This document shows, in pieces, positions 1 through 64,000 of a stretch of DNA of 64,000 nt. The position numbers and the translations under genes are program-made. The notes below the pieces were generated by a model. That model ran no database searches. It was not told the DNA's origin and saw only the letters and a list, made by a program, of their open reading frames with translations. Each line of letters opens with the position of its first letter. Within the stretch, counting starts at the first letter, position 1. This DNA is from Halorubrum sp. PV6 (lineage in GTDB: Archaea; Halobacteriota; Halobacteria; Halobacteriales; Haloferacaceae): positions 434,001 to 498,000 of the forward strand of contig NZ_CP030064.1 in assembly GCF_003990725.2 (NCBI RefSeq), read 5' to 3'.

Positions 1-148
1 GTGTTGCGGCGGCTCGTACGTTCACTCGTGTGCGAACCGGTCGCTGCGCCGCTTTTCGGTGTGGGTGTTTGGATAAGGCGTACCGACAAGGGCGTCGAGC
101 CCCCGCTCGCTTCGCTATCGCTCCTCGTTCGTTGTGTACTAACGAAAA

Positions 149-230
149 CGCCAGGAGAGGGATTTGAACCCCCGATCCCGGAAGGGAACACGCTTTCCAG
201 GCGTGCGCCTTACCACTCGGCCATCCTGGC
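149..230 (-). tRNA. tRNA-Ser (anticodon GGA)
   Basis: Read on the minus strand, the segment folds as a tRNA with acceptor arm GCCAGGA pairing with TCCTGGC, discriminator G, and T-loop GTTCAAATC. The anticodon arm is CACGC / CTGGAAA / GCGTG, giving anticodon GGA (reads UCC and UCU). The long variable arm typical of serine tRNAs lies between the anticodon and T arms. Total length is 82 nt and no intron is visible. Nothing recognisable lies in the 148 bases beyond its 3' end, up to the window edge. Confidence 0.95.
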
Positions 231-257
231 TCGGTCTGAGGTAATCCGGTGGGACTG

Positions 258-539
258 TTAAGTCCTTCTTTTCGCGTGGAGTCGATGCTCCGTCGCGTAG
301 GTGATCCCGCCGGACGCGACGGCGATCGTTCCCGCGAGCGCGAACAGGCCGCCGTAGCCGACGGGAAGCGACCCCTCGACGAGCCGATACCCCTGCGCGA
401 CGACGAGGAACGCGAACCCCCCGACGAGTCCCCACAGGGCTGCAGATTGTGCCCGCGACGCGGCCGACGGCACCTCGGGCGAGGTCGGTTCGCGATCGCC
501 GACGTGCGCGCTCTCGCCGTCCCCGTTGCCGTCGGCCAT
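258..539 (-). CDS. Small two-TM membrane protein, function unknown
   Basis: A 93-aa protein with a polar, acidic N-terminus (about 30 residues) followed by two hydrophobic stretches. These are roughly residues 33-50 (WGLVGGFAFLVVAQGY) and 60-80 (GGLFALAGTIAVASGGITYA). A basic tail follows (HRLHAKRRT). It looks like a small integral membrane protein with both ends on the same side. It lies immediately upstream of tRNA-Ser and just downstream of the RidA gene on the same strand, 0-1 nt apart, so the two are probably co-transcribed. I do not recognise a named family; its position and codon use look like a real haloarchaeal gene. Confidence 0.65.
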   Translation of the reverse strand: MADGNGDGESAHVGDREPTSPEVPSAASRAQSAALWGLVGGFAFLVVAQGYRLVEGSLPVGYGGLFALAGTIAVASGGITYATEHRLHAKRRT

Positions 540-920
540 CTACTCGACGACGGCGACCGCCTCGATCTCGACGCCGGCGCCCTTCGGCAACGCGCCGGCC
601 TGCACGGCCGACCGGGCGGGCGGCGACTCGTCGAAGTACCTCGCGTACGTCTCGTTCATCTCGTCGAAGTCGTCGATGTCCGCGAGGAAGACGGTCGTCT
701 TGAGCACGTCGCTCGGCTCGGCGCCGGCCGCTTCGAGGACCGCCACGAGGTTGTCGAGGGCCTGCTCGGTCTGTGCCGCGATCGACGCCTCATCGAGGAG
801 GTCGCCCTCCGGCGTCAGGGGGATCTGCCCGGCCGTGAACACGAGGTCGCCGTTCGTCGTCGCCTGGCTGTACGCGCCGACCGCGGCGGGAGCCGCGTCC
901 GTGTGAACCGTCTCTTTCAT
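540..920 (-). CDS. RidA family reactive intermediate/imine deaminase
   Basis: A 126-aa protein matching the RidA/YjgF family over its full length (usual size 125-130 aa). RidA hydrolyses reactive enamine/imine intermediates released by PLP enzymes such as threonine dehydratase. Visible hallmarks are the N-terminal GAYSQA segment, LVFTAGQIPLTPEG, the central QTEQALDNL helix, and the C-terminal signature RSAVQAGALPKGAGVEIE, whose Arg binds the substrate carboxylate. The start at 920 (MKETVHTDAAP) fits the family N-terminus; the longer upstream reading is Arg-rich and non-homologous. The protein is probably cytosolic. Confidence 0.93.
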   Translation of the reverse strand: MKETVHTDAAPAAVGAYSQATTNGDLVFTAGQIPLTPEGDLLDEASIAAQTEQALDNLVAVLEAAGAEPSDVLKTTVFLADIDDFDEMNETYARYFDESPPARSAVQAGALPKGAGVEIEAVAVVE

Positions 921-1045
921 GCGTCCCCTTCGGCGGGGGCTCCTAAGAGTCCCTGGGAACGCGGTCGGTCGCCGGGCGACGATCCGCCCCGCCGCGCGCG
1001 ACCCCACCGTTGCACATATATCTGTCGAGTGCTAACTATTCACGT

Positions 1046-1381
1046 ATGACTGGGGTGGAAATCGGTCCGCTCGTCGCGATCATCGGCGCGGTGACGCTCG
1101 TCAACCTCGGGTTCGCGTGGCTGTTCGCGCGGAGCGACCGGAACCCGGCCGACGTTTTCGGGTCGGCGGGAGGCCCCGCGGAGCAGGCGCCGGCCGGCTC
1201 CGAGCGCACGACCGCCGACCCGCCGCCGCTCGACGTCGACGGTGAGACCGTCGTCTGCCGTCACTGCGGCGCGGCGAACCGGCCGACGTACCGGTACTGC
1301 CGCTGGTGCGTTCGCTCCGGCTTCGCCGACGACGCCGCGGGCGGCCCCGCCGACGGCCCGATGGTGAACCGCTCGCTTTGA
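1046..1381 (+). CDS. Membrane-anchored single zinc-ribbon protein
   Basis: A 111-aa protein with one N-terminal transmembrane helix (about residues 5-27, PLVAIIGAVTLVNLGFAWLF). A low-complexity Pro/Ala/Gly linker follows, then a C-terminal zinc ribbon with CRHCG and CRWC cysteine pairs (about residues 72-90). This is a common haloarchaeal arrangement of unknown function; the ribbon presumably faces the cytoplasm. The start at 1046 (MTGVEIG) removes a 12-residue tail that would sit in the promoter. An AT-rich stretch at about 1014-1040 precedes it. It is transcribed divergently from the RidA gene. Confidence 0.75.
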   Translation: MTGVEIGPLVAIIGAVTLVNLGFAWLFARSDRNPADVFGSAGGPAEQAPAGSERTTADPPPLDVDGETVVCRHCGAANRPTYRYCRWCVRSGFADDAAGGPADGPMVNRSL

Positions 1382-1400
1382 TGCGCCCGCCGGGACGCCC

Positions 1401-2213
1401 TCAGTCGCCGTCGACGCGACAGCCGCCCGAGTAGTCGATCCCCGCTATCGTCTCGATGCCGTCCGCTCCACAGACCGGACAGTCGGGATTGCGCCGATAC
1501 GGGACGGTCTCGAACGTCATGTCCATCGCGTCATAAAAGAGGACGCGCCCCTCCAAGATATCCCCGGCGTCGAGGAGCAGTTTGATTGCTTCGGTCGCCT
1601 GAATGCAGCCGACCGTACCGGGCAGGACGCCGAGCACGCCGGTCGTCGCGCAGTCGGGGACCGTCCCCGGCTCCGGGGCCTCGGGGAACAGACACCGGTA
1701 GCACGGGCCCTCTGGGACGAGCGTCGTCGCCTGGCCTTCGAACTTATAAATGGCGCCGTGGACGACGGGCATCCCCTCGATCCGGGCCACGTCGTTGACG
1801 ACGTACCGCGTCCGGAAGTTGTCCGCACAGTCGACGACGATGTCGTACTCGCCGAGCAGGTCGCGGGCGTTCCCCTCGTCGAGGCGCGTCTCGTGGGCGT
1901 TCACGTCGACGTCGGGGTTGAGCCGCTCGACGTAGCGGGCCGCCGACTCGACTTTAGGCTCACCCACGTCGGCGTCGGCGTGGATCACCTGTCGCTGGAG
2001 GTTCGATCGCTCGACCACGTCGTCGTCGACGACGCCGATCGTTCCGACGCCCGCGGCCGCGAGGTATTGGATGACGGGCGCCCCGAGACCGCCTGCGCCG
2101 ACCACCAGCGCCCGCCCGTCGAGCAGGCGCTTCTGCCCCTCCGGGCCGACCTCGTCCATGATGACGTGTCTGGAGTACCGGTCGAGTTGGTCGGCGTCGA
2201 GCGAGAGACTCAT
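1401..2213 (-). CDS. ubaA: UbaA: E1-like ubiquitin/sulfur-carrier activating enzyme
   Basis: A 270-aa protein of the MoeB/ThiF/E1 superfamily. In haloarchaea this enzyme adenylates the C-terminal glycine of SAMP proteins for protein conjugation and for sulfur transfer to molybdopterin and tRNA. The nucleotide loop GAGGLG is at residues 39-44, followed by the SNLQRQ arginine-finger region near 70-75. The catalytic cysteine is C188 in PDCATTGVLG. Zinc ligands are C171/C174 (CYRC) and C245/C248 (CPVC). There is no C-terminal rhodanese domain, as usual for the archaeal enzyme. A SAMP2-like gene (7885-8103) and the tRNA thiolase gene ncsA (24627-25607) also lie in this window. Confidence 0.95.
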   Translation of the reverse strand: MSLSLDADQLDRYSRHVIMDEVGPEGQKRLLDGRALVVGAGGLGAPVIQYLAAAGVGTIGVVDDDVVERSNLQRQVIHADADVGEPKVESAARYVERLNPDVDVNAHETRLDEGNARDLLGEYDIVVDCADNFRTRYVVNDVARIEGMPVVHGAIYKFEGQATTLVPEGPCYRCLFPEAPEPGTVPDCATTGVLGVLPGTVGCIQATEAIKLLLDAGDILEGRVLFYDAMDMTFETVPYRRNPDCPVCGADGIETIAGIDYSGGCRVDGD

Positions 2214-2375
2214 GGGTTGTGGTGGGCGGTGAGCCGGTATAACCGTGTTCCCGCTCGCCGGCGCGTGGCTTCCGACCGGCGGTCCGTCTGGTCGCGGCGT
2301 CGCCGCCCCGGAGCAGTCCCGCAGTCTCCCGCCCGTTCAATAGGGTTCAAGTACCCCTCCGGCAAACGTCGCCAC

Positions 2376-3410
2376 ATGCAGACGCTGCTTTTGAACGACG
2401 ACGACGTCGACGAGAACGCCCGGATGGACCGGGTCATCGATGCGGTTCGCGGCGCGTTCACGGCCTACGAGCGCGACAACGCCAAGATGCCCGCGAAGTC
2501 GTACATCGACCTCCCCGAGTACAACGGCGACTTCCGCTCGATGCCGGCCTACCTCGACGTCCGCACCGAAGACACCGACGAGGACGACGGCTGGGACGCC
2601 GCCGGGATCAAGTGGGTGAACGTCCACACCGACAACCCCGCCGACCACGACCTCCCGACCGTGATGGGGACGATGATCTACTCCGACCCCGAGACGGCGT
2701 TCCCGCTGGCGATCCTCGACGGCACGACCCTCACGATGAAGCGCACGGGCGCGGCCGCCGCGGTCGCCACCGACGAACTGGCGGTCCCCGACGCGAGTTC
2801 GCTCGGCATCGTCGGCGCCGGCGTCCAGTCGTACACGCAACTGGAGGCGATCGCCACGGTCCGCGATATCGAGGAGGTCGTCGTGAGCGACCTCGACGAG
2901 GAGCGCGTCGCCGACTTCATCGACGCCTTCGACGATCAGTTCGACGTGCGGGCCGGATCCATCAGCGAGGCCGGCCACTGTGACGTGCTCTCGACGGTGA
3001 CGCCCGTCGAGGACCCCGTCGTCACCCCCGACGACGTGGGCGCGCACACGCACATCAACGCGATGGGCGCCGACGCCGAGGGCAAACACGAGCTCGCCGA
3101 CGACCTCCTCTCAGACGCGACCGTCGTCATCGACGACCACGAGCAGTGTACCCACTCCGGCGAGATCAACGTCCCCTACGCGGCGGGCACCCTCACCGAC
3201 GCGGACATTTACGGCGAGATCGGAGAAATCGTCGTGGGGAACCGCCCCGGACGCGCCGGAACCGACGGCGAGGCCGGCATCGAGGGCGTCACCGTCTTCG
3301 ACTCCACGGGGCTCGCCATCCAGGACGTGGCGGCCGCCCGCGTCGTCTACGAGCAGGCCGACGCCAACGACAACGGGTACCCCTTCGACCTCCTCGGACT
3401 CGCGGAGTAG
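2376..3410 (+). CDS. Ornithine cyclodeaminase / alanine dehydrogenase family protein
   Basis: A 344-aa protein of the mu-crystallin/ornithine cyclodeaminase superfamily, which comprises NAD(P)-dependent enzymes such as L-ornithine cyclodeaminase and archaeal alanine dehydrogenase. Visible are the substrate-site segment AGIKWVNVHTDNP, LDGTTLTMKRTGAAAAVATD, the Rossmann loop GIVGAGVQSYTQL (about 146-158), and HINAMGADAEGKHEL near the nicotinamide. The start at 2376 (MQTLLLNDDDV) is family-like; the longer upstream reading is antisense to ubaA and not conserved in appearance. The two genes are divergent. Sequence alone does not separate cyclodeaminase from alanine dehydrogenase. Confidence 0.9.
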   Translation: MQTLLLNDDDVDENARMDRVIDAVRGAFTAYERDNAKMPAKSYIDLPEYNGDFRSMPAYLDVRTEDTDEDDGWDAAGIKWVNVHTDNPADHDLPTVMGTMIYSDPETAFPLAILDGTTLTMKRTGAAAAVATDELAVPDASSLGIVGAGVQSYTQLEAIATVRDIEEVVVSDLDEERVADFIDAFDDQFDVRAGSISEAGHCDVLSTVTPVEDPVVTPDDVGAHTHINAMGADAEGKHELADDLLSDATVVIDDHEQCTHSGEINVPYAAGTLTDADIYGEIGEIVVGNRPGRAGTDGEAGIEGVTVFDSTGLAIQDVAAARVVYEQADANDNGYPFDLLGLAE

Positions 3411-3467
3411 CGCGCCCCGATCTAGCAGCGCCGACCGACTTTTGTCGCCCGCGCCCGTACGTTACCC

Positions 3468-3962
3468 GTGCAACTCGTCAGCGTCGCGGCACTCGCGGAG
3501 AACCGAGCGATCGGCAGAGACGGCGAGGTGCCGTGGCCACACATCGAGGCCGACGTGCGGCAGTACCGCGAGCGCGTCGCGAACTCGCCCGTCATCCTCG
3601 GCCGCCGCACTTTCGACTCCATGCGCGACGACCTCCCCGGCTCCCGACAGATCGTCGTGAGCCGGAGCGTGGAGTCGGTCGACGTCCCGACCGCGGTCGT
3701 CGCGAACGACGCCGACGAGGCGCTCGAACGGGCCGCGGCGATCACCGACGGCGGCGAACCGGTTTACGTCCTCGGGGGCGGCGCGATATACGAACTGTTC
3801 CAACCCCACCTCGACGGGATGGCGCTCAGCCACGTCGAGGGGGTCTACGAGGGCGACACGTTCTATCCGGCGTGGGACGCAGGCGAGTGGTCGGTCGCGG
3901 CGGAGACGGCCTTCGACCGGTTCACGCTCCGGGAGTGGGTTCGCAACGGCGACAGGTTCTGA
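3468..3962 (+). CDS. folA: Dihydrofolate reductase
   Basis: A 164-aa DHFR that starts at GTG. It reduces dihydrofolate with NADPH for thymidylate, purine and methionine synthesis. Family motifs are [18 protein letters not shown] at the N-terminus, a downstream acidic residue in the substrate helix ([11 protein letters not shown]), [11 protein letters not shown] for NADPH binding, and the [12 protein letters not shown] loop. DTFYPAW lies near the C-terminus. Its high acidic content is typical of halophilic DHFR. It follows the ornithine cyclodeaminase-like gene after 57 nt on the same strand. Length is normal and the start agrees with the beta-1 strand ([10 protein letters not shown]). Confidence 0.95.
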
Positions 3963-3988
3963 TCGCCGGGCGCCGTCGGTCGCCCCGC

Positions 3989-6418
3989 TTACTTCGCGTC
4001 CGCGTCCTCGGCGTACGACTGAAGCTGTAACTCCGCGCTCTTGGTGAGTCGATCGAGTGCCGCATCGACGCCGTACTCGCGGGCCTCGACCGACGCCTCG
4101 GCGACCAGCGTCCGGACGGTGTCGAACGGCCCGATCCGAGCGCCGGTCGTGGCCGGCGACCGCTCGGTGTCGAGGAGCTGGTCTATCGCCGTCCGGTAAC
4201 CGGGGTTCTCGTCGAACCAGCCCGCCCCCGCGAGCCGGTCGACGGCGCCGTCGTGGACCGGGAAGTAGCCGGTCTCCCGGTGCCACCGCGCCTGCTGGTC
4301 CGGCGCCGCGAGCCACGCGAGGAACGCGGCGGCGGCCTGCTGTTCGTCCGTCGGCGCCTCGTCGGCGACCCACAGCGAGCCGCCACCGACGACGACGCCG
4401 TGGCGCTCGTCGGCCACCGGGAAGTACCCCGTCTCGACCGGGAACGACGCGCCCTCGTGAACGCCGACCATCGCCGAGGTCGACCCGATCAGCATGCCGG
4501 CGCGCCCGTCGTGGAACGCCTCTCTGGCCTGTCCGCGCGCCTCGATGCCCGGATCGTGGTACAGCCCGTCGGCCGCCATGTCGGCGATCCACTCGTACAC
4601 CCGCCGGCCGGTCTCGGTGTCGAAGTGCGCCTCGGTCGGCGTCCCCCCCCGCCCGTTGTTGGCGTCGACGAGGGGTTGGCCCGCCTCGGCGAACCACTGC
4701 TCGACGAACCACGAGTAGTTCGCGAACGTGATCCCGGCGTCGAGCCCGCCGCGGTCGACCAGCTGGGCCGCGCAGTGGCGCACCTCGTCGAACGTCGTCG
4801 GCGGGTCGTCCGGGTTGAGCCCGGCGCGCTCGAACGCCGCCCGGTTGTAGTACAACACCGGCGTCGACGCGTTGAACGGGAGCGAGTGGAGCCGGCCGTC
4901 GGTCCGGTAGTAGTCCGCGACGGGGTCGAGGAGGTCGTCCGGGTCGAGCGGCGTCTCCCCGAGCAGACCCGCTATCGGCGCGAACGCCCCGCTGTCGAGC
5001 GCGCGCTTCGTGCCGATCTCGTAGAGGTGTGCGATCGTCGGCGGGTCGCCGCGCTCGGCCGCGGCGAGGGTCGCGTCGAGGACCCCCCGATAGCTGCCCT
5101 TCGACGACGGTCGGACGGACACCCCGTCGGCGACCGACTCGAACTCCTCGACGAGGTCTTCGAGCAGCCGTGCCTTTCGCCCCCCGAGCGCGTGCCAGAA
5201 CTCGACGACGGTGGCGTCGCTCGCGTCGCCCCCGGCGAGGTCGTACGCGTCGAGTCGGTCGTCGAGCGTCCCGGTGCGATCGCCGAGCGTCGACGCGCCC
5301 GCGGCCACCTCCGTCAGCGACGTCTTCTGGGTGTGAGCGATCGTCGTCACCTCGGCGGCGTCCGCGGCGGTGTCCTCGGCCGAGGCGCCGACCGACTCGA
5401 CCATGTCGACGACCTCCTCGACCGAGGCCGCTTGGTCGTCGGTCGCGTCGCTTATCTCCTCGACGCCGCTCGTCGTGTCCTCGATGTCGTCGGTCAGGTC
5501 GGAGAACGCTTCGAGCGCGCTCTCTGCGGTGTCTATCCCCTCTCCGACGCGCTCGCGCATGTCGGTGATCTCCGCGACCGTCGCGTCGGTCTCGTCGCGC
5601 ACCGACCCGATCGATTCCTCGATCTCGCTCGTCGCGTCGCGGGACTCCTCGGCGAGGCTCTTGACCTCCTCGGCGACGACCTCGAAGCCGGCGCCGGCTT
5701 CGCCCGCCCGCGCCGCCTCGATGGAGGCGTTCAACGCGAGGATGTTCGTCTCGTCGGCGATGTCCCGAATGAGGTCGGTGACGTCTTCGATCGCGGCGAC
5801 CTCCGCCTCCAGCTCCTCGACGCGGTCGAGCGCGGTCTCCGTCCGCTCGTCGACCTCCTGTAGCTCCGCGATCGCCGCGGCGGCCGCCTCGTTCCCCTCG
5901 TCGGCGCGCGCGGCGACGTTCGCGGCCGTGGTCGCGACCTCCTCCGCCGAGGCCGCGACCTCCTCGGTCGCCGCCGAGACGCTCTGTAGCTCCTGGGTCG
6001 CCTCCGCGATGTCGTCGCGCTGGCGCGTCGCCGACGACTCGATCCCGTCGACCGCCTCGTACACGTCGTCGCTCCGGCGCTTCGCCTGCGACACGTTCGA
6101 CCGCACGTGCTCGGAGGCGCCGGCGACCTCGTCGCCGAACCCCTCGACCGCCGACAGCGTCTCCGTGACTCCCTCGACGAACGCGTTGAGGTCGCTCGCG
6201 AGCGCGGCGGTCGCCTCGTCGCCGGTCGCCTCGGGGAACCGGGCACCGAGGTCGCCGTCGGCGAGGCGGGCGGCGACCTCCCTGAACGCCTCGACCGGCA
6301 CCTCCTCGCCTGCGGTTCCCGTCGCTGTCTCGTGTGGTTCCTCGCCGTTCGCTCGCGCGCCGTTCTCGCGGTGCGGTTCCGGCTCGGTCGCTCGGTCACT
6401 CAGCCCGTTGCGATCCAT
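3989..6418 (-). CDS. Soluble chemoreceptor (MCP) fused to a UgpB-like solute-binding domain
   Basis: An 809-aa protein joining two families. Residues about 40-95 look HAMP-like. Residues about 95-390 are a long methyl-accepting chemotaxis coiled coil with the canonical tip [20 protein letters not shown] (near 220-245), which binds CheA/CheW. From about residue 400 to the end it is a family-1 extracellular solute-binding domain most like UgpB (glycerol-3-phosphate binding): [42 protein letters not shown] see no signal peptide and no transmembrane helix, so both halves should be cytoplasmic. That is odd for a binding domain normally outside the membrane. The start at 6418 was chosen because the upstream reading enters an AT-rich promoter-like region (about 6455-6480). 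The ligand is unknown. Confidence 0.92.
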
Positions 6419-6518
6419 TTGCCGCCCGTTTCGCGCGGGGCTACTTAACCGCACGAGACGAATTATCTCAGATAATAATTCCACCGCCCACCCGCCGCGT
6501 CGCGAGCGCGACAGTCGG

Positions 6519-7361
6519 CTACTCGTCGGACTCGTCGGCTTCGGCTGATTCGGCTGATTCGGCTGACTCGGCGGACTCCCCGGCATCGTCGTCGGCGACG
6601 CGCGAAGCGAACCCGAACCGCGGCTTGGCGTCGTCGACCTCGACGGTGAGCGTCTCGCCGACCGCGGCGTCCGCGACGAAGAGCGAGTACCCCTCGACGT
6701 AGGCGATGCCGTCGCCCTCGTCGCCGCGCTCTTCGACGGTCACTTCGATCCGGTCTCCGGCCGCGACGGGGGCCGTGTTCAGCCCCTTGGCGACGAGGTA
6801 CACCTCGGAAGAGGAGTCGCGCGAGGCGTCCGGGACGACGGTCCGAATGTACTCGAACTCGGGGCGCACGTCCTCGCGGAAGGCGTCGAGGTCCTCGCCC
6901 TGGAAGACCTTCACCGCGAAGTCGCCGCCGGGCGCGAGCAGTTCCTTGGCCACGTCGAACGCCTGCCGCGCGAGGTGGACCGACCGGGCGTGGTCTAAGG
7001 CGTACTCCCCGGTCATGTTCGGCGCCATGTCGGAGACGACCACGTCGGCGCCGCGCTCGCCGACGGCCTCGCGGAGGTAGTGACGGGTGCGCTCGTCGGT
7101 CATGTCGCCGCGGAGCGTCTCCACGTCGTGTTCTTCGAGGTCCTCGATGCGCTGGAGGTCGACGCCGACGACCGTGCCCGACTCGCCCACTTCCTCGGCC
7201 GCGACCTGCAGCCAGCCGCCCGGCGCCGCCCCGAGGTCGACGACGGTGTCGCCGCGCTCGAAGAGGTTCGCCTCCTCGTCGAGCTGTTTCAGCTTGTAGG
7301 CTGACCGGGCGCGGTACCCCTGCTGTTTCGATCGGTTGTAGTACTCGTCTTTGCCGCTCAT
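6519..7361 (-). CDS. rlmE: RlmE: 23S rRNA 2'-O-uridine methyltransferase with TRAM domain
   Basis: A 280-aa FtsJ/RrmJ-type SAM-dependent enzyme that methylates the ribose of a conserved A-loop uridine in 23S rRNA. The SAM-binding motif is [15 protein letters not shown]. The K-D-K-E catalytic tetrad is visible in [29 protein letters not shown] and [18 protein letters not shown]-binding domain follows (about 205-265), as in other haloarchaeal RlmE and unlike the bacterial enzyme. The extreme C-terminus is a low-complexity run of Ala-Glu-Ser repeats. The start [20 protein letters not shown] is the conserved N-terminus. Confidence 0.95.
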
Positions 7362-7387
7362 TGCGCCCTCGTAGACCGTCCGGCCGT

Positions 7388-7888
7388 TTATCGGCGTCGT
7401 TCGCCGGATTCGGAGTCGTCGGCGCCTGCCCCACCGTCGACCGCCCGGCGACCGCGGAGCCGTCCGGCCCCCTGTGTCTCGGTGTCGGGAACGACTGCGA
7501 ACCCGAGATCGGTATAAAAGCCCCGCAGCTTCGCGTCGAACGCGGCGGTGACGACGGCGACCGCCTCCTCGCGCTCGGCGCGTTCGACCGCGGCGGCGAC
7601 GAGCGCGGAGCCGATCCCCCGCCCCCGACGCGCCCGTCTGACGGCGACGGCGTCGACGTGGTATCGCGACGGCTCGGGACGCGTCGCGACCAGCGCGCCG
7701 ACGACCGCGCCGGTCTTTTTAAACCGGGCGACGAGGGCGTCGCCGGCGTCGATCCGTTCGGCCACCTGCGCCGAATCCGTCTCCAGCATCGCGGCGTTGA
7801 GCACGCGGAGGCTGTCGAGCCGGTCCTCTGGCGTCGCGGGCTCGATAGCGACCCCGTCGGGAACGCCCGCGGACCCGTCGCCGGTCAC
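7388..7888 (-). CDS. GNAT family N-acetyltransferase
   Basis: A 166-aa acetyltransferase. The acetyl-CoA pyrophosphate loop (motif A) is RRGRGIGSALVAAAVERAE (about 92-110). It is preceded by the strand HVDAVAVRR and followed by VTAAFDAKLRGFYTDLGF, the usual motif B region. The substrate cannot be predicted. The GTG start at 7888 overlaps the stop of the SAMP2-like gene by 4 nt (GTGA), which indicates translational coupling. A link between the acetyltransferase and the Ubl gene is possible but is only inferred from this arrangement. Confidence 0.88.
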   Translation of the reverse strand: MTGDGSAGVPDGVAIEPATPEDRLDSLRVLNAAMLETDSAQVAERIDAGDALVARFKKTGAVVGALVATRPEPSRYHVDAVAVRRARRGRGIGSALVAAAVERAEREEAVAVVTAAFDAKLRGFYTDLGFAVVPDTETQGAGRLRGRRAVDGGAGADDSESGERRR

Positions 7889-8103
7889 GAGGAGTCGGCT
7901 GTCGCCCCGCCCTTTATCAGTCGAAGGAGTTGGACCTCGTCGGCGTCGACGACGCGGTCGCCGGGGACCGGGGCGCCGTCGACGAGCGCTGACGCCTCCT
8001 GCGGGTGATAGCCGGCTTCGCGAATCAGGTCGGCGTAGGTGGCGTCGTCGGGGAGGTCGACCGTCTGGGTCCCCTCGCCGACGACGTCGACGGTGACGGT
8101 CAC
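7885..8103 (-). CDS. SAMP2-like ubiquitin-fold protein with a tail after the diglycine
   Basis: A 72-aa ubiquitin-like protein of the MoaD/ThiS fold that closely resembles haloarchaeal SAMP2: short beta strands, ATYADLIREAGYHPQEAS, LVDGAPVPGDRVVDADEV, and the terminal motif LRLIKGG. SAMP2 is adenylated by UbaA, conjugated to lysines, and carries sulfur for tRNA thiolation. Here six further residues (ATADSS) follow the Gly-Gly, whereas characterised SAMPs end at Gly-Gly. The tail must be removed, or this copy may not conjugate. The downstream GNAT gene overlaps its stop codon. The tail reading frame was checked codon by codon to the TGA stop. Confidence 0.85.
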   Translation of the reverse strand: MTVTVDVVGEGTQTVDLPDDATYADLIREAGYHPQEASALVDGAPVPGDRVVDADEVQLLRLIKGGATADSS

Positions 8104-8128
8104 TGCTCTAGCTCCCGGCGCGGGTCGA

Positions 8129-9616
8129 TCACCCGTCTAACTCCTCGCGGAGCAGACCGTTCACCTCGCCGGGGTCGGCGCTCCCGCCCGTCGCCTGCAT
8201 CACCTGGCCGACGAGGAAGTTGATCGCGCCCGCGTCGCCGTCGTGGTAGTCGGCGACTGCGTCGGGGTTGTCGTCGATGGCGGCGGCGACGGCGGCCTCG
8301 ACCTCGCCGGAGTCGGCGACGCCGAGCCCCTCGCGATCGATGACCGTCTCGGGGTCGTCGCCGGCGTCGAGCATCTCGCGGAGGACGACCTCCTCGGCGT
8401 TTTTGACGGTGAGCTCGTCGTCGGCCACGAGTTCGATCAGCCGCGTGAACTCGTCGAGACGGTCCTCGACGTCCGTAATCTCCATCTCGCGGTAGTTCAG
8501 TTCGCCGAGGAGGTTGTCGGCGACCCACGTCGCGGCGAGTTCGGGGTCGAACTGCTCGGCCACGTCCTCGAAGAAGTCGGCGACCGCCTTCGTCGAGGTG
8601 AGCTTCGAGGCGGACTCGCGGTCGAGGCCGTACTCCTCGCGGAAGCGCTCGCGCCGAGCGTCGGGAAGCTCCGGGATCGGGATCTGCGATTTCCAGTCCG
8701 ATACTTCCAGCGCGGGGAGGTCGGCCTCTCGGAAGTAGCGGTAGTCCTTCTCGGCCTCCTTCGAGCGCATGGAGACGGTGACGCCGCGGGCCTCGTCCCA
8801 GTGGCGGGTCTCCTGTTCGATCTCGCGGCCGCGCCGGAGGACGTTTCGCTGTCGAGTGACCTCGTAGGCGAGCGCCTGCTCTGCGCCCTTGTGGCTGGAG
8901 ATGTTCTTGACCTCCGCGCGGTTCGCCTCCGCGAGGGCCTCCTCGGTGATCGTCCCGTCGTCGGCGACGGCGTCGTCGGGGACCAAGGAGACGTTGGCGT
9001 CGACGCGCAGGCTCCCGTCGCGGGTCGGCTCGAAGACGCCGAGGTACTCCAAGACCTCCTCGAGCTTCGCGAGGAACGCGCGGGTCTCCGCCGGCGACCG
9101 GAAGTCCGCCTCGGTGACGATCTCCATCAGCGGCGTCCCGGCGCGGTTGTAGTTCACCAACGTGTGCGTCGCCGACTCGATGGAGCCGCCGGCGTGCTGG
9201 AGGCTCCCCGGATCCTCTTCGAGGTGCGCGCGGGTGATGCCGATCGTTCGGGTCTCGTCGTCTGCGCGGACCTCGAGCTCGCCGGACTGGCAGATCGGGG
9301 CGTCGTACTGGGTGAGCTGGAAGTTCTTCGGCAGGTCGGGGTAGTAGTAGTTCTTCCGGTGGAACGTGGTCGTCTCGGGGATGTCGGCGTCGATCGCTTT
9401 CCCCACCTTCACGGCGGCCTCGACGGCGGCCTCGTTGAGGACCGGCAGCGCGCCCGGCAGCCCGAGACAGGTCGGGCAGGTGCGCGTGTTCGGCTCCTCG
9501 TCGTCTCCGGGCTCCGTCGAGCAGCCGCAGAAGATCTTGGTGTCGGTCTCGAGCTGGACATGGACCTCCAGCCCGATCACGACCGTCCGCTCCTCCGTCG
9601 CGGCCTGAGTGCTCAT
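8129..9616 (-). CDS. gatB: GatB: Asp-tRNA(Asn)/Glu-tRNA(Gln) amidotransferase subunit B
   Basis: A 495-aa GatB of normal length. As the tRNA-binding and kinase subunit of GatCAB, it helps convert misacylated Asp-tRNA(Asn) (and Glu-tRNA(Gln)) to the amide form. Hallmarks are VVIGLEVHVQL at the N-terminus, the zinc site around FCGCST and RTCPTC with LGLPGALPVLNE, RKNYYYPDLPKNFQLTQY, and NRAGTPLMEIVTE. A C-terminal YqeY/GatB tail ends in NFLVGQVMQATGG. Archaea also use GatDE for glutamine; no other gat gene lies in the window. It is followed after 25 nt by the SAMP2-like gene on the same strand. Confidence 0.97.
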   Translation of the reverse strand: MSTQAATEERTVVIGLEVHVQLETDTKIFCGCSTEPGDDEEPNTRTCPTCLGLPGALPVLNEAAVEAAVKVGKAIDADIPETTTFHRKNYYYPDLPKNFQLTQYDAPICQSGELEVRADDETRTIGITRAHLEEDPGSLQHAGGSIESATHTLVNYNRAGTPLMEIVTEADFRSPAETRAFLAKLEEVLEYLGVFEPTRDGSLRVDANVSLVPDDAVADDGTITEEALAEANRAEVKNISSHKGAEQALAYEVTRQRNVLRRGREIEQETRHWDEARGVTVSMRSKEAEKDYRYFREADLPALEVSDWKSQIPIPELPDARRERFREEYGLDRESASKLTSTKAVADFFEDVAEQFDPELAATWVADNLLGELNYREMEITDVEDRLDEFTRLIELVADDELTVKNAEEVVLREMLDAGDDPETVIDREGLGVADSGEVEAAVAAAIDDNPDAVADYHDGDAGAINFLVGQVMQATGGSADPGEVNGLLREELDG

Positions 9617-9754
9617 TACCGACCCGTTGTGAGCCGGCCACCTAAATCGTGTCGGGACCGGTACGGCGTGGATCTGTGCCCACTCATCGCGGGCGAGCCC
9701 GCTCTGGGACCGTTGCTAAACCCTTATGACCGCGGGGGTGAGAGAGACGGTCGT

Positions 9755-10450
9755 ATGAGCGATCTCCCGGACGACTTCGACTGTACCCTCACCAACTGGG
9801 AGTACATCTACGGGCTCTGCCGCAACGTGTCGAACGCGGTGAAACGCGCCGACTTCGAGCCCGACGTGGTGGTCGCGCTGGCCCGCGGCGGCTGGTTCGC
9901 GGGCCGGTGTATCTGCGATTTCCTCGGGCTCAACGACCTCACGAGCCTCAAGATGGAACACTACGTCGGCGCCGCGGAGAAGACCGACGAGCCCCAGATC
10001 CGCTACCCGATGCCGGAGGGCAGCGTCGAGGGGAAAAACGTCCTCATCATCGACGACATCGCGGACACCGGCGGCTCGATCCGCCGCGCCGAAGAGTACG
10101 TCTTGGACCGCGACGCGGGCGACGTGCGCACCGCCACGCTCCAACTGCTCGGCACCTCCGAGTTCCAGCCCGACTTCGTCGGCGAGCGCCTCGAACAGTG
10201 GACGTGGGTCGTCTACCCGTGGAACTTCCTCGAAGACATGATCGACCTCACCGAGGGCGCGATGGAGCGCGCCGACCAGACCGTCTTCGAGCGCGACGAC
10301 GTTCGACACTACCTCGAAGAGTACCACAGCATCGGCCGCATCGAGATGGAAGTCGCCCAGCCCGGTCGCCTCGACGAAGTCCTCGACGAGATGGTCCGTC
10401 GCGACGTCGCCGACCGGACCGGCGACGAGGCGTGGACGCTCGCCGAGTAA
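9755..10450 (+). CDS. Phosphoribosyltransferase family protein (HPRT-like)
   Basis: A 231-aa type I PRTase. The PRPP loop is VLIIDDIADTGGS (about 92-104), and the flexible-loop region includes ARGGWFAGRCICDFLG. The family transfers phosphoribosyl groups to bases; the archaeal relatives are usually annotated as hypoxanthine/xanthine-like PRTases. The C-terminal extension (about 160-231) is longer than in typical HPRT. The start at 9755 (MSDLPDDFDC) lies about 30 nt after a TATA-like CTTATGACC, fitting a short-leader or leaderless transcript. It is divergent from gatB. The true base substrate is not evident. Confidence 0.88.
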   Translation: MSDLPDDFDCTLTNWEYIYGLCRNVSNAVKRADFEPDVVVALARGGWFAGRCICDFLGLNDLTSLKMEHYVGAAEKTDEPQIRYPMPEGSVEGKNVLIIDDIADTGGSIRRAEEYVLDRDAGDVRTATLQLLGTSEFQPDFVGERLEQWTWVVYPWNFLEDMIDLTEGAMERADQTVFERDDVRHYLEEYHSIGRIEMEVAQPGRLDEVLDEMVRRDVADRTGDEAWTLAE

Positions 10451-10458
10451 CGACTCCG

Positions 10459-11115
10459 ATGTCCGGCGACGACTCGGGCTCGACGGACGATCTAGACTCC
10501 GACGCCGCCGCTATCGACGCCCTCCTCGCCGCGTACGACTTAAAAGACGAGCGGCGCACGGGGTGGCAGCTCCGCGGCGTCGACGACCCGGAGTCGGTCG
10601 CCGCACACGCGTGGGGCGTCGCGTACCTCGTGTTGGCGCTCGGCGACCGATTCCGCGACGACCTGCCCGGCCTCGACCTCGACCGCGCGCTCCGGCTCGC
10701 CGTGGTCCACGACGTCGCCGAGGCCGAGACCGGCGACGTGGCGACCCGCGCCGACGAAACCGTCGAAACGCCGGACTCGACCGCGAAAGAGGCCGCCGAG
10801 CGCGCCGCGATGGAGTCGCTCGCCGGGCCGCTCCCCGACCGGGTCCGCGACGCGTGGGAGGCGTACGAGGCCCGCGACTCGCCGGAGGCGCTCCTCGTCA
10901 AGGAGTGTGACCTCCTCGACGTCTGTCTACAGGCGGTCGTCTACGAGCGCGACGACCGCTACGACCCCGCCGCCGGCGACCCGGACGCGTTCCGCGAGTA
11001 CGACGACCTAGACGAGTTCTTCGCGACGACGGCCGCTCGCCTCCGGACCGACACCGGACGCGACCTGTTCGACCGCCTCTCGGATCGGTATCACGCCGCG
11101 CGCGACGAGGGGTGA
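10459..11115 (+). CDS. HD domain hydrolase (YfbR-like 5'-nucleotidase type)
   Basis: A 218-aa HD-superfamily protein. Metal ligands are visible in order: ESVAAHAWG (first His), VVHDVAEAETGD (His-Asp pair and a catalytic Glu) and KECDLLD (distal Asp). This order is that of YfbR/HDDC2-like deoxynucleoside 5'-monophosphatases. The start at 10459 is 8 nt after the PRTase stop, so the two genes probably form a nucleotide-salvage pair. Length is slightly above the usual 180-200 aa because of an acidic N-terminal tail. Exact substrate is inferred from family only. Confidence 0.85.
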   Translation: MSGDDSGSTDDLDSDAAAIDALLAAYDLKDERRTGWQLRGVDDPESVAAHAWGVAYLVLALGDRFRDDLPGLDLDRALRLAVVHDVAEAETGDVATRADETVETPDSTAKEAAERAAMESLAGPLPDRVRDAWEAYEARDSPEALLVKECDLLDVCLQAVVYERDDRYDPAAGDPDAFREYDDLDEFFATTAARLRTDTGRDLFDRLSDRYHAARDEG

Positions 11116-11274
11116 CCGGTCCGCCCCGAGATACCCGCGCTCCGGCACAGGGTACGACGTTCGTCGAAACGCTTAAACGACGGCTGTGGGTCCTCTCACG
11201 GCCGATCTGCGGCGAGAGATAGCAAGAACGTTAACGGATGAGTTCGTTTCGGGCACTGAGAGCTTTCACCACGC

Positions 11275-12687
11275 ATGTCCGAGACCACTGACCTGATCAT
11301 CGTCGGCGGGGGAATCAGCGGGGCGTCGCTTTTATACACGGTTGCGAAGTTCACCGACGTCGACGACGTGACGCTGATCGAAAAAGAGCGGGAGATCGCC
11401 GCGATCAACTCCGACCGAACGAACAACTCCCAGACGCTGCATTTCGGCGACATCGAGACGAACTACACCTTAGAAAAAGCCGAGGAGGTCAAGGAGGGCG
11501 CCGAACTGCTCGCGGGCTATCTCGAGGGAACCGACCCTGACCGGGAGATGCACAGCAAGCGCAGCAAGATGGTCCTCGGCGTCGGCGACGAGGAGGTCAC
11601 CAAACTGGAAGAGCGGTATCACGACGAGGGGTTCGGCGACCTCTTCCCGAAGCTCCGCGAGATCGGCCGCGAGGAGATAGCCGACCTCGAGCCGAAGGTC
11701 GTCGAAGGCCGCGACCGGTCCACGGAGCTCAAAGCGCTCCAGACGCCCGACGGCTACGTCGTCGACTACGGCGCGGTCGCGGAGTCGTTCGTCGACGCCG
11801 CCCGCGAGGAGGCGGGCGTCGGCGTCCACCTCGGCACCGCGGTCGAGAACGTCGACGAGGGGCGCGACGGGTTCACCGTCGAGACGGACGACGGCGACTT
11901 CGAGGCCGACGCCGTCGTCGTCGCCGCCGGCTCCCACAGCCTCCAGTTCGCCAAGGAGATGGGGTACGGTGAGCACATGTCGCTTCTGCCCGTCGCTGGC
12001 AGCTTCTTCCTCGCGGACGACCTGCTGAACGGGAAGGTGTACACGCTCCAGATGAAGAAACTCCCGTTCGCGGCGGTCCACGGCGACGCCGACGTTCACG
12101 ACGACGGCGTCACGCGCTTCGGTCCCACGGCCAAACTCGTTCCGGCGCTCGAACGCGGCCGGCTCTCCACCGTGAGCGACTTCGCCGACGTGTTCGGCTT
12201 CTCGCCGGCGTCGGTCCTCAGCTACGCCAACATCCTCTCCGACCGGATCCTGTTCCCCTACGTCGTTCGGAACCTCGTGTACGACCTCCCCGAGGTCGGC
12301 AAGCGCGCGTTCCTCCCGAACGTCCAGAAGGTGGTCCCGACGGTCGACGTCGACGACATCGAGCGCGCGAAGGGGTACGGCGGCGTGCGCCCGCAGATCG
12401 TCGACACGAAGAACAAGGAACTCGACATGGGCGAAGCGAAGATCACCGGCGACGGCATCCTGTTTAACATCACGCCCTCGCCGGGCGCCTCGACCGCACT
12501 GAAAAACGCGATGACCGACGTGCAGACGGTCCTCGACTTCTTCGACGCGGACTACGAGTTCGACGAGGCGGCCTTCCGCGACGCGACCATCGAGAACTTC
12601 CCGCGCGCCGACGCCGAGGCGGAGCCGACCGCGGCGGACGCCGGCGAGACCGACGACGACCGCGTCGCCGCCGAAGCCGACGACTGA
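11275..12687 (+). CDS. mqo: Malate:quinone oxidoreductase-like FAD enzyme
   Basis: A 470-aa FAD-dependent enzyme with N-terminal dinucleotide fold VGGGISGASLLYTVA. It carries signatures of the Helicobacter-type Mqo: NNSQTLHFGDIETNYT, GSFFLADDLLNGKVYT, KLPFAAVHGDADV, GYGGVRPQIVD and ITPSPGAS. Mqo oxidises malate to oxaloacetate and passes electrons directly to the membrane quinone, bypassing NAD malate dehydrogenase. No transmembrane helix is seen, consistent with a peripheral membrane enzyme. An acidic, Ala-rich tail of about 30 residues ends the protein. A related 2-hydroxyacid oxidase activity cannot be excluded. It is a single-gene unit with about 160 nt of upstream sequence. Confidence 0.87.
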   Translation: MSETTDLIIVGGGISGASLLYTVAKFTDVDDVTLIEKEREIAAINSDRTNNSQTLHFGDIETNYTLEKAEEVKEGAELLAGYLEGTDPDREMHSKRSKMVLGVGDEEVTKLEERYHDEGFGDLFPKLREIGREEIADLEPKVVEGRDRSTELKALQTPDGYVVDYGAVAESFVDAAREEAGVGVHLGTAVENVDEGRDGFTVETDDGDFEADAVVVAAGSHSLQFAKEMGYGEHMSLLPVAGSFFLADDLLNGKVYTLQMKKLPFAAVHGDADVHDDGVTRFGPTAKLVPALERGRLSTVSDFADVFGFSPASVLSYANILSDRILFPYVVRNLVYDLPEVGKRAFLPNVQKVVPTVDVDDIERAKGYGGVRPQIVDTKNKELDMGEAKITGDGILFNITPSPGASTALKNAMTDVQTVLDFFDADYEFDEAAFRDATIENFPRADAEAEPTAADAGETDDDRVAAEADD

Positions 12688-12722
12688 CGCGGCGCGCCGA
12701 GTCGCCGACCCGGTTCCGTTCA

Positions 12723-13166
12723 CTAACCCTTGCGACCGTTTAGAGCCCGACGACAGAGCGCCCCGAGCGCGTGGCTGCCGCCAGCGAGCGCAACCGCTAT
12801 CGGCCCCCAAAGCGCCGGCGCTCCGTGTCCGTAGAACGACAGCACGAACGCCACGGGCGCCGCGTCTCCCGTCGCGATCAGCCACGTGTAGAACGTCACC
12901 GGCCCGTACACCGGTCCGAACACCAGCCCGGCGCTGACGAGGAGCCCGCTCCCGCCGTACGCGGCACCGGTCGCGAGCAGGGCGCCGAGCAGGACGAACA
13001 GCCACAGCACCGCCTCGGGTATCGCGTCGAAGGCGGCGTGCGAGACGAACGCGAACAGTCCGGTCGCGGCGAACAGCCCCGCCCCTGCCGCGGCGCCCGA
13101 CCGTCTCGGCGCCGAGGGGCTCCCGAGGAGCAGTCGCCGGGCCGTCTCCTTCGTGTCGCGGGTCAT
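12723..13166 (-). CDS. Small multi-TM membrane protein, unknown function
   Basis: A 147-aa protein with about four hydrophobic segments: GLFAATGLFAFVSHAAFDAI, VLWLFVLLGALLATGAAYG, GLLVSAGLVFGPVYGPVTFYTWL, and ALWGPIAVALAGGSHALGAL. The N-terminus is basic (MTRDTKETARRLLLGS) and would stay in the cytoplasm. Start 13166 was chosen because the longer reading enters a tandemly repeated segment (13191-13235) and lacks protein-like character. I recognise no family. It is convergent with mqo and downstream of the HD-domain gene on the same strand. Confidence 0.65.
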   Translation of the reverse strand: MTRDTKETARRLLLGSPSAPRRSGAAAGAGLFAATGLFAFVSHAAFDAIPEAVLWLFVLLGALLATGAAYGGSGLLVSAGLVFGPVYGPVTFYTWLIATGDAAPVAFVLSFYGHGAPALWGPIAVALAGGSHALGALCRRALNGRKG

Positions 13167-13190
13167 GCGTTCGTTGGGTGTCCGACTCCG

Positions 13191-13235
13191 CGGGCATACG
13201 TCTTCCGCAGCGGCGGGCATACGTCTTCCGCAGCG
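13191..13235. repeat. Short tandem direct repeat (23-bp period)
   Basis: Two identical 22-bp copies lie at 13191-13212 and 13214-13235, separated by one base. They begin CGGGCATACG and end CCGCAGCG. They sit in the 135-nt gap between the HD-hydrolase gene and the small membrane protein gene, upstream of the latter. The rest of the gap shows further CCGACG/ACGTCTCC similarity but no clear promoter. Confidence 0.85.
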
Positions 13236-13301
13236 ATACCTCGTGGGCGCGCTCGCCTGCGGCACCCCCGTCTGATCTACGCCTCCGACGCGCCGTCCGA
13301 C

Positions 13302-14726
13302 CTACGTCTCCGACGCGACGCCGACCTCGCGCTCGAACGCCTCCCGAAGCACGCGAATCGCCCGGCGTTTCAGCCCGTCGGGGACGAACACGAAGGGGAT
13401 CGGCACGTCGAACGCGCGGTCGCCGTACAGCCCCCAGTCGCCGACGGAGCGCGTCGTCCCGCCGTACGCGATGGGGATGTCCTCCAGTTCGTCGGGGTCG
13501 TAGGCGGGCACGTACGACCGGTCGACCCACACCTCGTGGACCGGCACGTCGAGGGCGTCGGCGAGGAGCCGCTCCAGCCGGTCGTCGCCCTCGGTGAGCC
13601 AGGTCGTGAACCGTTCGAGGGGGGCGCCCTCACCGCCCAGGTCGGCGTCTAAGTCGTTCCCGATCCGGTCGGCGAGAGCGATCCGGTGTTTCCAGCACGT
13701 GGTGGGGAAGCGCCGCCCGCGGAAGCGGTCGTACATCGAGGCCAGCACCGAGTCCGGGCGCTCGCGGGCGGCGTTTCGGAGCCGTTCGAGCACCGCGTTG
13801 TCGTCGAGTTCGCGGTCTAAGATGCCGTCGACCGTGACGGGGCTCTCGCCGGTCTCGGCGGCGTACTCCCCGAGCAGTTCCTGTAAGAGCCGGTTCGCGT
13901 ACACCGACTTGTGGTGTTGGGTGACCCACATGTACAACGCGATCCGGCCTTCGAGGTAGTTGCCGATGGTCGACAGCGCCTTCTCCGAGAGCGCCAGCCC
14001 CTCCTCGGGGTGGGCGGTGTAGGCGTCGACCATGCGCTCGACGTCGAAGCTCAACACGCCCGCGCCGGTCATGTAGTTGTCTCGGGTGATGTAGTCGAGC
14101 CGGTCCACGTCGATAGGCGAGTGGAGCAGCTGCGCGCCGACGCCGTACTGCCACGGCTCCCCGCGCTCGTACGCGAGGCTGTAGCCGAGGACGTACGCGC
14201 ACACCTCGAAGGGGTCCACGTCGAACGCGCGGAGGGCGTCGCCGTACTCCTCGACGATGATCACGCAGCCGAGCAGCTCGTGTGGGCTCGCCGAGCGGAG
14301 CGGCGCGCCGCCGACGCCGGCGTCGTCGAAGGCGTCGACCAGTCCGGTCTCCGCGACTCGCTCTCGGAGCACGCCTTCGTCGAGGAACCCCTCGGAGAGG
14401 TGCGAGAAGGGCGGATGCCCGACGTCGTGGAGCAGGCAGGCGCACTCCAGGGTGCGCTGGATCTCTTCGAGTTCGTCGAGGGCGGCGTCCCGCGTGAAGT
14501 ACGACTGCTTCCGGAGGTTCTCGAAGACGGTGCGGCCGAGGTGGTAGACGCCGAGCGAGTGTTCGAATCTGGTGTGGTTCGCGCTCGGGTAGACGAGGTG
14601 GGTCGCCGAGAGCTGACGAACGTGGCGGAGCCGCTGAAACGGCCGGGTGTCGACGACGCCCTCGACGAGCGCGTCCGGCAGTTCCACGTACCCGTGGACG
14701 GCGTCTTTGATCTGCGTGGTGGGCAT
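13302..14726 (-). CDS. HD domain phosphohydrolase (SAMHD1/dGTPase-like)
   Basis: A 474-aa HD-superfamily protein resembling archaeal/bacterial dNTP triphosphohydrolase-like enzymes of the SAMHD1 group. N-terminal KDAVHGYVELPD, RLRHVRQLSATHLVYPSANH and TRFEHSLGVYHLG carry the first histidine. The HD pair is LLHDVGHPPFSH, and the distal Asp lies in DRLDYITRDNYMTG. That combination is the classic set for this family. The C-terminal third (about 300-474) is an alpha-helical region without a named domain that I recognise. The start MPTTQIKDAVHG matches family N-termini. Probable role: nucleotide pool control; substrate not proven by sequence. Confidence 0.88.
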   Translation of the reverse strand: MPTTQIKDAVHGYVELPDALVEGVVDTRPFQRLRHVRQLSATHLVYPSANHTRFEHSLGVYHLGRTVFENLRKQSYFTRDAALDELEEIQRTLECACLLHDVGHPPFSHLSEGFLDEGVLRERVAETGLVDAFDDAGVGGAPLRSASPHELLGCVIIVEEYGDALRAFDVDPFEVCAYVLGYSLAYERGEPWQYGVGAQLLHSPIDVDRLDYITRDNYMTGAGVLSFDVERMVDAYTAHPEEGLALSEKALSTIGNYLEGRIALYMWVTQHHKSVYANRLLQELLGEYAAETGESPVTVDGILDRELDDNAVLERLRNAARERPDSVLASMYDRFRGRRFPTTCWKHRIALADRIGNDLDADLGGEGAPLERFTTWLTEGDDRLERLLADALDVPVHEVWVDRSYVPAYDPDELEDIPIAYGGTTRSVGDWGLYGDRAFDVPIPFVFVPDGLKRRAIRVLREAFEREVGVASET

Positions 14727-14856
14727 CGATTGTGGAGACGAGTGGCTCCCGCGACCTGCCTGTTTCGGTCCTCGCTCCTGTGACCGGCGCGTCTCGGCGC
14801 TCGCTCACCCACCCCCGATTCACACCGTATAAATGCGAGCGCGGTAACCGACGCGT

Positions 14857-15021
14857 ATGGTATCGGACGCCACCGACGACGCGGACTCGCGGCCGGACGC
14901 CGCGACCGACTCCCCGCTCGCCGCCCGGTGGCTCGCGCTCGACCGCGGCTGGCAGGCCCTCGCGCTCGGCATCACCGTCGTGGGCGCCCACCTCGCGGGG
15001 CAGGCCGCGGGGCTCTTCTGA
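14857..15021 (+). CDS. 54-aa single-TM protein coupled to the YeiH permease gene
   Basis: Too short for most gene finders. It starts at ATG 14857 and ends in TGA at 15019-15021, overlapping the ATG of the following permease gene by one base (TGATG). The protein has an acidic N-terminus (MVSDATDDADSRPD), then WLALDRGWQALALG and a hydrophobic stretch ITVVGAHLAGQAAGLF that could form one membrane helix. The TATA-like element CGTATAAATG at 14827-14836 lies about 25 nt upstream of the start, so this ORF rather than the permease is positioned at the 5' end of the transcript. Its function is unknown; it may be an accessory subunit of the permease. Confidence 0.6.
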   Translation: MVSDATDDADSRPDAATDSPLAARWLALDRGWQALALGITVVGAHLAGQAAGLF

Positions 15022-16016
15022 TGGGCGTCGTCGCCGCCGCCCGCCCGTACCTTCCGGGCCTCGCCCTGCTGGCCGTCGGCGCGCTCGCCGCCCGCCTCGT
15101 CGCCGGCGCGGTCGACGGGCTGCAGCCGCTCGTCGTCGCGGTCGCGATCGGTGCGCTCGTCGGCAACACCGTCGGCACGCCGGACGCCGCCGAGCCCGGC
15201 GTCGGCGTCGACAAGCTCTTCTTGGAGACCGGCATCGTCCTGCTCGGCGCGGCGGTCGTCGTCGAGGAGTTCCTCGCCGCGGGGCCGACCGTCCTCGGCC
15301 TCGTCGTCGTCGCCGTCGCGGGCGGCCTGCTGCTCGCGGAGCTTATCGCTCGGGTTCTCTTCCGGCTCGACGGGACGACGCCCTCGCTTTTGGCCGCGGG
15401 CGCGAGCATCTGCGGCGTCTCCGCCGTCGTCGCCATCGGGCGGGTGCTTGACGCCCGCGGGTCGGCGATCACGTTCGCGGCGGCGACCGTCCTGCTCTTC
15501 GACGCGCTCACGCTCGTCGCGTTCCCCGTCGCGGGCGAGTGGCTCGGGCTCACCGGCCGACAGTTCGGCGTCTGGGCCGGCGTGAGCATGTTCTCGACCG
15601 GCCCCGTCGCGGCCGCGGGGTTCGCGCACTCCCCGGAGGCGGGCCAGTGGGCGACCGTGACGAAGCTGGCGCGCAACTCGCTTCTCGGCGGCGTCGCCAT
15701 CGCCTACTCGCTGGCGTACACCGCGCGCTCGGCGACGGAGCCGGGCGTGCGACGGCTGTGGGCCGAGTTCCCCAAGTTCCTGCTCGGCTTCCTCGTAGTC
15801 GCCGCGGTCGCGAACAGCGGGCTCCTCTCGCCGGCCGCGCTGGAGTCGATCGGTCGCGTGTCGGACGCGCTCTTCACGCTCGCGTTCGTCGGCCTCGGCC
15901 TCTCGATCCGGGTCCGGGAGATGCGCGAGGTCGGCGGGGCGGCCGTCGGCGCCGTGTTGGTCCACCTGCTCGTCGTCAGCGCGCTCGCGCTCGCGGCGGT
16001 GCGGTGGCTGCTGTAG
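15021..16016 (+). CDS. YeiH/UPF0324 family putative sulfate exporter
   Basis: A 331-aa integral membrane protein with about 10 hydrophobic helices, of the YeiH (UPF0324) family often annotated as putative sulfate exporter. Family segments include ALVGNTVGTP, LLETGIVLLG-like FLETGIVLLGAAVVVEEF, LLAAGASICGVSAVVAIG, GVWAGVSMFSTGPVAAAGF and the C-terminal GLGLSIRVREM. The start codon overlaps the stop of the 54-aa ORF, indicating coupled translation. The transported substrate is not established for the archaeal members. Length agrees with the family. Confidence 0.87.
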   Translation: MGVVAAARPYLPGLALLAVGALAARLVAGAVDGLQPLVVAVAIGALVGNTVGTPDAAEPGVGVDKLFLETGIVLLGAAVVVEEFLAAGPTVLGLVVVAVAGGLLLAELIARVLFRLDGTTPSLLAAGASICGVSAVVAIGRVLDARGSAITFAAATVLLFDALTLVAFPVAGEWLGLTGRQFGVWAGVSMFSTGPVAAAGFAHSPEAGQWATVTKLARNSLLGGVAIAYSLAYTARSATEPGVRRLWAEFPKFLLGFLVVAAVANSGLLSPAALESIGRVSDALFTLAFVGLGLSIRVREMREVGGAAVGAVLVHLLVVSALALAAVRWLL

Positions 16017-16030
16017 CCCCTTTTTCAGTC

Positions 16031-16038
16031 CTTATAAG
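16031..16038 (+). promoter_or_regulatory. TATA box of the MTA phosphorylase gene
   Basis: CTTATAAG centred about 27 nt before the ATG at 16062 and preceded by a T-run from 16020. The spacing fits the leaderless transcription that is normal for haloarchaea. It also supports the chosen start. Confidence 0.7.
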
Positions 16039-16061
16039 TAGCGAGCGGGCACACTCCGTGT

Positions 16062-16943
16062 ATGAGCACTATCGGATTCATCGGCGGCAGCGGCATCTAC
16101 GAGGCCCTCCCGCTGAACAACGTGCGCGAAGTTGAGTACGACACCCCCTACGGCGAGCCGAGCGACGCCATCACCATCGGCGAGTTCGCCGACACCGGTC
16201 GAGAGGTCGCCTTCCTCCCGCGGCACGGCTCGGACCACGGCGTGTCGCCCACCGACCTCCCGTACCGCGCGAATATGTACGCATTAAAGCAGGCGGGCGT
16301 CACGCACATCTTCGCGTCGAACGCGGTGGGGAGTTTAAAAGAGGAGCTGGAACCCGGCACGCTCGTCGTCCCCGATCAGATCTACGACCGAACGAAACGC
16401 CGCGACCTCTCCTTTTTCGGTGACGGCGTCGTCGTCCACCAGCCGTTCGCGGACCCGTACAGCCCCGAACTGGTCGACCACCTCACCGAGGCCGCGGACT
16501 CGGCCGTCGTCGGCGACGACGAGTCGGACGGCCCGACCGTCGTCAAGGGCGGCACCTACGTCTGTATCGAGGGCCCCCAGTACTCGACGCGCGCCGAGTC
16601 GGAGTTTTATAAGGCGCAGGGGTGGGATCTGGTCGGGATGACCGCGATCCCGGAGGCGAAGCTCGCCCGCGAGGCCGAAATCGCGTACGCGACGATCGCC
16701 GGCGTCACCGACTACGACGTCTGGAAGGCGGACAGCGAGGTGACGCTCGAAGAGGTACTGGAAAACGCCGAGCAGAACCAGCAGGCGATCAAAGCCGCCG
16801 TCGAGGAGGCCGTGCGCACGCTCCCGGACGATCTGGAGTGCGACGCGCACACCTCCCTCGAAGGCACGATCAACACGCCGACCGAAGCGATTCCCGACGA
16901 GACTCGCGAGCGCGTCGAGCCGCTGCTGGGCGACTACTTATAA
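16062..16943 (+). CDS. mtnP: S-methyl-5'-thioadenosine phosphorylase
   Basis: A 293-aa purine nucleoside phosphorylase family enzyme of the MTAP group. It cleaves 5'-methylthioadenosine (from polyamine or SAM metabolism) with phosphate to adenine and methylthioribose-1-phosphate. Motifs are IGFIGGSGIYEAL at the N-terminus, FLPRHGSDHGVSPTDLPYRAN for phosphate and ribose, ASNAVGSLKEELEPG, VCIEGPQYSTRAESEFY, and GMTAIPEAKLAREAEI near the purine site. TDYDVW carries the acidic residue that selects 6-aminopurines. The length is slightly larger than the usual 260-285 aa. It is a single-gene unit behind its own TATA box. Confidence 0.93.
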   Translation: MSTIGFIGGSGIYEALPLNNVREVEYDTPYGEPSDAITIGEFADTGREVAFLPRHGSDHGVSPTDLPYRANMYALKQAGVTHIFASNAVGSLKEELEPGTLVVPDQIYDRTKRRDLSFFGDGVVVHQPFADPYSPELVDHLTEAADSAVVGDDESDGPTVVKGGTYVCIEGPQYSTRAESEFYKAQGWDLVGMTAIPEAKLAREAEIAYATIAGVTDYDVWKADSEVTLEEVLENAEQNQQAIKAAVEEAVRTLPDDLECDAHTSLEGTINTPTEAIPDETRERVEPLLGDYL

Positions 16944-17043
16944 ACATCTGCGGCAGTGTGGTGGCGTGTGCCTCCGAACGCCCGCAGGGCGTGAGGAGCA
17001 TGCGCGAGGGACGCGGCGAGCGCTGACAAGCGCGAGCCGCGAG

Positions 17044-17104
17044 GCTGGGGAGGCGTGAGGTTGCGGTGCTGGGGAGGCGTGAGGTTGCGATGCTGGGGAG
17101 GGCG
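17044..17104. repeat. 24-bp tandem repeat, about 2.5 copies
   Basis: Copies start at 17044, 17068 and 17092 (third one partial), each beginning GCTGGGGAGG and ending TTGCGGT or TTGCGAT. They lie in the 275-nt gap between the mtnP and scpA stop codons. The flanking sequence (16960-17040) is GC-rich and contains no convincing ORF. Function unknown. With tandem copies and no spacers it is not a CRISPR array. Confidence 0.8.
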
Positions 17105-17218
17105 GGCTTTGGAGGTATCCATCGTCGCTCCGAGCTCAACTAGGCCAACTACGTATCAGTGAGCGGCTGGGCCTTTGGCGGCGCGTGTGCCGACCCGCAA
17201 ACGATAACCGGAATCCTA

Positions 17219-18169
17219 TCAGTCCGCTATCGCTTCCGACTCGCCGACCATCGCCGACGGGTCTTTCACCCACAGGTCGCCGAACAGGTCGTCCTGCTGG
17301 AGCCGCACCGTGCCGCGGTGCGCCATGAACAGCAGGGCGAGGTACGTCATGAAAGGCCGCCCGCCGGCTCGTTCGATCTCCCCGAACAACACCTCTGTGC
17401 GCCCGCGGTCGAAGTGGGTCCGGAGGGCGTTGTCGATCTCCACTATCACCTCCTCGATGTCCTCGTCGTGCGTTCGGTCCGTCGCCTCGCCGGCGGTCGG
17501 CTCGCCGTCACGCCGGAACTCGTCGCCGGTGTGGTAATCGAGCGTCTGTGTCCCGCGCGCGTACCCGTGCGGCGACTCCGAGGTGTCGTACTTCCGGGAG
17601 TCTTTCCACCACGACCCGCGCTCGGCCTCGCGAAGCTCCCGGACCAACTCGTCTAACGTCTCCGGGGACCCGCGGGTGTTCTTCCGGTCGAGCCGCCGAT
17701 CCATCTCGGCTTCCAGCTTGTCGACGGGGTCGAACCCGTCGCCGTCGACCGGATCGGCCGCGCCGGACGACATCGCCACCTCCCACGGCTCCGGTTCGGG
17801 CTCGTCGTCCTCGCCGTCGTCGTCGGCCAACATCCCGTCGCTTTTCATCCGGAGCAGGACGCTGGCGTAAAATAGCGCGCGCCCGGTCGTCCGGAGGTCG
17901 GTCTCGTCGAGTTTCTCTAAGAACGCGTCCGTCACCTGCACGATGTCGATGTCCCACGGCTCGATTTCGCCCTCCTCGGCGAGCTGGACGAGCAGTTCGA
18001 CGGGCTCGACCTTCTCGTCGTCGCCCTCCGACTCGTCGCTCGCTCCCTCGCCCTCGGCGGCGGGCTCGGCCGGCCCGTCCGTGCCGGGCGAGTCGGGTAG
18101 CGCTCCGTCGCGCTCGCTCGTCAGGTCCAGGTCGGGCACACCGCTTCCCGACTCCGGCGGCTCAGTCAT
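17219..18169 (-). CDS. scpA: ScpA: segregation and condensation protein A (kleisin)
   Basis: A 316-aa kleisin that bridges the heads of the SMC dimer. The N-terminal ScpA signature is EPVELLVQLAEEGEIEPWDI, followed by DIVQVTDAFLEKLDE and a helix with LFYASVLLRMKSDGML. The C-terminal winged-helix region (about 235-300) includes EVLFGEIERAGGRPFMTYLALLFM and the DDLFGDLWV strand. A long acidic stretch at residues 1-45 and a middle linker are usual for haloarchaea. Its start overlaps the smc stop by 8 nt, showing operonic, coupled expression of the two subunits. Confidence 0.93.
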   Translation of the reverse strand: MTEPPESGSGVPDLDLTSERDGALPDSPGTDGPAEPAAEGEGASDESEGDDEKVEPVELLVQLAEEGEIEPWDIDIVQVTDAFLEKLDETDLRTTGRALFYASVLLRMKSDGMLADDDGEDDEPEPEPWEVAMSSGAADPVDGDGFDPVDKLEAEMDRRLDRKNTRGSPETLDELVRELREAERGSWWKDSRKYDTSESPHGYARGTQTLDYHTGDEFRRDGEPTAGEATDRTHDEDIEEVIVEIDNALRTHFDRGRTEVLFGEIERAGGRPFMTYLALLFMAHRGTVRLQQDDLFGDLWVKDPSAMVGESEAIAD

Positions 18170-21100
18170 CGGCGGTCACCTCCTCGTCGCGCTCGCCGTC
18201 GTCGCCGAACTGCATCCCGGTCACCGCAGAGAGGTTGTCGCCCTGCATCGTGACACCGATCGCGCGGTCGGAGCGCTCCAACAGCGCCGAGCGGTGTCCG
18301 ACGACGACGAACTGCGCGTCCTCGGCCAACTCCTCGATCATCTCGCCGACGCGCTCGGCGTTGACCGCGTCGAGGAACGCGTCGATCTCGTCGAGCGCGT
18401 AGAACGGCGCGGGGTTGTGCCGCTGGATGGCGAAGATAAAGGAGAGCGCCGTCAGCGACTTCTCGCCGCCGCTCATCGCGTCGAGCCGCTGGACCGGCTT
18501 GTCCGCCGGCTGCGCCTTCATCGTCAGCCCCTCTTCGAACGGGTCCTCGGGGTTCTCCAAGAGGAGCTCGCCGCTGCCGGCAGACAGGCGCGCGAAGATG
18601 TCCTCGAACTGGTCGTTGATCGACTCGAACGTCTGCATGAACGTCCGCTTCTTCTCGGCTTCGTACCCCTCGATGCGCTCTTCGATGGCGTCGCGCTCCT
18701 CGACGAGCACGTCCCGGCGCTCCTGGAGCGTGTCTAACTTCTCCTCGACCTCGTCGTACTCGTCGATGGCGAGCATGTTGACGGGTTCGAGCGCGTCCAT
18801 CTCGCCTTCTAACTCCTCGATCCGCGACTCCACCGCGTCGAGGTCCGGAATCTCGTCGGCGTCGTACTCGCCGACCTGCGACTCCAACTCGTCTATCTCC
18901 CACGCCAACCGGTCGCGGCGGTCGGTGAGATCCTCCAGATCCGACTCCGCCGCCGACACCTCCGACCGCTGCTCGTCGCGCTCGCGCGTCGCCTCGGTGA
19001 TCGACTCCCTGAGGTCCTCGCGGTCGGCTTTGAGCTCCGTCAGCTCCTCTTCGAGATCGGCTATCGCCTCGCGTTTCGTCTCTAAGATCGCCTCCCGCTC
19101 CTCGATTTCGCTCTCGTAGTCCGCGATCGCTTTCTCGGCCTCCGCCTTCCGATTTTGGGCCGTCTCGACCGTGTCGTGGAGGTCGTCGACCGCGTCTTCG
19201 GCGTACCCCTTCTCGAGTTCCCGCTCGTTTTGCCGCCCGTCGAGCGTGTTCATCCGGTCTTCCAGATCCGAAATCTCGGCGCGGATCTCGTCCGCGCGCT
19301 CGGAGAGTTCCGGGATCTTCGAGTCGGCGAGCTCCGTCTCGATGTCCGTTATCTCGCCGTCGAGGTCGTCTATCTCCGCGTTCAGCGCGTCGATCTCGTC
19401 GTCGAGGTCGGTCATCTCCGTGTCGACCGACTCGCGTTCGTCTTCTAACTCGTCGAGTTCGTCTTCGAGGTCCGCGATCCGCTCTTCTGACGCGGCCAGC
19501 TCCTCGTCGGCGCGCTCGATGTCGGCCTCCAGCGAGCGGACCCGCTCCGCGGCGTCGGCCTTCCGGTCGCGAGCGTCGTCGATGTCGGCTTCGAGCGCGT
19601 CGATGTCGGACTGGAGGGCCTGCCGATCGTCTTCGAGCCCCGATATCTCGGTCGCGAGGCGCTCCAGTTTCCCGCCGCCGGACTTCGTGAAGGCGTACCG
19701 GGAGCCGCCGCCCGACCCGCCGGTCATCGCGCCCGACTTCTCGACGAGATCGCCGTCGAGGGTGACCATCCGGTAGTCGCCCATCAGGTCGCGCGCGGTC
19801 GCCATGTCCTCGACGACGAGGGTGGAGCCGAGGACGTACGAGAAGATCCCCTCGTACTCGGCGTCGTAGTCGACGAGGTTGCGCGCGAAGTCGATGACCC
19901 CCGGCATCGAGGGCGTCCGCGGGAGGCTCCGATCGTCCATCTCCGTGATCGGGAGGAACGTCGCCCGGCCCGCGTTGCGTCGCTTGAGGTAGTCGATACA
20001 CGTCGAGCCGACGCCGTCGTCGTCGACGACCACGTTCGCGAGCCGACCGCCAGCCGACGTCTCGCAGGCCTCGGCGTACTCGGCCTCGACGGACCCGAGT
20101 TCGCCCACGGCGCCGTGGACGCCGTCGATCCCGCCGTTCTTCACTTCGGTCACCGCGCGCGGCCACGAGGCGTCGCCGCGCTCGTCGGCCGCCGCTTCGA
20201 GTTTGGCGTACTCGTTTTGCTTCTCGCGGAGGGTCTCTTCGACCTCCTCCAACCGCTCGCTCGCTTCGGCCTTCTCCGCGAACAGGTCGGCGACCGCGTC
20301 CTCTATCGTCTCCTCGTTTTTCCGCGCCTTGTCGAGTTCGCTGTGGAGCTCCGAGAGCCGCGCCTTCTGGTCCGGGATCGACTCGCGGGCCTCCTCCAGG
20401 TCGGCGCGCGTCTCGCTCACCGCGTTCGAGCGCCGCCGCGCCTCGTCGAGCAGCCGGTCTTTCTCGCGTTGGAGCTCGTTTTTCTCCTCGCGCAGCGACT
20501 CCATCGCCTCCTTCTTCTCCGCGAGGTCGGCTTTCAGTTCGTCGAACTCCGTGTCCGCGCCCTCGATTTCGGCCTCGACGTCGGCGAGTTCGGAGCGTTT
20601 CGTCGCGATCTCCGATTTCACCGAGGCCTTCTCGACTTTCACCTCGCGGATCTCGGCTTCGAGCTCCGCTATCGCCTCCTCTTTGCGGTCGATCTGGACG
20701 AACGCGTCGCGCCGCTCGGTCTCGGCTTCCGCGACGCGCTCCTCCGCAGCCTCGATCCGATCTTCCAGCCGCGAGATGTCGCCTTTCACCTCCTCGATCT
20801 CGGACCGGATCTCGATCTGCTCGTCTTCGCCTTTGGTCTCTATCTCGTGGTTGAGGTCGGCCAACTCCTCTTGGAGGCGCGTGAGCTTCCCCTGTCTGGT
20901 GTCGAGTTCGGCGCGGAGGTCCTCCAGTTCGACCTCGGCGTCGTCGATGTCGCCTTCGACGCCCGCGAGCGACTCGCGCTTCTCCTCGAGCTCGGAGGCC
21001 TTGAGATAGCCGCGGTACTCGGTCAACTCGTCGCGGTACTCCTGGTACTGGAGGGCGGTCTCGCGCTCGTCGGCGAGTTGGTCGAGCCGGTCCTGCTTTT

Positions 21101-21749
21101 CGCCGATCCGGAGGTCAGCCTCCTCGATCCGGTCTTCGACCGTCTCTAACTCCTCGTAGGCGGCTTCCTTCTTCTCGTCGAACTCCGCGACGCCCGCGAT
21201 CTCGTCGATGATCCCCCGTCGCTGGTAGGGGGTCATGTTGATGATCTCGGTCACGTCGCCCTGCATCACGACGTTGTACCCCTCCGGCGTCACGCCGGCG
21301 GCCGCGAGCAGGTCTCGCACGTCCGAGAGGTTCACCGACCGCCCGTTGAGGTAGTAGTACGAGTAGTAGTTGTCCTCCGTCTCTTTCACGCGCCGCTTGA
21401 TCGTTATCTCGGAGACGTCACCGACGTTGTCCGTCCCGGCGGCGGAGACGACCTGCGAGCGATCGAGCGTGCCGTCCGCGTTGGAGAGCACCACCGTCAC
21501 CGACGCTTCTTTTGGGCCGTCGGACTCTTCGCCGCCGTCGTGGCCGGGGTTGTAGATCAAGTCCGTGAGCTTCTTCGCTCGGATCCCGCGGGTCCGGGCC
21601 AGCCCGAGCGCGAAGAGGACGCCGTCGATGATGTTCGACTTTCCGGAGCCGTTCGGCCCGGTCACGACCGTGAAATCGTCGTAAAAAGGGATCCTCGTCG
21701 TTCGTCCGAAGCTCTTGAACCCGTCTAACACTACTTCTGTGATGTGCAT
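18162..21749 (-). CDS. smc: SMC: chromosome condensation/segregation ATPase
   Basis: A 1195-aa structural-maintenance-of-chromosomes protein. The Walker A is GPNGSGKSN (31-39) and the Q-loop region VMQGDVTEIINM is near 165-180. Coiled coil spans about 180-520, the hinge lies about 525-680 (WPRAVTEVKNGGIDGVHGAVG and following), and a second coiled coil spans about 690-1020. The C-terminal head has the ABC signature MSGGEKSLTALSFIFA (about 1090) and Walker B FYALDEIDAFLD. It uses ATP to extrude or tether DNA loops together with ScpA. It is transcribed with scpA and with the small coiled-coil gene upstream, and is divergent from the cdrL-cdrS-ftsZ2 cell-division genes. Confidence 0.98.
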   Translation of the reverse strand: MHITEVVLDGFKSFGRTTRIPFYDDFTVVTGPNGSGKSNIIDGVLFALGLARTRGIRAKKLTDLIYNPGHDGGEESDGPKEASVTVVLSNADGTLDRSQVVSAAGTDNVGDVSEITIKRRVKETEDNYYSYYYLNGRSVNLSDVRDLLAAAGVTPEGYNVVMQGDVTEIINMTPYQRRGIIDEIAGVAEFDEKKEAAYEELETVEDRIEEADLRIGEKQDRLDQLADERETALQYQEYRDELTEYRGYLKASELEEKRESLAGVEGDIDDAEVELEDLRAELDTRQGKLTRLQEELADLNHEIETKGEDEQIEIRSEIEEVKGDISRLEDRIEAAEERVAEAETERRDAFVQIDRKEEAIAELEAEIREVKVEKASVKSEIATKRSELADVEAEIEGADTEFDELKADLAEKKEAMESLREEKNELQREKDRLLDEARRRSNAVSETRADLEEARESIPDQKARLSELHSELDKARKNEETIEDAVADLFAEKAEASERLEEVEETLREKQNEYAKLEAAADERGDASWPRAVTEVKNGGIDGVHGAVGELGSVEAEYAEACETSAGGRLANVVVDDDGVGSTCIDYLKRRNAGRATFLPITEMDDRSLPRTPSMPGVIDFARNLVDYDAEYEGIFSYVLGSTLVVEDMATARDLMGDYRMVTLDGDLVEKSGAMTGGSGGGSRYAFTKSGGGKLERLATEISGLEDDRQALQSDIDALEADIDDARDRKADAAERVRSLEADIERADEELAASEERIADLEDELDELEDERESVDTEMTDLDDEIDALNAEIDDLDGEITDIETELADSKIPELSERADEIRAEISDLEDRMNTLDGRQNERELEKGYAEDAVDDLHDTVETAQNRKAEAEKAIADYESEIEEREAILETKREAIADLEEELTELKADREDLRESITEATRERDEQRSEVSAAESDLEDLTDRRDRLAWEIDELESQVGEYDADEIPDLDAVESRIEELEGEMDALEPVNMLAIDEYDEVEEKLDTLQERRDVLVEERDAIEERIEGYEAEKKRTFMQTFESINDQFEDIFARLSAGSGELLLENPEDPFEEGLTMKAQPADKPVQRLDAMSGGEKSLTALSFIFAIQRHNPAPFYALDEIDAFLDAVNAERVGEMIEELAEDAQFVVVGHRSALLERSDRAIGVTMQGDNLSAVTGMQFGDDGERDEEVTADD

Positions 21750-21776
21750 GTGTCGCGGAGGGTGGACGCTCGCGGA

Positions 21777-22166
21777 TTACGCGACGATGATGTCGCTGTC
21801 GGACTCCTCGGTGCCCGCCTCGTCCGCCTCGTCGGCCGACTCGGCCTCGGCCGCTTCTCCTTCGGAAGCGCCGGAGTCCCCGGCCGAGGCGCCCGTCCCG
21901 GCCGTCGGGCCGTCGCCGGTTCGCTCGACGACTTCGACGTGGTCGTCGGAGTGCGTGCGGCGCTCGGTGTCGGGCGCCTCGTCGGTCTCGTCGGCCGCTG
22001 CCTCCTCCGACGCCGGCGTCGGCTGCTCGGCCGTGACGGACACCTCCTGTGCGTCCTCGACCTGTCGGACGCGCTCTTTCATCTCGACGAGCTCTTCGGT
22101 CAGCCCGTTCACCGCCGCCTGTAGCTCCGCGACCTGTCGTTCGAGGTCCTCGACACGGTTACTCAT
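21777..22166 (-). CDS. Small coiled-coil protein upstream of smc
   Basis: A 129-aa protein with an N-terminal heptad-repeat coiled coil (about residues 1-40: NRVEDLERQVAELQAAVNGL onward). A long, disordered Glu/Ala/Asp-rich tail follows and ends in ESDSDIIVA. The start at MSNRVED is supported by a TATA box on the minus strand (TTTATACGG near 22190-22200), about 27 nt upstream, as in leaderless genes. The gene is 27 nt before smc and probably heads the smc-scpA operon. It may assist SMC or ScpA, but that is only inferred from position. Confidence 0.75.
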   Translation of the reverse strand: MSNRVEDLERQVAELQAAVNGLTEELVEMKERVRQVEDAQEVSVTAEQPTPASEEAAADETDEAPDTERRTHSDDHVEVVERTGDGPTAGTGASAGDSGASEGEAAEAESADEADEAGTEESDSDIIVA

Positions 22167-22267
22167 ATACACACGTATGCCCACGCGGGCCGTATAAATC
22201 TGCGTCAGACATATGTGTCCACATGGCACAGATCGGTCGCGCTCCGAATATAACTGATATTTGATAT

Positions 22268-22289
22268 GTGTCTGTCGATTGTCGGACAC
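22268..22289. promoter_or_regulatory. Imperfect dyad GTGTCTG-N8-CGGACAC in the cdrL promoter
   Basis: Two 7-bp arms at 22268-22274 and 22283-22289 match as an inverted repeat with one mismatch. They lie between the AT-rich TATA candidate (GAATATAACTG, about 22247-22257) and the cdrL start at 22331. A further GTGTCC half-site lies at about 22212-22217. Dyads of this size are typical ribbon-helix-helix operators, so autoregulation by CdrL is plausible but unproven. Confidence 0.4.
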
Positions 22290-22330
22290 GAGGCGAAGGT
22301 TCTTGTACTGAGAGTCGGTACCGAACGGGT

Positions 22331-22927
22331 ATGAGCAAGATCACCTTCCGTGCCGACGACGACCTCGTCGAGCGGCTGGAAGCGTGTGACGCCTCGAAAA
22401 GCGAGGTGATGCGGGAAGCCCTTCGGACGCACCTCGACGGCGCCGTCGACGAGGATGTCGACGCGTCGGACGAGACGGTCGACGCCGCGCTGGCCGATCG
22501 GGTCGACGAACTCATCGCCGAGCGACTCGATGTCGCGTTAGACGAGCGGCTCGGCGATCCGCAGGCGTATTCGGGGACACCTTCGACGGCGTATACGCCC
22601 GGAAACGCCGGCGAGATCAACGTAAACGTCACTCTCGACGCTCCGGGCGCCGCGGAGGACGACGCCCGCGTCACACGTGAGACGACGGCGAACGCCGAGC
22701 CGACGACGCGTAAGACGCCGACCGATCCGGACGTGCAAACGCCCGAAAACGCCTGCGGCGGATGTGGCGAAAACGTGCCCGGAGACCACGTTTACTGCCC
22801 GAATTGCGGCACGAAGCAGTCGCACCGAGCGTTCTGTGAGTGCGGCGACGAGCTCCGAACCGACTGGGCGTTCTGTCCCGGTTGCGGGCGTCGGACCCCC
22901 GCCGCCGACGTTTTGAAAGATCGATAA
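22331..22927 (+). CDS. cdrL: CdrL-like RHH regulator with double zinc ribbon
   Basis: A 198-aa protein with an N-terminal ribbon-helix-helix DNA-binding domain (MSKITFRADDDLVERLEACD onward, helix ASKSEVMREALRTHL). An acidic middle linker and a C-terminal double zinc ribbon follow (CGGCGENV, YCPNCGTK, CECGDELR, FCPGCGRR). Its place just upstream of a short RHH gene and ftsZ2 matches the CdrSL arrangement described in haloarchaea, where CdrL and CdrS form a transcriptional circuit controlling ftsZ2 and cell division. It is divergent from the smc operon. The start follows the motif with no alternative nearby. Confidence 0.82.
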   Translation: MSKITFRADDDLVERLEACDASKSEVMREALRTHLDGAVDEDVDASDETVDAALADRVDELIAERLDVALDERLGDPQAYSGTPSTAYTPGNAGEINVNVTLDAPGAAEDDARVTRETTANAEPTTRKTPTDPDVQTPENACGGCGENVPGDHVYCPNCGTKQSHRAFCECGDELRTDWAFCPGCGRRTPAADVLKDR

Positions 22928-22994
22928 CCGACTCTCGACCGCCGTATACGCCCGAATTCCGGCGTTTTCACGCTCTGTCTTACATCCACCGATA

Positions 22995-23004
22995 CTTTTA
23001 TATT
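22995..23004 (+). promoter_or_regulatory. TATA box of the cdrS-ftsZ2 operon
   Basis: CTTTTATATT is the only strong AT-rich core element in the 216-nt gap between cdrL and cdrS. Transcription should start near 23025-23030, giving a leader of roughly 115 nt before cdrS. That is unusual in a genome where most transcripts are leaderless. Confidence 0.55.
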
Positions 23005-23028
23005 AGTTGCCTCAGTGACTACAACTGC

Positions 23029-23046
23029 GTAAGACGGTCGTCTTAC
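23029..23046. promoter_or_regulatory. Perfect palindrome GTAAGACG-GT-CGTCTTAC at the predicted cdrS start site
   Basis: Two exact 8-bp arms with a 2-bp spacer lie about 25-50 nt downstream of the TATA box, where a bound repressor would block initiation. A third identical half-site, CGTCTTAC, lies at 23123-23130, 14 nt before the cdrS start. This is a strong operator candidate for a CdrS or CdrL ribbon-helix-helix dimer. No binding is shown by sequence alone. Confidence 0.6.
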
Positions 23047-23143
23047 AGCGGCCGTCCGAGGCGGGGCATCCCCCCGTCGTCGGGCGATTCGTCGGTGTAG
23101 GACACACGCGTCGCGTGGTCGCCGTCTTACCGGGGGAATACCA

Positions 23144-23323
23144 ATGGAGCGTGTGACACTACGAATACCGAAACAGCAGATCGACGAAGTCGAACAGATG
23201 GTGGAAACGGGCGAGTTCCCGAACCGGAGCGAAGCGATCCGGTCGGCCGTCCGCGACATGCTGAACGAACAGGATGGCGAACGCGACGAGCGCGGCCGCA
23301 ACCGCAACTGGGCGAAGGTGTAA
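23144..23323 (+). CDS. cdrS: CdrS: short RHH cell-division transcription factor
   Basis: A 59-aa ribbon-helix-helix protein below common ORF cut-offs. The beta strand is [20 protein letters not shown], then the helices [17 protein letters not shown] and a basic tail ending NRNWAKV. The four-base gap to ftsZ2 (stop 23323, next ATG 23328) makes this the conserved cdrS-ftsZ2 operon. CdrS is described in haloarchaea as a transcription factor required for normal cell division that controls ftsZ2. Its own promoter carries a perfect palindrome. Identification rests on fold, size and neighbour. Confidence 0.92.
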
Positions 23324-23327
23324 ATTC

Positions 23328-24545
23328 ATGCAAGATCTCGTACAAGACGCCCTCGACAACGCGGAAGCGGAGAAGCGCGACATGGATGTCAGCATGGACG
23401 ACGACGAGTTCGGCGACCCCCGAATCGTCATCGTCGGTGCCGGCGGCGCCGGCAACAACACCGTCAACCGACTCTACAACATCGGCGTCGACGGCGCCGA
23501 CACGGTCGCGATCAACACCGACAAACAGCACCTGAAGATGGTCGAAGCCGACACCAAGATCCTCGTGGGCAAGTCGCTCACGCAGGGGCTCGGCGCCGGC
23601 GGCGACCCGAAGATGGGCGAGCGCGCCACCGAGATGGCCCAGGGGACGATCAAAGAGGTCCTCGGCGACGCCGACCTCGTCTTCGTCACCGCCGGCATGG
23701 GTGGCGGGACCGGCACCGGCGCGGCGCCGGTCGTCTCGAAAATCGCCAAAGAACAGGGCGCCATCGTCGTCGGGATGGTCTCGACGCCGTTCAACGTTGA
23801 GCGCGCCCGCACGGTGAAAGCCGAGGAGGGGCTCGAATCCCTCCGGAACGAGGCCGACTCGATCATCGTCCTCGACAACAACCGCCTGCTCGACTACGTC
23901 CCGAACCTCCCGATCGGCAAGGCGTTCTCCGTGATGGACCAGATCATCGCGGAGACGGTCAAGGGGATCTCCGAGACGATCACCCAGCCGAGCCTGATCA
24001 ACTTAGACTACGCCGACATGTCCACCATCATGAACCAGGGCGGCGTGGCCGTGATGTTAGTCGGCGAGACCCAAGACAAGAACAAGACCCAAGAGGTGGT
24101 CAACGACGCGATGAACCACCCGCTGTTGGACGTCGACTACCGCGGCGCGAGCGGCGGACTCGTCCACATCACGGGCGGCCCGGACCTCACGCTCAAGGAG
24201 GCCGAGGGTATCGCGAACAACATCACCGAACGGCTGGAGGCGAGCGCCAACGTGATCTGGGGCGCCCGCATCCAGGACGAGTACAAGGGGAAGGTCCGCG
24301 TCATGGCGATCATGACGGGCGTCCAGAGCGCGCAGGTGCTCGGCCCCTCGACGCAAAAGCAGGCCGACAAGTCCCGTGCGGCCGTCGACAGCGAGGATCT
24401 CGGTGACTCGCGTTCGCGGGCGGCTCAGGCGAACGGTAACGGAAACACCGCGATGACGTCGGGCGGCACCGACCAGGGCGCGTGGGAGTCTGACGGCGGC
24501 AGCGATCCGACCGAACAGAACAACGGGCTCGACGTCATCCGCTGA
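23328..24545 (+). CDS. ftsZ2: FtsZ2: tubulin-like cell division protein
   Basis: A 405-aa FtsZ. The N-terminal nucleotide fold is [17 protein letters not shown] (about 31-48), the tubulin signature is [14 protein letters not shown] (about 123-136), and the T7 synergy loop follows from [15 protein letters not shown] (about 225-239). The C-terminal domain is standard and ends in a disordered Asn/Gly-rich tail with LDVIR. The C-terminal end and operon with cdrS identify it as the FtsZ2 paralogue, which acts in constriction after FtsZ1 and SepF assemble at mid-cell. A T6 run (24605-24610) downstream is a plausible terminator. Confidence 0.96.
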
Positions 24546-24601
24546 GGCGTCGCCCGACTCGGACCGTATCGAATCGATCTGCTGACTGCGGTGTTCGTGC
24601 G

Positions 24602-24612
24602 CTGTTTTTTGC
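24602..24612 (+). terminator. T-rich terminator after ftsZ2
   Basis: A run of six T residues (24605-24610) 60 nt after the ftsZ2 stop, on the coding-strand side and before the convergent ncsA stop. T-runs are the usual archaeal termination signal. Confidence 0.4.
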
Positions 24613-24626
24613 CCGCCGCTCGCGGG

Positions 24627-25607
24627 TCACACCGCTTTGATCGAATCCAAGAGCCGGCACTTCCGGCAGACGTCGCGGCTCGTCTTCGACCCGCAGCGTT
24701 CACACTCGCCGAGGTCGGGAGCGTCGGCGGCGGCCTCGCCGCCCTCGCGGTAGCGCTCGGCGGCCAGCGCGGACAACTCCTCGTAGCCGGCCATGATCGA
24801 GTGGCGAGCGCCGGGGTGGTTCTCCTCTAACTCGTGGATCGTCGACTGGATCTCGCCGCGGTACGCCTCCGACGAGTGCGGGCACTCGGCCATATGCGTC
24901 GGCAGGTCGCGGACGTGACAGTAGAGGGCGATTTCTTTTTCCGGCACGTCACGCAGCGGCTTGGCGCGCGGGACGAACGCGTCGGTCCCGGCGCGCTCGT
25001 CGAAGGGGCCGAGCGAGGCGTCGAAGTGTTTCGCGACCTGTCGGACGTCGCCTTCGAGGAAGTTCATCATCGCCGTCTGGGCCTCGTCGTCGAGGTTGTG
25101 GCCGGTGAGCAGTTTGTCGGCGTCGAACTCGGCGGCGTACTTCTCTAAGAGGTCGCGGCGGAACACGCCGCAGTACGCGCAGGCGGCCATGTTCTCCGGG
25201 TCGCTCTCGACGACGTCGTCCATCTGCACGTCGAACTCCTCCTCGTAGGAGACGACCTCGTGGCGGAGCGAGAGCTCCTCGGCGAGTTCGATCGTCGCGT
25301 CGATGCTCTCGTCGCGGTACCCCTCGATCCCCTCGTGGATCGTCAGGGCGAGCATCTCGACGCGGGGGTCCGTCCCGAACACGTCGTCTAAGATCTGCGT
25401 CAGCGCGACGCTGTCTTTGCCACCCGAGAGGCCGATCACCCAGCGGTCGGGATCTTCGGGTGTCGCCTCGGGATCGAGGAGCGAGTCCTCGCGGACGCGG
25501 CGCTTCACGCGTTTCTCGACCGACCGGCGGAGATGCGCGCCACAGAGATGCGCGCCGGAGTACGCGGCGTGGTGGATCGCGTCGTCTCCGCACCTGTCAC
25601 ACTCCAT
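24627..25607 (-). CDS. ncsA: NcsA: tRNA 2-thiolation protein
   Basis: A 326-aa ATP-pyrophosphatase of the TtuA/Ncs6 family, which adds the 2-thio group to wobble uridine of tRNAs such as tRNA-Lys. The PP-loop is GLSGGKDSVAL (residues 59-69). An N-terminal zinc finger (C3, C6, C22, H25) and a C-terminal one (CERCG and CRKC) flank it. The active-site Cys region is ENMAACAYCGVFRRDLL, with GHNLDDEAQT downstream. In haloarchaea this enzyme is linked to SAMP2 and UbaA, both of which have genes in this window. It is convergent with ftsZ2. Confidence 0.95.
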   Translation of the reverse strand: MECDRCGDDAIHHAAYSGAHLCGAHLRRSVEKRVKRRVREDSLLDPEATPEDPDRWVIGLSGGKDSVALTQILDDVFGTDPRVEMLALTIHEGIEGYRDESIDATIELAEELSLRHEVVSYEEEFDVQMDDVVESDPENMAACAYCGVFRRDLLEKYAAEFDADKLLTGHNLDDEAQTAMMNFLEGDVRQVAKHFDASLGPFDERAGTDAFVPRAKPLRDVPEKEIALYCHVRDLPTHMAECPHSSEAYRGEIQSTIHELEENHPGARHSIMAGYEELSALAAERYREGGEAAADAPDLGECERCGSKTSRDVCRKCRLLDSIKAV

Positions 25608-25751
25608 CGATGTCGGGTTACAGGCGCGCGCTGATACCGGTTTCGGGCCGCGCTGGGGCGTCTCTCGTGTGGGCTCTTCTCACGGACAACCGCGGGCGCG
25701 TTGTCGCCGGTTCCGACACGGGTTTGCCCGCGGGGCCGCCTCCATCTGTCT

Positions 25752-26270
25752 GTGACCGAGTCTCCGACCGGCGTCGACCGCAACCCCGCCCCCAGGCCGC
25801 TCCAGTCGGACCCGCCGGCCGAGAGCCTTCGAACCCGGCTGTTGCGCCACGGGTTCAACCTCCTGCCCGCCTACCGCGGTACCGGCGCCCGCGTCGACCA
25901 CATCGGTGCAAACTGGCGGTACGTCCGCGTCCGACTCCCCTGTAACTGGCGGACGCGAAACGCCGTCGGCACGACGTTCGGCGGCAGCCTCTACGGCGCG
26001 GTCGACCCGGTGTATATGATCATGCTCCGCCGGATCCTCGGCGATCGGTTCACCGTCTGGGACAAGTCGGCCGCGATCGAGTTCATCGAACCCGGCCGGG
26101 ACACCCTGTACGCGGAGTTCACCCTCGCGGACGACGAAATCGAGACGCTTCGCGAGGACCTCGCCCCCGGCGACTCGGTCGACCGCGAGTACCTCGTGTC
26201 GCTGGTCGACGAGACGGGGACGGTCCACGCGGCCTGTGAGAAAACGGTGTACGTCCGGCGGGACGAGTGA
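25752..26270 (+). CDS. DUF4442 hot-dog thioesterase-like protein
   Basis: A 172-aa protein matching DUF4442, a hot-dog-fold group related to acyl-CoA thioesterases. Recognisable parts are ESLRTRLLRHGFNLLPAYRG, WRYVRVRLPCNWRTRNAVGT, TFGGSLYGAVDPVYMIML (the central helix region) and WDKSAAIEFIEPGR. GTG 25752 was chosen because the longer frame is disordered and overlaps the divergent promoter with ncsA. Substrate unknown. It stands alone, divergent from ncsA, and is followed after 61 nt by a convergent response-regulator gene. Confidence 0.82.
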   Translation: MTESPTGVDRNPAPRPLQSDPPAESLRTRLLRHGFNLLPAYRGTGARVDHIGANWRYVRVRLPCNWRTRNAVGTTFGGSLYGAVDPVYMIMLRRILGDRFTVWDKSAAIEFIEPGRDTLYAEFTLADDEIETLREDLAPGDSVDREYLVSLVDETGTVHAACEKTVYVRRDE

Positions 26271-26331
26271 CGGCGTCCGCCCGACGGCTGCCGGTGTCGA
26301 CCCGACGACTCTCGCAGACGACCTGACCGAC

Positions 26332-27114
26332 TCAGTCGTCCGCCCGCGCTCGCGCCGCAACGTCCTCGAACTTCGAGACGGAGATGACGAGGCGGTCGTC
26401 GCTCGTCGTCGTCACCATCTTCGACTCCGCGAAGGTCGTCCCGTCCGCGCGGAGCCCGGTGCTCGTGCCGGTCCACCGCTCGCCCTCCATGACCGCCGGG
26501 ATGATGTGGCTCCGGATGTGGTCGACCTCCTCCGTCGGATGGAGCCGCTGCCACCGCTCCCCGACGAGCTCCTCCGGGTCGTAGCCGTACAACGCGCCGT
26601 ACTCCTCGCCGACGAACTCGAAGGTCCCGTCGGGCGCCACCGTACAGAAGCCGTCTAACGCGACCGAACCCGGCAGGCCGTCCGGGGTTGCCGCTCCCTC
26701 GGGGTCCGATCTGAACCCCCCGTCGTCGCCTTCGACCGCGTGTTCGACCCGGCGCAGCAGGGCGGTGTACCCGTCGGCACCGTCCGCTTTCGTCACGTAG
26801 TCGCTGACGCCCGCCCGGATCATCTCGGCCGCGATCGTGTCCGGTTCGGTCGCGGAGAACAGCAGAAACGGCAGGTCAGGGCGGCTCTCTCTGGCGTCGG
26901 AGAGGAGTTCGATCCCGGTCCGGCCGGGCATGTCGTAGTCGCTGACCACGCAGTCGAACTCCTCGCGCTCGATCCGGTCGAGCGCGGCCGCCGGGTCGGT
27001 CTCGACGACCGTCTCACAGTCGATCTGCTCGTCGCGTTCGAGGAACGCCGCGACCAACTCTGCGAGTCCCGGCTCGTCGTCGACACAGAGCACTCGCCGC
27101 GGTGCGTCCGTCAT
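26332..27114 (-). CDS. Response regulator receiver-PAS protein
   Basis: A 260-aa two-domain signalling protein. The receiver domain (residues 1-125) has the acidic pocket DDEP at 12-15, phosphoacceptor D59 in VVSDYDMPG, and the conserved Lys in YVTKAD. A PAS domain (about 150-255: FCTVAPDGTFEFVGEEYGAL, GYDPEELVGERWQRLHP, the TGTSTGLRADGT loop) completes it. No histidine kinase or DNA-binding domain is present, a common layout in haloarchaea, where receiver-PAS proteins relay signals by protein contact. The partner kinase is not adjacent. Output unknown. Confidence 0.88.
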   Translation of the reverse strand: MTDAPRRVLCVDDEPGLAELVAAFLERDEQIDCETVVETDPAAALDRIEREEFDCVVSDYDMPGRTGIELLSDARESRPDLPFLLFSATEPDTIAAEMIRAGVSDYVTKADGADGYTALLRRVEHAVEGDDGGFRSDPEGAATPDGLPGSVALDGFCTVAPDGTFEFVGEEYGALYGYDPEELVGERWQRLHPTEEVDHIRSHIIPAVMEGERWTGTSTGLRADGTTFAESKMVTTTSDDRLVISVSKFEDVAARARADD

Positions 27115-27179
27115 ACCGGGACTCGAACCGTTCCGGATAAAGCAGTTTCCTCCCGATGCTCAGAACTGATACCGGTCCG

Positions 27180-28136
27180 TTACGCCGCGAGGCCGGCGAC
27201 GAGCGTCTCCTCGACGGTCTCGACGAACCGTTCGGGGTGTTCGACGTGCGGCAGCAGCTTGGCTCGGTCGAAGACGACGAGCCGGGAGCCGGCCGCGTCG
27301 GCGAGGTCGCGGCCGTCGGACAGCGGGCTCACCTCGGCCTCGCGGCCCCACACGATGGTCGGCGGCGCGTCCATCGCCCCGAACGCCGCCGCGAGGTCGA
27401 GGTCGCTGTTGAGGTACCCCGAAATAAACGAGGCGGGCGCGAACCGCGCGTTCTCGACGTGGCCGGTCCGCCACTCGTAGTCGGTCCACTCCTCGCTCGG
27501 GTTCGCCGGGTCGTCGTAGCCGTGGTCGGCGTTGAAATACTGGATCGAGGGTCTCGAGGTGAGGACGTTAAATATCGCGTCGCCGACGAGCGGCGCCCGG
27601 ATCAGCTCTCTGAGCCACGACTTCGGCGGACTCGGTCCGGCGACGGTCGTCGGACAGACGGCGACGAACCCGCGGACGTCGACGCCTCCGGCCGCCGAGT
27701 CGCCGGTGTCGACCGCCGCGGCCGCGTACGCCGCCGACAGCGAGGAGGCGACGACGGCGGGCTCGTCGAAGTCGGCGAGGAAGTCCTGCACGAAGTCCTC
27801 GTACAGCGCCGCGGAGTAGCGGAGCGGCGGCCGGTCGGAGCGGCCGAACCCCGGCAGGTCGGGCGCGACGACGTGGTAGTCGGCGGCCAACGCGTCGAAC
27901 ACCTCGCGCCACTCGCCGGCGGAGCCGGCGGCGTTGACCCCGTGTAAGAGGACGACGTCCGGGGCGTCCGGGTCGCCGGCCTCGGTGTAGGCCACGTTCA
28001 TCCCGCGCCAACGGAACGTGCCGTCGTCGCCGTCGAGGGGCGACTCCAACTCCCCTTCGTATCGGAGTCCGGTGTTGAGGGCGGCGAGCGCGCCGACGCC
28101 GAGGAGGGCGGTCCCGGCGAGGTTCCTGAGTTTCAT
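27180..28136 (-). CDS. Alpha/beta hydrolase with N-terminal membrane segment
   Basis: A 318-aa alpha/beta hydrolase. It begins with a hydrophobic stretch (MKLRNLAGTALLGVGALAAL) that may anchor it or serve as a signal. The oxyanion-hole motif is VVLLHGVNAAGS and the lid region PGFGRSDRP. The nucleophile elbow is ASSLSAAYA (a variant of GxSxG, with the second Ser as likely nucleophile). The C-terminal catalytic His lies in LLPHVEHPERF. Substrate unknown; this group includes esterases and haloalkane-type hydrolases. The elbow lacks the usual first glycine, a mild oddity that can occur in the family. Confidence 0.83.
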   Translation of the reverse strand: MKLRNLAGTALLGVGALAALNTGLRYEGELESPLDGDDGTFRWRGMNVAYTEAGDPDAPDVVLLHGVNAAGSAGEWREVFDALAADYHVVAPDLPGFGRSDRPPLRYSAALYEDFVQDFLADFDEPAVVASSLSAAYAAAAVDTGDSAAGGVDVRGFVAVCPTTVAGPSPPKSWLRELIRAPLVGDAIFNVLTSRPSIQYFNADHGYDDPANPSEEWTDYEWRTGHVENARFAPASFISGYLNSDLDLAAAFGAMDAPPTIVWGREAEVSPLSDGRDLADAAGSRLVVFDRAKLLPHVEHPERFVETVEETLVAGLAA

Positions 28137-28199
28137 AGCAACGTGTTGGTCCGCTGGCGACTTATACCTCGTGGCGCGAGGCGGCCTACTGGTTCCTTC

Positions 28200-29315
28200 T
28201 CACCGCTCGGTCGCCGACTCCGGACGCTCGGCGCCGTCCGCGTCGGCCTCCACGCACTCCGCGATCGGTCCGACGATCTCCGCGGCGACGCTGTACGGAT
28301 CGGTCTCTCGGCGACGGACCGACGCGGCGAGCGCGTCGATTCCGCCATGCCGGTCGATCTCCGCGGTCGCGAGCGCGCCGACGTCTGAGCGCACCAGCGT
28401 CCGGATCTCCTCCGCGTAGCGCCGCTGTTTCGTCGCCTCGATCGCCCCCGACTCGCGGAGGTGGGTCGCGTGGGCGTCGAACGTCTCGATCAGCGAATCG
28501 ACGCCCTCGCCGGTGTTCGCGACGGTCCGACAGACCTCGGGGCTCCACTCCGCCGCGCCGTCCGCGTCCCCGTCGCTCTCGTCGTCCGGGTGCTCCGGCA
28601 CCTCGAAGCCGTGGTGGCCGCCGTCGAGCCCCTTCGTCGGCCCCTCGCGCCGGTGGACCATCTCCTCTAACTCGGCGAGGGTTCGCTCTGCGCCGTCCAT
28701 ATCCGCTTTGTTAACGACGAACACGTCGCCGATCTCCAAGATGCCGGCCTTCAGCGTCTGCACGTCGTCGCCCGAGCCGGGTTGGACGAGCACCGCGACG
28801 GTGTCGGCGGTGCGGACCACGTCCACTTCGTTCTGTCCGGCGCCGACCGTCTCGATGATGATCGCGTCCTTCCCGAAGGCGTCGAGCGCCTTCACGGCGT
28901 CTGCCGTCGCCATCGACAGGCCGCCGAGCTGGCCGCGAGCGCTCATCGACCGGAAGAACACGTCCATGTCGCCGACGTTCGAGGCCATCCGGATCCGGTC
29001 GCCGAGGACCGCCCCTCCGGTGTACGGCGACGACGGATCGACCGCCACCACGCCGACGGTGTCGCCCCGGTCGCGGTAGGTTGAGGCGAGTTTGTCCACG
29101 AGCGTCGACTTCCCGGCGCCGGGCGCGCCGGTGATCCCGATCACGTCCGCGCCGCCCGTGTGCTCGTGGAGCGCGGCGACGATTCCCCGGTAGCCGGCGG
29201 TACGGTTCTCGATGCGGGTGATGACGCGCGCGAGCGCCCGATGGCTCCCGTCGAGGAGGTCGCCGACGAGTTCGGCGTCGTCGTCGCCGAGCGCGGTTGC
29301 GTCCGGCCCGTCCAT
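28200..29315 (-). CDS. meaB: MeaB: methylmalonyl-CoA mutase-associated GTPase
   Basis: A 371-aa G3E GTPase of the MeaB/ArgK family, the chaperone that loads and protects adenosylcobalamin in methylmalonyl-CoA mutase. G1 is GITGAPGAGKST, the switch segments include DPSSPYTGGAVLGDR and VGAGQNEVDVV, and the base-specificity motif is NKAD. The C-terminal region carries ANTGEGVDSLIETF and the dimerisation part. It starts one base before the stop of the mutase B12 subunit gene (29316), so the pair is an operon. The catalytic large mutase subunit gene is not in this window. Confidence 0.95.
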   Translation of the reverse strand: MDGPDATALGDDDAELVGDLLDGSHRALARVITRIENRTAGYRGIVAALHEHTGGADVIGITGAPGAGKSTLVDKLASTYRDRGDTVGVVAVDPSSPYTGGAVLGDRIRMASNVGDMDVFFRSMSARGQLGGLSMATADAVKALDAFGKDAIIIETVGAGQNEVDVVRTADTVAVLVQPGSGDDVQTLKAGILEIGDVFVVNKADMDGAERTLAELEEMVHRREGPTKGLDGGHHGFEVPEHPDDESDGDADGAAEWSPEVCRTVANTGEGVDSLIETFDAHATHLRESGAIEATKQRRYAEEIRTLVRSDVGALATAEIDRHGGIDALAASVRRRETDPYSVAAEIVGPIAECVEADADGAERPESATER

Positions 29316-29735
29316 CTACGCTCGCTCCGGCAGGTTGTTCCGGATGAACTCGATCGTCTCCTCCATCGGCGTTCCCGGCCCGAACACCTCGGCGACGCCG
29401 AGTTTCTTGAGTTCGGTTTCGTCGTCGTCGGGGATGATCCCGCCGACCAACACGAGGGTGTCCTCGAACGCGTCGTACTCTTTGAGCCCCTCGATCACCT
29501 TCGGTACGAGCGTGTTGTGTGCCCCCGAGAGAATGGAGATGCCAAGCACGTCCACGTCCTCTTGGACCGCCGCCTGGACGATCTCGTCTGGCGCGCGGTG
29601 GAGCCCGGAGTAGACCACTTCGAACCCGGCGTCCCGAAACGCCCGTGCGATCACGTGTGCTCCCCGATCGTGGCCGTCGAGACCGACCTTCGCGACCAGA
29701 CAGCGGACGGCTTGTGTCTCCTGTTCGGCGCTCAT
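29316..29735 (-). CDS. Methylmalonyl-CoA mutase small, cobalamin-binding subunit
   Basis: A 139-aa B12-binding domain protein. The cobalamin motif DxHxxG is present as VGLDGHDRGAHVIARAFRD, followed by the strand VVYSGLHRAPDE, the ILSGAHNT loop and GGIIPDDDETEL. Archaea encode this subunit separately from the large mutase chain. Together with the large subunit it isomerises methylmalonyl-CoA to succinyl-CoA in propionate and branched-chain catabolism. It is directly upstream of meaB in the same operon, with the start at MSAEQETQAV. Confidence 0.93.
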   Translation of the reverse strand: MSAEQETQAVRCLVAKVGLDGHDRGAHVIARAFRDAGFEVVYSGLHRAPDEIVQAAVQEDVDVLGISILSGAHNTLVPKVIEGLKEYDAFEDTLVLVGGIIPDDDETELKKLGVAEVFGPGTPMEETIEFIRNNLPERA

Positions 29736-29834
29736 ACCCGACTGTCCGTCGCCTGCCGATTTGATTCTAACGGAAAATCAGGTAGTTTCGGCGACGGGGT
29801 CACGCCGGCCGCGCCACCGCCGGCCGCGAGCCGC

Positions 29835-30665
<831 letters not shown>

Positions 30666-30666
30666 G

Positions 30667-32430
30667 TTAGTTCCTCTCCGCGCGGTTTCGCAGTAGTATC
30701 GCCGTCCCGTTCATACCGACGAGGATGATAAGCAGCGTGATAACGCCGGCGGCGACGACCCCGTACCGGAACTCCGCCTGCGGGAAGTTCGCCCACGCGT
30801 AGATCTGCATCGGCATCGCGCTGAACCGGCTGAACAGGCTGCTCGGCGCGCTGAACACCGTCGTCGCCGCGCCGATCATGATGAGCGGCGCGGTCTCGCC
30901 GATCGCCCGCCCGAGCGCGAGGATCGTCCCGGTCAGGATGCCGGGAAGCGCCTCCGGGAGGACGACGTTCTTCGTCGTCTGCCACCGGGTCGCGCCCATC
31001 GCGTCCGAGCCGCGGCGCAGGTCGTCCGGCACCGACCGGATCGCCTCCTGTGCGGAGATGATCGTGATCGGGAGGATGAGAAGCGACAGCGTCAGCGACG
31101 CGGTCACCGCCGTCCCGAACCCGAACCCTAGCAGGTTCGCGAACAGCCCCAGCCCGAGCAGCCCGTAGACGACCGACGGGATGGCGGCCAGGTTCGCGAT
31201 GTTGATCTGCAGCAGGCGAGTCAGCGAGCCGAGCGGCCCGCTCTCGGGCATGTACTCCTCTAAGAAGACGGAGGTCCCGACGCCGAGGACAAAGGACAGC
31301 ACCGCGACGAGCGCGATGATGATCACGGAGCCGACGATGGCCGGGTAGAGCCCGGCCTCCTCCGGCGTCCGGGACGGCGCCTCGGTGAGATACGAGGTGT
31401 CGAGCCACGGGTCGGGCGCCGGGAAGCCCATCGACTCGACGATCAGCGCTCCGGCGATCACCCCGAGGGCCATGAGGAGCGGGAAGGCGAGGCCGACGAA
31501 CCCGTCGCCGGACGCCACCACGCGAGAGATGTACACCGCCGTCGGGACGGCGGCGAGGATGACGACGAGCAGGACGGTCTCGCCCGGCAGTCCGGCTCCC
31601 GTCGCCAGGAAGCCACTGGCCGCCGCGATGACGAGCGGGACGCCCCCGACGAGTCCGGTGGCGATCCGACCGTTACGGTCGGCGGCAACGAGCGCCCCCG
31701 CCGCTGCGACCGGAATCGCGATCGTCCAGAGGTAGATGACGAGGTCGGAGGGGTACGTCTGAACCGCTTCCCGAAGCACCGCCGCGGCGACGACGCCGAC
31801 GAGTCCGACCGGTACCGCCGCGGTCGTCAGCCGCGACCCCGCCCGCCGCCGACCGATCGCGTACAGCGCGATGGCGGGCACCACGCCGAGCGTGTACGCG
31901 AGGAACCACACCAGCGAATCGAACACCAAGAACAGAGTTCCGACCGCGAGCCCGATCGCGACGCCGCCGACGAGCCGACCGACCAGCCCGAAGCCGACCG
32001 CGCCGACCCGACCGCGGCTTCCGACGTAGGTGAGGTACGCGGCCGTCGGAGCGACGACGACGAAGAGGTACGCCAGCTGCCAGTTGAGGCGCGGAATCAT
32101 CCCGACGAGGGCCTCGATGCCGGTAAAGAGCGCGGCGACGACGACTAACCCGCCGCCGAGCGCCGCCAGCGCGCGACGCGTGATCTCCGCGTCGTCTGCG
32201 CTGTACAGACAGAATCCGAGGTAGGGGACGACGAGCGTCGCGAAGTACGTCAACAGCCACTCGGGGCTGGCGCTCGCCAGGTCGAAGGCGTCGACCGCGA
32301 CGTACACGAGCAGGACGCCGAGCGCGACCAACCCGAACACGCTCGCGCCGAACGAGAGGTACTCGAAGATGATCCCGCGAATCCGGCTGACTTCGCCGAA
32401 ACCGTCCGCGGTCGCGTTCTCTGTCGCCAT
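30667..32430 (-). CDS. pstA: PstA: phosphate permease with a large N-terminal membrane extension
   Basis: A 587-aa permease. The C-terminal half (about 330-587) is a normal PstA permease with the EAA-type loop [12 protein letters not shown]-like segment [17 protein letters not shown] and [15 protein letters not shown]. The N-terminal half adds roughly eight extra hydrophobic helices (residues 20-320) absent from bacterial PstA, which is about 290 aa. The start overlaps the pstC stop by one base (TGATG), and the stop is one base before the pstB start region. The extension's job is unknown. Confidence 0.9.
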
Positions 32431-33401
32431 CAGTACTCCTCCCGGTAGCGTTCCGCGATAATGTCACTGATCACGTTCATTACGAGCGTCACCACGAACA
32501 GCGCGAGTCCGAGCGCGAACATCGAGTCGTACGGCGTCGTCCCGCCCGTCAGGTCGCCGCCGGCGATCTGCACCATCGCGACGGTGATCGTCATCCCGGA
32601 CTGCAAGAGCACGTCGGCGGGGTTGACGAAGGGGATGCCGAAGGCCTGTTGCACCGCCGGCATCCGCGCCTGCGCGCCCATCGCGACGACGACGATCATC
32701 GTCTCGCCGATGGCGCGGGAGACGGCGAGAATGTACGAGGAGGCGATCCCGGAGATGGAGGCCGGCACCACGATGCCCGTCGACACCTCGAACTTGGTCG
32801 CTCCGAGCCCGTAGCCGGCCTGCCGCAGGTCGTCGGGGACCGCGCTCATCGCGTCCTCCGATATCGACGACACCATCGGAATCGTCATGATGCCGACCAT
32901 GATCGACGCTGACAGCGCGTTGAAGGTGCTCATCTCGGGGAACAGGGTCGCCTTCAGCGCCGGGGTGACGTACACCAGCGCGAAGTAGCCGTACACCACG
33001 GTCGGGATGCCGGCGAGGATCTCTAAGAGGGGTTTCAGGATCGAGCGCGCGTTCGACGTCGCGTACTCGCTGAGGTAGATCGCTGTGAGCGTGCCGGTCG
33101 GGAGCGCGATGAACGCCGCCGTAACCGTCACGACGAACGTCCCGATGAGCAGGGGGATGATACCGAACGCCTGCCCGCCGCCGGCCGGGTTCGGGCTCCA
33201 GTTGGTCGTCGTCAGGAACTCGGTGATCGGGATAGTCGAGAAGAACACCACCGCGTCCAACAGAAGCGTTACGAAGATCGCGACCGTCGTCAGCAGGGTG
33301 ACGGCCGCACATACGGCGAACAACCCACCGTAGGTTCCCTCCTTCAGTCGTGTGAGCCCGCCTTGCCGGGACAGGTCGGGACTCTCTGTGCTGTCAGTCA
33401 C
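32430..33401 (-). CDS. pstC: PstC: phosphate permease
   Basis: A 323-aa permease with six predicted helices. It pairs with PstA in the membrane. Family segments are GIIPLLIGTFVVTVTAAFIAL, ILAGIPTVVYGYFAL, the coupling loop AVPDDLRQAGYGLGATKFE, and AVSRAIGETMIVVVAMG. The length is normal. Start 33401 (MTDSTESPDLSRQ) gives a short acidic cytoplasmic N-terminus. It lies 56 nt after pstS with a single base overlap to pstA. Confidence 0.95.
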   Translation of the reverse strand: MTDSTESPDLSRQGGLTRLKEGTYGGLFAVCAAVTLLTTVAIFVTLLLDAVVFFSTIPITEFLTTTNWSPNPAGGGQAFGIIPLLIGTFVVTVTAAFIALPTGTLTAIYLSEYATSNARSILKPLLEILAGIPTVVYGYFALVYVTPALKATLFPEMSTFNALSASIMVGIMTIPMVSSISEDAMSAVPDDLRQAGYGLGATKFEVSTGIVVPASISGIASSYILAVSRAIGETMIVVVAMGAQARMPAVQQAFGIPFVNPADVLLQSGMTITVAMVQIAGGDLTGGTTPYDSMFALGLALFVVTLVMNVISDIIAERYREEY

Positions 33402-33457
33402 GAACGATGGGGTATCACACGCAGTCGCAAATCAATACACCGGTTCATCTTACCGAG

Positions 33458-34483
33458 TTAGCCCTGCGCCTGCTCGATCGCGTCTTCGAGGATACTCATC
33501 TGTTCCTCCTGAGTCTCCTCGGTGGCCGGCACGTAGCCGACGTCGCCGGCGACGAGGTCCTCGTTCGTCGTCTGCTCGACGAAGTAGCGAGCGAACTCGG
33601 CGACGTGCTCCTCGCCGAGCGAGGAGATGGACGGGTAGGTGAACAGCGGCCGCGAGAGGGGCGTGTACTCGCCGCTTGCCGCCGTCTCGAGGCTCGGCTC
33701 GACCGGGCCGTCGCCGTCGTCGATGCCGAGCGCCTTCAGCTGGTCCGGGTTCTGGAAGTAGTACGCGAAGCCGAAGTAGCCGATGGCGTACTCGCTGCCC
33801 GAGACGCCCTGTGCGATCGTGTTGTCCTGCTCGGTCGCCTGGTAGTCGCTCGTGTGGCCGCGCTCGCCGAGGATCGCCTCGATGAAGTAGTCGTAGGTTC
33901 CCGAGGTGTCTGCGGCGCCGAACCGCTCTATCTCCTCGTTGGGGAACTCGTCGCGAACCTCGTCCCACGTCTCGACGGAGTCGGACTCCCAGATCGTCGC
34001 GAGCTCCTCGACGGTGAGCGAGTCGATCCAGTCGGCCTCGGGGTTGACGACGACGGTGAGCGCGTCGGTCGCGGCGATGAGCTCGACGTACTCGACGCCG
34101 TTCTCGGCGCACAGATCCTCCTCTTCGCCCTTGATCGGCCGGCTCGCGTTGTTGAAGTCGGTCTCCCCGACACAGAAGAAGTTCGCGAAGCCGCCGCCGG
34201 AGCCGGTCGAACTGACGTCGATCCGGACGTCGGGGTGGTCTTCGGCGAAGTCCTCTGCGACCGCGGTCATCAGGGGGAACACCGTACTCGATCCCGCGAT
34301 GTTGATCGCGCCGGAGAGCGAGCCGTCGGAGCCGTCCGAGCCATCCGAACCGTCGGAACCGTCCGAGCCGTCTCCGGAGCTCTGCGTACAGCCGGCGAGC
34401 GCCAGCGTCCCGGCGCCGCCGAGCGCCGCAAGCGATTGCCGCCGCGTGATCCCTGTTGTGTCCGCGTCGTGGCTGGAAGCCAT
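33458..34483 (-). CDS. pstS: PstS: phosphate-binding lipoprotein (Tat-exported)
   Basis: A 341-aa extracellular phosphate-binding protein. The twin-arginine signal is TRRQSLAALGGAGTLALAGC with lipobox Cys about residue 32, so it should be a Tat-exported lipoprotein as is usual in haloarchaea. A short Gly-Ser-Asp repeat linker follows. The phosphate pocket shows in INIAGSSTVFPL, SSTGSGGGF and AADTSGTYDYF. Upstream is an AT-rich palindrome (34564-34588) that may be its phosphate-responsive operator. Its gene heads the pst operon. Confidence 0.96.
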   Translation of the reverse strand: MASSHDADTTGITRRQSLAALGGAGTLALAGCTQSSGDGSDGSDGSDGSDGSDGSLSGAINIAGSSTVFPLMTAVAEDFAEDHPDVRIDVSSTGSGGGFANFFCVGETDFNNASRPIKGEEEDLCAENGVEYVELIAATDALTVVVNPEADWIDSLTVEELATIWESDSVETWDEVRDEFPNEEIERFGAADTSGTYDYFIEAILGERGHTSDYQATEQDNTIAQGVSGSEYAIGYFGFAYYFQNPDQLKALGIDDGDGPVEPSLETAASGEYTPLSRPLFTYPSISSLGEEHVAEFARYFVEQTTNEDLVAGDVGYVPATEETQEEQMSILEDAIEQAQG

Positions 34484-34563
34484 TACATCGGAATGTGCGA
34501 GTTCCGGTTAAGTAGTATGCTATGAGGAGTATGTGGGGGCGCGTACGGCCCGGTACGGCTATG

Positions 34564-34588
34564 TTTCTATATATAGGTTATATAGAAA
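34564..34588. promoter_or_regulatory. Perfect AT-rich palindrome upstream of pstS
   Basis: Arms TTTCTATATA (34564-34573) and TATATAGAAA (34579-34588) are exact inverted repeats with the 5-bp spacer TAGGT. The element lies about 80-105 nt before pstS and 13-37 nt after the stop of the Fe-S oxidoreductase gene. The basal TATA-like ACTTAACC of pstS is about 30 nt from its ATG, so this dyad sits upstream of the core promoter. It could be a phosphate-responsive operator or a hairpin terminator for the upstream gene. Confidence 0.55.
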
Positions 34589-34600
34589 ATCCGGCGAGAC

Positions 34601-36760
34601 CTATCTCCCCGCCTCGATCGCCTCGATCAACAGCTCCGCGACGTCGACGATCTCCACGTCGTCCTCGAAGTCGCCCGTCTTCCGGCCGTCCTCGAACATC
34701 GTCGTACACATCGGGCAGGCGACGACGAACTTCTCGACCGCGCCGCCCGCGTCGGTGTCCTCGACCGCCTCGCGGAGCCGCTCTTCGCTCGGCTTCACGT
34801 CCTCGTCGTGTTCGGTCCAGAGCCCGCCCCCGCCGCCGCCACAGCAGAACGAGTCGTTCCGCGAGCGCGGCATCTCGTAGAGGTCGGCGCCGGTCGCGCG
34901 GATTAACTCGCGGGGCGCCTCGTACTCGTCGTTGTACCGCCCGAGGTGACAGGGGTCGTGGTAGGTGACGGTGTAGTCGAGCTCGTCGCCTGTGAGTCCG
35001 AGCCGGCCGTCGTCGACCAGCTCCTCGACCACCTGCGTCCAGTGGCGCACGTCGATTTTTCCATCCGCGTTCCACGGCTCCTCCCTGTCGAACGGCATCA
35101 TCGGATCGTCCGCGAACTCGGCGAAGTCGACCTCGGGGTACTCGTTTTTGATGGTGTTGTACGAGTGCGGGTCGGTACAGACGATGGTCTCGAACTCGCA
35201 GTCCGCGAACGTCTCGACGTGGTGGCCCGCCAGTTCTAAGTAGAGGAACTCCTCGCCGATCCGGCGAATGTCGTTGCCGTCCGTCTTCTCGTCGTCGAAG
35301 AGAATGCCGAACTCGACGCCGGCCTCGTCGAACAGTCGGGCGAGCGCGCGAGCGACCTTCTTGTTCCGGTCGTCGAAGCTCGGGTAGTCGCCGACGTACC
35401 AGAGGTATTCGACCTCGCGCTCGCGGGCGTCCGGGACCTTGACGTCCTCCAACTCGTCGGCCCAGTCGGCGCGACTCGACTGCGACTCGCCGAAGGTGTT
35501 CCCCTTCTGCATCACGTCTTGGAACACGGCTTGGAGGTTCGAGTCGACGGCCCCCTCGTCGACGAGCTGGCGGTTCATCTTGGTGAACGAGGTGAGATGC
35601 TCGATGTCGACCGGACAGGCGTCCATACAGGCCATACACGACATACACGACTCCATCGACTCGCTGTCGATCACGCCGCCCTCGTCGGCGACGATGGGGA
35701 CGGTGCCGCCATCAGTTGCGACTGTGTCCGCCCCGCCCGAACCAGCCACCGGATCGTCGCTCACCGACTCGCGGTACGCTTTTAAATCGAGGATGACGTT
35801 CCGCGGGTCGAGGTTCCGCCCGACCGTGTCGGCCGGGCAGGCGTCGGTACACCGCCCGCACTTCGTGCAGGCGTCGCCGTCCAGCAGCTCCTTCCAGGTG
35901 AAGTCGTCGAGGGACTCCGCGTTGGTGTGATCGAGGTCGGCCGGGACGTTCGGGAGGCGCGCGCCCGCCTTCTCGTCGCGGGCGACGACGTTCGCGAACG
36001 AGGAGATCATGTGGAACGGCTTCGCGTACGGGATCCACGCGACGAAGGCGAACGCGAGCAGCGAGTGGCTCCACCAGACGACGCCGTAGACGGCCTCGGC
36101 GCCCGCCGCCGTCAGCCCGGCCCACCGGAACCCGGCGGCCATCGCCATCCCGATGAAACTCACCGTCTCGTCGGCGCGCGCCGGCTGGCCGACGATGCCG
36201 AGCGCCTGCACGACGAACCCGCCGACGCCGAGCAGGAAGAGCGTCCAGACGAACGCGTCGTCCTCGAAGGAGGTGTGTTTGCCCCACAGCCGCCCCTCGC
36301 GGTTCCGGTAGCGCCGGTACATCGCCATCCCCACGCCGACGACGAAGAGCAGACCGAAGGCGTCGACGGCGAACTGGTAGGCGAGGTAGAAGTCGCCCAC
36401 CCAGAACGACTCGCCCGTGAGCGGGCGGTACACGTCGATGTCGAACCCGAGGATCGTCGTCGCGACGAGCAGGGTGAGAAAGCCCCACAGCACGAAGGTG
36501 TGCATCACGCCCGCGTACAGGTCGCGGTCGAACTGGTTCTCGTTGGAGAGGACGGTCTTCGTCGCGCTCACCGTCCGGCCGGCGAGGTTCGACAGTCGGT
36601 CGCGCGGGTCCGCGCTTCCGCGCGCGTACGCCGCGAACCGGGCGTACACGCCGTACAGGAACACGAGTATCGCGACCGCGGCGAGCCAGTAGAACGCGAC
36701 CTTCCCGATCGGACCGATCGTCCAAAAGGTCTCTCGGGTGGCCGCCTGCAGGGGTGTCAT
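34601..36760 (-). CDS. Membrane Fe-S oxidoreductase (HdrD/GlpC-like)
   Basis: A 719-aa protein. The N-terminal part (about 1-260) has five or six membrane helices resembling NarI-type cytochrome b subunits (MHTFVLWGFLTLLVATTI, ALGIVGQPARADE). Next come two 4Fe-4S ferredoxin motifs, CTKCGRCTDACP and CMSCMACMDACP. The C-terminal half carries the two Cys-rich CCG motifs (HDPCHLGRYN ... CCGGGGGG, ... CPMCTTMF) of heterodisulfide reductase D/GlpC. Such proteins carry electrons from ETF or lactate-like dehydrogenases to the quinone pool. No partner flavoprotein is adjacent, so the donor is unknown. Confidence 0.9.
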   Translation of the reverse strand: MTPLQAATRETFWTIGPIGKVAFYWLAAVAILVFLYGVYARFAAYARGSADPRDRLSNLAGRTVSATKTVLSNENQFDRDLYAGVMHTFVLWGFLTLLVATTILGFDIDVYRPLTGESFWVGDFYLAYQFAVDAFGLLFVVGVGMAMYRRYRNREGRLWGKHTSFEDDAFVWTLFLLGVGGFVVQALGIVGQPARADETVSFIGMAMAAGFRWAGLTAAGAEAVYGVVWWSHSLLAFAFVAWIPYAKPFHMISSFANVVARDEKAGARLPNVPADLDHTNAESLDDFTWKELLDGDACTKCGRCTDACPADTVGRNLDPRNVILDLKAYRESVSDDPVAGSGGADTVATDGGTVPIVADEGGVIDSESMESCMSCMACMDACPVDIEHLTSFTKMNRQLVDEGAVDSNLQAVFQDVMQKGNTFGESQSSRADWADELEDVKVPDAREREVEYLWYVGDYPSFDDRNKKVARALARLFDEAGVEFGILFDDEKTDGNDIRRIGEEFLYLELAGHHVETFADCEFETIVCTDPHSYNTIKNEYPEVDFAEFADDPMMPFDREEPWNADGKIDVRHWTQVVEELVDDGRLGLTGDELDYTVTYHDPCHLGRYNDEYEAPRELIRATGADLYEMPRSRNDSFCCGGGGGGLWTEHDEDVKPSEERLREAVEDTDAGGAVEKFVVACPMCTTMFEDGRKTGDFEDDVEIVDVAELLIEAIEAGR

Positions 36761-36835
36761 GATAGATTAGGCGGATACTGCGCGGTTAAAACTTGCCACA
36801 ACGCTTGTGCCTGTCGTCGCGCGTTTTCGGCCGCG

Positions 36836-37548
36836 TCACACCGCCGTCGCCGCGGCCGCCGCCAGCAACGCCCCGCCGACCGCCGCCGCGCCCGCGTCGC
36901 GCCAGCCGAAGGCCAGTCGCGGCAGCGTCGGGTTCCACGCGAAACAGCGCGCGTTCATCGCGGTCCCGAGCCGGTCGGCCCGCCCGAACGCCCGGTTGAC
37001 GCCCGCGACGGCGACGAGGCGCATCCGCTCGTGGACCGGGAGCGCGCCGCCGCCGCGGGCCCGGACCGCCGCCCGCGCCGTCACCAGGTCCCGTTTTAAG
37101 AGCGGAAGGAACCGGAACACGAGCGCGACGCCGACGCCGAGAAACTGGCCGGGCTTTCCCGGCACCGAGCGCTGGAGCGCCGCCCGCGACTCGCGGACCG
37201 GCGTCGAGCGAACGTACCCGGCCGCGACGACGAGGAGGAGGACGACCCGGTAGCTCGCGAGCCCCGTGGTCGCGGCGCGGTCGAGCCGGAACCACGGCGC
37301 GCCGAGCGTCGCCCCGGCGACGAGCGGCGCGAGGGCGAGCACCGGAAACGCGGCCCGGTAGGACCACAGGTCGCGCGGGCCGCCCCCCGAGAGCCACAGG
37401 CAGGCGACGGCCACGACCGTGAGCGCCGCGAGCCCGCGGGGGCGGTGTACGCGTACGCCGCGGCCGCGAAGCCGACCTGGACGAGCAGTTTCGCTCGCGG
37501 GTCCACCTCATGTGCGAGCGAGTCGCCGGGGACGTACGACAGCGTCAC
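36836..37548 (-). pseudogene. EcfT/CbiQ-like transmembrane subunit, frameshifted
   Basis: A biotin ECF transporter T subunit split between two frames. From 37548 it reads MTLSYVPGDSLAHEVDPRAK, then hydrophobic LLVQVGFAAAAYAYTAPAG, and then turns to Arg/Ser nonsense. The normal EcfT sequence resumes in another frame (LAALTVVAVACLWLSGG, later ARAAVRARGGGALPVHERM, the coupling region) and runs to 36836. The break is at about 37430-37445, next to a G5 run (C5 in the coding strand). Restoring one base there gives a continuous reading. It is either an inactive gene or a sequencing indel. It overlaps the ATPase gene by 4 nt. Confidence 0.8.
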
Positions 37549-38303
37549 CGCCCCGCCTCGCTCGCGTCGTCGCTCGCGACCGATTTCGGGACGCGAACGC
37601 CCAGCTCCGCCAGCGCCGTCGTCGCCGCGTCCGGCCCCGCGTCGACCGCGACGCGCCCGTCCGACAGCCCCACGACGCGGTCGGCGAGCCCGAGCACGTC
37701 GCGGAGGTCGTGGGTGACGACGATCACGCTCGTGCCCGCCGCGTGGCGCTCGCGCAAGTGCTCGACTACCGACCGCCGCGCCGGCTCGTCGAGGCCGGTG
37801 AACGGCTCGTCTAAGACGAGGTGGTCCGGCTCCATCGCCAGCGCGCCGGCGATCGCGACGCGCTCGCGCTCGCCGCCCGACAGCGACGCGATCCGGTCGG
37901 CCTCGCGGCCGGTCATGTTCACGGCCGCGAGCGCCGCCGCGACCCGGCGGTCGATCTCGTCGTGCGAGAGCCCGAGGTTCTCCGGCCCGAACGCGACGTC
38001 GGCGCCGACGGTGGCCGCGACCAGCTGGTCGCGCGGGTCCTGAAACACCATGCCGACCGCGGTCCGGGCGGCGACGAGGTCGGCCTCGACGGGTGTCCCG
38101 TTGACCGCGACCGCCCCGGCGTCCGGCGTCGCGAGCCCGTTGAACGTCCGCACGAGCGTCGTCTTCCCGGAGCCGTTCGCGCCGGCGACGACGACGAACT
38201 CCCCGTCGCCGACCGAGAGCGACACGTCGTCGACCGCGGTGACGCTGGCGTCGTCGTCAGTGCCGCCGTCGTACCGGCAGGTGACGCCGTCGACCTCGAT
38301 CAC
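37545..38303 (-). CDS. bioM: BioM/EcfA: ATPase of the biotin ECF transporter
   Basis: A 252-aa ABC ATPase of the CbiO/EcfA group. The Walker A is GANGSGKTT, the Q-loop GMVFQDPRDQL (the ECF-type FQ-P-Q loop), the signature LSGGERERVAIAGALA, and Walker B HLVLDEPFTGLD. With bioY upstream and the T subunit downstream it forms bioYMN. It is the only ATPase in the operon, so it presumably works as a homodimer. The start at MIEVDGVTCRYDGG is family-like; the stop overlaps the T gene by 4 nt. Confidence 0.9.
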   Translation of the reverse strand: MIEVDGVTCRYDGGTDDDASVTAVDDVSLSVGDGEFVVVAGANGSGKTTLVRTFNGLATPDAGAVAVNGTPVEADLVAARTAVGMVFQDPRDQLVAATVGADVAFGPENLGLSHDEIDRRVAAALAAVNMTGREADRIASLSGGERERVAIAGALAMEPDHLVLDEPFTGLDEPARRSVVEHLRERHAAGTSVIVVTHDLRDVLGLADRVVGLSDGRVAVDAGPDAATTALAELGVRVPKSVASDDASEAGR

Positions 38304-38312
38304 GCCCGCACC

Positions 38313-38894
38313 TCACGCGGCCGCGATCGCGTCCGAGCGCACGATCCCGACCGCGGCGGTGATCTTCAGGGCCTCCGCGGGGAGGAACGCCGCGGCGCCG
38401 ACCGTCACCGCCTCGACGGGGCCGAGCGAGAGCACGATGGCGAGGCCGGCGACGCCGAACCCGTAGATGATGACGGTGCCGAGGACCATCGCGCCGACGA
38501 GCGTCGGGAGCCCGACCGCGTCGAGGTCTCGGAGCGCGACGCCCCGGTGGACGACCGCGCCGACCGCGCCGGCCGCGAGCGGGTACGACCAGAGGTAGCC
38601 CGCGGACTGCCCGACGAGCTGGCCGACGCCGGCCGAGCCGCCCTGGAACACCGGGGCGCCGAGCGCGCCGGCCGCGAGGTAGAGCCCGATAGAGGCGGTC
38701 CCCCACACCGGACCGAGGTAGATTCCGGCGAGGAACACGCCGAGGACCTGTAGCGTCACGGAGACTGGCGAGACCGGATTCGGGAACGTCACGTACGCGA
38801 ACGCGCCGACGAGCGCGGCGAAAAGCGCCGCGCGGACGAGGTTCGTCGCGGCCTCGTCGCCCACGAGGTCGACGGATTCCGTGTTGGTTGCCAT
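38313..38894 (-). CDS. bioY: BioY: biotin-binding S component
   Basis: A 193-aa substrate-capture membrane protein with about six helices. The BioY signature region is present: FPNPVSPVSVTLQVLGVFLA, LYLAAGALGAPVFQGG, GYLWSYPLAAGAVGAV, and the terminal FLPAEALKITAAVGI. It brings biotin into the cell together with the ATPase and the T subunit. ATG 38894 was chosen over an upstream one at 38918, which would place the operator (38908-38939) inside the coding region. That placement supports the chosen start. A perfect BirA-type operator lies just upstream. Confidence 0.93.
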   Translation of the reverse strand: MATNTESVDLVGDEAATNLVRAALFAALVGAFAYVTFPNPVSPVSVTLQVLGVFLAGIYLGPVWGTASIGLYLAAGALGAPVFQGGSAGVGQLVGQSAGYLWSYPLAAGAVGAVVHRGVALRDLDAVGLPTLVGAMVLGTVIIYGFGVAGLAIVLSLGPVEAVTVGAAAFLPAEALKITAAVGIVRSDAIAAA

Positions 38895-38907
38895 ACCCTC
38901 GACACGC

Positions 38908-38939
38908 TCGTAAACCAACTTGAAAATACTGGTTTACGA
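38908..38939. promoter_or_regulatory. BirA-type biotin operator upstream of bioY
   Basis: Arms TCGTAAACCA (38908-38917) and TGGTTTACGA (38930-38939) are exact inverted repeats spaced by 12 nt of AT-rich sequence. The core GTAAACC-N14-GGTTTAC equals the known BirA operator consensus of bacteria, which comparative work has also reported for archaea. It lies 13-45 nt before the bioY start, overlapping the promoter. BirA with biotinyl-AMP would repress bioY when biotin is plentiful. Confidence 0.85.
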
Positions 38940-39033
38940 CTCGGGGCGGCGCTCGGCGACCGGCGGCGAGACCGCCGGAAACGCCCCCGACGGGACGCGA
39001 GGCTTATCTGTCGGCGCGCCTATCTTCCCTGCC

Positions 39034-39678
39034 ATGGACGAGAAGACCTCCGAACTCCGCGATCTCTTCGTCGAGACCACCGGCGCCGAGACCGTCACCG
39101 AGCGACAGGCGGCGTCGCGCGGTTCGCTCACCGACCGCGACGAGGCGGCGGTCGACGCGCAGGTTCGCGACCTCGTCGCCGCGATGCGCGAGCGGTACGA
39201 CTTCTCGGCCGACCTCGACGACGCGACCTACGCGCGGATCGCCCGCGGGCGCTTCGAGGCGGACGACGACGAGGCGATCGCGGCCGCCGTCAACGAGTCA
39301 GAGGAGGCTGACGCACCCTCCACCACTGTCGACGCGGCGACCGTCCGCGACGCCCGCCTGTCCCTCCACCTCGTCTGCGACCGCGACCGCGACACCGGCG
39401 ACGCCCCCTTCGAGTACGCCGAGATAAAGCGACTGACCGCGGCGGGACGCTCCATCGTCGAGTGCGCCGACGCGCTCGGCGCGGACCCCGACACCGTCGC
39501 GAAGTACGCTCGGATCGCGCGCGTCGATCTGACGTCGATCCGAGCCAACGACCGCTTCCGCGACGGCTTCCGCGACCTCCTCACCGACGCGGACATCGAG
39601 GGCTCACACGCGGAGACCGCCCGAAACGACGGGCTCGAAGCGGCGACCGAGGATATGGAGACGGACACGAACTTATAA
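39034..39678 (+). CDS. Conserved haloarchaeal protein beside srp54
   Basis: A 214-aa acidic, soluble protein. Recurrent features are the N-terminus MDEKTSELRDLFVETTGAET and the RGSLTDRDEAAVDAQVRDL segment. A middle domain reads RYDFSADLDDATYARIARG, and a C-terminal helix-turn-helix-like part has RSIVECADALGADPDTVAKYARI, the shape of a DNA-binding helix pair. It resembles proteins sometimes annotated as conditioned-medium-induced protein 4 in haloarchaea; this name is from memory and unverified. It is convergent with srp54. Function unknown. Confidence 0.75.
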   Translation: MDEKTSELRDLFVETTGAETVTERQAASRGSLTDRDEAAVDAQVRDLVAAMRERYDFSADLDDATYARIARGRFEADDDEAIAAAVNESEEADAPSTTVDAATVRDARLSLHLVCDRDRDTGDAPFEYAEIKRLTAAGRSIVECADALGADPDTVAKYARIARVDLTSIRANDRFRDGFRDLLTDADIEGSHAETARNDGLEAATEDMETDTNL

Positions 39679-39773
39679 GCGAGCGGCTGCAGCGTCGACG
39701 GCATCGCGTCGACGCTCGCGTTCACGACAGTAACTCGACCGGCGACGGAAAAACGCGGCTCTCGGTTATCCGC

Positions 39774-41168
39774 TTAAAAAGGCCCCTTGCCGCCGCCCAT
39801 CATGTCGCCGAGGCCGCCGCCCTCGCCGCCGCCCATCTTCTTCATCATGCGCTGCATGTCGCCCTCGCCCATCCCCTGGAACTGACTGATCGTCTGTTCC
39901 ATCATGGAGTGCTGTTCGAGCAGCTGCCGGACCGTCTCCGCGTCGGTGCCGGAGCCGCGGGCGATCCGCTCCGTGCGCGACTGCCCGACCACGCGGGGGT
40001 TCATCAGCTCCTCCTCGGTCATCGAGTCCATGATGCGCTCGAACCGTCGCATCCGGTCTTGGGTCACGTCCATCGCGTCGTCCGGGAGCTGGTCCATCAT
40101 CCCGCCGCCGAGGCCGGGGATCATGTCCATCACCTGGTCTAAGGGACCCATCTTGTTCATCGCGTCCATCTGCTTTTTCATGTCCTTCAGGGTGAACTCG
40201 CCCTGCAGCATATCCTCGGGGTCCCAGTCTTCGTCCTCCGCCTGGGTCTCCTGCATCGCGCGCTCGACGCGCTCGGAGAGCTGTTTTAAATCCCCCATGC
40301 CGAGCAGCCGGGAGATGAACCCGGACGGCTCGAAGCGCTCGATGTCCTGGACCGTCTCGCCGGTCCCGAGGAAGGCGATGGAGGAGTCGGTCTCGTTGAC
40401 GGCCGTCAGCGCGCCCCCACCTTTCGCGGTCCCGTCGAGTTTCGTGATCATCACGCCCTCGATGCCGATCGACTTCTCGAACTGGCGGGCCTGATCTTTG
40501 GCGCCCTGGCCGATCGCGGCGTCGAGCACTAGGAGCGAGCGGTCGGGGTCGACCGCCGACTCGATCTCTTCGATCTCCGCGATGAGGTCGTCTTCGAGCG
40601 CGTGTCGCCCCGCCGTGTCCACGATGTGCACGTCGGCGTCCTCGGTCTCTTTTAAGCCCGTCCGCGCGATGTCGACCGGATCCTCGTTGTCGGGGTTCCC
40701 GTAGAAGTCGACCTCCGCGCGCTCGCACATCTGTTTGGCCTGGTCGTACGCCCCCGGCCGGAAGGTGTCGGTCTGGATCACGGCGGGCCGGAGCCCCTTC
40801 TTCGAGAACCACCACGCCATCTTGGCCGCGGAGGTGGTCTTCCCGGACCCCTGCAGGCCGGCCAGGAGGATCGTCTGGTTTTCGAGGGGCAACTCGGTGG
40901 AGTCGCCGACCAGCTCGACCATCTCCTCGTAGACGATCTTGAGGACGTGGTCTTTCGCGGTCGTCCCGCCCGGCGGCTCCTCTTCGAGCGCGCGGGTCTT
41001 GATCGAGTCCGACAGCGACATGACGAGGGAGACATCGACGTCGGCAGAGAGAAGCGACCGCTGGATCTCTTTGACGATCTCCTCGACGTCGCTCTCGGAG
41101 AGTCGAGACTTCCCCTGGAGCTTGTCGAGGCTGCTCCGGAGAGACGTACCGAGGTCGTCGAGTACCAT
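39774..41168 (-). CDS. srp54: SRP54: signal recognition particle GTPase
   Basis: A 464-aa SRP54/Ffh. The N-domain starts [19 protein letters not shown]. The G domain has [45 protein letters not shown], and [13 protein letters not shown]. The Met-rich M domain (about 320-464) has the signal-peptide-binding helices [20 protein letters not shown] and ends in a Gly/Met-rich tail. It recognises N-terminal signal sequences with 7S RNA and docks on FtsY. ATG 41168 removes a non-homologous Arg-rich extension. Confidence 0.97.
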
Positions 41169-41254
41169 TTGCCGGAGATAGGCGGTCGACGCGGTAAAAC
41201 TTTGTTCGTCGGCGGCGCGAGGGCGGCGCGGGCTTCGCCGGCGGCTCCCCCGCC

Positions 41255-42019
41255 TCAGACCGCCGTTGCGATGTACGTTTCGAGTCGGGTGACGAGGTCC
41301 GGGCTGAACGTCCAGAACCCGTCCCACACGTTCGGTTCGTCTTCGAGCGCCAGCAGCGCGACGTGGTCGCCGTCGGCCCCGTCCGGCGGCGCGAACACGA
41401 CGAACCACGACCGCCGGTACGGGTAGGAGGTGCCGGTGTGAACCGTCACGGGCAGCGTCCCGAGCTCGTCGGCGTCGCCGACGCCGTAGACGTGGGTGTC
41501 GACGCCGGTGGCGGCGACCCGTTCGTACACCTCGTTCGTCCCCCGCTCGTCGTTGATCCGCGAGAGCCGCTGGAACGACGCCCGGAGCGTCCCCTCGCCG
41601 TGTTCGGCGGCGATCCGCTCTATCACCCGCGAGATGACGATCAACAGGACCTTCTCCTTGTTCGAGGCCGGGTACCCGCGGACCCGAAACGGCACCTCTT
41701 CGAGCCCGTACAACACGTCCGGGAGGACGACGTCGTCGAGCCCTATCGCGCCGCTCTTGTACAGGTCCGAGTTGATGAGCAGCACCGATTCGAGCAGTTC
41801 GTCCATCTCGGACCGGGCTATCACCTCGCCGTCTTCGACCAGCGCGACGACGTCGTCGCCCTCGGCTTCGGACTCGACCTCGCTCACCTCGACCGGCTGT
41901 CCGTCGAGCAGCGAATCGATCAGGCCTCGCACGGGGTCCGGCGACGATCGGTTCAACACGACGAGGCTCCGTCTCGGTGACGCGAGGTCGTCGAAAAACG
42001 ATCGGAGCGAGGTGTTCAT
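41255..42019 (-). CDS. DICT-domain sensory protein
   Basis: A 254-aa protein with an N-terminal segment of the DICT domain type: [36 protein letters not shown]. The middle (about 95-160) contains [21 protein letters not shown] and a conserved-looking [20 protein letters not shown]. The C-terminal part (about 190-250) ends in [24 protein letters not shown] domains occur in haloarchaeal light- or signal-linked proteins, mostly without known ligand. No membrane helix. It is a single gene with its start supported by the change from plausible protein to Arg-rich nonsense upstream. Confidence 0.72.
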
Positions 42020-42077
42020 GGCAAAAATACGACGTACTGAGACAAAACGGTTTCTCGTTGCCGCTCGCCGGCGCCGG

Positions 42078-42980
42078 CTACTCGGGGCGCGCTTGCCGGT
42101 CGACGATCCGCCCGCCGGCGGCGTCGATCCGGCAGACTTCGGGATCGTAGCCCGCGTCGGAGAGCCCGGTGCCGAGCGCGAAGACGGTGCGGCCGAGCAT
42201 CGCCATGGCGGCGCCGGCGTCGCTGACGGCGTCGCTGGACTCGTCCCGCGCCGCGTCAACCGCCGCGATCGCTTCCGCGACCTCCGGGACGAGCAGCTCC
42301 GCCTCGCCAGCGAACTCGCGTGCCGCCGCCAGCAGCGTCGGGAGCCGGGGGTCGGCGCGAAGCCGGTCGAGCGCGGTCGCCCCGGCGGCCGAGAGGGGAG
42401 CCGTGTCGCCGCCGAGGACCGCCTCGGTCGACAGCTCGCCGAAGGTGACGTACTCGACGCGGGCGGTTCCGGGCACCCCGTCGAGGTCGCCGATGCCGGG
42501 TGCGCCGGGCGCCACCCGAATCGGGACCCCCCCGCGCGCCTGCGCGACGACGTCGCCGAGGCCGGTGCCGCGGCCCACCTCCGCCTCGTGAGCGATCCGT
42601 ATCAGTTCGTTCTCCGACCGCCCCAGGCCGCGGGCGTCGTTGGTCGCGAGGGCCGCGCCGAGCGCCGCGGCGCCGGAGACGCCGAAGCCGGCGCCGATCG
42701 GTATCTCGGTGTCGATAGCGACGTCGACGCCGCCGCTGTCTAACGCCGCGAGCACGTCCTCGACGGCTCCGATCGTTCCCGACTCCCCGTCGATCGTCCG
42801 GGAGCCGGCGGCGTCGGCGCGGTCGGCGTCGGCTGCGGTCGTCACCCGAACCGTCACCCCGTCGGTGAGGGCGATGCCGGCGCCCCGCGACCCGGCGGCC
42901 GCGGGCCGGTCCGCCGGGTGCGCGCTGAAGAAGGCGGTGACGTGTCCGGGGACGAACGCGGTCGCCCGCTGCCTGCTCAT
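42078..42980 (-). CDS. Pantoate kinase (GHMP family)
   Basis: A 300-aa GHMP kinase of the archaeal pantoate kinase group, which phosphorylates pantoate so that phosphopantothenate synthetase can make 4'-phosphopantothenate for coenzyme A. The N-terminus is ATAFVPGHVTAFFSAHPADR. The ATP-binding GHMP motif is PIGAGFGVSGAAALGAALA (about 93-111). GRGTGLGDVVAQARGG lies near the active site and the C-terminal part is RTVFALGTGLSDAGYD. ATG 42980 is supported by this conserved N-terminal strand. It is a single gene. Confidence 0.85.
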   Translation of the reverse strand: MSRQRATAFVPGHVTAFFSAHPADRPAAAGSRGAGIALTDGVTVRVTTAADADRADAAGSRTIDGESGTIGAVEDVLAALDSGGVDVAIDTEIPIGAGFGVSGAAALGAALATNDARGLGRSENELIRIAHEAEVGRGTGLGDVVAQARGGVPIRVAPGAPGIGDLDGVPGTARVEYVTFGELSTEAVLGGDTAPLSAAGATALDRLRADPRLPTLLAAAREFAGEAELLVPEVAEAIAAVDAARDESSDAVSDAGAAMAMLGRTVFALGTGLSDAGYDPEVCRIDAAGGRIVDRQARPE

Positions 42981-43081
42981 GCCGGACCGGACGACCGGGC
43001 GGCGATTAACGGTTGTTATCCGCCGCGGCGCGGCCGTCGACACCGCAGGCGGTAAATAGCCCCCACTCGAATTCGAGGCGT

Positions 43082-43594
43082 ATGCGAGACCAGTTGCGTC
43101 CCGTCCTCGCTGCCGTGCTGGCGCTGGTGTTCCCAGGGCTCGGACACCTAATCCTGCGGCGATGGGGCCGGGCGCTGCTGTGGCATCTCACCATCGTCGG
43201 CGGCGGCGTGGCGCTTCTCACCCTCTACGACGTCGAGACGTCTTCGGGCCTCGCGACGCCGGTCGAGGCCGCGGAGGCCGCCGCCGCCTTCCCGAGCGAA
43301 GTGACCGTCCCGATCGCGCTTATCACCGTCCTCTCCTCCATCGACGCGTACATCGTCGGACGAGCGGACGCGGTCGCGCGCGAACGCGTCGACGCCACGG
43401 CCGAGGCGGTCCGGCGCCGCGCCGCGAGCGCGGACGACGACGGGGCCGCCGCCGGCGCCCCCGTCGCCGAGACGGTCGGCGAGGACGGCGACCCCATGCG
43501 AGTCGAGTGCCCGAACTGCGGGAAGGAGACCGACGCCGAACTCGACTTCTGTCACTGGTGTACCGAGCCGCTCCCGTGGAACGACGCCGAATAA
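43082..43594 (+). CDS. Two-TM protein with C-terminal zinc ribbon
   Basis: A 170-aa membrane protein. The N-terminal part resembles the TM2 region of small haloarchaeal proteins (LRPVLAAVLALVFPGLGHLIL, WGRALLWHLTIVGGGVALLTL). A third weakly hydrophobic helix, EVTVPIALITVLSSIDAYIVG, follows. After a charged linker comes a zinc ribbon, CPNCGKETDAELDFCHWC (about 140-157). It resembles the membrane-ribbon gene at 1046 in layout but has more membrane helices. Function unknown. A TATA-like AAATAGCC lies about 25-30 nt upstream of the ATG. Confidence 0.75.
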   Translation: MRDQLRPVLAAVLALVFPGLGHLILRRWGRALLWHLTIVGGGVALLTLYDVETSSGLATPVEAAEAAAAFPSEVTVPIALITVLSSIDAYIVGRADAVARERVDATAEAVRRRAASADDDGAAAGAPVAETVGEDGDPMRVECPNCGKETDAELDFCHWCTEPLPWNDAE

Positions 43595-43690
43595 TCGCTT
43601 TTCGCCGTCGTCGTCACGCTCGGATCGAACACCTCCTCTCCCGCCGCTGACCGGGGTGTCTATTTGTGCCCGCGCCGCGTCTGGTCGGCC

Positions 43691-44122
43691 ATGGAACACG
43701 CAGCGTACGTATACACCGGTGGACTGTCCCAGGAAGCCGTCGAGGAGCGCCTGCGGTCGGGCGATCACGGCGTCCTCGGACTCGCGGACGGCGACGACGC
43801 TTACGCGGTCCCGCTGAGCTACCACTACGACGGCGACGCCTTCCTCCTCCGCGTGAGCGACCACGACGGCCACAGCGAGAAGCGCGGGTTCATCGAGGCG
43901 ACCGAGACCGCCACGTTCGTGTGCTACGGGGCCACCGACTCGGGGTCGTGGAGCGTCCAGATCCGCGGCCCGCTCCGCGAGTGGCAGGGCGACGCAGACG
44001 AGGAGCGGATCAACGAGTGGTTCCCCGCGTTTCGGCTGTTCGACGAGGCGATCGAGAACGTTGGGTTCACGCTGTACGAACTGCAGATGGAGGCCGTCGT
44101 CGGCCGGGAGACGATAGAGTAG
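43691..44122 (+). CDS. Pyridoxamine 5'-phosphate oxidase family protein
   Basis: A 143-aa split-barrel FMN-binding protein of the pyridoxamine-phosphate-oxidase-like (Pfam PNPOx) group. Visible are HGVLGLADGDDAYAVPLSYH, FLLRVSDHDGHSEKRGFIEA, TATFVCYGATDSGSWSVQIR and a C-terminal FTLYELQMEAVVGRET. Such proteins are flavin or F420 binding and often of unknown substrate. The start at 43691 is chosen because the upstream residues are not conserved in appearance. It lies about 95 nt after the zinc-ribbon gene on the same strand. Confidence 0.82.
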   Translation: MEHAAYVYTGGLSQEAVEERLRSGDHGVLGLADGDDAYAVPLSYHYDGDAFLLRVSDHDGHSEKRGFIEATETATFVCYGATDSGSWSVQIRGPLREWQGDADEERINEWFPAFRLFDEAIENVGFTLYELQMEAVVGRETIE

Positions 44123-44229
44123 GCTCGCGGGCCGCCGATCCGGCGGTTCTCAGCCGTGAGAACCACGCAGCAACTATCATATATCTGGCCTGCGAGGTGT
44201 CCCGTACGGACGCGAACGACGGACGGAAT

Positions 44230-44727
44230 ATGAGTCTGAATCCACGGCAATACGACGTACGGGAGCTGCGCCGGATCGCGGACGCGCCGCGAGACGGTGC
44301 CGACGAGGGGCCTCGGGAGCGGCCGCTTCGTCAGCCGAACCGGAACCGAGCCGAACAGGCGGCGCGCTCGGCCGCGTTCACCGAACTGCTCCAGCGTCAA
44401 CGCGGGCAGCGGCTGTCCGGCGACGGGACCCGATCCGACGCCGGCAGCCGACCGTACCTGACGGGCATCCCGGCCTCGACGGACGCGGAACACGAACTCG
44501 GCGAGTGGCTCGGCTACCTCGTCGACGTCGGCGGCCACGTGCGGAGCCGCGACGCGCTGGCGTACTACGCCGAACTCGGCTGGATCGACGACGGGACCGT
44601 CGCCGCCCTCCGGCGCCGGCTGGAGGGGTTCGACGCCCCCCGTTACGACCGGCCCTTTACTCCTGCTGACCATCGGATCAGTCTCGTCTCCATCGTCCGG
44701 ATCGCTTCGTGTGCGAGTACATCATGA
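44230..44727 (+). CDS. FlaD/E-domain protein (archaellum accessory type)
   Basis: A 165-aa protein whose C-terminal half (about 75-135) matches the archaellar FlaD/FlaE (ArlD/E) domain: PYLTGIPASTDAEHELGEWL, LVDVGGHVRSRDALAYYAEL, and GWIDDGTVAALRRRLEGFD. The N-terminal half is Arg-rich and disordered. Its TGA stop overlaps the ATG of the actin-like gene by four bases (ATGA), so translation is coupled. No other archaellum gene lies in the window, so this is a stand-alone FlaD/E domain rather than part of the arl cluster. The coupling suggests it works with the filament protein. Confidence 0.8.
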   Translation: MSLNPRQYDVRELRRIADAPRDGADEGPRERPLRQPNRNRAEQAARSAAFTELLQRQRGQRLSGDGTRSDAGSRPYLTGIPASTDAEHELGEWLGYLVDVGGHVRSRDALAYYAELGWIDDGTVAALRRRLEGFDAPRYDRPFTPADHRISLVSIVRIASCASTS

Positions 44728-45782
44728 GCGAGGACGACGACGAATCCACGGACATCAACAGTACAGACGGCCCCGACGCGGTCGGCGTCAAACTCGGCAG
44801 CACGCGGACCGTGTTCGACCTCCCCGACGGACGCGGGGGGCGCGAGCGCCACTCGACGCTGACGTGTCTGGCGACCTACGAGGACGCCATCACGGGCGAC
44901 GAGAAGGTCCTCTTCGGCCACGAGGCCGCTATCGAGTACCCCGACACGGTGCGATTCATGCTCCGGTCCGGGCTCCCCGAGGACGACGAGAGCGTCGCCG
45001 ACGCGGAGCGCTTCTTCGAGGCCGTCGTGGACGCACACGACGTGCCCGAAGACAGCGCCGTCGTCTACGCCGTGCCGACCATCGACAACGAGACGGGCGT
45101 GAACAACCTCAAGTCGGTGATCGAGGGGTCGTCGATCGGGCAGGTCGAGACCCGGAGCTACCCCGAGTCGCTGTGCGGGGCCATCCCCGCGTACGGCGAC
45201 GACCTCGACGCCATCGACGAGGTGTTCGTCTCGATCAACATGGGTTCGACCACGCTGGAGGCCTGCGCCTACCGGCGCGGCGAACAGCTCTCGCCGTTCT
45301 CGACCGGTTCGGTGACGGGCAACGAGGTCGACCGGCGGATCGTCGCCGCGGTCGAAGAGGAGAGTCAGGGCCGCGTCCACATCGACCGGACGACCGCCCG
45401 CGAGTACAAAGAAGAGCACGCCGACGTGTACGACTTCGAGCCGTTCACGGACGTGATCCAACAGCCCGGCGGCGGGAGCCACGAGTTCACCGTCGACCGC
45501 GGCGTTCGGGAGCCGGTCGATCGGTACATCGACGAAGCGGTCGACATCGTCGCCAACGAGTTCCTCCCGGAGCTCGCGAACGACCACATGAAGCCGTACC
45601 AACTCGCGTTAGGTCGCCCCATCGCCGCGACCGGCGGGATGGCCTGTATCCCCGGCCTCACCGAGGAGTTCGAAAAGCGGCTCTCCGCCGAACTCGACCG
45701 CGACGTGGAGGTCGTCTCCCCCGACAACCCCGCGACGGCCGCCGCCGAGGGCGCCGGTCGGATCGCCGAGCGACTGATCTGA
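44724..45782 (+). CDS. Actin-superfamily ATPase (salactin/volactin-like)
   Basis: A 352-aa actin/MreB-fold protein. Phosphate-1 is DAVGVKLGSTRTVFDLPDG, phosphate-2 INMGSTTLEACAYR, the connect region FSTGSVTGNEVDRRIV, and the adenosine motif IAATGGMACIPGL. This is the size and motif set of the haloarchaeal actin homologues called salactin and volactin, which form filaments affecting cell shape. Which of the two this is cannot be settled here. Its start overlaps the FlaD/E-domain gene by 4 nt, hinting at a functional pair. Acidic N-terminus of about 20 residues. Confidence 0.82.
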   Translation: MSEDDDESTDINSTDGPDAVGVKLGSTRTVFDLPDGRGGRERHSTLTCLATYEDAITGDEKVLFGHEAAIEYPDTVRFMLRSGLPEDDESVADAERFFEAVVDAHDVPEDSAVVYAVPTIDNETGVNNLKSVIEGSSIGQVETRSYPESLCGAIPAYGDDLDAIDEVFVSINMGSTTLEACAYRRGEQLSPFSTGSVTGNEVDRRIVAAVEEESQGRVHIDRTTAREYKEEHADVYDFEPFTDVIQQPGGGSHEFTVDRGVREPVDRYIDEAVDIVANEFLPELANDHMKPYQLALGRPIAATGGMACIPGLTEEFEKRLSAELDRDVEVVSPDNPATAAAEGAGRIAERLI

Positions 45783-45896
45783 GCGGCTGGTCTGGGCGGC
45801 CAATCTGTGCGGCGTCTACGAACGTTCTTTTATATACTCTCTCAGAACCCGCTTATAAACATCCTCGGAGCCTTTTATACACTCTCGACTTCCCGT

Positions 45897-46388
45897 TTAA
45901 ACCTCGAAGAGGCGCTCGACGTCCGCCGCCTGGCGTTTGTAGATTCCGCGGCCCTTCAGTCGGGGGACCTCGTGTCGGTGGAGCGTCTCCGCCTCGCAGT
46001 CGTACACGAGCGGGAAGACGTTCGTCCGGCGCTGCGCGACCGTGTACGACTTCGCCGCCTCGACGATCGACGGATCGGGACTCGGCACCGCGAAGACGAC
46101 GTAGCCGAGCGGCGTCGTCCGCTCGCCCTCCGCGGTGTTGGCGATGAGGAGGTCTCGGAACTCGTCCGCGGTCGACACGATGTCGTCGGGGGCGCTGACC
46201 GCGTCCTCGCGGACGAGTGTCGCGAAAATTCGGACCGCGCCCACCGTGGCGTCGTTGTCGTACGCCTCCCACACCGCCTCGAAGCCGTTCGTCTCGACAT
46301 CTACCGCCTCGAAGTCGTGTTTGCGCCGGTTCGCGACGACCGCATCGTGGTACTGAGCTGTCTCCATGTACACCCGCACGAACCGCAT
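45897..46388 (-). CDS. Conserved hypothetical protein
   Basis: A 163-aa protein not recognised as a known family. It starts MRFVRVYMETAQYHDAVV, with a later possible start at 46367 (METAQYHDAVVA). It has moderately hydrophobic strands (GYVVFAVPSPDPSIVEAAKS, TVGAVRIFATLVRED) and ends in RGIYKRQAADVERLFEV. No membrane helix or motif is evident. The gene is convergent with the actin-like gene, and the 114-nt gap between them has three T-rich or TATA-like stretches (about 45828-45896) that may act as terminators for both. Confidence 0.65.
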   Translation of the reverse strand: MRFVRVYMETAQYHDAVVANRRKHDFEAVDVETNGFEAVWEAYDNDATVGAVRIFATLVREDAVSAPDDIVSTADEFRDLLIANTAEGERTTPLGYVVFAVPSPDPSIVEAAKSYTVAQRRTNVFPLVYDCEAETLHRHEVPRLKGRGIYKRQAADVERLFEV

Positions 46389-46427
46389 GGTAAAAAATGA
46401 CACACATCACCGCGGGTCGTATCGAAC

Positions 46428-46500
46428 AAGTATCGGACAACACCGAGCAGTAGCAAGCAGCAGCAAGCAGCATTGAGCAGCATCGAACAACAGCAAACAG
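46428..46500. repeat. AGCAGC/AACAAC-type imperfect short repeats
   Basis: The stretch consists of imperfect 8-12-base units of the form AGCAGCAA and GAGCAGCAT, with CAACA variants, low in G+C for this genome. It fills the gap upstream of the hypothetical gene (minus strand) and of the histidine kinase (plus strand). Its role is unknown; it might be a slippage-prone or protein-binding tract. No ORF with plausible composition crosses it. Confidence 0.6.
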
Positions 46501-46572
46501 ACCGGATCGCGTTCCCGCGTGAGCGGACTCGTCCCGCAACGCTATTATCGTCGTTCGGCAAAGCAGACACCC

Positions 46573-48264
46573 ATGGTGCCAGGGGCTCTCGGGGTCGGGT
46601 TCGTCGTCGCCTCGTTCGGCGCCGCCGTCGGCGCGTTGTCGCTGGTGCAGTACCTGTACACACAGCGGGCGAATCCGGGCGCGGCCTGGTTCATGGGGAA
46701 CATGGCCTCCGTCGCCGTGTTCTGTCTGACCTACGGACTCGCGCTCTTGGTCTTCGATCCCACGGTGCGGGCCGCGCTCGCCGCCGTCGTGTTCGTCTGT
46801 CTCACGTTCATGGGGCCGTTTTTCCTCGCCTTCGGACTCGATTACACCGGCCGGGGAGACCTCATTCGGACGCCGCTTTTCGGGGCCAGCATGGCCGTTC
46901 CCGTCCTGTCGGCCGGGCTCACCGCGACGAACGCCGTTCACGGACTCGTGTGGACCGACTTCCAGATCGACCCGGTGTTCGGGCTGGCGACCGTCACGTA
47001 CACGGTTCAGCCGTGGGGCGTCTTCGCGCTCCTGTTCTCGCTCGGGACGGCCGCCGTCGGCTCGCTGCTGCTGGTCGGCGCCATCCTCAGTTACGGCGCC
47101 CTCTACCGACGCGAGGCCACGGCGATCATCCTGAGCACCGTCCCCCCGTCCGTCGGCGGGTCGCTCTGGCTGTTCAGCGTCGGGCCGGTCCCACAGCTAC
47201 ACCTGATGGCGCCGTTCATGCTCGTCCACGTCGCGCTCGACGCGTACGCGTTCGTCGGCACGCACATGTTCGAGACGAACCCGGCGACACAGCGGACCGC
47301 GGAACGCACCGGGCTGGACTCGCTTTCCGACCCCGTCTTGGTCCTCGACGCCGAAGGACAGATCGTCCAGGCCAACGACCGCGCGAGGGCGCTGTTTTCC
47401 GCCCCGGCGTTGGACTCGTTCCCCGCCTCGCTGGAGGCCGTCCTCGGGGCGCCGCTGGAGACGCTCCGCGAGCGAGGCGAACTGTCGCCGGAGGCGAACG
47501 GGGGCGCGACGTTCGCGCTCTCGTACACCCCGCTGACCGATCCGAGCGGCGACTCGGTCGGGAGCATGCTCGTGTTGTACGATATCACCGAGCAACGGCG
47601 GCGCGAGCAGCAGCTCGGCGTGCTCAACCGCGTCCTCAGACACAACCTCCGCAACGAGATGACCGTGATAAGCGGCTACGCGGAACTGCTCGAATCGAAC
47701 GCCACCGACCCGACGCACGTCACGCAGGCGAAGACCATCGTCGACGCGAGCGACCGGTTAAACGCCATCGCCGAGAAGGCGCGGACCTTCGAGGAGGTCC
47801 AACAGCGCACCACACAGCCCGCGGCCCTCTCGGTCGCCGACGTGTTGGCCGACGTCGTCACCGAGACCGCCGCGGCCGGCGACGACGCGACCGTCGACTG
47901 GACCGTCACGCCGCCCTCGCTCCGGCTCCGGACCGACGAGGTGGTGTTGTCGCTGCTCTTGCGCAACCTCGTCCAGAACGCGGTCGTCCACGCCGAGACG
48001 CCCGATCCGACCGTGACGATCACGGTCACGCGATCCGCGAGCGCCGACGACACCGCCCGGTTCGAGATCCGCGACCAGAACGATCCGATCCCGGACCAAG
48101 AGATCCAAACGCTGCGTGCGGGCGAGGAGACACCCCTCCAACACGGTCAGGGGATCGGGCTCTGGATCGTCTACTGGTGTGTCCAACAACTGCACGCGGA
48201 CATCCGCTTCGCGTACGACGACGGGAACGTCCTGATCGTGACGGTTCCGCCGATGACGCCGTGA
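46573..48264 (+). CDS. Membrane histidine kinase with 7TM sensor and PAS
   Basis: A 563-aa sensor kinase. The N-terminal part (about 5-225) has seven hydrophobic helices of the 7TM histidine-kinase sensor type (GALGVGFVVASFGAAVGALS, VAVFCLTYGLALLVFD, FMGPFFLAFGLDYTG). A PAS-like segment follows (DPVLVLDAEGQIVQANDRAR, about 255-355, ending YDITEQRRREQQ). The dimerisation His is in LNRVLRHNLRNEM, and the HATPase part shows RNLVQNAVVHAETPDP and GQGIGLWIVYWCVQQL. The ligand is unknown. No response regulator is adjacent. Start 46573 lies after an Arg/Lys-rich stretch of no family character. Confidence 0.88.
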   Translation: MVPGALGVGFVVASFGAAVGALSLVQYLYTQRANPGAAWFMGNMASVAVFCLTYGLALLVFDPTVRAALAAVVFVCLTFMGPFFLAFGLDYTGRGDLIRTPLFGASMAVPVLSAGLTATNAVHGLVWTDFQIDPVFGLATVTYTVQPWGVFALLFSLGTAAVGSLLLVGAILSYGALYRREATAIILSTVPPSVGGSLWLFSVGPVPQLHLMAPFMLVHVALDAYAFVGTHMFETNPATQRTAERTGLDSLSDPVLVLDAEGQIVQANDRARALFSAPALDSFPASLEAVLGAPLETLRERGELSPEANGGATFALSYTPLTDPSGDSVGSMLVLYDITEQRRREQQLGVLNRVLRHNLRNEMTVISGYAELLESNATDPTHVTQAKTIVDASDRLNAIAEKARTFEEVQQRTTQPAALSVADVLADVVTETAAAGDDATVDWTVTPPSLRLRTDEVVLSLLLRNLVQNAVVHAETPDPTVTITVTRSASADDTARFEIRDQNDPIPDQEIQTLRAGEETPLQHGQGIGLWIVYWCVQQLHADIRFAYDDGNVLIVTVPPMTP

Positions 48265-48330
48265 GGCGACTGTTCTCGTCTTCCGGGCTCGAATCCTCGT
48301 TGCGACTATGCTCCTCACTTCGTTCGGAGA

Positions 48331-48354
48331 ATAGTCCCGGGCGGATTCGAACCG
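48331..48354. repeat. Duplicated 3' end of tRNA-Gln (24 bp)
   Basis: The 24 bases at 48331-48354 are identical to 48432-48455, the 3' end of the tRNA-Gln gene plus its flank, 101 nt apart. Further T-loop-like stretches (CTCGAATCCTC) occur at about 48289 and 48361, so the segment looks like a partly duplicated tRNA end. Such repeats arise when elements integrate at a tRNA 3' end and leave. No integrase gene is near. Confidence 0.75.
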
Positions 48355-48432
48355 CGAGGACTCGAATCCTCTCGTCCTCTGGGTTCGAACCGCTGGAGAT
48401 ACCTGCGGCTCGCGGAGTTGCTCGCCGCAGGA

Positions 48433-48505
48433 TAGTCCCGGGCGGATTCGAACCGCCGTCAATGGCTCCAAAGGCCATTATGATTGGCCACTACACCACG
48501 GGACT
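48433..48505 (-). tRNA. tRNA-Gln (anticodon TTG)
   Basis: On the minus strand the segment folds with acceptor AGTCCCG pairing with CGGGACT, discriminator A, D arm with GTGTAGTGG, anticodon arm ATGGC / CTTTGGA / GCCAT, and T arm GGCGG / TTCGAAT / CCGCC. The anticodon is TTG, hence glutamine. Length 73 nt, no intron. Downstream (lower coordinates) lies a duplicate of its 3' end at 48331-48354. Confidence 0.95.
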
Positions 48506-48648
48506 CCATTCGTTGGTTTTCCGCCCGCACTCAAGTAGGTTACTTTTCACACCCCGCGACGGGCGGAGCGACCACCCCCACACGCTCCAATCGACCGCTC
48601 GCCTGCTGCGCTCCGGACGACCGAACCGGGCGCCGAGTGTCACTCGCT

Positions 48649-49971
48649 TCAGTCGCCTCCCGTGTCGTCGGTGTCGCGCTCGGCCGCCGACACGGGAGCC
48701 GCCGCCGGGCCGTTCGGCAGCCGATCTATCGGGACGGTTCCGGGGTCGAAACCGGCCCGCCGCCACGCCTCGTCGAGCGACACGTCGTCGTCTATCCGCG
48801 TCGGTCCATCCAGAGGATCTGGGCTTCCGGGTTCGCCGCCGCCCGCGCTTGCGACCCCGTCGCCACCGATCGCTTTCCCCGCCGCGTCGCCGCCGGCTGC
48901 CGGCGTCGGCGGAACGTAGGTGTAGACGAAATCGTCGGTCACGGCGTGGTACGCGCCGGTCATCGGGTCCTCGACGACGCCGGTGTCGTTGTCGATGGCG
49001 AAGTCGACGAGGTCCCTGAGCGTCGCCGCCTCGGCCTCGGGGCGGTCGTGAGCCGACTCGGGGAGGCGGATCTCGGTGACCCACTCTGCGAACTCCGAGC
49101 GGTCGTCCCGGTAGTCGAGGTACGCCCGCTCGGCCGGAGAGAGCGCGAGTCCGACCTCGCGGCGGGCGTACAACAGCCCGCCGGCCCCGGCGACGCCCGC
49201 GAGGAACAGCAGCGGCCCGCCGAGCGAACGGAGGGGCCCGTAGCGCCGCTCGACCGTGACCGGCTCCGTTCGCTCGACCGTGTCCGACTGGACGCCGGGC
49301 TCCGAGACGCTGTACGTCTCGCCGCCGTGCGTGAGCGTCATGTCGACCGTCCGCGTGTACGAGGTCTGCTCGCCGTTGATCGTGCCGTCGACGGTCACGG
49401 TCGTCGTGACGAACGTCTCGCGCTCGCCGGGGGAGGCCCCGAGATCCGACTCGATCTGATCCGCCGTCGCGCTGATCGCGGAGCTGTTGAGCGCGAACGA
49501 GGCGGCCGCCGTCTCGCCGGGTGCGACCCCGGAGACCGTCTCGGTCGTCAGCGGTTCACGCTCCTGCCAGTAGACCGTCTCGCCGTCGCCGTCGACGTTG
49601 CGCACGACGAGTACCGACTCGTAGGAGACCGCCACGTCGCTCGCGGCGTCGGCCGCGTAGCTCGTCTCCACGGCGACGTCGAGGACGGGCGCGACCCGCG
49701 TGAAGTACGTGTTCCGTCCGTCGAGCACCGTTCCGATGTCGAACACCGGGTTCGGCTCCGTCACCTCGGCCGAGTGGACGTACTCCGTCTCGACGGTCAT
49801 CGACGAAACCGTCCGCGTCTGCGTCTCGGTCCCAGGGTCCACGTGAACCGTGTAGACGAGCGCGCCCCCGGCCGCCGCGGCGAGCAGACAGACCGCGAGA
49901 AGCAGGGCGAACTGTGCGTTCAGTACCGCCCGAAGGCGGAGCCGAGTGTCGGACGACGCTGGCTGACTCAT
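48649..49971 (-). CDS. DUF5305 membrane protein of the surface-protein cluster
   Basis: A 440-aa membrane protein of the DUF5305 type. An N-terminal helix, NAQFALLLAVCLLAAAAGGALVY-like, is at about 16-40. A large extracellular beta-rich region follows (about 45-240), with EYVHSAEVTEPNPVFDIG and DGTINGEQTSYTRTVDMT. A second helix is at about 245-265 (GGPLLFLAGVAGAGGLLY), and a cytoplasmic acidic tail completes it. It starts 4 nt after the signal peptidase stop, so the two are co-expressed. DUF5305 proteins usually sit beside this kind of signal peptidase in haloarchaea. Role presumably in assembling the secreted proteins of the cluster. Confidence 0.8.
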   Translation of the reverse strand: MSQPASSDTRLRLRAVLNAQFALLLAVCLLAAAAGGALVYTVHVDPGTETQTRTVSSMTVETEYVHSAEVTEPNPVFDIGTVLDGRNTYFTRVAPVLDVAVETSYAADAASDVAVSYESVLVVRNVDGDGETVYWQEREPLTTETVSGVAPGETAAASFALNSSAISATADQIESDLGASPGERETFVTTTVTVDGTINGEQTSYTRTVDMTLTHGGETYSVSEPGVQSDTVERTEPVTVERRYGPLRSLGGPLLFLAGVAGAGGLLYARREVGLALSPAERAYLDYRDDRSEFAEWVTEIRLPESAHDRPEAEAATLRDLVDFAIDNDTGVVEDPMTGAYHAVTDDFVYTYVPPTPAAGGDAAGKAIGGDGVASAGGGEPGSPDPLDGPTRIDDDVSLDEAWRRAGFDPGTVPIDRLPNGPAAAPVSAAERDTDDTGGD

Positions 49972-49975
49972 GTGA

Positions 49976-51139
49976 TCACTTGTATATCTCGCGGAGGATG
50001 CGGCGGTGCAGCGGCGGTTTGGCGCGCGACTCTCGCGAGCGTATCCGGGCCGGCTCCCCGCGGAGGAGCACCACCCCGGTCCCGGCGATGGCACCGCCGA
50101 GGAGGCCGTTGATGGCGACCAGCGGGGCCCACGGGTGGAGCCCGTACAACTCGTCTATCACGCCGGGCGGCAGCACGGCGAGGTACCGGTGTTCGACGAC
50201 GAACAGCCGGTAGTACCCCGTCTCGTCGGGCGCGGCGAGCGTCACCGTCGTCGACGCCTCGCCCCGACTCCCGACCGCGAGTCGCTGGGGGGACACCTCG
50301 ACGCCCGGACTCGCCGGGGTGACGTAGGCGTACACCGGCACCAGTCCGGCGTTGGGGACGACGTACTCCAGCTGTTGGCTCGTCCCGCGCTCGATGACGG
50401 TGGGATTGTCGGACTCGAACTCGGCGCTCACGACGCCGTACTCCTGTGTGCCCGCCGGGACGACCATGGCCGCGGTCGCCGTCGCCATCAACACGAGCGC
50501 GAGGACGCCGACGATGGCGAGCACGGAGGTGCCGTCCTCGCGGGAGCGGTCGCGCTCGCGAGTCCCGCGCGAGTTTCGAGTCAGGAACCAGTCGACCGCG
50601 TACGCGACCGCGGAGAGGCCAAAGAGGATGTACGCGAGCCCCTGTGTCCCCTGCAGCGACCGGACGCCGAACGTGACCGCGAGCCACGTCTGGGCGGAAC
50701 CGATCCCGGACTGGACCGCCATGGCCACGGTCCCGAGGTAGGGGATCACCACCACGCTCCCGCCGACGGTGAGCGCCTTCGCGACGACGTCGGCCTCCTG
50801 GACGACCGGCTCGCCGCCGTCCTGGTCGGTAAAGGGGTTGTTGTCCCCTCGCGTGATGTACCCGCGCTCCGTCTCGTCGACGATTCGGTGGGTGGTCAGC
50901 CCGCCGCCCTGTATCTCCTGGGCGTCGAACGTCACCACGTCTCCGGCGTCTAACCCGCCCGTGAGAGCGGTCGGAATCGCGACGAACCCGTCGCCCGGAT
51001 CGAGCGTCGGCTGCATGCTCCCGGTTTCGACGAAGCTGAGAAGCACCGGCTGTCCGAGCAGCTGCCCGGCGATCAGCGCGACGACGACCACGACGGCCGC
51101 GACCTGCAGCGCGAGCGTGAGGGTGCGTTTCGGTGACAT
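49976..51139 (-). CDS. SipW/Sec11-type signal peptidase with C-terminal extension
   Basis: A 387-aa S26 serine peptidase. The helix LQVAAVVVVVALIAGQLLG precedes the nucleophile motif FVETGSMQPTLDPGD. Box with the ER-type general base His is GGLTTHRIVDE, and the box E-like TRGDNNPFTDQD follows. A Ser/His rather than Ser/Lys pair marks the ER/SipW type, which in bacteria processes TasA-like fibre proteins. Unlike the usual 180-220 aa, it continues with at least two more helices (about 165-230), a beta-sandwich-like domain (about 240-340) and a last helix. The likely substrates are the SipW-type proteins at 53975-54571 and 55720-56463. Confidence 0.88.
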   Translation of the reverse strand: MSPKRTLTLALQVAAVVVVVALIAGQLLGQPVLLSFVETGSMQPTLDPGDGFVAIPTALTGGLDAGDVVTFDAQEIQGGGLTTHRIVDETERGYITRGDNNPFTDQDGGEPVVQEADVVAKALTVGGSVVVIPYLGTVAMAVQSGIGSAQTWLAVTFGVRSLQGTQGLAYILFGLSAVAYAVDWFLTRNSRGTRERDRSREDGTSVLAIVGVLALVLMATATAAMVVPAGTQEYGVVSAEFESDNPTVIERGTSQQLEYVVPNAGLVPVYAYVTPASPGVEVSPQRLAVGSRGEASTTVTLAAPDETGYYRLFVVEHRYLAVLPPGVIDELYGLHPWAPLVAINGLLGGAIAGTGVVLLRGEPARIRSRESRAKPPLHRRILREIYK

Positions 51140-51296
51140 ACTCGTGGATGGGGCGACTCTCGGGGCGCGCGTGCCCGTCGCGCCCCGGCGTGTGACTTCG
51201 ATTATGAAACGCAAACGACACGTAATAAATGCGCGGGTCCGAGCAGATTGCGACGATACCGCGCGGCCGAGGCCCGACCGCTCCGTGACTCTCGGC

Positions 51297-52196
51297 TCAC
51301 CCCTCCTCGAAGGTCCCGGTCGCGAGGAGGGCGAACGGGCCGATGAAGGCGAGACAGAAGCCCAAAAAGTGGACGTAGAGGTTCACGACGCCGCCGGCGA
51401 CGGCCGGGTCCGTCGGGAATCCGACGACGGGGTAGCCGACGACCAATATCGCGCCCACGACGAACAGCTCCCCGTCGCCGGGGCGCGACGCGACCGCGCG
51501 GGCGATGTCGGCGGCGCTCGCTCGGATCGATATCCCGGCGCTCGACGCGTACAGCACCGCGAGGAGCGCGCCCGCGACCCCCGTCGCGATGCCGGCCACG
51601 CCGAGGTCGGCCGCGGAGAGCGGGAGGGCGAGCAGCGCGATCCAGCCGACCAGTCCGAAGAAGACCGCGGGTAGCGCGCGGATCGACGCGCCCGGAACGA
51701 TGCGCTCGCGGGCGTACGCGCCGAGCAGCAGGGGGAGCAGCCCCGAAAGCGCCATGTTGATCCCGGAGAAGCCGAATCCGATCGCGTTCCGCGGGACGGC
51801 GAGGTTCAGCGCCGAGAGGACGAACGGGAACGCCAACAGGAACGTCGCCAGCGCGATCATGAAGAACCGCCGATAGCCGGCCGCCACCGCGAGCGCGTAC
51901 CCGGCCCCGGCGAGGAGCACGTACCCCGCGACGTTCCCGGCGAGGTGGCCCGGAGCGAGGTGGACGTAGTGGGCGGTAAACGCCGTGAGAAGCGTCGGGT
52001 CGGTGTACGCGAACGCGAGCGACCGACGCGTGGACTCGGGGAGGGTGAAGACGGCGCCGAGCAGCGCGGGGACCGCCGCGAGCACGAGCACGTCGGCGAG
52101 TCGGATCCCCGCGGCCAGGTCGCGTCGGAGCCCGGAGCCGTCGGCGCTCCGGTTCGCACCGGTCTCGTCGCTCCGTTGGGTCGAGGAGGCCGTCAC
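51297..52196 (-). CDS. Rhomboid-like intramembrane protease
   Basis: A 299-aa membrane protein with about six to seven helices and rhomboid-like landmarks. YVHLAPGHLAGNVAGYVLL is the loop/helix 2 His-Asn region, GFGFSGINMALSGLLP carries the GxSG serine, and YVHFLGFCLAF carries the candidate catalytic His in the last helices. The disordered N-terminus (about 1-30) is Ser-rich. It starts at GTG 52196. Its place between the DUF1102 protein and the signal peptidase suggests a processing or quality-control role in the same secretion system. Active status is unproven. Confidence 0.72.
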   Translation of the reverse strand: MTASSTQRSDETGANRSADGSGLRRDLAAGIRLADVLVLAAVPALLGAVFTLPESTRRSLAFAYTDPTLLTAFTAHYVHLAPGHLAGNVAGYVLLAGAGYALAVAAGYRRFFMIALATFLLAFPFVLSALNLAVPRNAIGFGFSGINMALSGLLPLLLGAYARERIVPGASIRALPAVFFGLVGWIALLALPLSAADLGVAGIATGVAGALLAVLYASSAGISIRASAADIARAVASRPGDGELFVVGAILVVGYPVVGFPTDPAVAGGVVNLYVHFLGFCLAFIGPFALLATGTFEEG

Positions 52197-52245
52197 GCTC
52201 CGACCCTCGTCGACCAGCGAGTAAGACCTGTCGACGGAGCCGCGC

Positions 52246-53868
52246 TCACGACCGCCGCAGGCGTCGGACGAGCGCGACTCCGGCGAGCGAGAGCGTCACC
52301 CCCGCGAGCAACCCCCCGAGTTCGACGAGGTCGATTGCGCTCGGCTCCTCGGTCTGGGCGTCGCCCGGCCCCGCACCCGGTTCGTTGCCCGCCCCCGCGC
52401 TCGGCTCGTCACCGCCGTCGACGCTGCTCGCTCTCCCCCGCGTGTTCTCGTCAGCTGTCGCTCCCGTGTCGGTCCCCGCGTCCGTGCCGTCAGACTCGCT
52501 CCCCTCACCGGTCGGGTCGCCGACGAGCAGCGTCCCGGCGTCGGCCCCCGCCACCGCGAGGTCGTACTCGCCGGCGTCCGGGAAAGTCCCGGCGAGCGCC
52601 ACCGTCTTCGTCTCGTTCGGCGCGAGCGCGACCGTCCGGTTCGCGACCGGATCGCCGTTCGCCGTCAGCGTCACCCGCCGCTCGCCCGCCGCGCCCCCGC
52701 CGTTCCGCAGGGTCACCCGAACTGTCGCCTCCTCGCCGGGGTCGATCGCCTGCGGGTCGAGGTCCGTCGTCGCCACGTCGAACCGGGGCTCGTGCGCCGC
52801 GACCGCGAACGTCGAGGACGCGCTCGTCGTCGCGCGGAAGTGGACGCGGTCCTCGGGCAGATCCTGTATCCGGGCGACCTCCTCGTCCACGACCGAGACG
52901 GGCACCTCCACCCAGTCGCCGGCGGCGGTCCGGCGGTAGAGCGTCACGTCCGCGGGGTCCGTCCCGGTCGCGTCGAGGTGGCCGCGGTCCGCGCTGAACC
53001 GGACCGTCATCTCGTCGACCGCGTCCGGCGCGAAGTCGTGTTCGAGAGAGAGGTACCCGACCGGCCGGGGGTCGGTCGGCGCGGTCAGCCCGCTTGCGTC
53101 TCCGGTCGGGTCCGGGCTCCCGACCGCGGTCACGTCGACGTTGTCGGTTCGGACGCCCGCCAGATCGAACCCGTCGAAGGTGACGTTCCCGCCGGCGAGG
53201 TGCATCCCCCCGGCGTCGAACCGCACCGTGTCGCCGTACCCGACGCCCCACGCGTCGAACTCGCGGGCGGTCGCGTTCGGCGCCGTGACCGTGATCGTCG
53301 CCCCGTCGTCGCCCGTCGCCTGCGCGTTGCTGGTCGTCGCGGTCGGCACGTCATCGGCGCCTTCGGGGTCCGCGATCCGGGCCTCGATCGCGAACTCGTC
53401 GGCGCCCAACTGCGTCCCGGCCTCCGCGCCGCGCGTGTCGAATTCGAGCCCGACCGCGACCGTCTGGTTCGGCGCGAGCGTGACGTTGTTGGCCCTGCCC
53501 TCGACCGAGTCGCCGTCGGCGACGAAGGTGACCGACTCGTTCGGGTAGCCGATCCACACCTCCGCGTACCGGTCGCCCGTGTAGGTGATCTGGAAGATGC
53601 CGTCTATCCGCCCGGTCGATCCGACGTTGACGCCCTCGAACGAGGGGTCCTTGATGTTCGGGTTCGACGCCGAGATGTCGATCGCGATCTCGTCGTCGTC
53701 AGTTAAATAGGAGTAGTTCCCGTTCGGGCCGTCGGCCGGTTGGACCGCGAGGTCTTCATCGACGGCGTCGGCCGGGCCCTCGATGACCGCCGCGCCCGTG
53801 GTGAGGATCAGCGCACTCGCCGCTACGAGGAGGAGGGCGAGGGTTAGGGCGCGGCGATGTGGAAACAT
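52246..53868 (-). CDS. Large surface protein with DUF1102-like N-terminus and CARDB-like C-terminus
   Basis: A 540-aa secreted membrane-anchored protein. A basic signal-like start (MFPHRRALTLALLLVAASAL) is followed by TGAAVIEGPADAVDEDLAV. A beta-rich, acidic middle is typical of DUF1102 relatives. The C-terminal third has CARDB-like repeats (LDPQAIDPGEEATVRVTLRN), a Thr/Asp/Gly/Glu-rich linker and a final helix before RRLRRS, that is, a C-terminal anchor. The sequence is rich in NVT/NQT/NGS sites suitable for N-glycosylation. It lies between the small SipW-type protein and the rhomboid-like gene, all on the minus strand. Confidence 0.78.
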   Translation of the reverse strand: MFPHRRALTLALLLVAASALILTTGAAVIEGPADAVDEDLAVQPADGPNGNYSYLTDDDEIAIDISASNPNIKDPSFEGVNVGSTGRIDGIFQITYTGDRYAEVWIGYPNESVTFVADGDSVEGRANNVTLAPNQTVAVGLEFDTRGAEAGTQLGADEFAIEARIADPEGADDVPTATTSNAQATGDDGATITVTAPNATAREFDAWGVGYGDTVRFDAGGMHLAGGNVTFDGFDLAGVRTDNVDVTAVGSPDPTGDASGLTAPTDPRPVGYLSLEHDFAPDAVDEMTVRFSADRGHLDATGTDPADVTLYRRTAAGDWVEVPVSVVDEEVARIQDLPEDRVHFRATTSASSTFAVAAHEPRFDVATTDLDPQAIDPGEEATVRVTLRNGGGAAGERRVTLTANGDPVANRTVALAPNETKTVALAGTFPDAGEYDLAVAGADAGTLLVGDPTGEGSESDGTDAGTDTGATADENTRGRASSVDGGDEPSAGAGNEPGAGPGDAQTEEPSAIDLVELGGLLAGVTLSLAGVALVRRLRRS

Positions 53869-53879
53869 ATATATGTTAG

Positions 53880-53974
53880 TTGTATTGTGCTCGGTATATA
53901 CTAAATTTCGGAACAATCAAAAATAATATAATTTATATTAAATTTGAATAGATTAGATTAGATTGATTACGAGG
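53880..53974. other. AT-rich intergenic tract with ATTAG repeats
   Basis: About 95 nt between the two secreted-protein genes, mostly A/T, with a tandem ATTAG run (about 53949-53963) and a TTTATATTAA stretch (53931-53940). It may contain the promoter for the downstream gene (TATATATG at about 53868-53875 lies next to its ATG) and a terminator for the upstream one. No ORF. Confidence 0.5.
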
Positions 53975-54571
53975 TTAGAGGTTTGTGACTGTTGCGTAGA
54001 ATGATATCTGGTCTGGGATCTGACCCACTCCATCATCAGAGGTGTCCCCTTTAGCGAGAACCGCAGGGTGGACCGAGATCGCCTCGCCAGGCGAAAGACG
54101 GGGGATATTCTCAGTAGGACTCGGGGTTCCAATTGAATCAAATTCACCATCATTATGCATTAGACCGTCCTCCGATCCGAACTCGGAACCGCCCTCTGAA
54201 AGCGCATTCTCTGACCAATAGAGGGCAAGAGCATCTTGGTTCCAGCCATTAATGTTTCCATCTGCATCAAGTTCATGGGCTTCAACAGAGATGTCGTTGG
54301 TTCCATTATTTCGGATCCAGAAAACGTTATAGAACCGAGTATTAGCATTCTCGTTTAGTTGGTCAATATCTAGTTCAAATTGATTTCCGTCGTACGTTGC
54401 GTAATCTGTTTTTTTAACCTCAAATCCGAGATAGGCATTAGCATCACCCGTAACACTGACAGTGACATCGCGATTAGCCCATGCTTGACTGAAGGCACCC
54501 GTACCCATCGCAGCTGCACTACCTGAAGCCAATGCGCCTAGTCCGGCGAGGAACTTACGTCGGTTTGCCAT
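53975..54571 (-). CDS. SipW-type secreted protein (DUF1102/TasA-like)
   Basis: A 198-aa protein with an N-terminus of the SipW-dependent type: NRRKFLAGLGALASGSAAAM followed by GTGAFSQAWANRDVTVSV and DANAYLGFEV. The mature part (about 30-198) is beta-rich with Asn/Asp and ends in a strand TISFYATVTNL-like QISFYATVTNL. Members of this group form TasA-like matrix fibres or pili when cleaved by a SipW-type peptidase. G+C is about 50 percent, clearly lower than the roughly 66 percent of its neighbours, a sign of transfer or relaxed selection. First gene of the minus-strand cluster. Confidence 0.83.
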   Translation of the reverse strand: MANRRKFLAGLGALASGSAAAMGTGAFSQAWANRDVTVSVTGDANAYLGFEVKKTDYATYDGNQFELDIDQLNENANTRFYNVFWIRNNGTNDISVEAHELDADGNINGWNQDALALYWSENALSEGGSEFGSEDGLMHNDGEFDSIGTPSPTENIPRLSPGEAISVHPAVLAKGDTSDDGVGQIPDQISFYATVTNL

Positions 54572-55039
54572 AGTTGTGTAACCTCGTTGTTGTCCGCACA
54601 CGACCCGCGGGCCGCCGACGCGAGACATCCCGCGTCATCCGGGGTCGCTCTACGATATCCATGGGGCCTATCCCATATCGTTATGAATTTGCAGAAACAC
54701 TTCCGGGCGGGGCTGAAAACCCGGTCGACCGATTCTGACCCCGCCTGAATCCCGACCTGATCGCTTCAGGCTTGGCCTGAGACTCGCTCGCGACGCGTTC
54801 AGGGCCGCCCTGAAGCGGCAATCGTTGCTGCTGAGATGCCTCCCTGTTTGATGCGAGCTGATAACATCGACGAGCAGGTCGTACTCTCTCCTCCCCCTCG
54901 AACCCCGATTTATGCGCTTTTAGCCGCTGCTGTGCCGTTTTGGGAACTCAAAAGCCTGTGTATTTGAACGGCGAGAAAGTTTAGATAGTTATCATAACCG
55001 CGGGGTTTATGTTGGCGTGTTCATATGTGTCTGACAGTA
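54572..55039. promoter_or_regulatory. Divergent control region with clustered CCTGAA palindromes
   Basis: The 468-nt divergent gap between the SipW-type gene and the membrane HTH gene. Between 54744 and 54814 are six CCTGA(A)/TTCAGG half-sites. They include the dyads CCTGA-N4-TTCAGG (54756-54770) and TTCAGGG-CCG-CCCTGAA (54798-54814). At about 55004-55012 a TATA-like GGTTTATG lies roughly 30 nt before the start at 55040. The motif array is a candidate operator set for the HTH protein or another regulator. No ORF with plausible composition is seen inside. Confidence 0.6.
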
Positions 55040-55621
55040 ATGGCGTCGGTCCAGCAGGTCGAGGGGGGAGGGGCGGAACCGACACGGGAGGTGTCCGAAG
55101 ACGAGCTGTTCGACGTGCTGGCGAATCAGCGTCGGCGGTTCGCGTTACACCTCCTGAAAAAGGAGGGCGACGAGACGATCGCGATCGGCGACATGGCCGA
55201 ACAGATCGCGGCTTGGGAGAACGGGATCGACACGACGGAGATCACGGGCAGCGAACGCAAGCGCGTGTACACCGCGCTCCAGCAGTCACACCTACCGATG
55301 ATGGACGACGCGGGCGTCGTCCGGTTCAACAAGGACCGCGGCGTCGTGGAGCCGACGCCCGCGCTGCAGGACATCGATTTATATATGGACGTAGTCGAGG
55401 GGAGAGAGATTCCTTGGAGCACCTACTACGTCGGGCTCTCGGCCGTCGCCGCCGCGCTCGCCGGCGCGGTGTGGCTCGACGCGTGGCCGTTCACGCTACT
55501 CCCGGAGTTCGCGTGGACGGTCGCCATCGTCGTGGCGTTCCTGTTCTCCGCGCTGGCGCACAAGTACTACACCGCGGAAATGAAGGTCGGCGAACCGGAA
55601 GAGCCGCCGGAATTGACGTAA
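55040..55621 (+). CDS. Membrane-anchored HTH regulator
   Basis: A 193-aa protein. The N-terminal domain (about 20-110) is a winged-helix-like HTH: DELFDVLANQRRRFALHLLK, EQIAAWENGIDTTEITGSER, and KRVYTALQQSHLPMMDDAGV. This is the form of haloarchaeal DUF7344-type regulators. Two hydrophobic helices follow (YYVGLSAVAAALAGAVWLDA and FAWTVAIVVAFLFSALA). A membrane-bound transcription factor that senses the envelope would suit the surface-fibre cluster that it faces. The start at 55040 (MASVQQVEGG) is preceded by a TATA-like element about 30 nt upstream. Confidence 0.78.
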   Translation: MASVQQVEGGGAEPTREVSEDELFDVLANQRRRFALHLLKKEGDETIAIGDMAEQIAAWENGIDTTEITGSERKRVYTALQQSHLPMMDDAGVVRFNKDRGVVEPTPALQDIDLYMDVVEGREIPWSTYYVGLSAVAAALAGAVWLDAWPFTLLPEFAWTVAIVVAFLFSALAHKYYTAEMKVGEPEEPPELT

Positions 55622-55719
55622 GTGCAGGGTTTCAAGCGGTGCCTACGCGGGTTCCGGCGCCGCATAACCTTAGGGTCGGAACGCGTCGTGGCGACTGATC
55701 GACGAGATCGTATTTGAAT

Positions 55720-56463
55720 ATGAAACGACGACACGCGATCCTGCTGCTCGGCGGCGCGAGTTCCGGTGCGATGAGCGTCGACACCGGCGCGTTCAGCAGC
55801 GTCGAGGCCGAGCGCGGGGTGGAGGTGAGCGTGGAAGACGACGAGGACGCGTATCTGGGGCTGAAACAGGTGAACCGTTATCTTCCGACCAGCTCTACCA
55901 CGCAAACGACCGATTCGGTAGACTACGGTCCAACCGATACCGTCCAAGTGAAAAACCAGTTCTCCGACCCGCTCGATCTGACAGTGGACGTGGAGTCTAC
56001 TGGTGGCGTCGTCGATGACGAAGACATCAGCGTCGACGACGTACCCAAAGGCGGCAACAAACTGGGGGTCGGTGATGAGGCGTTCGTCGCCGTCACGTGT
56101 GATACGAACGGAGATGGACGACTGACGCTGTCGCTTGAGGGTACTGCCGGCGGTGCAGTTGTTGAGGCGACCCGGCAGTTCAGGGTGTCATGTCTCGACG
56201 TCAGGTTCAATGGAGATAACGGAAATGCCGTGGTCAAAGGCGAGTTTACTAACCTACCTGTGACGGTCGTATTCAAGAACGACACAGAGGTAGACCGCAC
56301 CATCTCATCGAAATCGAACAATGGGAGTGGGACCACGGAATCGAATGGAGGGGCCGCAGATCCGGACGAGAGAGCCGTTCTTCACCCACGAAGTGGCGGA
56401 GAAGGAGGGAACGACGCGATCGAACGAGTCGTGATCGGTGGGACTGTTTTCGAGCGGTCATAG
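55720..56463 (+). CDS. Second SipW-type secreted protein
   Basis: A 247-aa protein with N-terminus MKRRHAILLLGGASSGAMSV, then DTGAFSSVEAERGVEVSVED and DEDAYLGLK. The shared pattern TGAFS..A.R.V.VSV..D..AYLG links it to the 53975-54571 protein. The following region is beta-rich with many Asp and Asn, and the C-terminus lacks a clear anchor. It follows the membrane HTH gene by 98 nt on the same strand. G+C is lower than average here too. Probably another substrate of the signal peptidase; a role in cell-surface fibres is inferred. Confidence 0.78.
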   Translation: MKRRHAILLLGGASSGAMSVDTGAFSSVEAERGVEVSVEDDEDAYLGLKQVNRYLPTSSTTQTTDSVDYGPTDTVQVKNQFSDPLDLTVDVESTGGVVDDEDISVDDVPKGGNKLGVGDEAFVAVTCDTNGDGRLTLSLEGTAGGAVVEATRQFRVSCLDVRFNGDNGNAVVKGEFTNLPVTVVFKNDTEVDRTISSKSNNGSGTTESNGGAADPDERAVLHPRSGGEGGNDAIERVVIGGTVFERS

Positions 56464-56552
56464 CCTACGACCAGTGGTTCCCATTTGATGAAGCATGCCG
56501 AGAGGCACAAATCGTCGAAACCTATGAATACATCGTACACATAGCATACACT

Positions 56553-56843
56553 ATGCCTACCATCTCCACTCGAGTCCCGGACGACCTCGAAGCCGAACTC
56601 GAGGCGTACCTCGACGAGGAGCGCCTCGACCGGAGCACGGCGGTCCGAAAGCTCCTCTCCGAAGGGCTCGAAGCGTGGCGGACGGAGCGCGCGCTCGAAC
56701 GCTTCGCCGACGGTGACGTTTCACTTATAAAAGGTGCCGAACTCGCGGACCTGTCGGTCTGGGAGTTCGCCGACCTCGTCGAGGAGGCCGACGACGCGTG
56801 GATCTCGGCCGACCATCTCGAAGCCGACCTCGACGAGCTGTGA
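56553..56843 (+). CDS. UPF0175/RHH antitoxin
   Basis: A 96-aa antitoxin-like protein. The N-terminal ribbon-helix-helix is MPTISTRVPDDLEAELEAYL with helix LDRSTAVRKLLSEGLEAWRT. The C-terminal UPF0175-like helix pair is VSLIKGAELADLSVWEFADL. It overlaps the downstream PIN-domain gene by four bases (GTGA), a typical toxin-antitoxin layout. The promoter probably lies at about 56510-56550 (TACACATAGCATACAC). It should neutralise the toxin and repress its own operon. Confidence 0.85.
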   Translation: MPTISTRVPDDLEAELEAYLDEERLDRSTAVRKLLSEGLEAWRTERALERFADGDVSLIKGAELADLSVWEFADLVEEADDAWISADHLEADLDEL

Positions 56844-57358
56844 GCTGGGTCTTCGACGCGACGCCGCTGATCTACCTCGCGAAGGTGGAGCGGCTCGATG
56901 TGGTCGAGCCGTTGGACGAGCCGCGGGTCGTCCCGGAGGCCGTCTACCGAGAAGTCGTGACGGCCGGCGTTGAACAGGGGTACGACGACGCGCGCCGGAT
57001 CGAGCGCGCCGTGGAGGACGGCCTGATCGATGTCGTCGCGGTCGACACCGACGACTCGCCGGTCGCGACGCGACTCGCGCGGCATCCGGGACTGAGCGAC
57101 GCCGACGCCGCGGTCTTGGCCTGCGCGGACGCCCGCGATGCGATCGCTGTGATGGACGAGTCCGCTGGACGCTCCGCCGCCGAGGTGGAAGATGTCGAGA
57201 CGCGCGGGACCGCATACCTCATTCTCGCCGCCGTGAGAGACGGCGCGCTGTCGACGGCGGAGGGCCGTGACGCCATCGACGCGATGATCGATCGCGGCTG
57301 GTACGTCGCGCCGGACGTGTACACGAAAATCGTCGAGAAGTTGGAGTCGTTCGAGTAA
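56840..57358 (+). CDS. PIN-domain (DUF3368-like) toxin
   Basis: A 172-aa PIN-like nuclease toxin. It starts at GTG 56840 inside the antitoxin stop. Acidic metal-binding residues appear in order in FDATPLIYLAKVERLDVVEP, VVPEAVYREVV, LSDADAAVLACADARDA and VMDESAGRSAAEVE, the typical four-Asp/Glu pattern. The C-terminus has GTAYLILAAVRDGALSTAEG, the DUF3368 hallmark. Probable target: RNA, as in VapC-like toxins. Paired with the UPF0175 antitoxin. Confidence 0.83.
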   Translation: MSWVFDATPLIYLAKVERLDVVEPLDEPRVVPEAVYREVVTAGVEQGYDDARRIERAVEDGLIDVVAVDTDDSPVATRLARHPGLSDADAAVLACADARDAIAVMDESAGRSAAEVEDVETRGTAYLILAAVRDGALSTAEGRDAIDAMIDRGWYVAPDVYTKIVEKLESFE

Positions 57359-57390
57359 CGACTATCACAGTTCGTGAGAGAGACACCGAT

Positions 57391-57504
57391 ATGGCATCGT
57401 CGCTCCCGCTATCGGAGGAGGAAAAAGAACGAATGCGGCGCGGGCGAGTCAGTTCCGGGGTCGCGACCGAGGAAGCAGACATCGACCAGATACTCTACGG
57501 CTGA
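57391..57504 (+). CDS. 37-aa small ORF downstream of the TA pair
   Basis: ATG 57391 to TGA 57504. The peptide is strongly charged: MASSLPLSEEEKERMRRGRV then SSGVATEEADIDQILYG. It starts 33 nt after the PIN toxin stop on the same strand and has the look of a small antitoxin fragment, but no family is recognised. It could also be a chance ORF. Confidence 0.35.
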   Translation: MASSLPLSEEEKERMRRGRVSSGVATEEADIDQILYG

Positions 57505-57528
57505 GTTCGGGCGTCGATCTACTCCTCG

Positions 57529-57791
57529 TTGGTAGTTTCCTCATTGGTCTCACCTTCCGCCCGCAACGTCTCGTCCGCGAACTCCTGAACTCGCGTACTT
57601 CCCTCACGCTCACGTCGACCGCCCGTGCGCTGTCGACTTGGCCGTTCACGACCGCGTTCTACTGTGGTCCCCAGGCCTCGGACGGCTGTTCTCTGATCGA
57701 CTCACCGGGTCACCCGCTCGTAGCGGGGCGGTCGCTCGGGGTTGTCGTCGGCTCCGGTCGAGTCCTCCGCAGGCGTCCGTGAGTCGTTCAT
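57529..57791 (-). pseudogene. Decayed copy of the nucleotidyltransferase-partner gene
   Basis: On the minus strand it begins MNDSRTPAEDSTGADDN and PRYERVTR, then meets a stop. Farther on it reads NAVVNGQVDSARAVDVSVRE and, in a shifted frame, an acidic C-terminus ETNEETTNEE. This parallels the intact gene at 58807-59070 (MNDSSPSNSDPTAADD, PRYEQVVR, NAVVNGQVDSARAVGVSAAE). At least one in-frame stop, another TAG near GPQ, and a frameshift make it a pseudogene. Its nucleotidyltransferase partner is missing; the RelE/RHH pair follows immediately. Confidence 0.8.
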
Positions 57792-57796
57792 CAGGT

Positions 57797-58084
57797 TCAG
57801 TCGTCACCCGGATGGTACGCGCCCGAGCGATGCTCGATGTCGTAGATCACCATGACCCCTCGATTGCGATCCGCAGCGGCACCCAACCGATAGTCACCGA
57901 TGCGGATCTTACCGTGCGGGACGCCTGAGAGCGGTTCGATATATTCGGGTGGATCCCGCCACTCGTCGGTCACGATGTCGTCGAGCTTCGAGACGAGACG
58001 CTGTTGTATCTGCGTGTCGAGCCCCTCGAACGCCCGCGCAGCGGGCGGCCGGAACTCCCACGTCCAGTCGTCACGCCTCGTCAT
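57797..58084 (-). CDS. RelE/ParE family toxin
   Basis: A 95-aa toxin of the RelE/ParE fold: WEFRPPAARAFEGLDTQIQQ, LVSKLDDIVTDEWRDPPEYI, PHGKIRIGDYRLGAAADRN, and VMVIYDIEHRSGAYHPGD. The IRIGDYRL strand with the basic residues and final His are characteristic of ribosome-dependent mRNA interferases. Its start overlaps the upstream antitoxin gene by 14 nt. With the antitoxin it forms a type II system. Confidence 0.87.
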   Translation of the reverse strand: MTRRDDWTWEFRPPAARAFEGLDTQIQQRLVSKLDDIVTDEWRDPPEYIEPLSGVPHGKIRIGDYRLGAAADRNRGVMVIYDIEHRSGAYHPGDD

Positions 58085-58361
58085 CGATCATCTCGAGGAC
58101 CTCGGCGCGAGAGATGGCCTCGCTCTCGCTCTTCCGCATCGAGTACTCCTCGGCCGCGATGCTCGCCAGCATACTGCGAGATGCGCCGGGGTGGTCCGTC
58201 GCGTCTCGGATCGCATGCCGAAGGAACTCGCTCCGCGACGTGTATCCCTCCTCCTTCCAGACTGCGTCGATTTCCGCCAGCTGGCGCTCGGTAACGCGGA
58301 CGTTGATCGTCGTTGTTTCAGGGTCGTCGACGCCAGCGTCGTTTGTACCCGTCTCAGCCAT
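58071..58361 (-). CDS. RHH antitoxin of the RelE pair
   Basis: A 96-aa ribbon-helix-helix protein: TTINVRVTERQLAEIDAVWK, then the helix-turn-helix-like TSRSEFLRHAIRDATDH, then an acidic C-terminal tail (ISRAEVLEMIDDEA) that would bind the toxin. It overlaps the RelE-like gene by 14 nt and is expressed first, as expected of an antitoxin. An AT-rich stretch at about 58380-58395 (GGTTATATAAATTC) is its likely promoter. Confidence 0.85.
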   Translation of the reverse strand: MAETGTNDAGVDDPETTTINVRVTERQLAEIDAVWKEEGYTSRSEFLRHAIRDATDHPGASRSMLASIAAEEYSMRKSESEAISRAEVLEMIDDEA

Positions 58362-58548
58362 ACATCTGTGTTACGCCCGTGGTTATATAAATTCATACGC
58401 CAGCGGAGACCCGAAGTGTTCTTAACCCTGAGTCGTTCGACCGAAGCTCGAATCGGTCGCGGTAAAGGGTGGTCCATGTCGACTACGAATCGAGTTCGAC
58501 CGCCCCCATTCAGATGCCCTTATGTGTCCCCCGAACCTACCAACGAGC

Positions 58549-58698
58549 ATGGACGACCACTCACACGAGCCCGACCCGGACGAACGCGTGACCTCTCCAA
58601 TGCAGGGATTCGGCAGCCGCGAGGTCGGCATCGGCGCGGCCGTCACCCTCGTCGGCCTGCTCGTCGCGTACGTCATCCCGTTCCTGTTCACGTTCTGA
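58549..58698 (+). CDS. 49-aa single-TM haloarchaeal small protein
   Basis: Below most ORF cut-offs. The sequence is MDDHSHEPDPDERVTSPMQG, then FGSREVGIGAAVTLVGLLVA and YVIPFLFTF. A cytoplasmic acidic head is followed by one transmembrane helix. The TATA-like CCCTTATGTG at about 58517-58526 precedes the ATG by about 25-30 nt, fitting a leaderless gene. Similar tiny membrane proteins are common in haloarchaea; function unknown. It lies between the RelE pair and the nucleotidyltransferase pair. Confidence 0.7.
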   Translation: MDDHSHEPDPDERVTSPMQGFGSREVGIGAAVTLVGLLVAYVIPFLFTF

Positions 58699-58806
58699 AC
58701 CGTCGGTACCGATACCCTGACTTCACGAATAGCCGCTCAGCGAGCGGCGCCGCTGTCGGTCGAAACACTACGAACCCGAGCGGTAGTAGTACAGAGTCGG
58801 GACCAG

Positions 58807-59070
58807 TCAGTCGCTCTCGTCGCGTTCGTCCGACGCTCGGAGTTCCGCGTCCGCGAACGCTCGGATCCGCTTTCGCTCGGCGGCCGACACGCCGACGGCG
58901 CGCGCGCTGTCGACTTGGCCGTTCACCACCGCGTTCTGCTGTGGCCCCCACACCGCCGCCGGCGTGTCCCGGACGTACTCGGCCCAGCGGACTACCTGCT
59001 CGTAGCGCGGCGCCCGCGCCGCGTCGTCTGCGGCGGTCGGATCCGAGTTAGAGGGACTTGAGTCGTTCAT
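58807..59070 (-). CDS. Small partner of the nucleotidyltransferase gene
   Basis: An 87-aa polar protein with no recognised family. It reads MNDSSPSNSDPTAADDAARA and PRYEQVVRWAEYVRDTPAAV, then QNAVVNGQVDSARAVGVSAA and ERKRIRAFADAELRASDERD. Its start overlaps the 3' end of the nucleotidyltransferase gene by 23 nt. Together they look like a two-gene module of the MNT/antitoxin kind, but which of the two is the antitoxin cannot be told. A degraded copy occurs at 57529-57791, so the family has been duplicated locally. Confidence 0.7.
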   Translation of the reverse strand: MNDSSPSNSDPTAADDAARAPRYEQVVRWAEYVRDTPAAVWGPQQNAVVNGQVDSARAVGVSAAERKRIRAFADAELRASDERDESD

Positions 59071-59650
59071 ACCGGTCTTCGACGTCGAGTCGTTCGACCC
59101 ACGATTCGAGCCGGGCGCTAGAAAGGCTTTCTCCGAAGACGGTGTAGAGGTGTGCGGCGTCCTCGAGGTCCGTCCGCCCGCCGAGCGAGAGTTTGTACGC
59201 TATCTGGAGCTCCAACGGACCGATCGGCACCGTCTCGTCGCCGACGTGTGCGCCGATGGCGTTCCGGAGCGACGCCTCGTCGAACTCGTCGCTCGGAAAT
59301 TTCACTTCGACGTGCGGAGCCATCTCACCGTCCGGTGCGACCCAGATGTTCGTCCCGTTAGCGAGGTTGTCGTACGTCTCCGAGAGCGGCATCCCCGGCC
59401 CCCAGTAGCCCGCCGCCTCGAGTTCGGTGACGAGGTCGTCGATCCGATCGGCCGAGCACCGCTCGATGAACACGTCGATGTCCTCCGTCGACCGCGATCG
59501 CCCGGCGAGGATCGCGACGTAGCCGGCCACGAAGACGTGGTCGATCTCGAGTCGAGAGAGGATCGCAGAGAACTCGGCCGCAAGCTCGTCGAGGCGGTTC
59601 GGCGCGCGGTCGACGACGAGCCCGCGATCGGTGAGTTCGATGCCGCCCAT
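59048..59650 (-). CDS. Nucleotidyltransferase-fold protein (DUF6036-like)
   Basis: A 200-aa protein with a nucleotidyltransferase-type core. It has DHVFVAGYVAILAGRSRSTE, then DIDVFIERCSADRIDDLVTE (the DxD pattern after a Gly-rich stretch), and later HVEVKFPSDEFDEASLR and LELQIAYKLSLGGRTDLEDA. Similar proteins occur as AbiEii/DUF6036 toxins with small partners. Start 59650 (MGGIELTDRG) was chosen; a longer reading has no homology. The paired small gene overlaps its end. Confidence 0.78.
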   Translation of the reverse strand: MGGIELTDRGLVVDRAPNRLDELAAEFSAILSRLEIDHVFVAGYVAILAGRSRSTEDIDVFIERCSADRIDDLVTELEAAGYWGPGMPLSETYDNLANGTNIWVAPDGEMAPHVEVKFPSDEFDEASLRNAIGAHVGDETVPIGPLELQIAYKLSLGGRTDLEDAAHLYTVFGESLSSARLESWVERLDVEDRYERLKSL

Positions 59651-59688
59651 AGCGGACCGTCGCCACGAGACCGGATAAATCCCTCCCG

Positions 59689-60828
59689 TCAGCGCGGGTA
59701 CCACGCGAGCGGGTGGTCGGCGGTGAGCTCCAGGCTCACAGGCTCGTCGAGGTCGAACTCCTCCACGTGGTTGTGGAGACAGTGGACCACGTCGCCGGAG
59801 TCGAGTTCGACCCGGTAGACGAACGAGGGGCCGACGTACTGCCGCGAGACGATGACGCCGTCGGCCAACTCGGGGCTCGCGGGCGTCGCCCGGAGGTCGT
59901 CGGGGCGCACCAAGACGTCGACGGGCGCGCCGTCGTAGACGGTGTCGTACCCCTCCAGCGTGACGGCGTCGAACCGACCGATGCCGGTCTCGACTTTCCC
60001 GTTGCGGAGCTCCCCTTCGAGGAACGACGCGCGCCCGAGGAAGGAGGCGACGAACTTCGATTCGGGGCGCTCGAAGACGGCCTCGGGGCGCCCGACCTGC
60101 TCGATCTGGCCGTCGTTCATCACGGCGACGCGGTCGGAGATGGAGAGCGCCTCCTCTTGGTCGTGGGTGACGCTCACGGCGGTGACGCCGGCCGCCTTCA
60201 GGATGCGCCGGACCTCCTCGCGCATCTCGACGCGGAGCCGCACGTCGAGGTTCGAGAACGGCTCGTCTAAGAGGAGCACGTCGGGCTCGGGCGCGAGCGA
60301 CCGGGCGAGCGCGACGCGCTGTTTCTGCCCGCCGGAGAGCTGGTCCGGGGTCTTCTCGCCGTGTTCGGGGAGGCTCACGAGGTCGAGCAGTTCGTCGACG
60401 CGGGCCGAGACGGCCGCCTCGTCGGCGTCCGAGAGCCCGAACGCGATGTTCTCTCTGACGGTGAGATGCGGGAACAGCGCGAAGTTCTGGAAGACGATCC
60501 CCACGTCGCGCTGCTCGGGCGGGACGAACACGCCGTCACCGGAGACGGTCTCGTCGCCGAGGGTGATCTCGCCCTCGGTCGGCTCCTCTAACCCGGCGAT
60601 GGTCCGGAGCGTCGTCGTCTTCCCGCAGCCCGAGGGGCCGAGGAACGTGAGCAGTTCTCCCGGCTTCACGTCGAGCGAGACGCCCTCGACGGCGGTCTCG
60701 GGACCGAACGCCTTGGTCACGTTCGAAAGCGACAGCACGGAGTCGGCCGACGTGCCGGTCGCGTCTACGTGCGGTCCGTCACCGTCTCGGGGCGACTCCG
60801 TCCGTTCGAGTGATTGCGTGTGAGCCAT
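59689..60828 (-). CDS. ABC transporter ATPase, probable iron(III) importer
   Basis: A 379-aa ATPase with a C-terminal TOBE-type domain, of the FbpC/PotA class. The Walker A is GPSGCGKTTTLRTIAG, the signature LSGGQKQRVALARSLA, and Walker B VLLLDEPFSNLD. The C-terminal TOBE domain spans about 285-379. No permease or binding-protein gene lies next to it. The palindrome 60879-60896, a DtxR/IdeR-like iron box, covers its promoter, so it is probably iron-regulated. ATG 60828 was selected; the alternative at 60900 would place the palindrome in the coding region. Confidence 0.83.
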   Translation of the reverse strand: MAHTQSLERTESPRDGDGPHVDATGTSADSVLSLSNVTKAFGPETAVEGVSLDVKPGELLTFLGPSGCGKTTTLRTIAGLEEPTEGEITLGDETVSGDGVFVPPEQRDVGIVFQNFALFPHLTVRENIAFGLSDADEAAVSARVDELLDLVSLPEHGEKTPDQLSGGQKQRVALARSLAPEPDVLLLDEPFSNLDVRLRVEMREEVRRILKAAGVTAVSVTHDQEEALSISDRVAVMNDGQIEQVGRPEAVFERPESKFVASFLGRASFLEGELRNGKVETGIGRFDAVTLEGYDTVYDGAPVDVLVRPDDLRATPASPELADGVIVSRQYVGPSFVYRVELDSGDVVHCLHNHVEEFDLDEPVSLELTADHPLAWYPR

Positions 60829-60878
60829 CGGTGTGTCGGGCGCCGAAGTGACCGGCGTCCCGTTGCTGCAATCTCTTA

Positions 60879-60896
60879 TTTTAGGAAAACCTAAAA
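60879..60896. promoter_or_regulatory. DtxR/IdeR-like palindrome TTTTAGG-AAAA-CCTAAAA
   Basis: Exact 7-bp arms with a 4-nt spacer, 51-68 nt before the ATPase start. The TTAGG...CCTAA core is the known haloarchaeal DtxR-family iron-box pattern. It suggests repression of the ATPase gene when iron is plentiful. Confidence 0.7.
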
Positions 60897-60993
60897 ACAT
60901 ATCGCTCGATCCCTCGCGGCGAGAGGGCGCGGCCGCGCCGTGTCGGGTCGGGTCGGGTCCGTGAACGCTTGTCGTCGCCGGCCGTGACCCGCC

Positions 60994-63246
60994 TTAGGCG
61001 AGTTCGCGCTCGATGACGCCGCGACGCTCGCGGATCGCGTCGGCGTCTATCGCGACCGTCTCGTCGCCGACCGAAAGCGAGAGCGTCCCGTCGGCCGTCA
61101 CCTCGCCGAGCGTGAACACCGGCAGTTCGCCGGCGCAGTCGGCGACCGCCTCGGGGTCGGTCGTCTGGACGACGAGCCGCCCCGGCGTCTCCTCGAAGGC
61201 CGCGATGCGGTCGGGGAGGCGCACGTCGGCGCCCGCCTCGTCGGTCACCAGTTCGGCGAGCGCGACCGCGAGGCCGCCGTCGCTCACGTCGTGGGTCGCG
61301 AGCGTCGACTCGTGCCGGGCGACCGCCGCGAGCGACGCGACGCGGTCGGCGAGTCGCTCGCCTTCCGCGTCCGGGAGCGTCGGGAACCGGTCCGTCCCGC
61401 CGGCGTGTTCGAGGTACTCGGAGCCGCCGAGCGCGCCCCTGTCGGCCCCGCCCTCGCCGACGACCAGCAGTTCGGAGTCGCCCGCGGCGTCGGCGTCGAG
61501 GGCGGCGCGAGGCGCGTCGTACCCCTTCCGAGTGCCGATCAGCGCGAGCGTCGGCGTCGGCGGAATCGGCCCCTCGACGCTGTCGTTGTACAGCGAGACG
61601 TTGCCGCCGACGACGGGGGTGTCGAGCGCGTCACAGGCGTCGGCGAGCCCGTCGACGATGCCCTTGAACCCGCCGTACACGTCGGGTTTCTCCGGGTTGC
61701 CGCCGTTGAGACAGTCGACCGCGGCCAGCGGGACCGCGCCCTTCGCGGCGAGGTTGGTCGCGTTTTCGAGCGCGACGGCGCGAGCGCCCTCGTAGGGGGC
61801 GCTCTCGGTCCATTTCGGGTTCGCGCCGGACGACAGCGCGAGGCCGACGCCCTGTGCGTCGGCGTCGAGCCCGGCGGCGTCGGAGTCCGCGGTCTCGCGG
61901 ATCGCCATGATCGCGGCGTCGTCGCCGGGTTTCATCGCCGTCCGGACGCCGACCTCGTGGTCGTACTGCCGGTACACCCAGCGCTTGCTCGCGGTCGAGG
62001 GCGCGGCGACGACCGCCTCGACGGCCTCGTCGAGGGGCGGTTCGGGCTCCGGCAGGTCTCGCTCTGCCTGCGTGGGAGTCTCGCTCGGGAGGTCGTTCAT
62101 CGGGGCGCCGTCGGCGAGGTACTCGGCGTCGACGTCGACGACGACTTCGCTTTCGGCGTCGCCGTCGCCCGCGAACTCGCAGACGTAGTTCCCGTCGGTC
62201 ACGTCGCCGATGACGGAGCAGCCGAGGTCGAAGCGGTCGGCGAGCGCCTCGACGCGCGCCACGTCCTCGGGCGCGACCTCGTAGCACATCCGCTCTTGGC
62301 TCTCGGCTAAGAGGATCTCCATCGCGTTCATCTTCGGCTCCCGCTGGTGGACGCTATCGAGGTCGATGCGGGCGCCGAGCCCGCCCTTCGCGACGAGTTC
62401 GGAGGAGGCGCCGCCGAGCCCGGCCGCGCCGAGGTCGCGGGCCGACAGCACGAGGTTCTCGTCGACCAAGGCCTCGTTGCACTCGATCAGGCGCTTTTCG
62501 GCGTAGGGGTCGCCCACCTGCACCGCGGGCCGGTCTTCCGTCTCGGCGTCCTCGGCGAGGTCCTCGCTCGCGAACGACGCGCCGCCGAGCCCGTCCCGGC
62601 CGGTGCCGTTGCCGACGAGGAGGAGTTTGTTGCCCGGCTCCTGTGCGGTCGCGGTCACCAGCCGATCCTCGTTCGTGAGACCGACGCAGGCGACGTTGAC
62701 GAGGGGGTTCCCCTCGTAGCCGTCGTGGAAGGCGACGCTGCCGCCGACGGTCGGCACGCCGATGCAGTTGCCGTAGTGCGAGATGCCCTCGACGACGCCC
62801 TCGAAGAGGTAGCGGGAACGCTCGCGGTCGAAGCCGCCGAAGTACAGCGAGTCGAGCAAGGCGATGGGGTACGCCCCCATCGACATGGTGTCGCGAACGA
62901 TGCCGCCGACGCCGGTCGCCGCGCCGTCGAACGGGTCGACGAAGGAGGGGTGGTTGTGGCTCTCGACGCCGAAGGTGACGTACTGGTCGCCGTAGTCGTC
63001 GGCCGAGCGGTCGGCCGCGGGCACGTCGGCGGCGTCCGGTTCGGGGAGGGCGAGGACTGCCGCGTCGTCACCGGGGCCGACGACGACCTGGTCGCCCTCG
63101 CTTTTAAATGCCGACAGCAGGGGTCGCGAGGAGCGGTACGCGCAGTGTTCGCTCCAGAGGTTCTCGAACAGCGCGGCCTCGGCCGCCGTCGGCTCCCGGC
63201 CGAGCTCCCCGACGACGAGCTCGTGGTCCGGATCGGACAGACTCAT
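60994..63246 (-). CDS. purL: PurL: phosphoribosylformylglycinamidine synthase subunit II
   Basis: A 750-aa synthetase of the small-type (archaeal/Bacillus) purine pathway. It converts FGAR to FGAM with ATP and glutamine-derived ammonia from PurQ. The catalytic N-terminus has [20 protein letters not shown], the ATP-binding section [40 protein letters not shown], and the repeat core [15 protein letters not shown]. Acidic residues are more frequent than in bacterial PurL. Length is in the normal range. No purQ or purS is adjacent. Start 63246 ([11 protein letters not shown]). Confidence 0.96.
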
Positions 63247-63559
63247 TCACTTACGTGGTTATCGAGCCCGTTCTAATGCTTTTCTATGTGCATGTTCGTG
63301 TGGTTTCTCGGGGCCGGCCGCCGAGTCGGCGAGCCGGCGAGCCGCTCGGATCTCGACCTGTCGCCCGGCCGCGAGTTATCGGCGGGCCGCTGCGCGACGG
63401 CTTTTATGGAAGTTGCAAGGATAAAAACTCGCCCTTCAGGGCGGGGATACAGCCGACAACTCCTACACAACCCACCGTCGATGGCACTGCCGGATATTCC
63501 ACGCTGTAGCCGTTATTTTTAACATACTAATACTCATAAGCATTTATGAACACAGTCCG
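63247..63559. other. Intergenic stretch between purL and tnpB
   Basis: 313 nt containing the purL promoter region (AT-rich at about 63260-63290) and the tnpB promoter (TTATTTTTAACATACTAATA, about 63511-63530). Between them is a small hairpin CGCCC-TTCA-GGGCG (63430-63443) followed by GGGAT. Hairpins like this flank IS605/IS1341-type elements. No ORF is evident. Confidence 0.55.
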
Positions 63560-64000
63560 ATGTTGGAAACCACCCGAACATATCGAGCGAAAATCGTCAA
63601 TCACCAACAGGTGAGTGACGACCTCGATGACTGCGGGCACTCAGCATCGAAACTGTGGAACGTCGCACGCTACCACATCCAAGAAGAATGGGACGACATC
63701 GGCGAGATTCCGTCCGAAGCCGACCTCAAGCGCGAATTAAAAGACCACGAACGATACAGTGACCTACATTCTCAGTCAAGTCAGCGAGTTCTAGAAGAGC
63801 TTGCTGAGTCGTTCAACGGCTGGTTCAAAAAACGCAAGAACAGCGACACAGACGCGAATCCACCGGGATACCGGAAGCGAGGCGACAATCACCCACGCTC
63901 CACCGTGACGTGGAAGCAAAACGGCATCAAGCACGACCCCAAGCACAACCAACTCCGTCTGAGCAAGGGTTTCAACCTGAAAAACCACCGCTCTGACTTC
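63560..64000 (+). mobile_element. tnpB: TnpB (IS200/IS605-type), cut off by the window end
   Basis: The first 147 codons of an IS1341-type TnpB, the RNA-guided nuclease of IS605-family elements. Family N-terminal features: MLETTRTYRAKIVNHQQVSD, SASKLWNVARYHIQEEWDD, DHERYSDLHSQSSQRVLEEL, and NPPGYRKRGDNHPRSTVTWK. The RuvC active-site residues lie beyond the edge. No tnpA is present upstream. G+C is lower than in the chromosome core, and the lead with hairpin (63430-63443) may be the left end or a guide-RNA remnant. The start at 63560 follows an AT-rich promoter. Confidence 0.9.

Follow-up and report, generated by a model that had tools for sequence, protein, structure and literature searches.

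The locus raises the question of what a haloarchaeal cell would sense with a chemoreceptor that carries, in the same polypeptide, a solute-binding domain of the type that serves nutrient import outside the cell. Such a gene lies in the window, by which we mean the whole 64,000-nucleotide stretch of Halorubrum sp. PV6 DNA that was analyzed:

3989..6418, minus strand: fusion chemoreceptor gene, a single open frame with start ATG 6418 and full-length orthologues

The 809-amino acid reading frame is uninterrupted, has no internal stop and is intact across dozens of orthologues sharing 43-86% identity. Because the frame is kept in these orthologues, a frameshift and an assembly artefact are both rejected as sources of the fusion, and an arrangement of two separate genes is ruled out on the same grounds. 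The earlier note, which described a methyl-accepting hairpin joined in one frame to a complete family-1 solute-binding domain and named a frameshift between two genes as one of the results that would overturn it, was therefore right about the gene. The start at ATG 6418 is backed by a TATA-like element located about 25-35 nt upstream and conserved in Halorubrum, with the sequence TTATATA in relatives and TTAAGTA in the PV6 window. A longer start at ATG 6586 was rejected; it would overlap rlmE and is not conserved.

6440..6482, minus strand: promoter region, GATAATTCG element followed by the TATA-like TTAAGTA with leaderless-type spacing, conserved in Halorubrum orthologues (read by eye)

Elements resembling GATAATTCG or GATATTGG are present about 12-15 bp before the TATA box of the fusion gene, of other Htr genes and of one archaellin gene of the same genome. 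This recurrence, read by eye in 6440-6482 and in the upstream regions of loci L002, L004, L008 and L144, makes them a possible candidate for a motility regulon motif. In the intergenic regions examined, no palindrome shared by the fusion and the glp genes as a GlpR-type operator was seen; a perfect palindrome, ATTATCTGAGATAAT, stands in front of the fusion gene and is not kept in relatives.

From the N- to the C-terminus, the protein consists of a disordered acidic tail, a weak HAMP remnant, a complete methyl-accepting hairpin, a flexible linker and a complete UgpB-type domain:

6302..6418, minus strand: residues 1-39, disordered acidic N-terminal tail (pLDDT <50) without signal peptide, Tat motif or membrane helix (maximal hydropathy 0.25)
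6209..6298, minus strand: residues 41-70, weak HAMP-like segment (Pfam HAMP 19.6 bits against a cut-off of 25)
5237..6217, minus strand: residues 68-394, methyl-accepting signalling hairpin (MCPsignal at 178-343, 1.7e-39), helical in the model
5654..5746, minus strand: residues 225-255, hairpin tip, mostly invariant in 39 orthologues
5222..5269, minus strand: residues 384-399, flexible linker that joins the hairpin to the binding domain (pLDDT <50)
3998..5227, minus strand: residues 398-807, complete UgpB-like family-1 solute-binding domain (NF008211 5.8e-68; pLDDT ~92; Z 54.6)

In the HAMP-like segment, G55, D56 and L57 are nearly invariant, and its 12-residue motif is present in most orthologues. 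The protein belongs to the MCPs by its signalling domain (Pfam MCPsignal, PF00015, residues 178-343, E 1.7e-39) and its conserved hairpin tip, both of which are present; the corresponding tip region of known MCPs contacts CheA/CheW. In the C-terminal part, Pfam recognizes SBP_bac_8 (residues 422-739, E 1.4e-38) and SBP_bac_1 (residues 419-710, E 2.4e-27). The predicted model draws the hairpin as one long unbroken helix and, for this reason, the inter-domain geometry in the model is uninformative.

Among NCBIfam models, UgpB (NF008211) is by far the best for the binding domain (residues 398-795, E 5.8e-68); as its score of 229.5 bits does not reach the equivalog cut-off of 411, the domain is classified by sequence as UgpB-like and not as a curated UgpB. 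The best sequence matches in the PDB are the UgpB proteins of Phaeobacter and E. coli. The model of the domain (pLDDT ~92) superposes on E. coli UgpB 6X84 with a Z score of 54.6 and an rmsd of 1.3 Å over 403 residues, and also overlays 4AQ4 (Z 48.5) and 9LFF with G1P (Z 47.8), ahead of sugar binders. The resemblance to UgpB that had been proposed from the sequence is thus confirmed at a level below the equivalog cut-off, and the domain, whose failure to fold would have counted against the proposal, is confidently predicted to fold. No UgpAEC partner genes were recognized beside the fused loci examined, and since no exported UgpB relative reached E 0.001 in the PV6 genome, the receptor does not appear to depend on a UgpB importer.

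The neighbours of the fusion, whose gene families were confirmed by HMM, point to glycerol. In Haloarculaceae, among them Haloarcula and Halomicrobium, a divergent glpC-glpB-glpA precedes the fusion, which has glpK 63-143 bp downstream, and a membrane protein and a Cdc6-like ATPase come after glpK. In Halohasta and Halonotius, glpK stands first, then the membrane protein, the Cdc6-like ATPase, the fusion and HPr; in Halohasta, PtsI and dihydroxyacetone kinase subunits come after HPr. Overall, glpK or glpA is found within ~3 kb of 16 of the 43 named fused loci, compared to none of the 8 loci encoding exported-type or fragment solute-binding proteins; glpK is also ~3 kb or less from the fusion in genomes G162 and G033. 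In Halorubrum including PV6, the fusion lies between the DHFR gene and rlmE, where most of the genus has it too, and it is not near glp genes, which is also the case in most Haloferax and a few others. The PV6 glp locus is intact elsewhere in the genome (L142), with glpABC-glpK and the glp-locus membrane protein, and CheW family genes (in two places) and archaellins are present as well. In the family search, GlpK was detected in every fusion-bearing genome (as a weak match in one incomplete MAG), and the fusion in none of the 20 genomes without GlpK, which belong to few genera.

Two other members of the glp locus were observed. The membrane protein that follows glpK is conserved (341-363 aa with 6-9 hydrophobic spans; L142:10423-11508, L097:7886-8977, L105:867-1892) and two copies of it gave no Pfam or NCBIfam family match at the thresholds used. 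Because a GlpF aquaglyceroporin occupies this slot in Halomicrobium (L096), the membrane protein may serve glycerol uptake without being related to GlpF. The Cdc6-like AAA+ ATPase, which probably ends in a winged helix, is always part of the locus (L142:11803-12969, L097:9040-10215) and may be a regulator, not a replication protein.

In Phaeobacter UgpB, G1P or G3P is held by Tyr64, Ser143, Ser266 and Tyr342 on the phosphate, by Glu88, Gly303 and Arg393 on the glycerol hydroxyls and by a Trp188/Trp191 clamp; the two Tyr and two Ser are described as strictly conserved among phosphate binders and as missing from glucose binders (PMC12718374). The equivalent residues in the fused proteins are:

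5090..5092, minus strand: Tyr443, equivalent to UgpB Tyr64 (phosphate), in 60/60 fused proteins
5018..5020, minus strand: Glu467, equivalent to Glu88 (glycerol hydroxyls), in 60/60
4865..4867, minus strand: Ser518, equivalent to Ser143 (phosphate), in 60/60
4718..4720, minus strand: Asn567, replacing Trp188 (first clamp Trp), Asn in 44 and Thr in 15
4709..4711, minus strand: Trp570, equivalent to Trp191 (second clamp Trp), in 59/59
4481..4483, minus strand: Ser646, equivalent to Ser266 (phosphate), in 59/59
4382..4384, minus strand: Gly679, equivalent to Gly303 (glycerol hydroxyls), in 59/59
4265..4267, minus strand: Tyr718, equivalent to Tyr342 (phosphate), in 59/59
4112..4114, minus strand: Arg769, equivalent to Arg393 (glycerol hydroxyls), in 59/59

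Eight of the nine glycerol phosphate contacts of UgpB are invariant in the fused set, and the full set with both clamp Trp is absent, the Trp188 position being Thr in some Halorubrum. With 70 of the 401 columns (17%) invariant overall, this is far above a random draw (4.7e-6, a significance that is overstated as family columns are not independent). The alignment supports a putative pocket of the G3P/G1P type, whose affinity or ligand size may differ from that of bacterial UgpB because of the Asn or Thr at the clamp position. Asn at this position is common to exported haloarchaeal UgpBs; Asn567 is therefore not in itself an adaptation to the cytosol, and the change from Trp188 to Asn probably predates the fusion.

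We consider it likely that the protein is a cytosolic chemoreceptor for the sn-glycerol-3-phosphate made by GlpK, with a relocated UgpB-type domain as its C-terminal sensor, and that it serves a metabolism-based glycerol taxis. Alternatively, the sensor would read sn-glycerol-1-phosphate, the lipid precursor that archaeal cells always contain, or a glycerophosphodiester released as lipids turn over, and report membrane-lipid status. With Asn567 in place of the first clamp Trp, the pocket could be more open. Furthermore, Phaeobacter UgpB barely separates G3P from G1P (0.80 vs 2.36 µM), the latter being bound nearly as well, and the Trp pair is a late gain that came after GPC- and dinucleotide-type binders (PMC12718374). 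We nevertheless regard a lipid sensor as unlikely: exported haloarchaeal UgpBs have the same Asn, the change probably being older than the fusion, and the neighbours belong to glycerol catabolism (GlpK makes and GlpABC oxidizes sn-G3P), not to lipid synthesis. The binding domain could also have no small-molecule ligand and be a structural or protein-docking part, for example for GlpK or GlpABC; loss of the ligand is known for some SBP-like domains of signalling proteins, and the adjacency of glpK and glpA would suit a partner protein too. This appears quite improbable, as eight pocket residues are invariant although the domains share 45-60% identity between genera, and as the fold overlays UgpB structures.

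In Kyte-Doolittle 19-residue windows, hydropathy reaches at most 0.88 in the whole protein, 0.25 at the N-terminus and 0.46 in the linker, compared to a reference of ~1.6 for membrane helices. Neither hydropathy nor N-terminal motifs revealed a signal peptide or a membrane helix in the PV6 receptor, in keeping with the topology that the earlier note had proposed subject to a check for a missed N-terminal signal or helix, and an exported protein was rejected on this basis. Exported haloarchaeal UgpB relatives start with a twin-arginine motif and then a lipobox-like GC, whereas the fused proteins do not. Orthologues from Halohasta and Halonotius have an N-terminal hydrophobic stretch (hydropathy 1.3-2.2) that may anchor them in the membrane. 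This stretch would suit a receptor anchored in the membrane or exported, with glycerol phosphate outside the cell as its signal, which we hold to be very improbable: Halorubrum, Haloarcula and most Haloferax orthologues do not have it, the tip that contacts CheA/CheW is conserved, and the linker maximum of 0.46 in the PV6 protein puts hairpin and binding domain on the same side even in an anchored protein. Since the tip of an MCP hairpin has to reach CheA/CheW in the cytosol, and since no hydrophobic segment separates the hairpin from the binding domain, the latter is cytosolic whether the protein is anchored or not. The hydrophobic stretch of Halohasta and Halonotius often ends in a GLFSRxWG-like motif, and Haloarcula orthologues begin with MSKWNPF-like motifs (N-termini at L092, L093, L103 and L105).

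The search for other fusions, left to be done by the earlier note, revealed that the fusion is common in haloarchaea: full-length orthologues are present in three families, Haloferacaceae, Haloarculaceae and Natrialbaceae, with carriers that include Halorubrum, Haloferax, Halohasta, Halonotius, Haloarcula, Halomicrobium and Halobiforma. The fusion is absent from many Halorubrum genomes. Plasmid records gave exported-type ABC solute-binding proteins or partial matches alone, none of which covers 80% of the query. In trees, the fused proteins form one clade for the binding domain and one for the hairpin (SH-aLRT 100 and 98.7, the hairpin tree including just six paralogues, all from the PV6 genome). 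Since each half forms a single clade, the fusion arose once and its halves were inherited together; a recent local fusion is ruled out by the same trees. In genome G165, the fusion gene (L141:7314-8417) carries an insertion with a DDE_3 transposase in the binding-domain half, and the remainder of the domain continues beyond it. A MAG fragment (L121:4968-6047) carries a binding domain that reaches 93% identity to a fused one and has no in-frame MCP part, probably through an assembly error or a frameshift. A chance fusion or a degenerating gene with a non-functional product, as the transposon-split relative and the many Halorubrum genomes without the gene might suggest, is scarcely credible in view of the single ancient origin and the conservation over three families. 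Whether an import binding domain was moved once into the cytosol early in haloarchaeal history, so that cells navigate by internal sn-G3P told from sn-G1P, appears to us evenly poised.

Combined, the eight of nine contacts, the UgpB fold, the lack of an export signal, the siting at glp loci in several genera and the presence of GlpK, GlpABC, CheW and archaellins in the PV6 genome bring independent support to a cytosolic G3P sensor. They also strengthen the suggestion, made from the sequence of this gene, of an internal metabolite sensor, perhaps for G3P, that feeds the archaellum; we infer the identity of the ligand, its affinity, lobe closure as the signal and the behaviour, including the sign of the response. 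In the proposed mechanism, glycerol would enter the cell and be phosphorylated by GlpK to sn-glycerol-3-phosphate, which would bind in the cleft of the two-lobed C-terminal domain and close it. Through the linker, closure would act on the hairpin at its C-terminal end, the resulting change would alter CheA activity via the conserved tip, and CheA would bias archaellum switching through CheY. The cell would thereby respond to glycerol by sensing its own catabolic intermediate.

Glycerol, which comes from Dunaliella, is a leading carbon source in brines, and no explanation of how haloarchaea find it was found in the literature searched. The family offers a named gene, a ligand class and pocket residues for this behaviour, and its place in an operon in Haloarcula allows metabolism-based taxis to be tested directly. 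If the proposal is true, the cell follows glycerol by how well it is metabolised, with a nutrient-catching domain whose usual site is outside the cell. The receptor would also show cleanly how a domain for extracellular import was recruited, a single time, as the sensor of a cytosolic protein. It raises the question of whether an archaeal protein can tell sn-G3P from its mirror image sn-G1P.

Both parts of this architecture have been recorded in general terms. The text of a 2022 survey includes SBP_bac among the sensor domains of archaeal chemoreceptors and describes cytoplasmic 'class V' archaeal MCPs with a C-terminal LBD (PMC9680633). The domain kinds and the topology class of the receptor are, as far as that text goes, already catalogued; the same text names no such family, ligand or glp linkage. 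Our literature search, including the text of PMC9680633, found no account of a haloarchaeal MCP-SBP fusion family, of its UgpB pocket or of a glp-linked chemoreceptor, and the architecture may have been listed before. Within these sources, the domain combination has been counted before in general, and no description was found of the orthologous family, its pocket and its siting at glp loci.

With UgpB of the UgpBAEC importer (E. coli 4AQ4/6X84, Phaeobacter 9LFF), the receptor shares the fold, ~30% identity and eight of nine ligand contacts. It differs in being cytosolic, in lacking an export signal, in its fusion to a chemoreceptor with no transporter partner seen and, compared to bacterial UgpB, in having Asn where the first clamp Trp would be. 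In haloarchaea, binding-protein chemotaxis through BasB/BasT and CosB/CosT was reportedly described by Kokoeva in 2002, as cited in PMC9680633. As in these systems, a binding protein is coupled to an archaeal Htr transducer; however, BasB/BasT and CosB/CosT consist of a separate extracellular binding protein and a transmembrane transducer, whereas the fused receptor is one cytosolic polypeptide with no separate exported binding protein docking on a transmembrane partner. Cytosolic haloarchaeal transducers are exemplified by Car, for arginine, and HemAT, for oxygen. Like them, the receptor is a soluble Htr that would sense an internal signal; unlike them, it uses another type of sensor domain and carries it C-terminal to the hairpin.

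Follow-up and report, generated by a model that had tools for sequence, protein, structure and literature searches.

A probable Tat-fimbria locus of Halorubrum sp. PV6 with conserved machinery and variable subunits

Gene Content of the Locus

The window analyzed is the whole stretch of 64,000 nucleotides from Halorubrum sp. PV6, and the locus within it is a cassette of seven genes at 48649-56463 with an array of inverted repeats in its divergent promoter (Table 1). These genes were originally predicted to make up one secretion and assembly system. All seven lie where they had been placed, and the types ascribed to them are backed by Pfam, NCBIfam or motif evidence, with the two small secreted proteins scoring below cut-off. 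The true starts of the two small protein genes are at about 54571 (subunit) and about 55720 (TafC-like); the DUF5305 gene likely starts at 49971, and the regulator gene has an alternative start at 55040.

Table 1. Features of the Halorubrum sp. PV6 locus (window positions)
Feature	Coordinates	Strand	Basis
DUF5305 membrane protein	48649..49971	-	Pfam PF17231 184 bits, cut-off 29
Dedicated ER/archaeal-type signal peptidase, 387 aa	49976..51139	-	TIGR02228 57.2 bits, cut-off 51.85
Rhomboid-family intramembrane serine protease	51297..52196	-	Invariant HxxxN, GxSG, HxxG
TafF-like anchor	52246..53868	-	Pfam DUF1102 25.2 bits (cut-off 22.2), CARDB 36 bits; TafF 21.2 bits, below cut-off
Fibre subunit (TafA/TafE-like)	53975..54571	-	TafE 69.7 bits, TafA 40 bits; 9P0A match; fold match 7UEG
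Four inverted repeats TTCAGG-N5-CCTGAA, candidate operators	54701..54814		At 54701, 54733, 54765, 54798
Conserved HTH-gene promoter region	54965..55039	+	GAACGGCGAGAAAGTTTAG ... TATCATAACCRCGGGRTTTATGTTGG; alignment of 27 upstream regions
DUF7344 winged-helix regulator	55025..55621	+	Pfam PF24035 103 bits
TafC-like secreted protein	55720..56463	+	TafE 39.8 / TafC 36.7 bits; beta-sandwich model

The predictions of an ER-type signal peptidase, a DUF5305 protein, a large DUF1102-like anchored protein and a membrane HTH regulator are all borne out by domain models above cut-off, together with the catalytic residues of the first, the C-terminal TM tail of the anchor and two apparent C-terminal TM segments in the regulator. 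The peptidase has invariant S41, H84 and D99, as in ER/archaeal-type enzymes, and has additional TM segments as well as an extracytoplasmic C-terminal domain, both absent from the general Sec11-like enzyme; the general signal peptidase of this genome is encoded elsewhere (contig C1:140327). The SipW equivalog model is not passed (40 bits vs a cut-off of 190). The DUF5305 protein consists of an N-terminal TM segment, an extracytoplasmic domain, a second TM segment and a cytoplasmic tail, and in almost every orthologous locus its gene is the last of the conserved cassette. No mention of DUF5305, DUF7344 or DUF1102 was found in the literature searched.

The gene order is shared by about 30 Halorubrum and Halobellus genomes and by many other haloarchaeal genera, and because of this recurrence the cassette is not a chance assortment.

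The Two Small Secreted Proteins

Both small proteins carry Tat signals, with twin-arginine motifs NRRKFLAG and MKRRHAIL, and export by the Tat route is thus predicted. The signals, MANRRKFLAGLG...MGTG/AFS in the subunit and MKRRHAILLLGG...TGAFS in the TafC-like protein, both end in TGAF[ST], and an RR pair lies upstream of this motif in 115 of the 121 family members that bear it. Of the original description of two SipW-type secreted proteins, the small size and secreted character stand, but the signals are twin-arginine rather than the plain Sec type of TasA.

Pfam searches of the two proteins gave no match. A search with the subunit alone finds the solved pilin of the Natrinema J7-2 Tafi pilus, 9P0A, at E=4.6e-10, and a search with its profile does so at E=4.8e-20, covering nearly the whole mature chain. 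Residues A1, F2 and R9 of the mature protein do not vary among 63 homologues, and similarity among subunits is concentrated in the N-terminal half. Foldseek comparison of a moderate AlphaFold model (pLDDT 75) places first the bundling pilus of Pyrobaculum calidifontis (AbpA, 7UEG; E=5.9e-4, probability 1.00), which is a donor-strand fibre; the next matches include 9P0A and the thread and TLP filaments. Among PDB folds the subunit is thus best matched by AbpA, the bundling pilus named with the original suggestion, but the superposition on 7UEG is poor (TM 0.38, rmsd 9.4 A, 12% identity). TasA is absent among the 50 matches listed, which begin with the TasA-like AbpA and contain TLP-1a/b, with low TM-scores. 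The TafC-like protein had also been supposed to resemble TasA, and this was not upheld: its model is a beta-sandwich with PapD/FimC-like Foldseek matches, i.e. PapD/Ig-like.

Relationship to Known Fibres

Haloarchaeal Tat-fimbriae, or tafi, were described in 2025 (iScience 2025, cited in PMC12687288); the kind is thus already known, and the Halorubrum locus is very probably one more member of it. In one genome the pilin shows full identity to 9P0A across the 175 compared residues, and it is encoded in a like cassette, ordered pilin, anchor (BIG-like), signal peptidase and DUF5305 gene, with HTH and TafC-like genes divergent. The comparison of gene order that was originally suggested thus yields a match to the locus encoding a solved pilin: signal peptidase, DUF5305 protein, TafF-like anchor, DUF7344 HTH protein and TafC-like gene occur in corresponding order, and the pilins themselves are homologous, with a Tat signal and an AF[ST]S start. 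The J7-2-type locus has neither a rhomboid nor an anchor Gly motif, whereas in the window a rhomboid gene lies alongside and the anchor bears both CARDB and a Gly motif.

A second Taf locus of the Halorubrum genome, on contig C2, passes the curated NCBIfam cut-offs for TafA and TafE. This canonical locus (TafA, TafC, TafE, TafF) has the same protein types, including a rhomboid and a signal peptidase, but differs in its gene order, in having no DUF5305 gene at the locus and in a TafC with a bactofilin-like domain. The window proteins fall below the Taf equivalog cut-offs (TafE 69.7/155 and 39.8/155, TafC 36.7/410, TafF 21.2/420). Since the solved J7-2 pilin, taken over its first 175 residues, falls short as well (57.5/190 and 74.1/155), these cut-offs were dropped as a membership test; the TafA, TafC, TafE and TafF equivalogs represent narrow subfamilies that do not define the fibre kind.

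The TapA-SipW-TasA system of Bacillus subtilis likewise has an ER-type signal peptidase beside its fibre subunit and donor-strand assembly (PMC9674648), and mature TasA begins with A-F (PMC9674648, PMC10269814). The dedicated peptidase next to the subunit and the mature A-F start are shared with the Halorubrum locus, whereas the Bacillus signals are of the Sec type and the rhomboid, DUF5305 protein, anchor and HTH regulator are additional here. The original designation of a haloarchaeal TasA/SipW-like surface-fibre locus is therefore largely right: it holds with respect to the fibre-locus gene order and the AbpA fold match, poor as its superposition is, but not with respect to the Tat signals or to the second small protein.

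It is very probable that the product of the cassette is a thin Tat-fimbria-type surface fibre. A rather improbable alternative is that the proteins are Tat-exported and peptidase-processed but form no fibres, either staying as monomers or coating vesicles or the S-layer. The low TM-scores of the subunit to known fibre subunits and the membrane tail of the anchor would suit such an arrangement; however, the subunit is homologous to one solved as a pilus and encoded in a locus of like layout, and its donor-strand-like AF[ST]S N-terminus is conserved.

Subunit Variability and Exchange

Both small protein genes are hypervariable and differ in base composition (48% GC for the subunit, 59% for the TafC-like gene). 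Across about 30 orthologous loci, identity to the window proteins is 58-82% for the machinery, with medians of 82% for the peptidase and 80% for the regulator, vs 34-38% for the subunits. Identity in most pairs of subunits is only about 32%. Relaxed constraint with rapid vertical divergence would give this too, but that explanation is unlikely: subunit identity does not track flanking identity (Spearman 0.19 and 0.07, vs 0.68-0.86 for the machinery), the subunit gene has 48% GC vs about 71%, and H. saccharovorum and H. aquaticum have a 710-bp subunit block in common, at 88% against a within-cassette background of 64-79%, while in another pair a breakpoint lies just past the signal-peptide coding region. 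It thus appears from these comparisons that low-GC subunit genes, uncoupled from their neighbours, are patchily exchanged between species and that the machinery stays. The cassette accordingly behaves as a classic variable surface antigen, and since the machinery is constant and the subunits are swapped, the choice of subunit is a candidate factor in deciding which partners join in a biofilm and how viruses attach.

Regulator and Operator Array

The four repeats are spaced 32, 32 and 33 bp apart, and their conservation extends across Halorubrum. The upstream regions of 27 orthologous loci contain 63 sites vs 0.5 expected, and spacings of 31-34 bp were observed 37 times vs 0 in shuffles. The chances are about even that the DUF7344 protein controls expression, presumably through these sites. 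A global regulator might bind them instead, a tentative possibility: at another place in the genome, a gene for a large secreted protein has a perfect repeat about 80 bp upstream, but the repeat is found within one mismatch at only four places genome-wide, two of which belong to this locus, and the array keeps a constant position with respect to the HTH start.

Anchor and Rhomboid

The anchor protein consists of a DUF1102 domain, which is fibre-subunit-like, a CARDB domain, a Gly motif, a TM helix and a basic tail, the C-terminal region reading TEEPSAIDLVELGG-TM-RRLRRS. The PGF-CTERM model of archaeosortase A substrate tails gave no match to it at E<=1, and solved-structure searches with the large anchor and with the rhomboid profile returned nothing useful. 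The rhomboid gene directly follows the anchor gene. All 25 homologues examined retain HxxxN, GxSG and HxxG without change, so that the catalytic motifs, including the Ser-His dyad, are intact, and the assignment as a rhomboid-like protease stands on these, although the window copy has no Pfam Rhomboid match; 8 of 25 relatives match that model at E<=1, and the paralogue at the C2 Taf locus passes it with 30.5 bits.

Rhomboid and TM-tailed anchor occur together at 40 loci; one locus has a rhomboid and no recognised anchor, nine have the anchor only and 21 have neither. The rhomboid is suggested to cut the anchor because it accompanies a TM-tailed anchor in 40 of 41 loci, and such cleavage is a tentative possibility. 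Of 45 loci with a rhomboid, 42 have the Gly-motif tail, vs 3 of 10 others, a tail defined after seeing the data, and the link is one of co-occurrence in related genomes. Since the J7-2-type locus has no rhomboid, tafi as a kind do not require the protease.

In the rhombosortase/GlyGly-CTERM pairs a rhomboid gene accompanies a single protein in which a Gly-rich motif is followed by a TM helix and a basic tail (PMC3237569), and in the window a rhomboid gene likewise adjoins one protein of this build. However, the histidine diagnostic of rhombosortases four residues past the catalytic serine is replaced by methionine (S-G-I-N-M), and the rhombosortase model TIGR03902 scores 11-12 bits vs a cut-off of 84. 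This model is matched by all 25 rhomboids, but each of the 14 control genomes also has generic rhomboids that match it, and in the Halorubrum genome three further rhomboids outscore both tafi-associated ones. The rhombosortase label was rejected because the matches are generic and the histidine is missing. The same observations, and the anchors that have no local rhomboid, would also suit a general or quality-control protease that cuts, for example, the regulator or the peptidase, a reading whose prospects fall just short of even; against it stand the adjacency to the anchor gene, the near absence of the rhomboid where the anchor is lacking and the distribution of the Gly-motif tail.

Proposed Assembly, Anchoring and Release

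A Tat-fimbria locus with the following assembly, anchoring, control and subunit exchange is the best overall explanation and a likely one. The subunits would be exported folded via Tat and cut by the dedicated peptidase ahead of AF[ST]S; the freed N-terminal strand would complete the beta-sandwich of the next subunit by donor-strand assembly, as in AbpA and TasA fibres, and the chain would be rooted on the anchor protein. Cleavage of the Gly-motif/TM tail by the rhomboid could serve to re-anchor the fibre or to shed it, the DUF7344 protein would act on expression through the phased operators, and subunit genes would be swapped between species with retention of the machinery. That these features together define a fimbria class, with a fixed cassette, swapped subunits, a helically phased four-operator array and a dedicated rhomboid that cuts the anchor tail to re-anchor or shed the fibre, is doubtful; if true, archaea would have a counterpart of sortase attachment that is based on a rhomboid. 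The pairing of rhomboid and anchor, and likewise the phased operators, may offer handles on the anchoring, release and switching of archaeal donor-strand fibres.

The tafi-type cassette is widespread in haloarchaea and occurs several times in one genome. A viral origin was considered and rejected, the viral contigs searched containing no relative of the peptidase; the relatives found in the plasmid collection are all distant, with <60% identity.

Identity of the locus

The locus is real and conserved and very probably belongs to the tafi (Tat-fimbriae), described only recently (Galeva et al., iScience 2025, as cited in PMC12687288); it has extra testable features. All seven genes of the original prediction are present as described. 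When solved structures are searched with a profile built on 63 homologues of the subunit, PDB 9P0A (titled as the Tafi pilus of Natrinema sp. J7-2) matches with E=4.8e-20; one genome encodes a pilin that shows no difference from 9P0A across the 175 residues that were compared. The cassette encoding that pilin (J7-2-type locus) has the same layout as the window, i.e. pilin, TafF/BIG-like anchor, signal peptidase and DUF5305 in that order, and HTH and TafC-like genes in divergent orientation; however, the rhomboid is an addition of the window and a 902-aa gene an addition of the J7-2-type locus. The 902-aa protein (L164:10678-13386), encoded between the pilin and HTH genes, has a hydrophobic N-terminal segment and no counterpart in the window. 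Both small secreted proteins match named Taf fimbrial families of NCBIfam with scores under cut-off, which is not decisive because the first 175 residues of the solved pilin also fall under the Taf cut-offs.

Features of the locus in the window
Feature	Position	Strand	Remark
DUF5305 gene	48649-49971	minus	last in minus-strand order
Signal peptidase gene	49976-51139	minus	fourth, after rhomboid
Rhomboid gene	51297-52196	minus	third, after anchor
Anchor gene	52246-53868	minus	second, after subunit
Subunit gene	53975-54571	minus	first in minus-strand order
Inverted repeats TTCAGG-N5-CCTGAA	starts 54701, 54733, 54765, 54798 (array 54701-54814)		candidate operators; spacing 32/32/33 bp
DUF7344 HTH gene	55025-55621	plus	divergent from subunit operon
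Second secreted protein gene	55720-56463	plus	divergent, with HTH gene

The host genome is haloarchaeal (3.04 Mb), and most relatives of the locus, with peptidases 70-85% identical, belong to Halorubrum. The signal peptidase has Ser41, His84 and Asp99, is distinct from the general enzyme encoded elsewhere in the genome, and from its sequence carries additional TM segments and a C-terminal extracytoplasmic domain. A tRNA-Gln (48433-48505) adjoins the DUF5305 end of the locus, as one lies near the same end in three compared stretches (L072, L074, L083). Beside the variable end (56553-58361) lie what look like two toxin-antitoxin pairs, one combining ribbon-helix-helix and PIN/DUF3368 proteins and the other RelE-like and ribbon-helix-helix proteins; similar genes flank the H. 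persicum locus (L074).

Secreted proteins

The AlphaFold model of the mature subunit (pLDDT 75) is a beta-sandwich with a disordered N-terminus, whose top Foldseek match in the PDB is the Pyrobaculum bundling pili (E=5.9e-4, prob 1.00); the matches after it include FimF, FimA, the Sulfolobus thread, 9P0A and TLP filaments. Since TM-scores are low, this ranking is support rather than proof. The second protein is modelled as beta domains with PapD/FimC-like matches, a fold class too common to claim that it acts as a chaperone. The donor strand of TasA is formed by residues 28-38, at the N-terminus of the mature protein (PMC9674648). A1, F2 and R9 of the mature subunit are invariant in 63 homologues. 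Unlike TasA, the window's small proteins have twin-arginine signals.

Constant machinery and probably swapped subunits

Across orthologous loci the machinery is constant and the subunits are probably swapped. Over about 30 such loci, with genes called mechanically in the relatives, median identity to the window reaches 82% (peptidase), 80% (HTH), 71% (rhomboid), 68% (DUF5305) and 58% (anchor), but is 38% and 34% in the secreted pair. The subunit gene is 48% GC, its operon partners 70-72%. Pairwise identity between genomes follows peptidase identity for DUF5305, anchor and HTH (Spearman 0.86, 0.74 and 0.68) but not for the subunits (0.19, 0.07), these correlations being descriptive only because genome pairs are not independent. 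In one pair the peptidases are 79% identical, yet the subunit is 91% identical, with a 710-bp DNA block at 88% identity vs 64-79% in the rest of the cassette; in another the alignment breaks ~100 bp into the subunit gene, directly past the signal-peptide region. Class I loci, including the window with its single subunit, carry one to three subunit genes in the interval separating HTH from anchor; in class II this interval has none, and the subunits come after a longer TafC-like gene.

Rhomboid and anchor

The rhomboid motifs HxxxN, GxSG and HxxG are invariant in 25 homologues. Among loci whose upstream sequence spans 4.5 kb or more, rhomboid and TM-tailed anchor occur together in 40, the anchor alone in 9 and neither in 21, while the one rhomboid without a recognised anchor is in a locus containing masked sequence (Fisher 5e-10, ignoring relatedness of genomes). 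A Gly-containing motif, defined post hoc, precedes the anchor TM helix in 42/45 rhomboid loci vs 3/10 others. The pair resembles dedicated rhombosortase pairs, in which enzyme and sole target tend to adjoin (PMC3237569); however, the window rhomboid lacks the rhombosortase hallmark His, and it is therefore proposed only to work like a rhombosortase.

Candidate operator array in the divergent promoter

The four repeats lie at about -340, -308, -276 and -243 from the HTH start, and about eight loci, window included, share all four positions with near-identical spacing; several class II loci keep the -276/-243 pair. These positions are conserved across Halorubrum while the surrounding sequence has diverged. 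The repeat was counted 63 times over 27 upstream regions, where mononucleotide shuffles predict 0.5, and 37 spacings fall in the 31-34 bp range vs none in shuffles. Within one mismatch the repeat occurs at four places in the genome, two of them at the window locus. A 32-bp spacing corresponds to roughly three turns of the helix, which places the repeats on one face of the DNA. The DUF7344 protein may bind the array. The sole other perfect copy (C1:244784; L183:3785-3801) is ~80 bp upstream of the gene for a 1071-aa secreted beta-helix-type protein, possibly a second target of the same regulator.

Other related loci in the genome

A canonical Taf locus on a second contig (C2; L034:6930-13429) has TafA (200 bits) and TafE (166 bits), both above cut-off, and its own rhomboid and peptidase; its TafC has a bactofilin-like polymer-forming domain, unusual in a secreted fimbrial protein. 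On C1 are a close layout paralogue at 1.12 Mb with DUF5305 and peptidase, at which a rhomboid was not recognised, a two-gene locus at 2.12 Mb, and a minimal locus of peptidase, DUF5305 and small protein at 54-56 kb. The paralogous locus L035:3961-14612 has the same HTH, peptidase and DUF5305 and also encodes a subunit-like protein of ~900 aa and another protein of DUF1102 type, and the minimal locus L037:6177-9906 encodes a small secreted protein, signal peptidase, second secreted protein and DUF5305.
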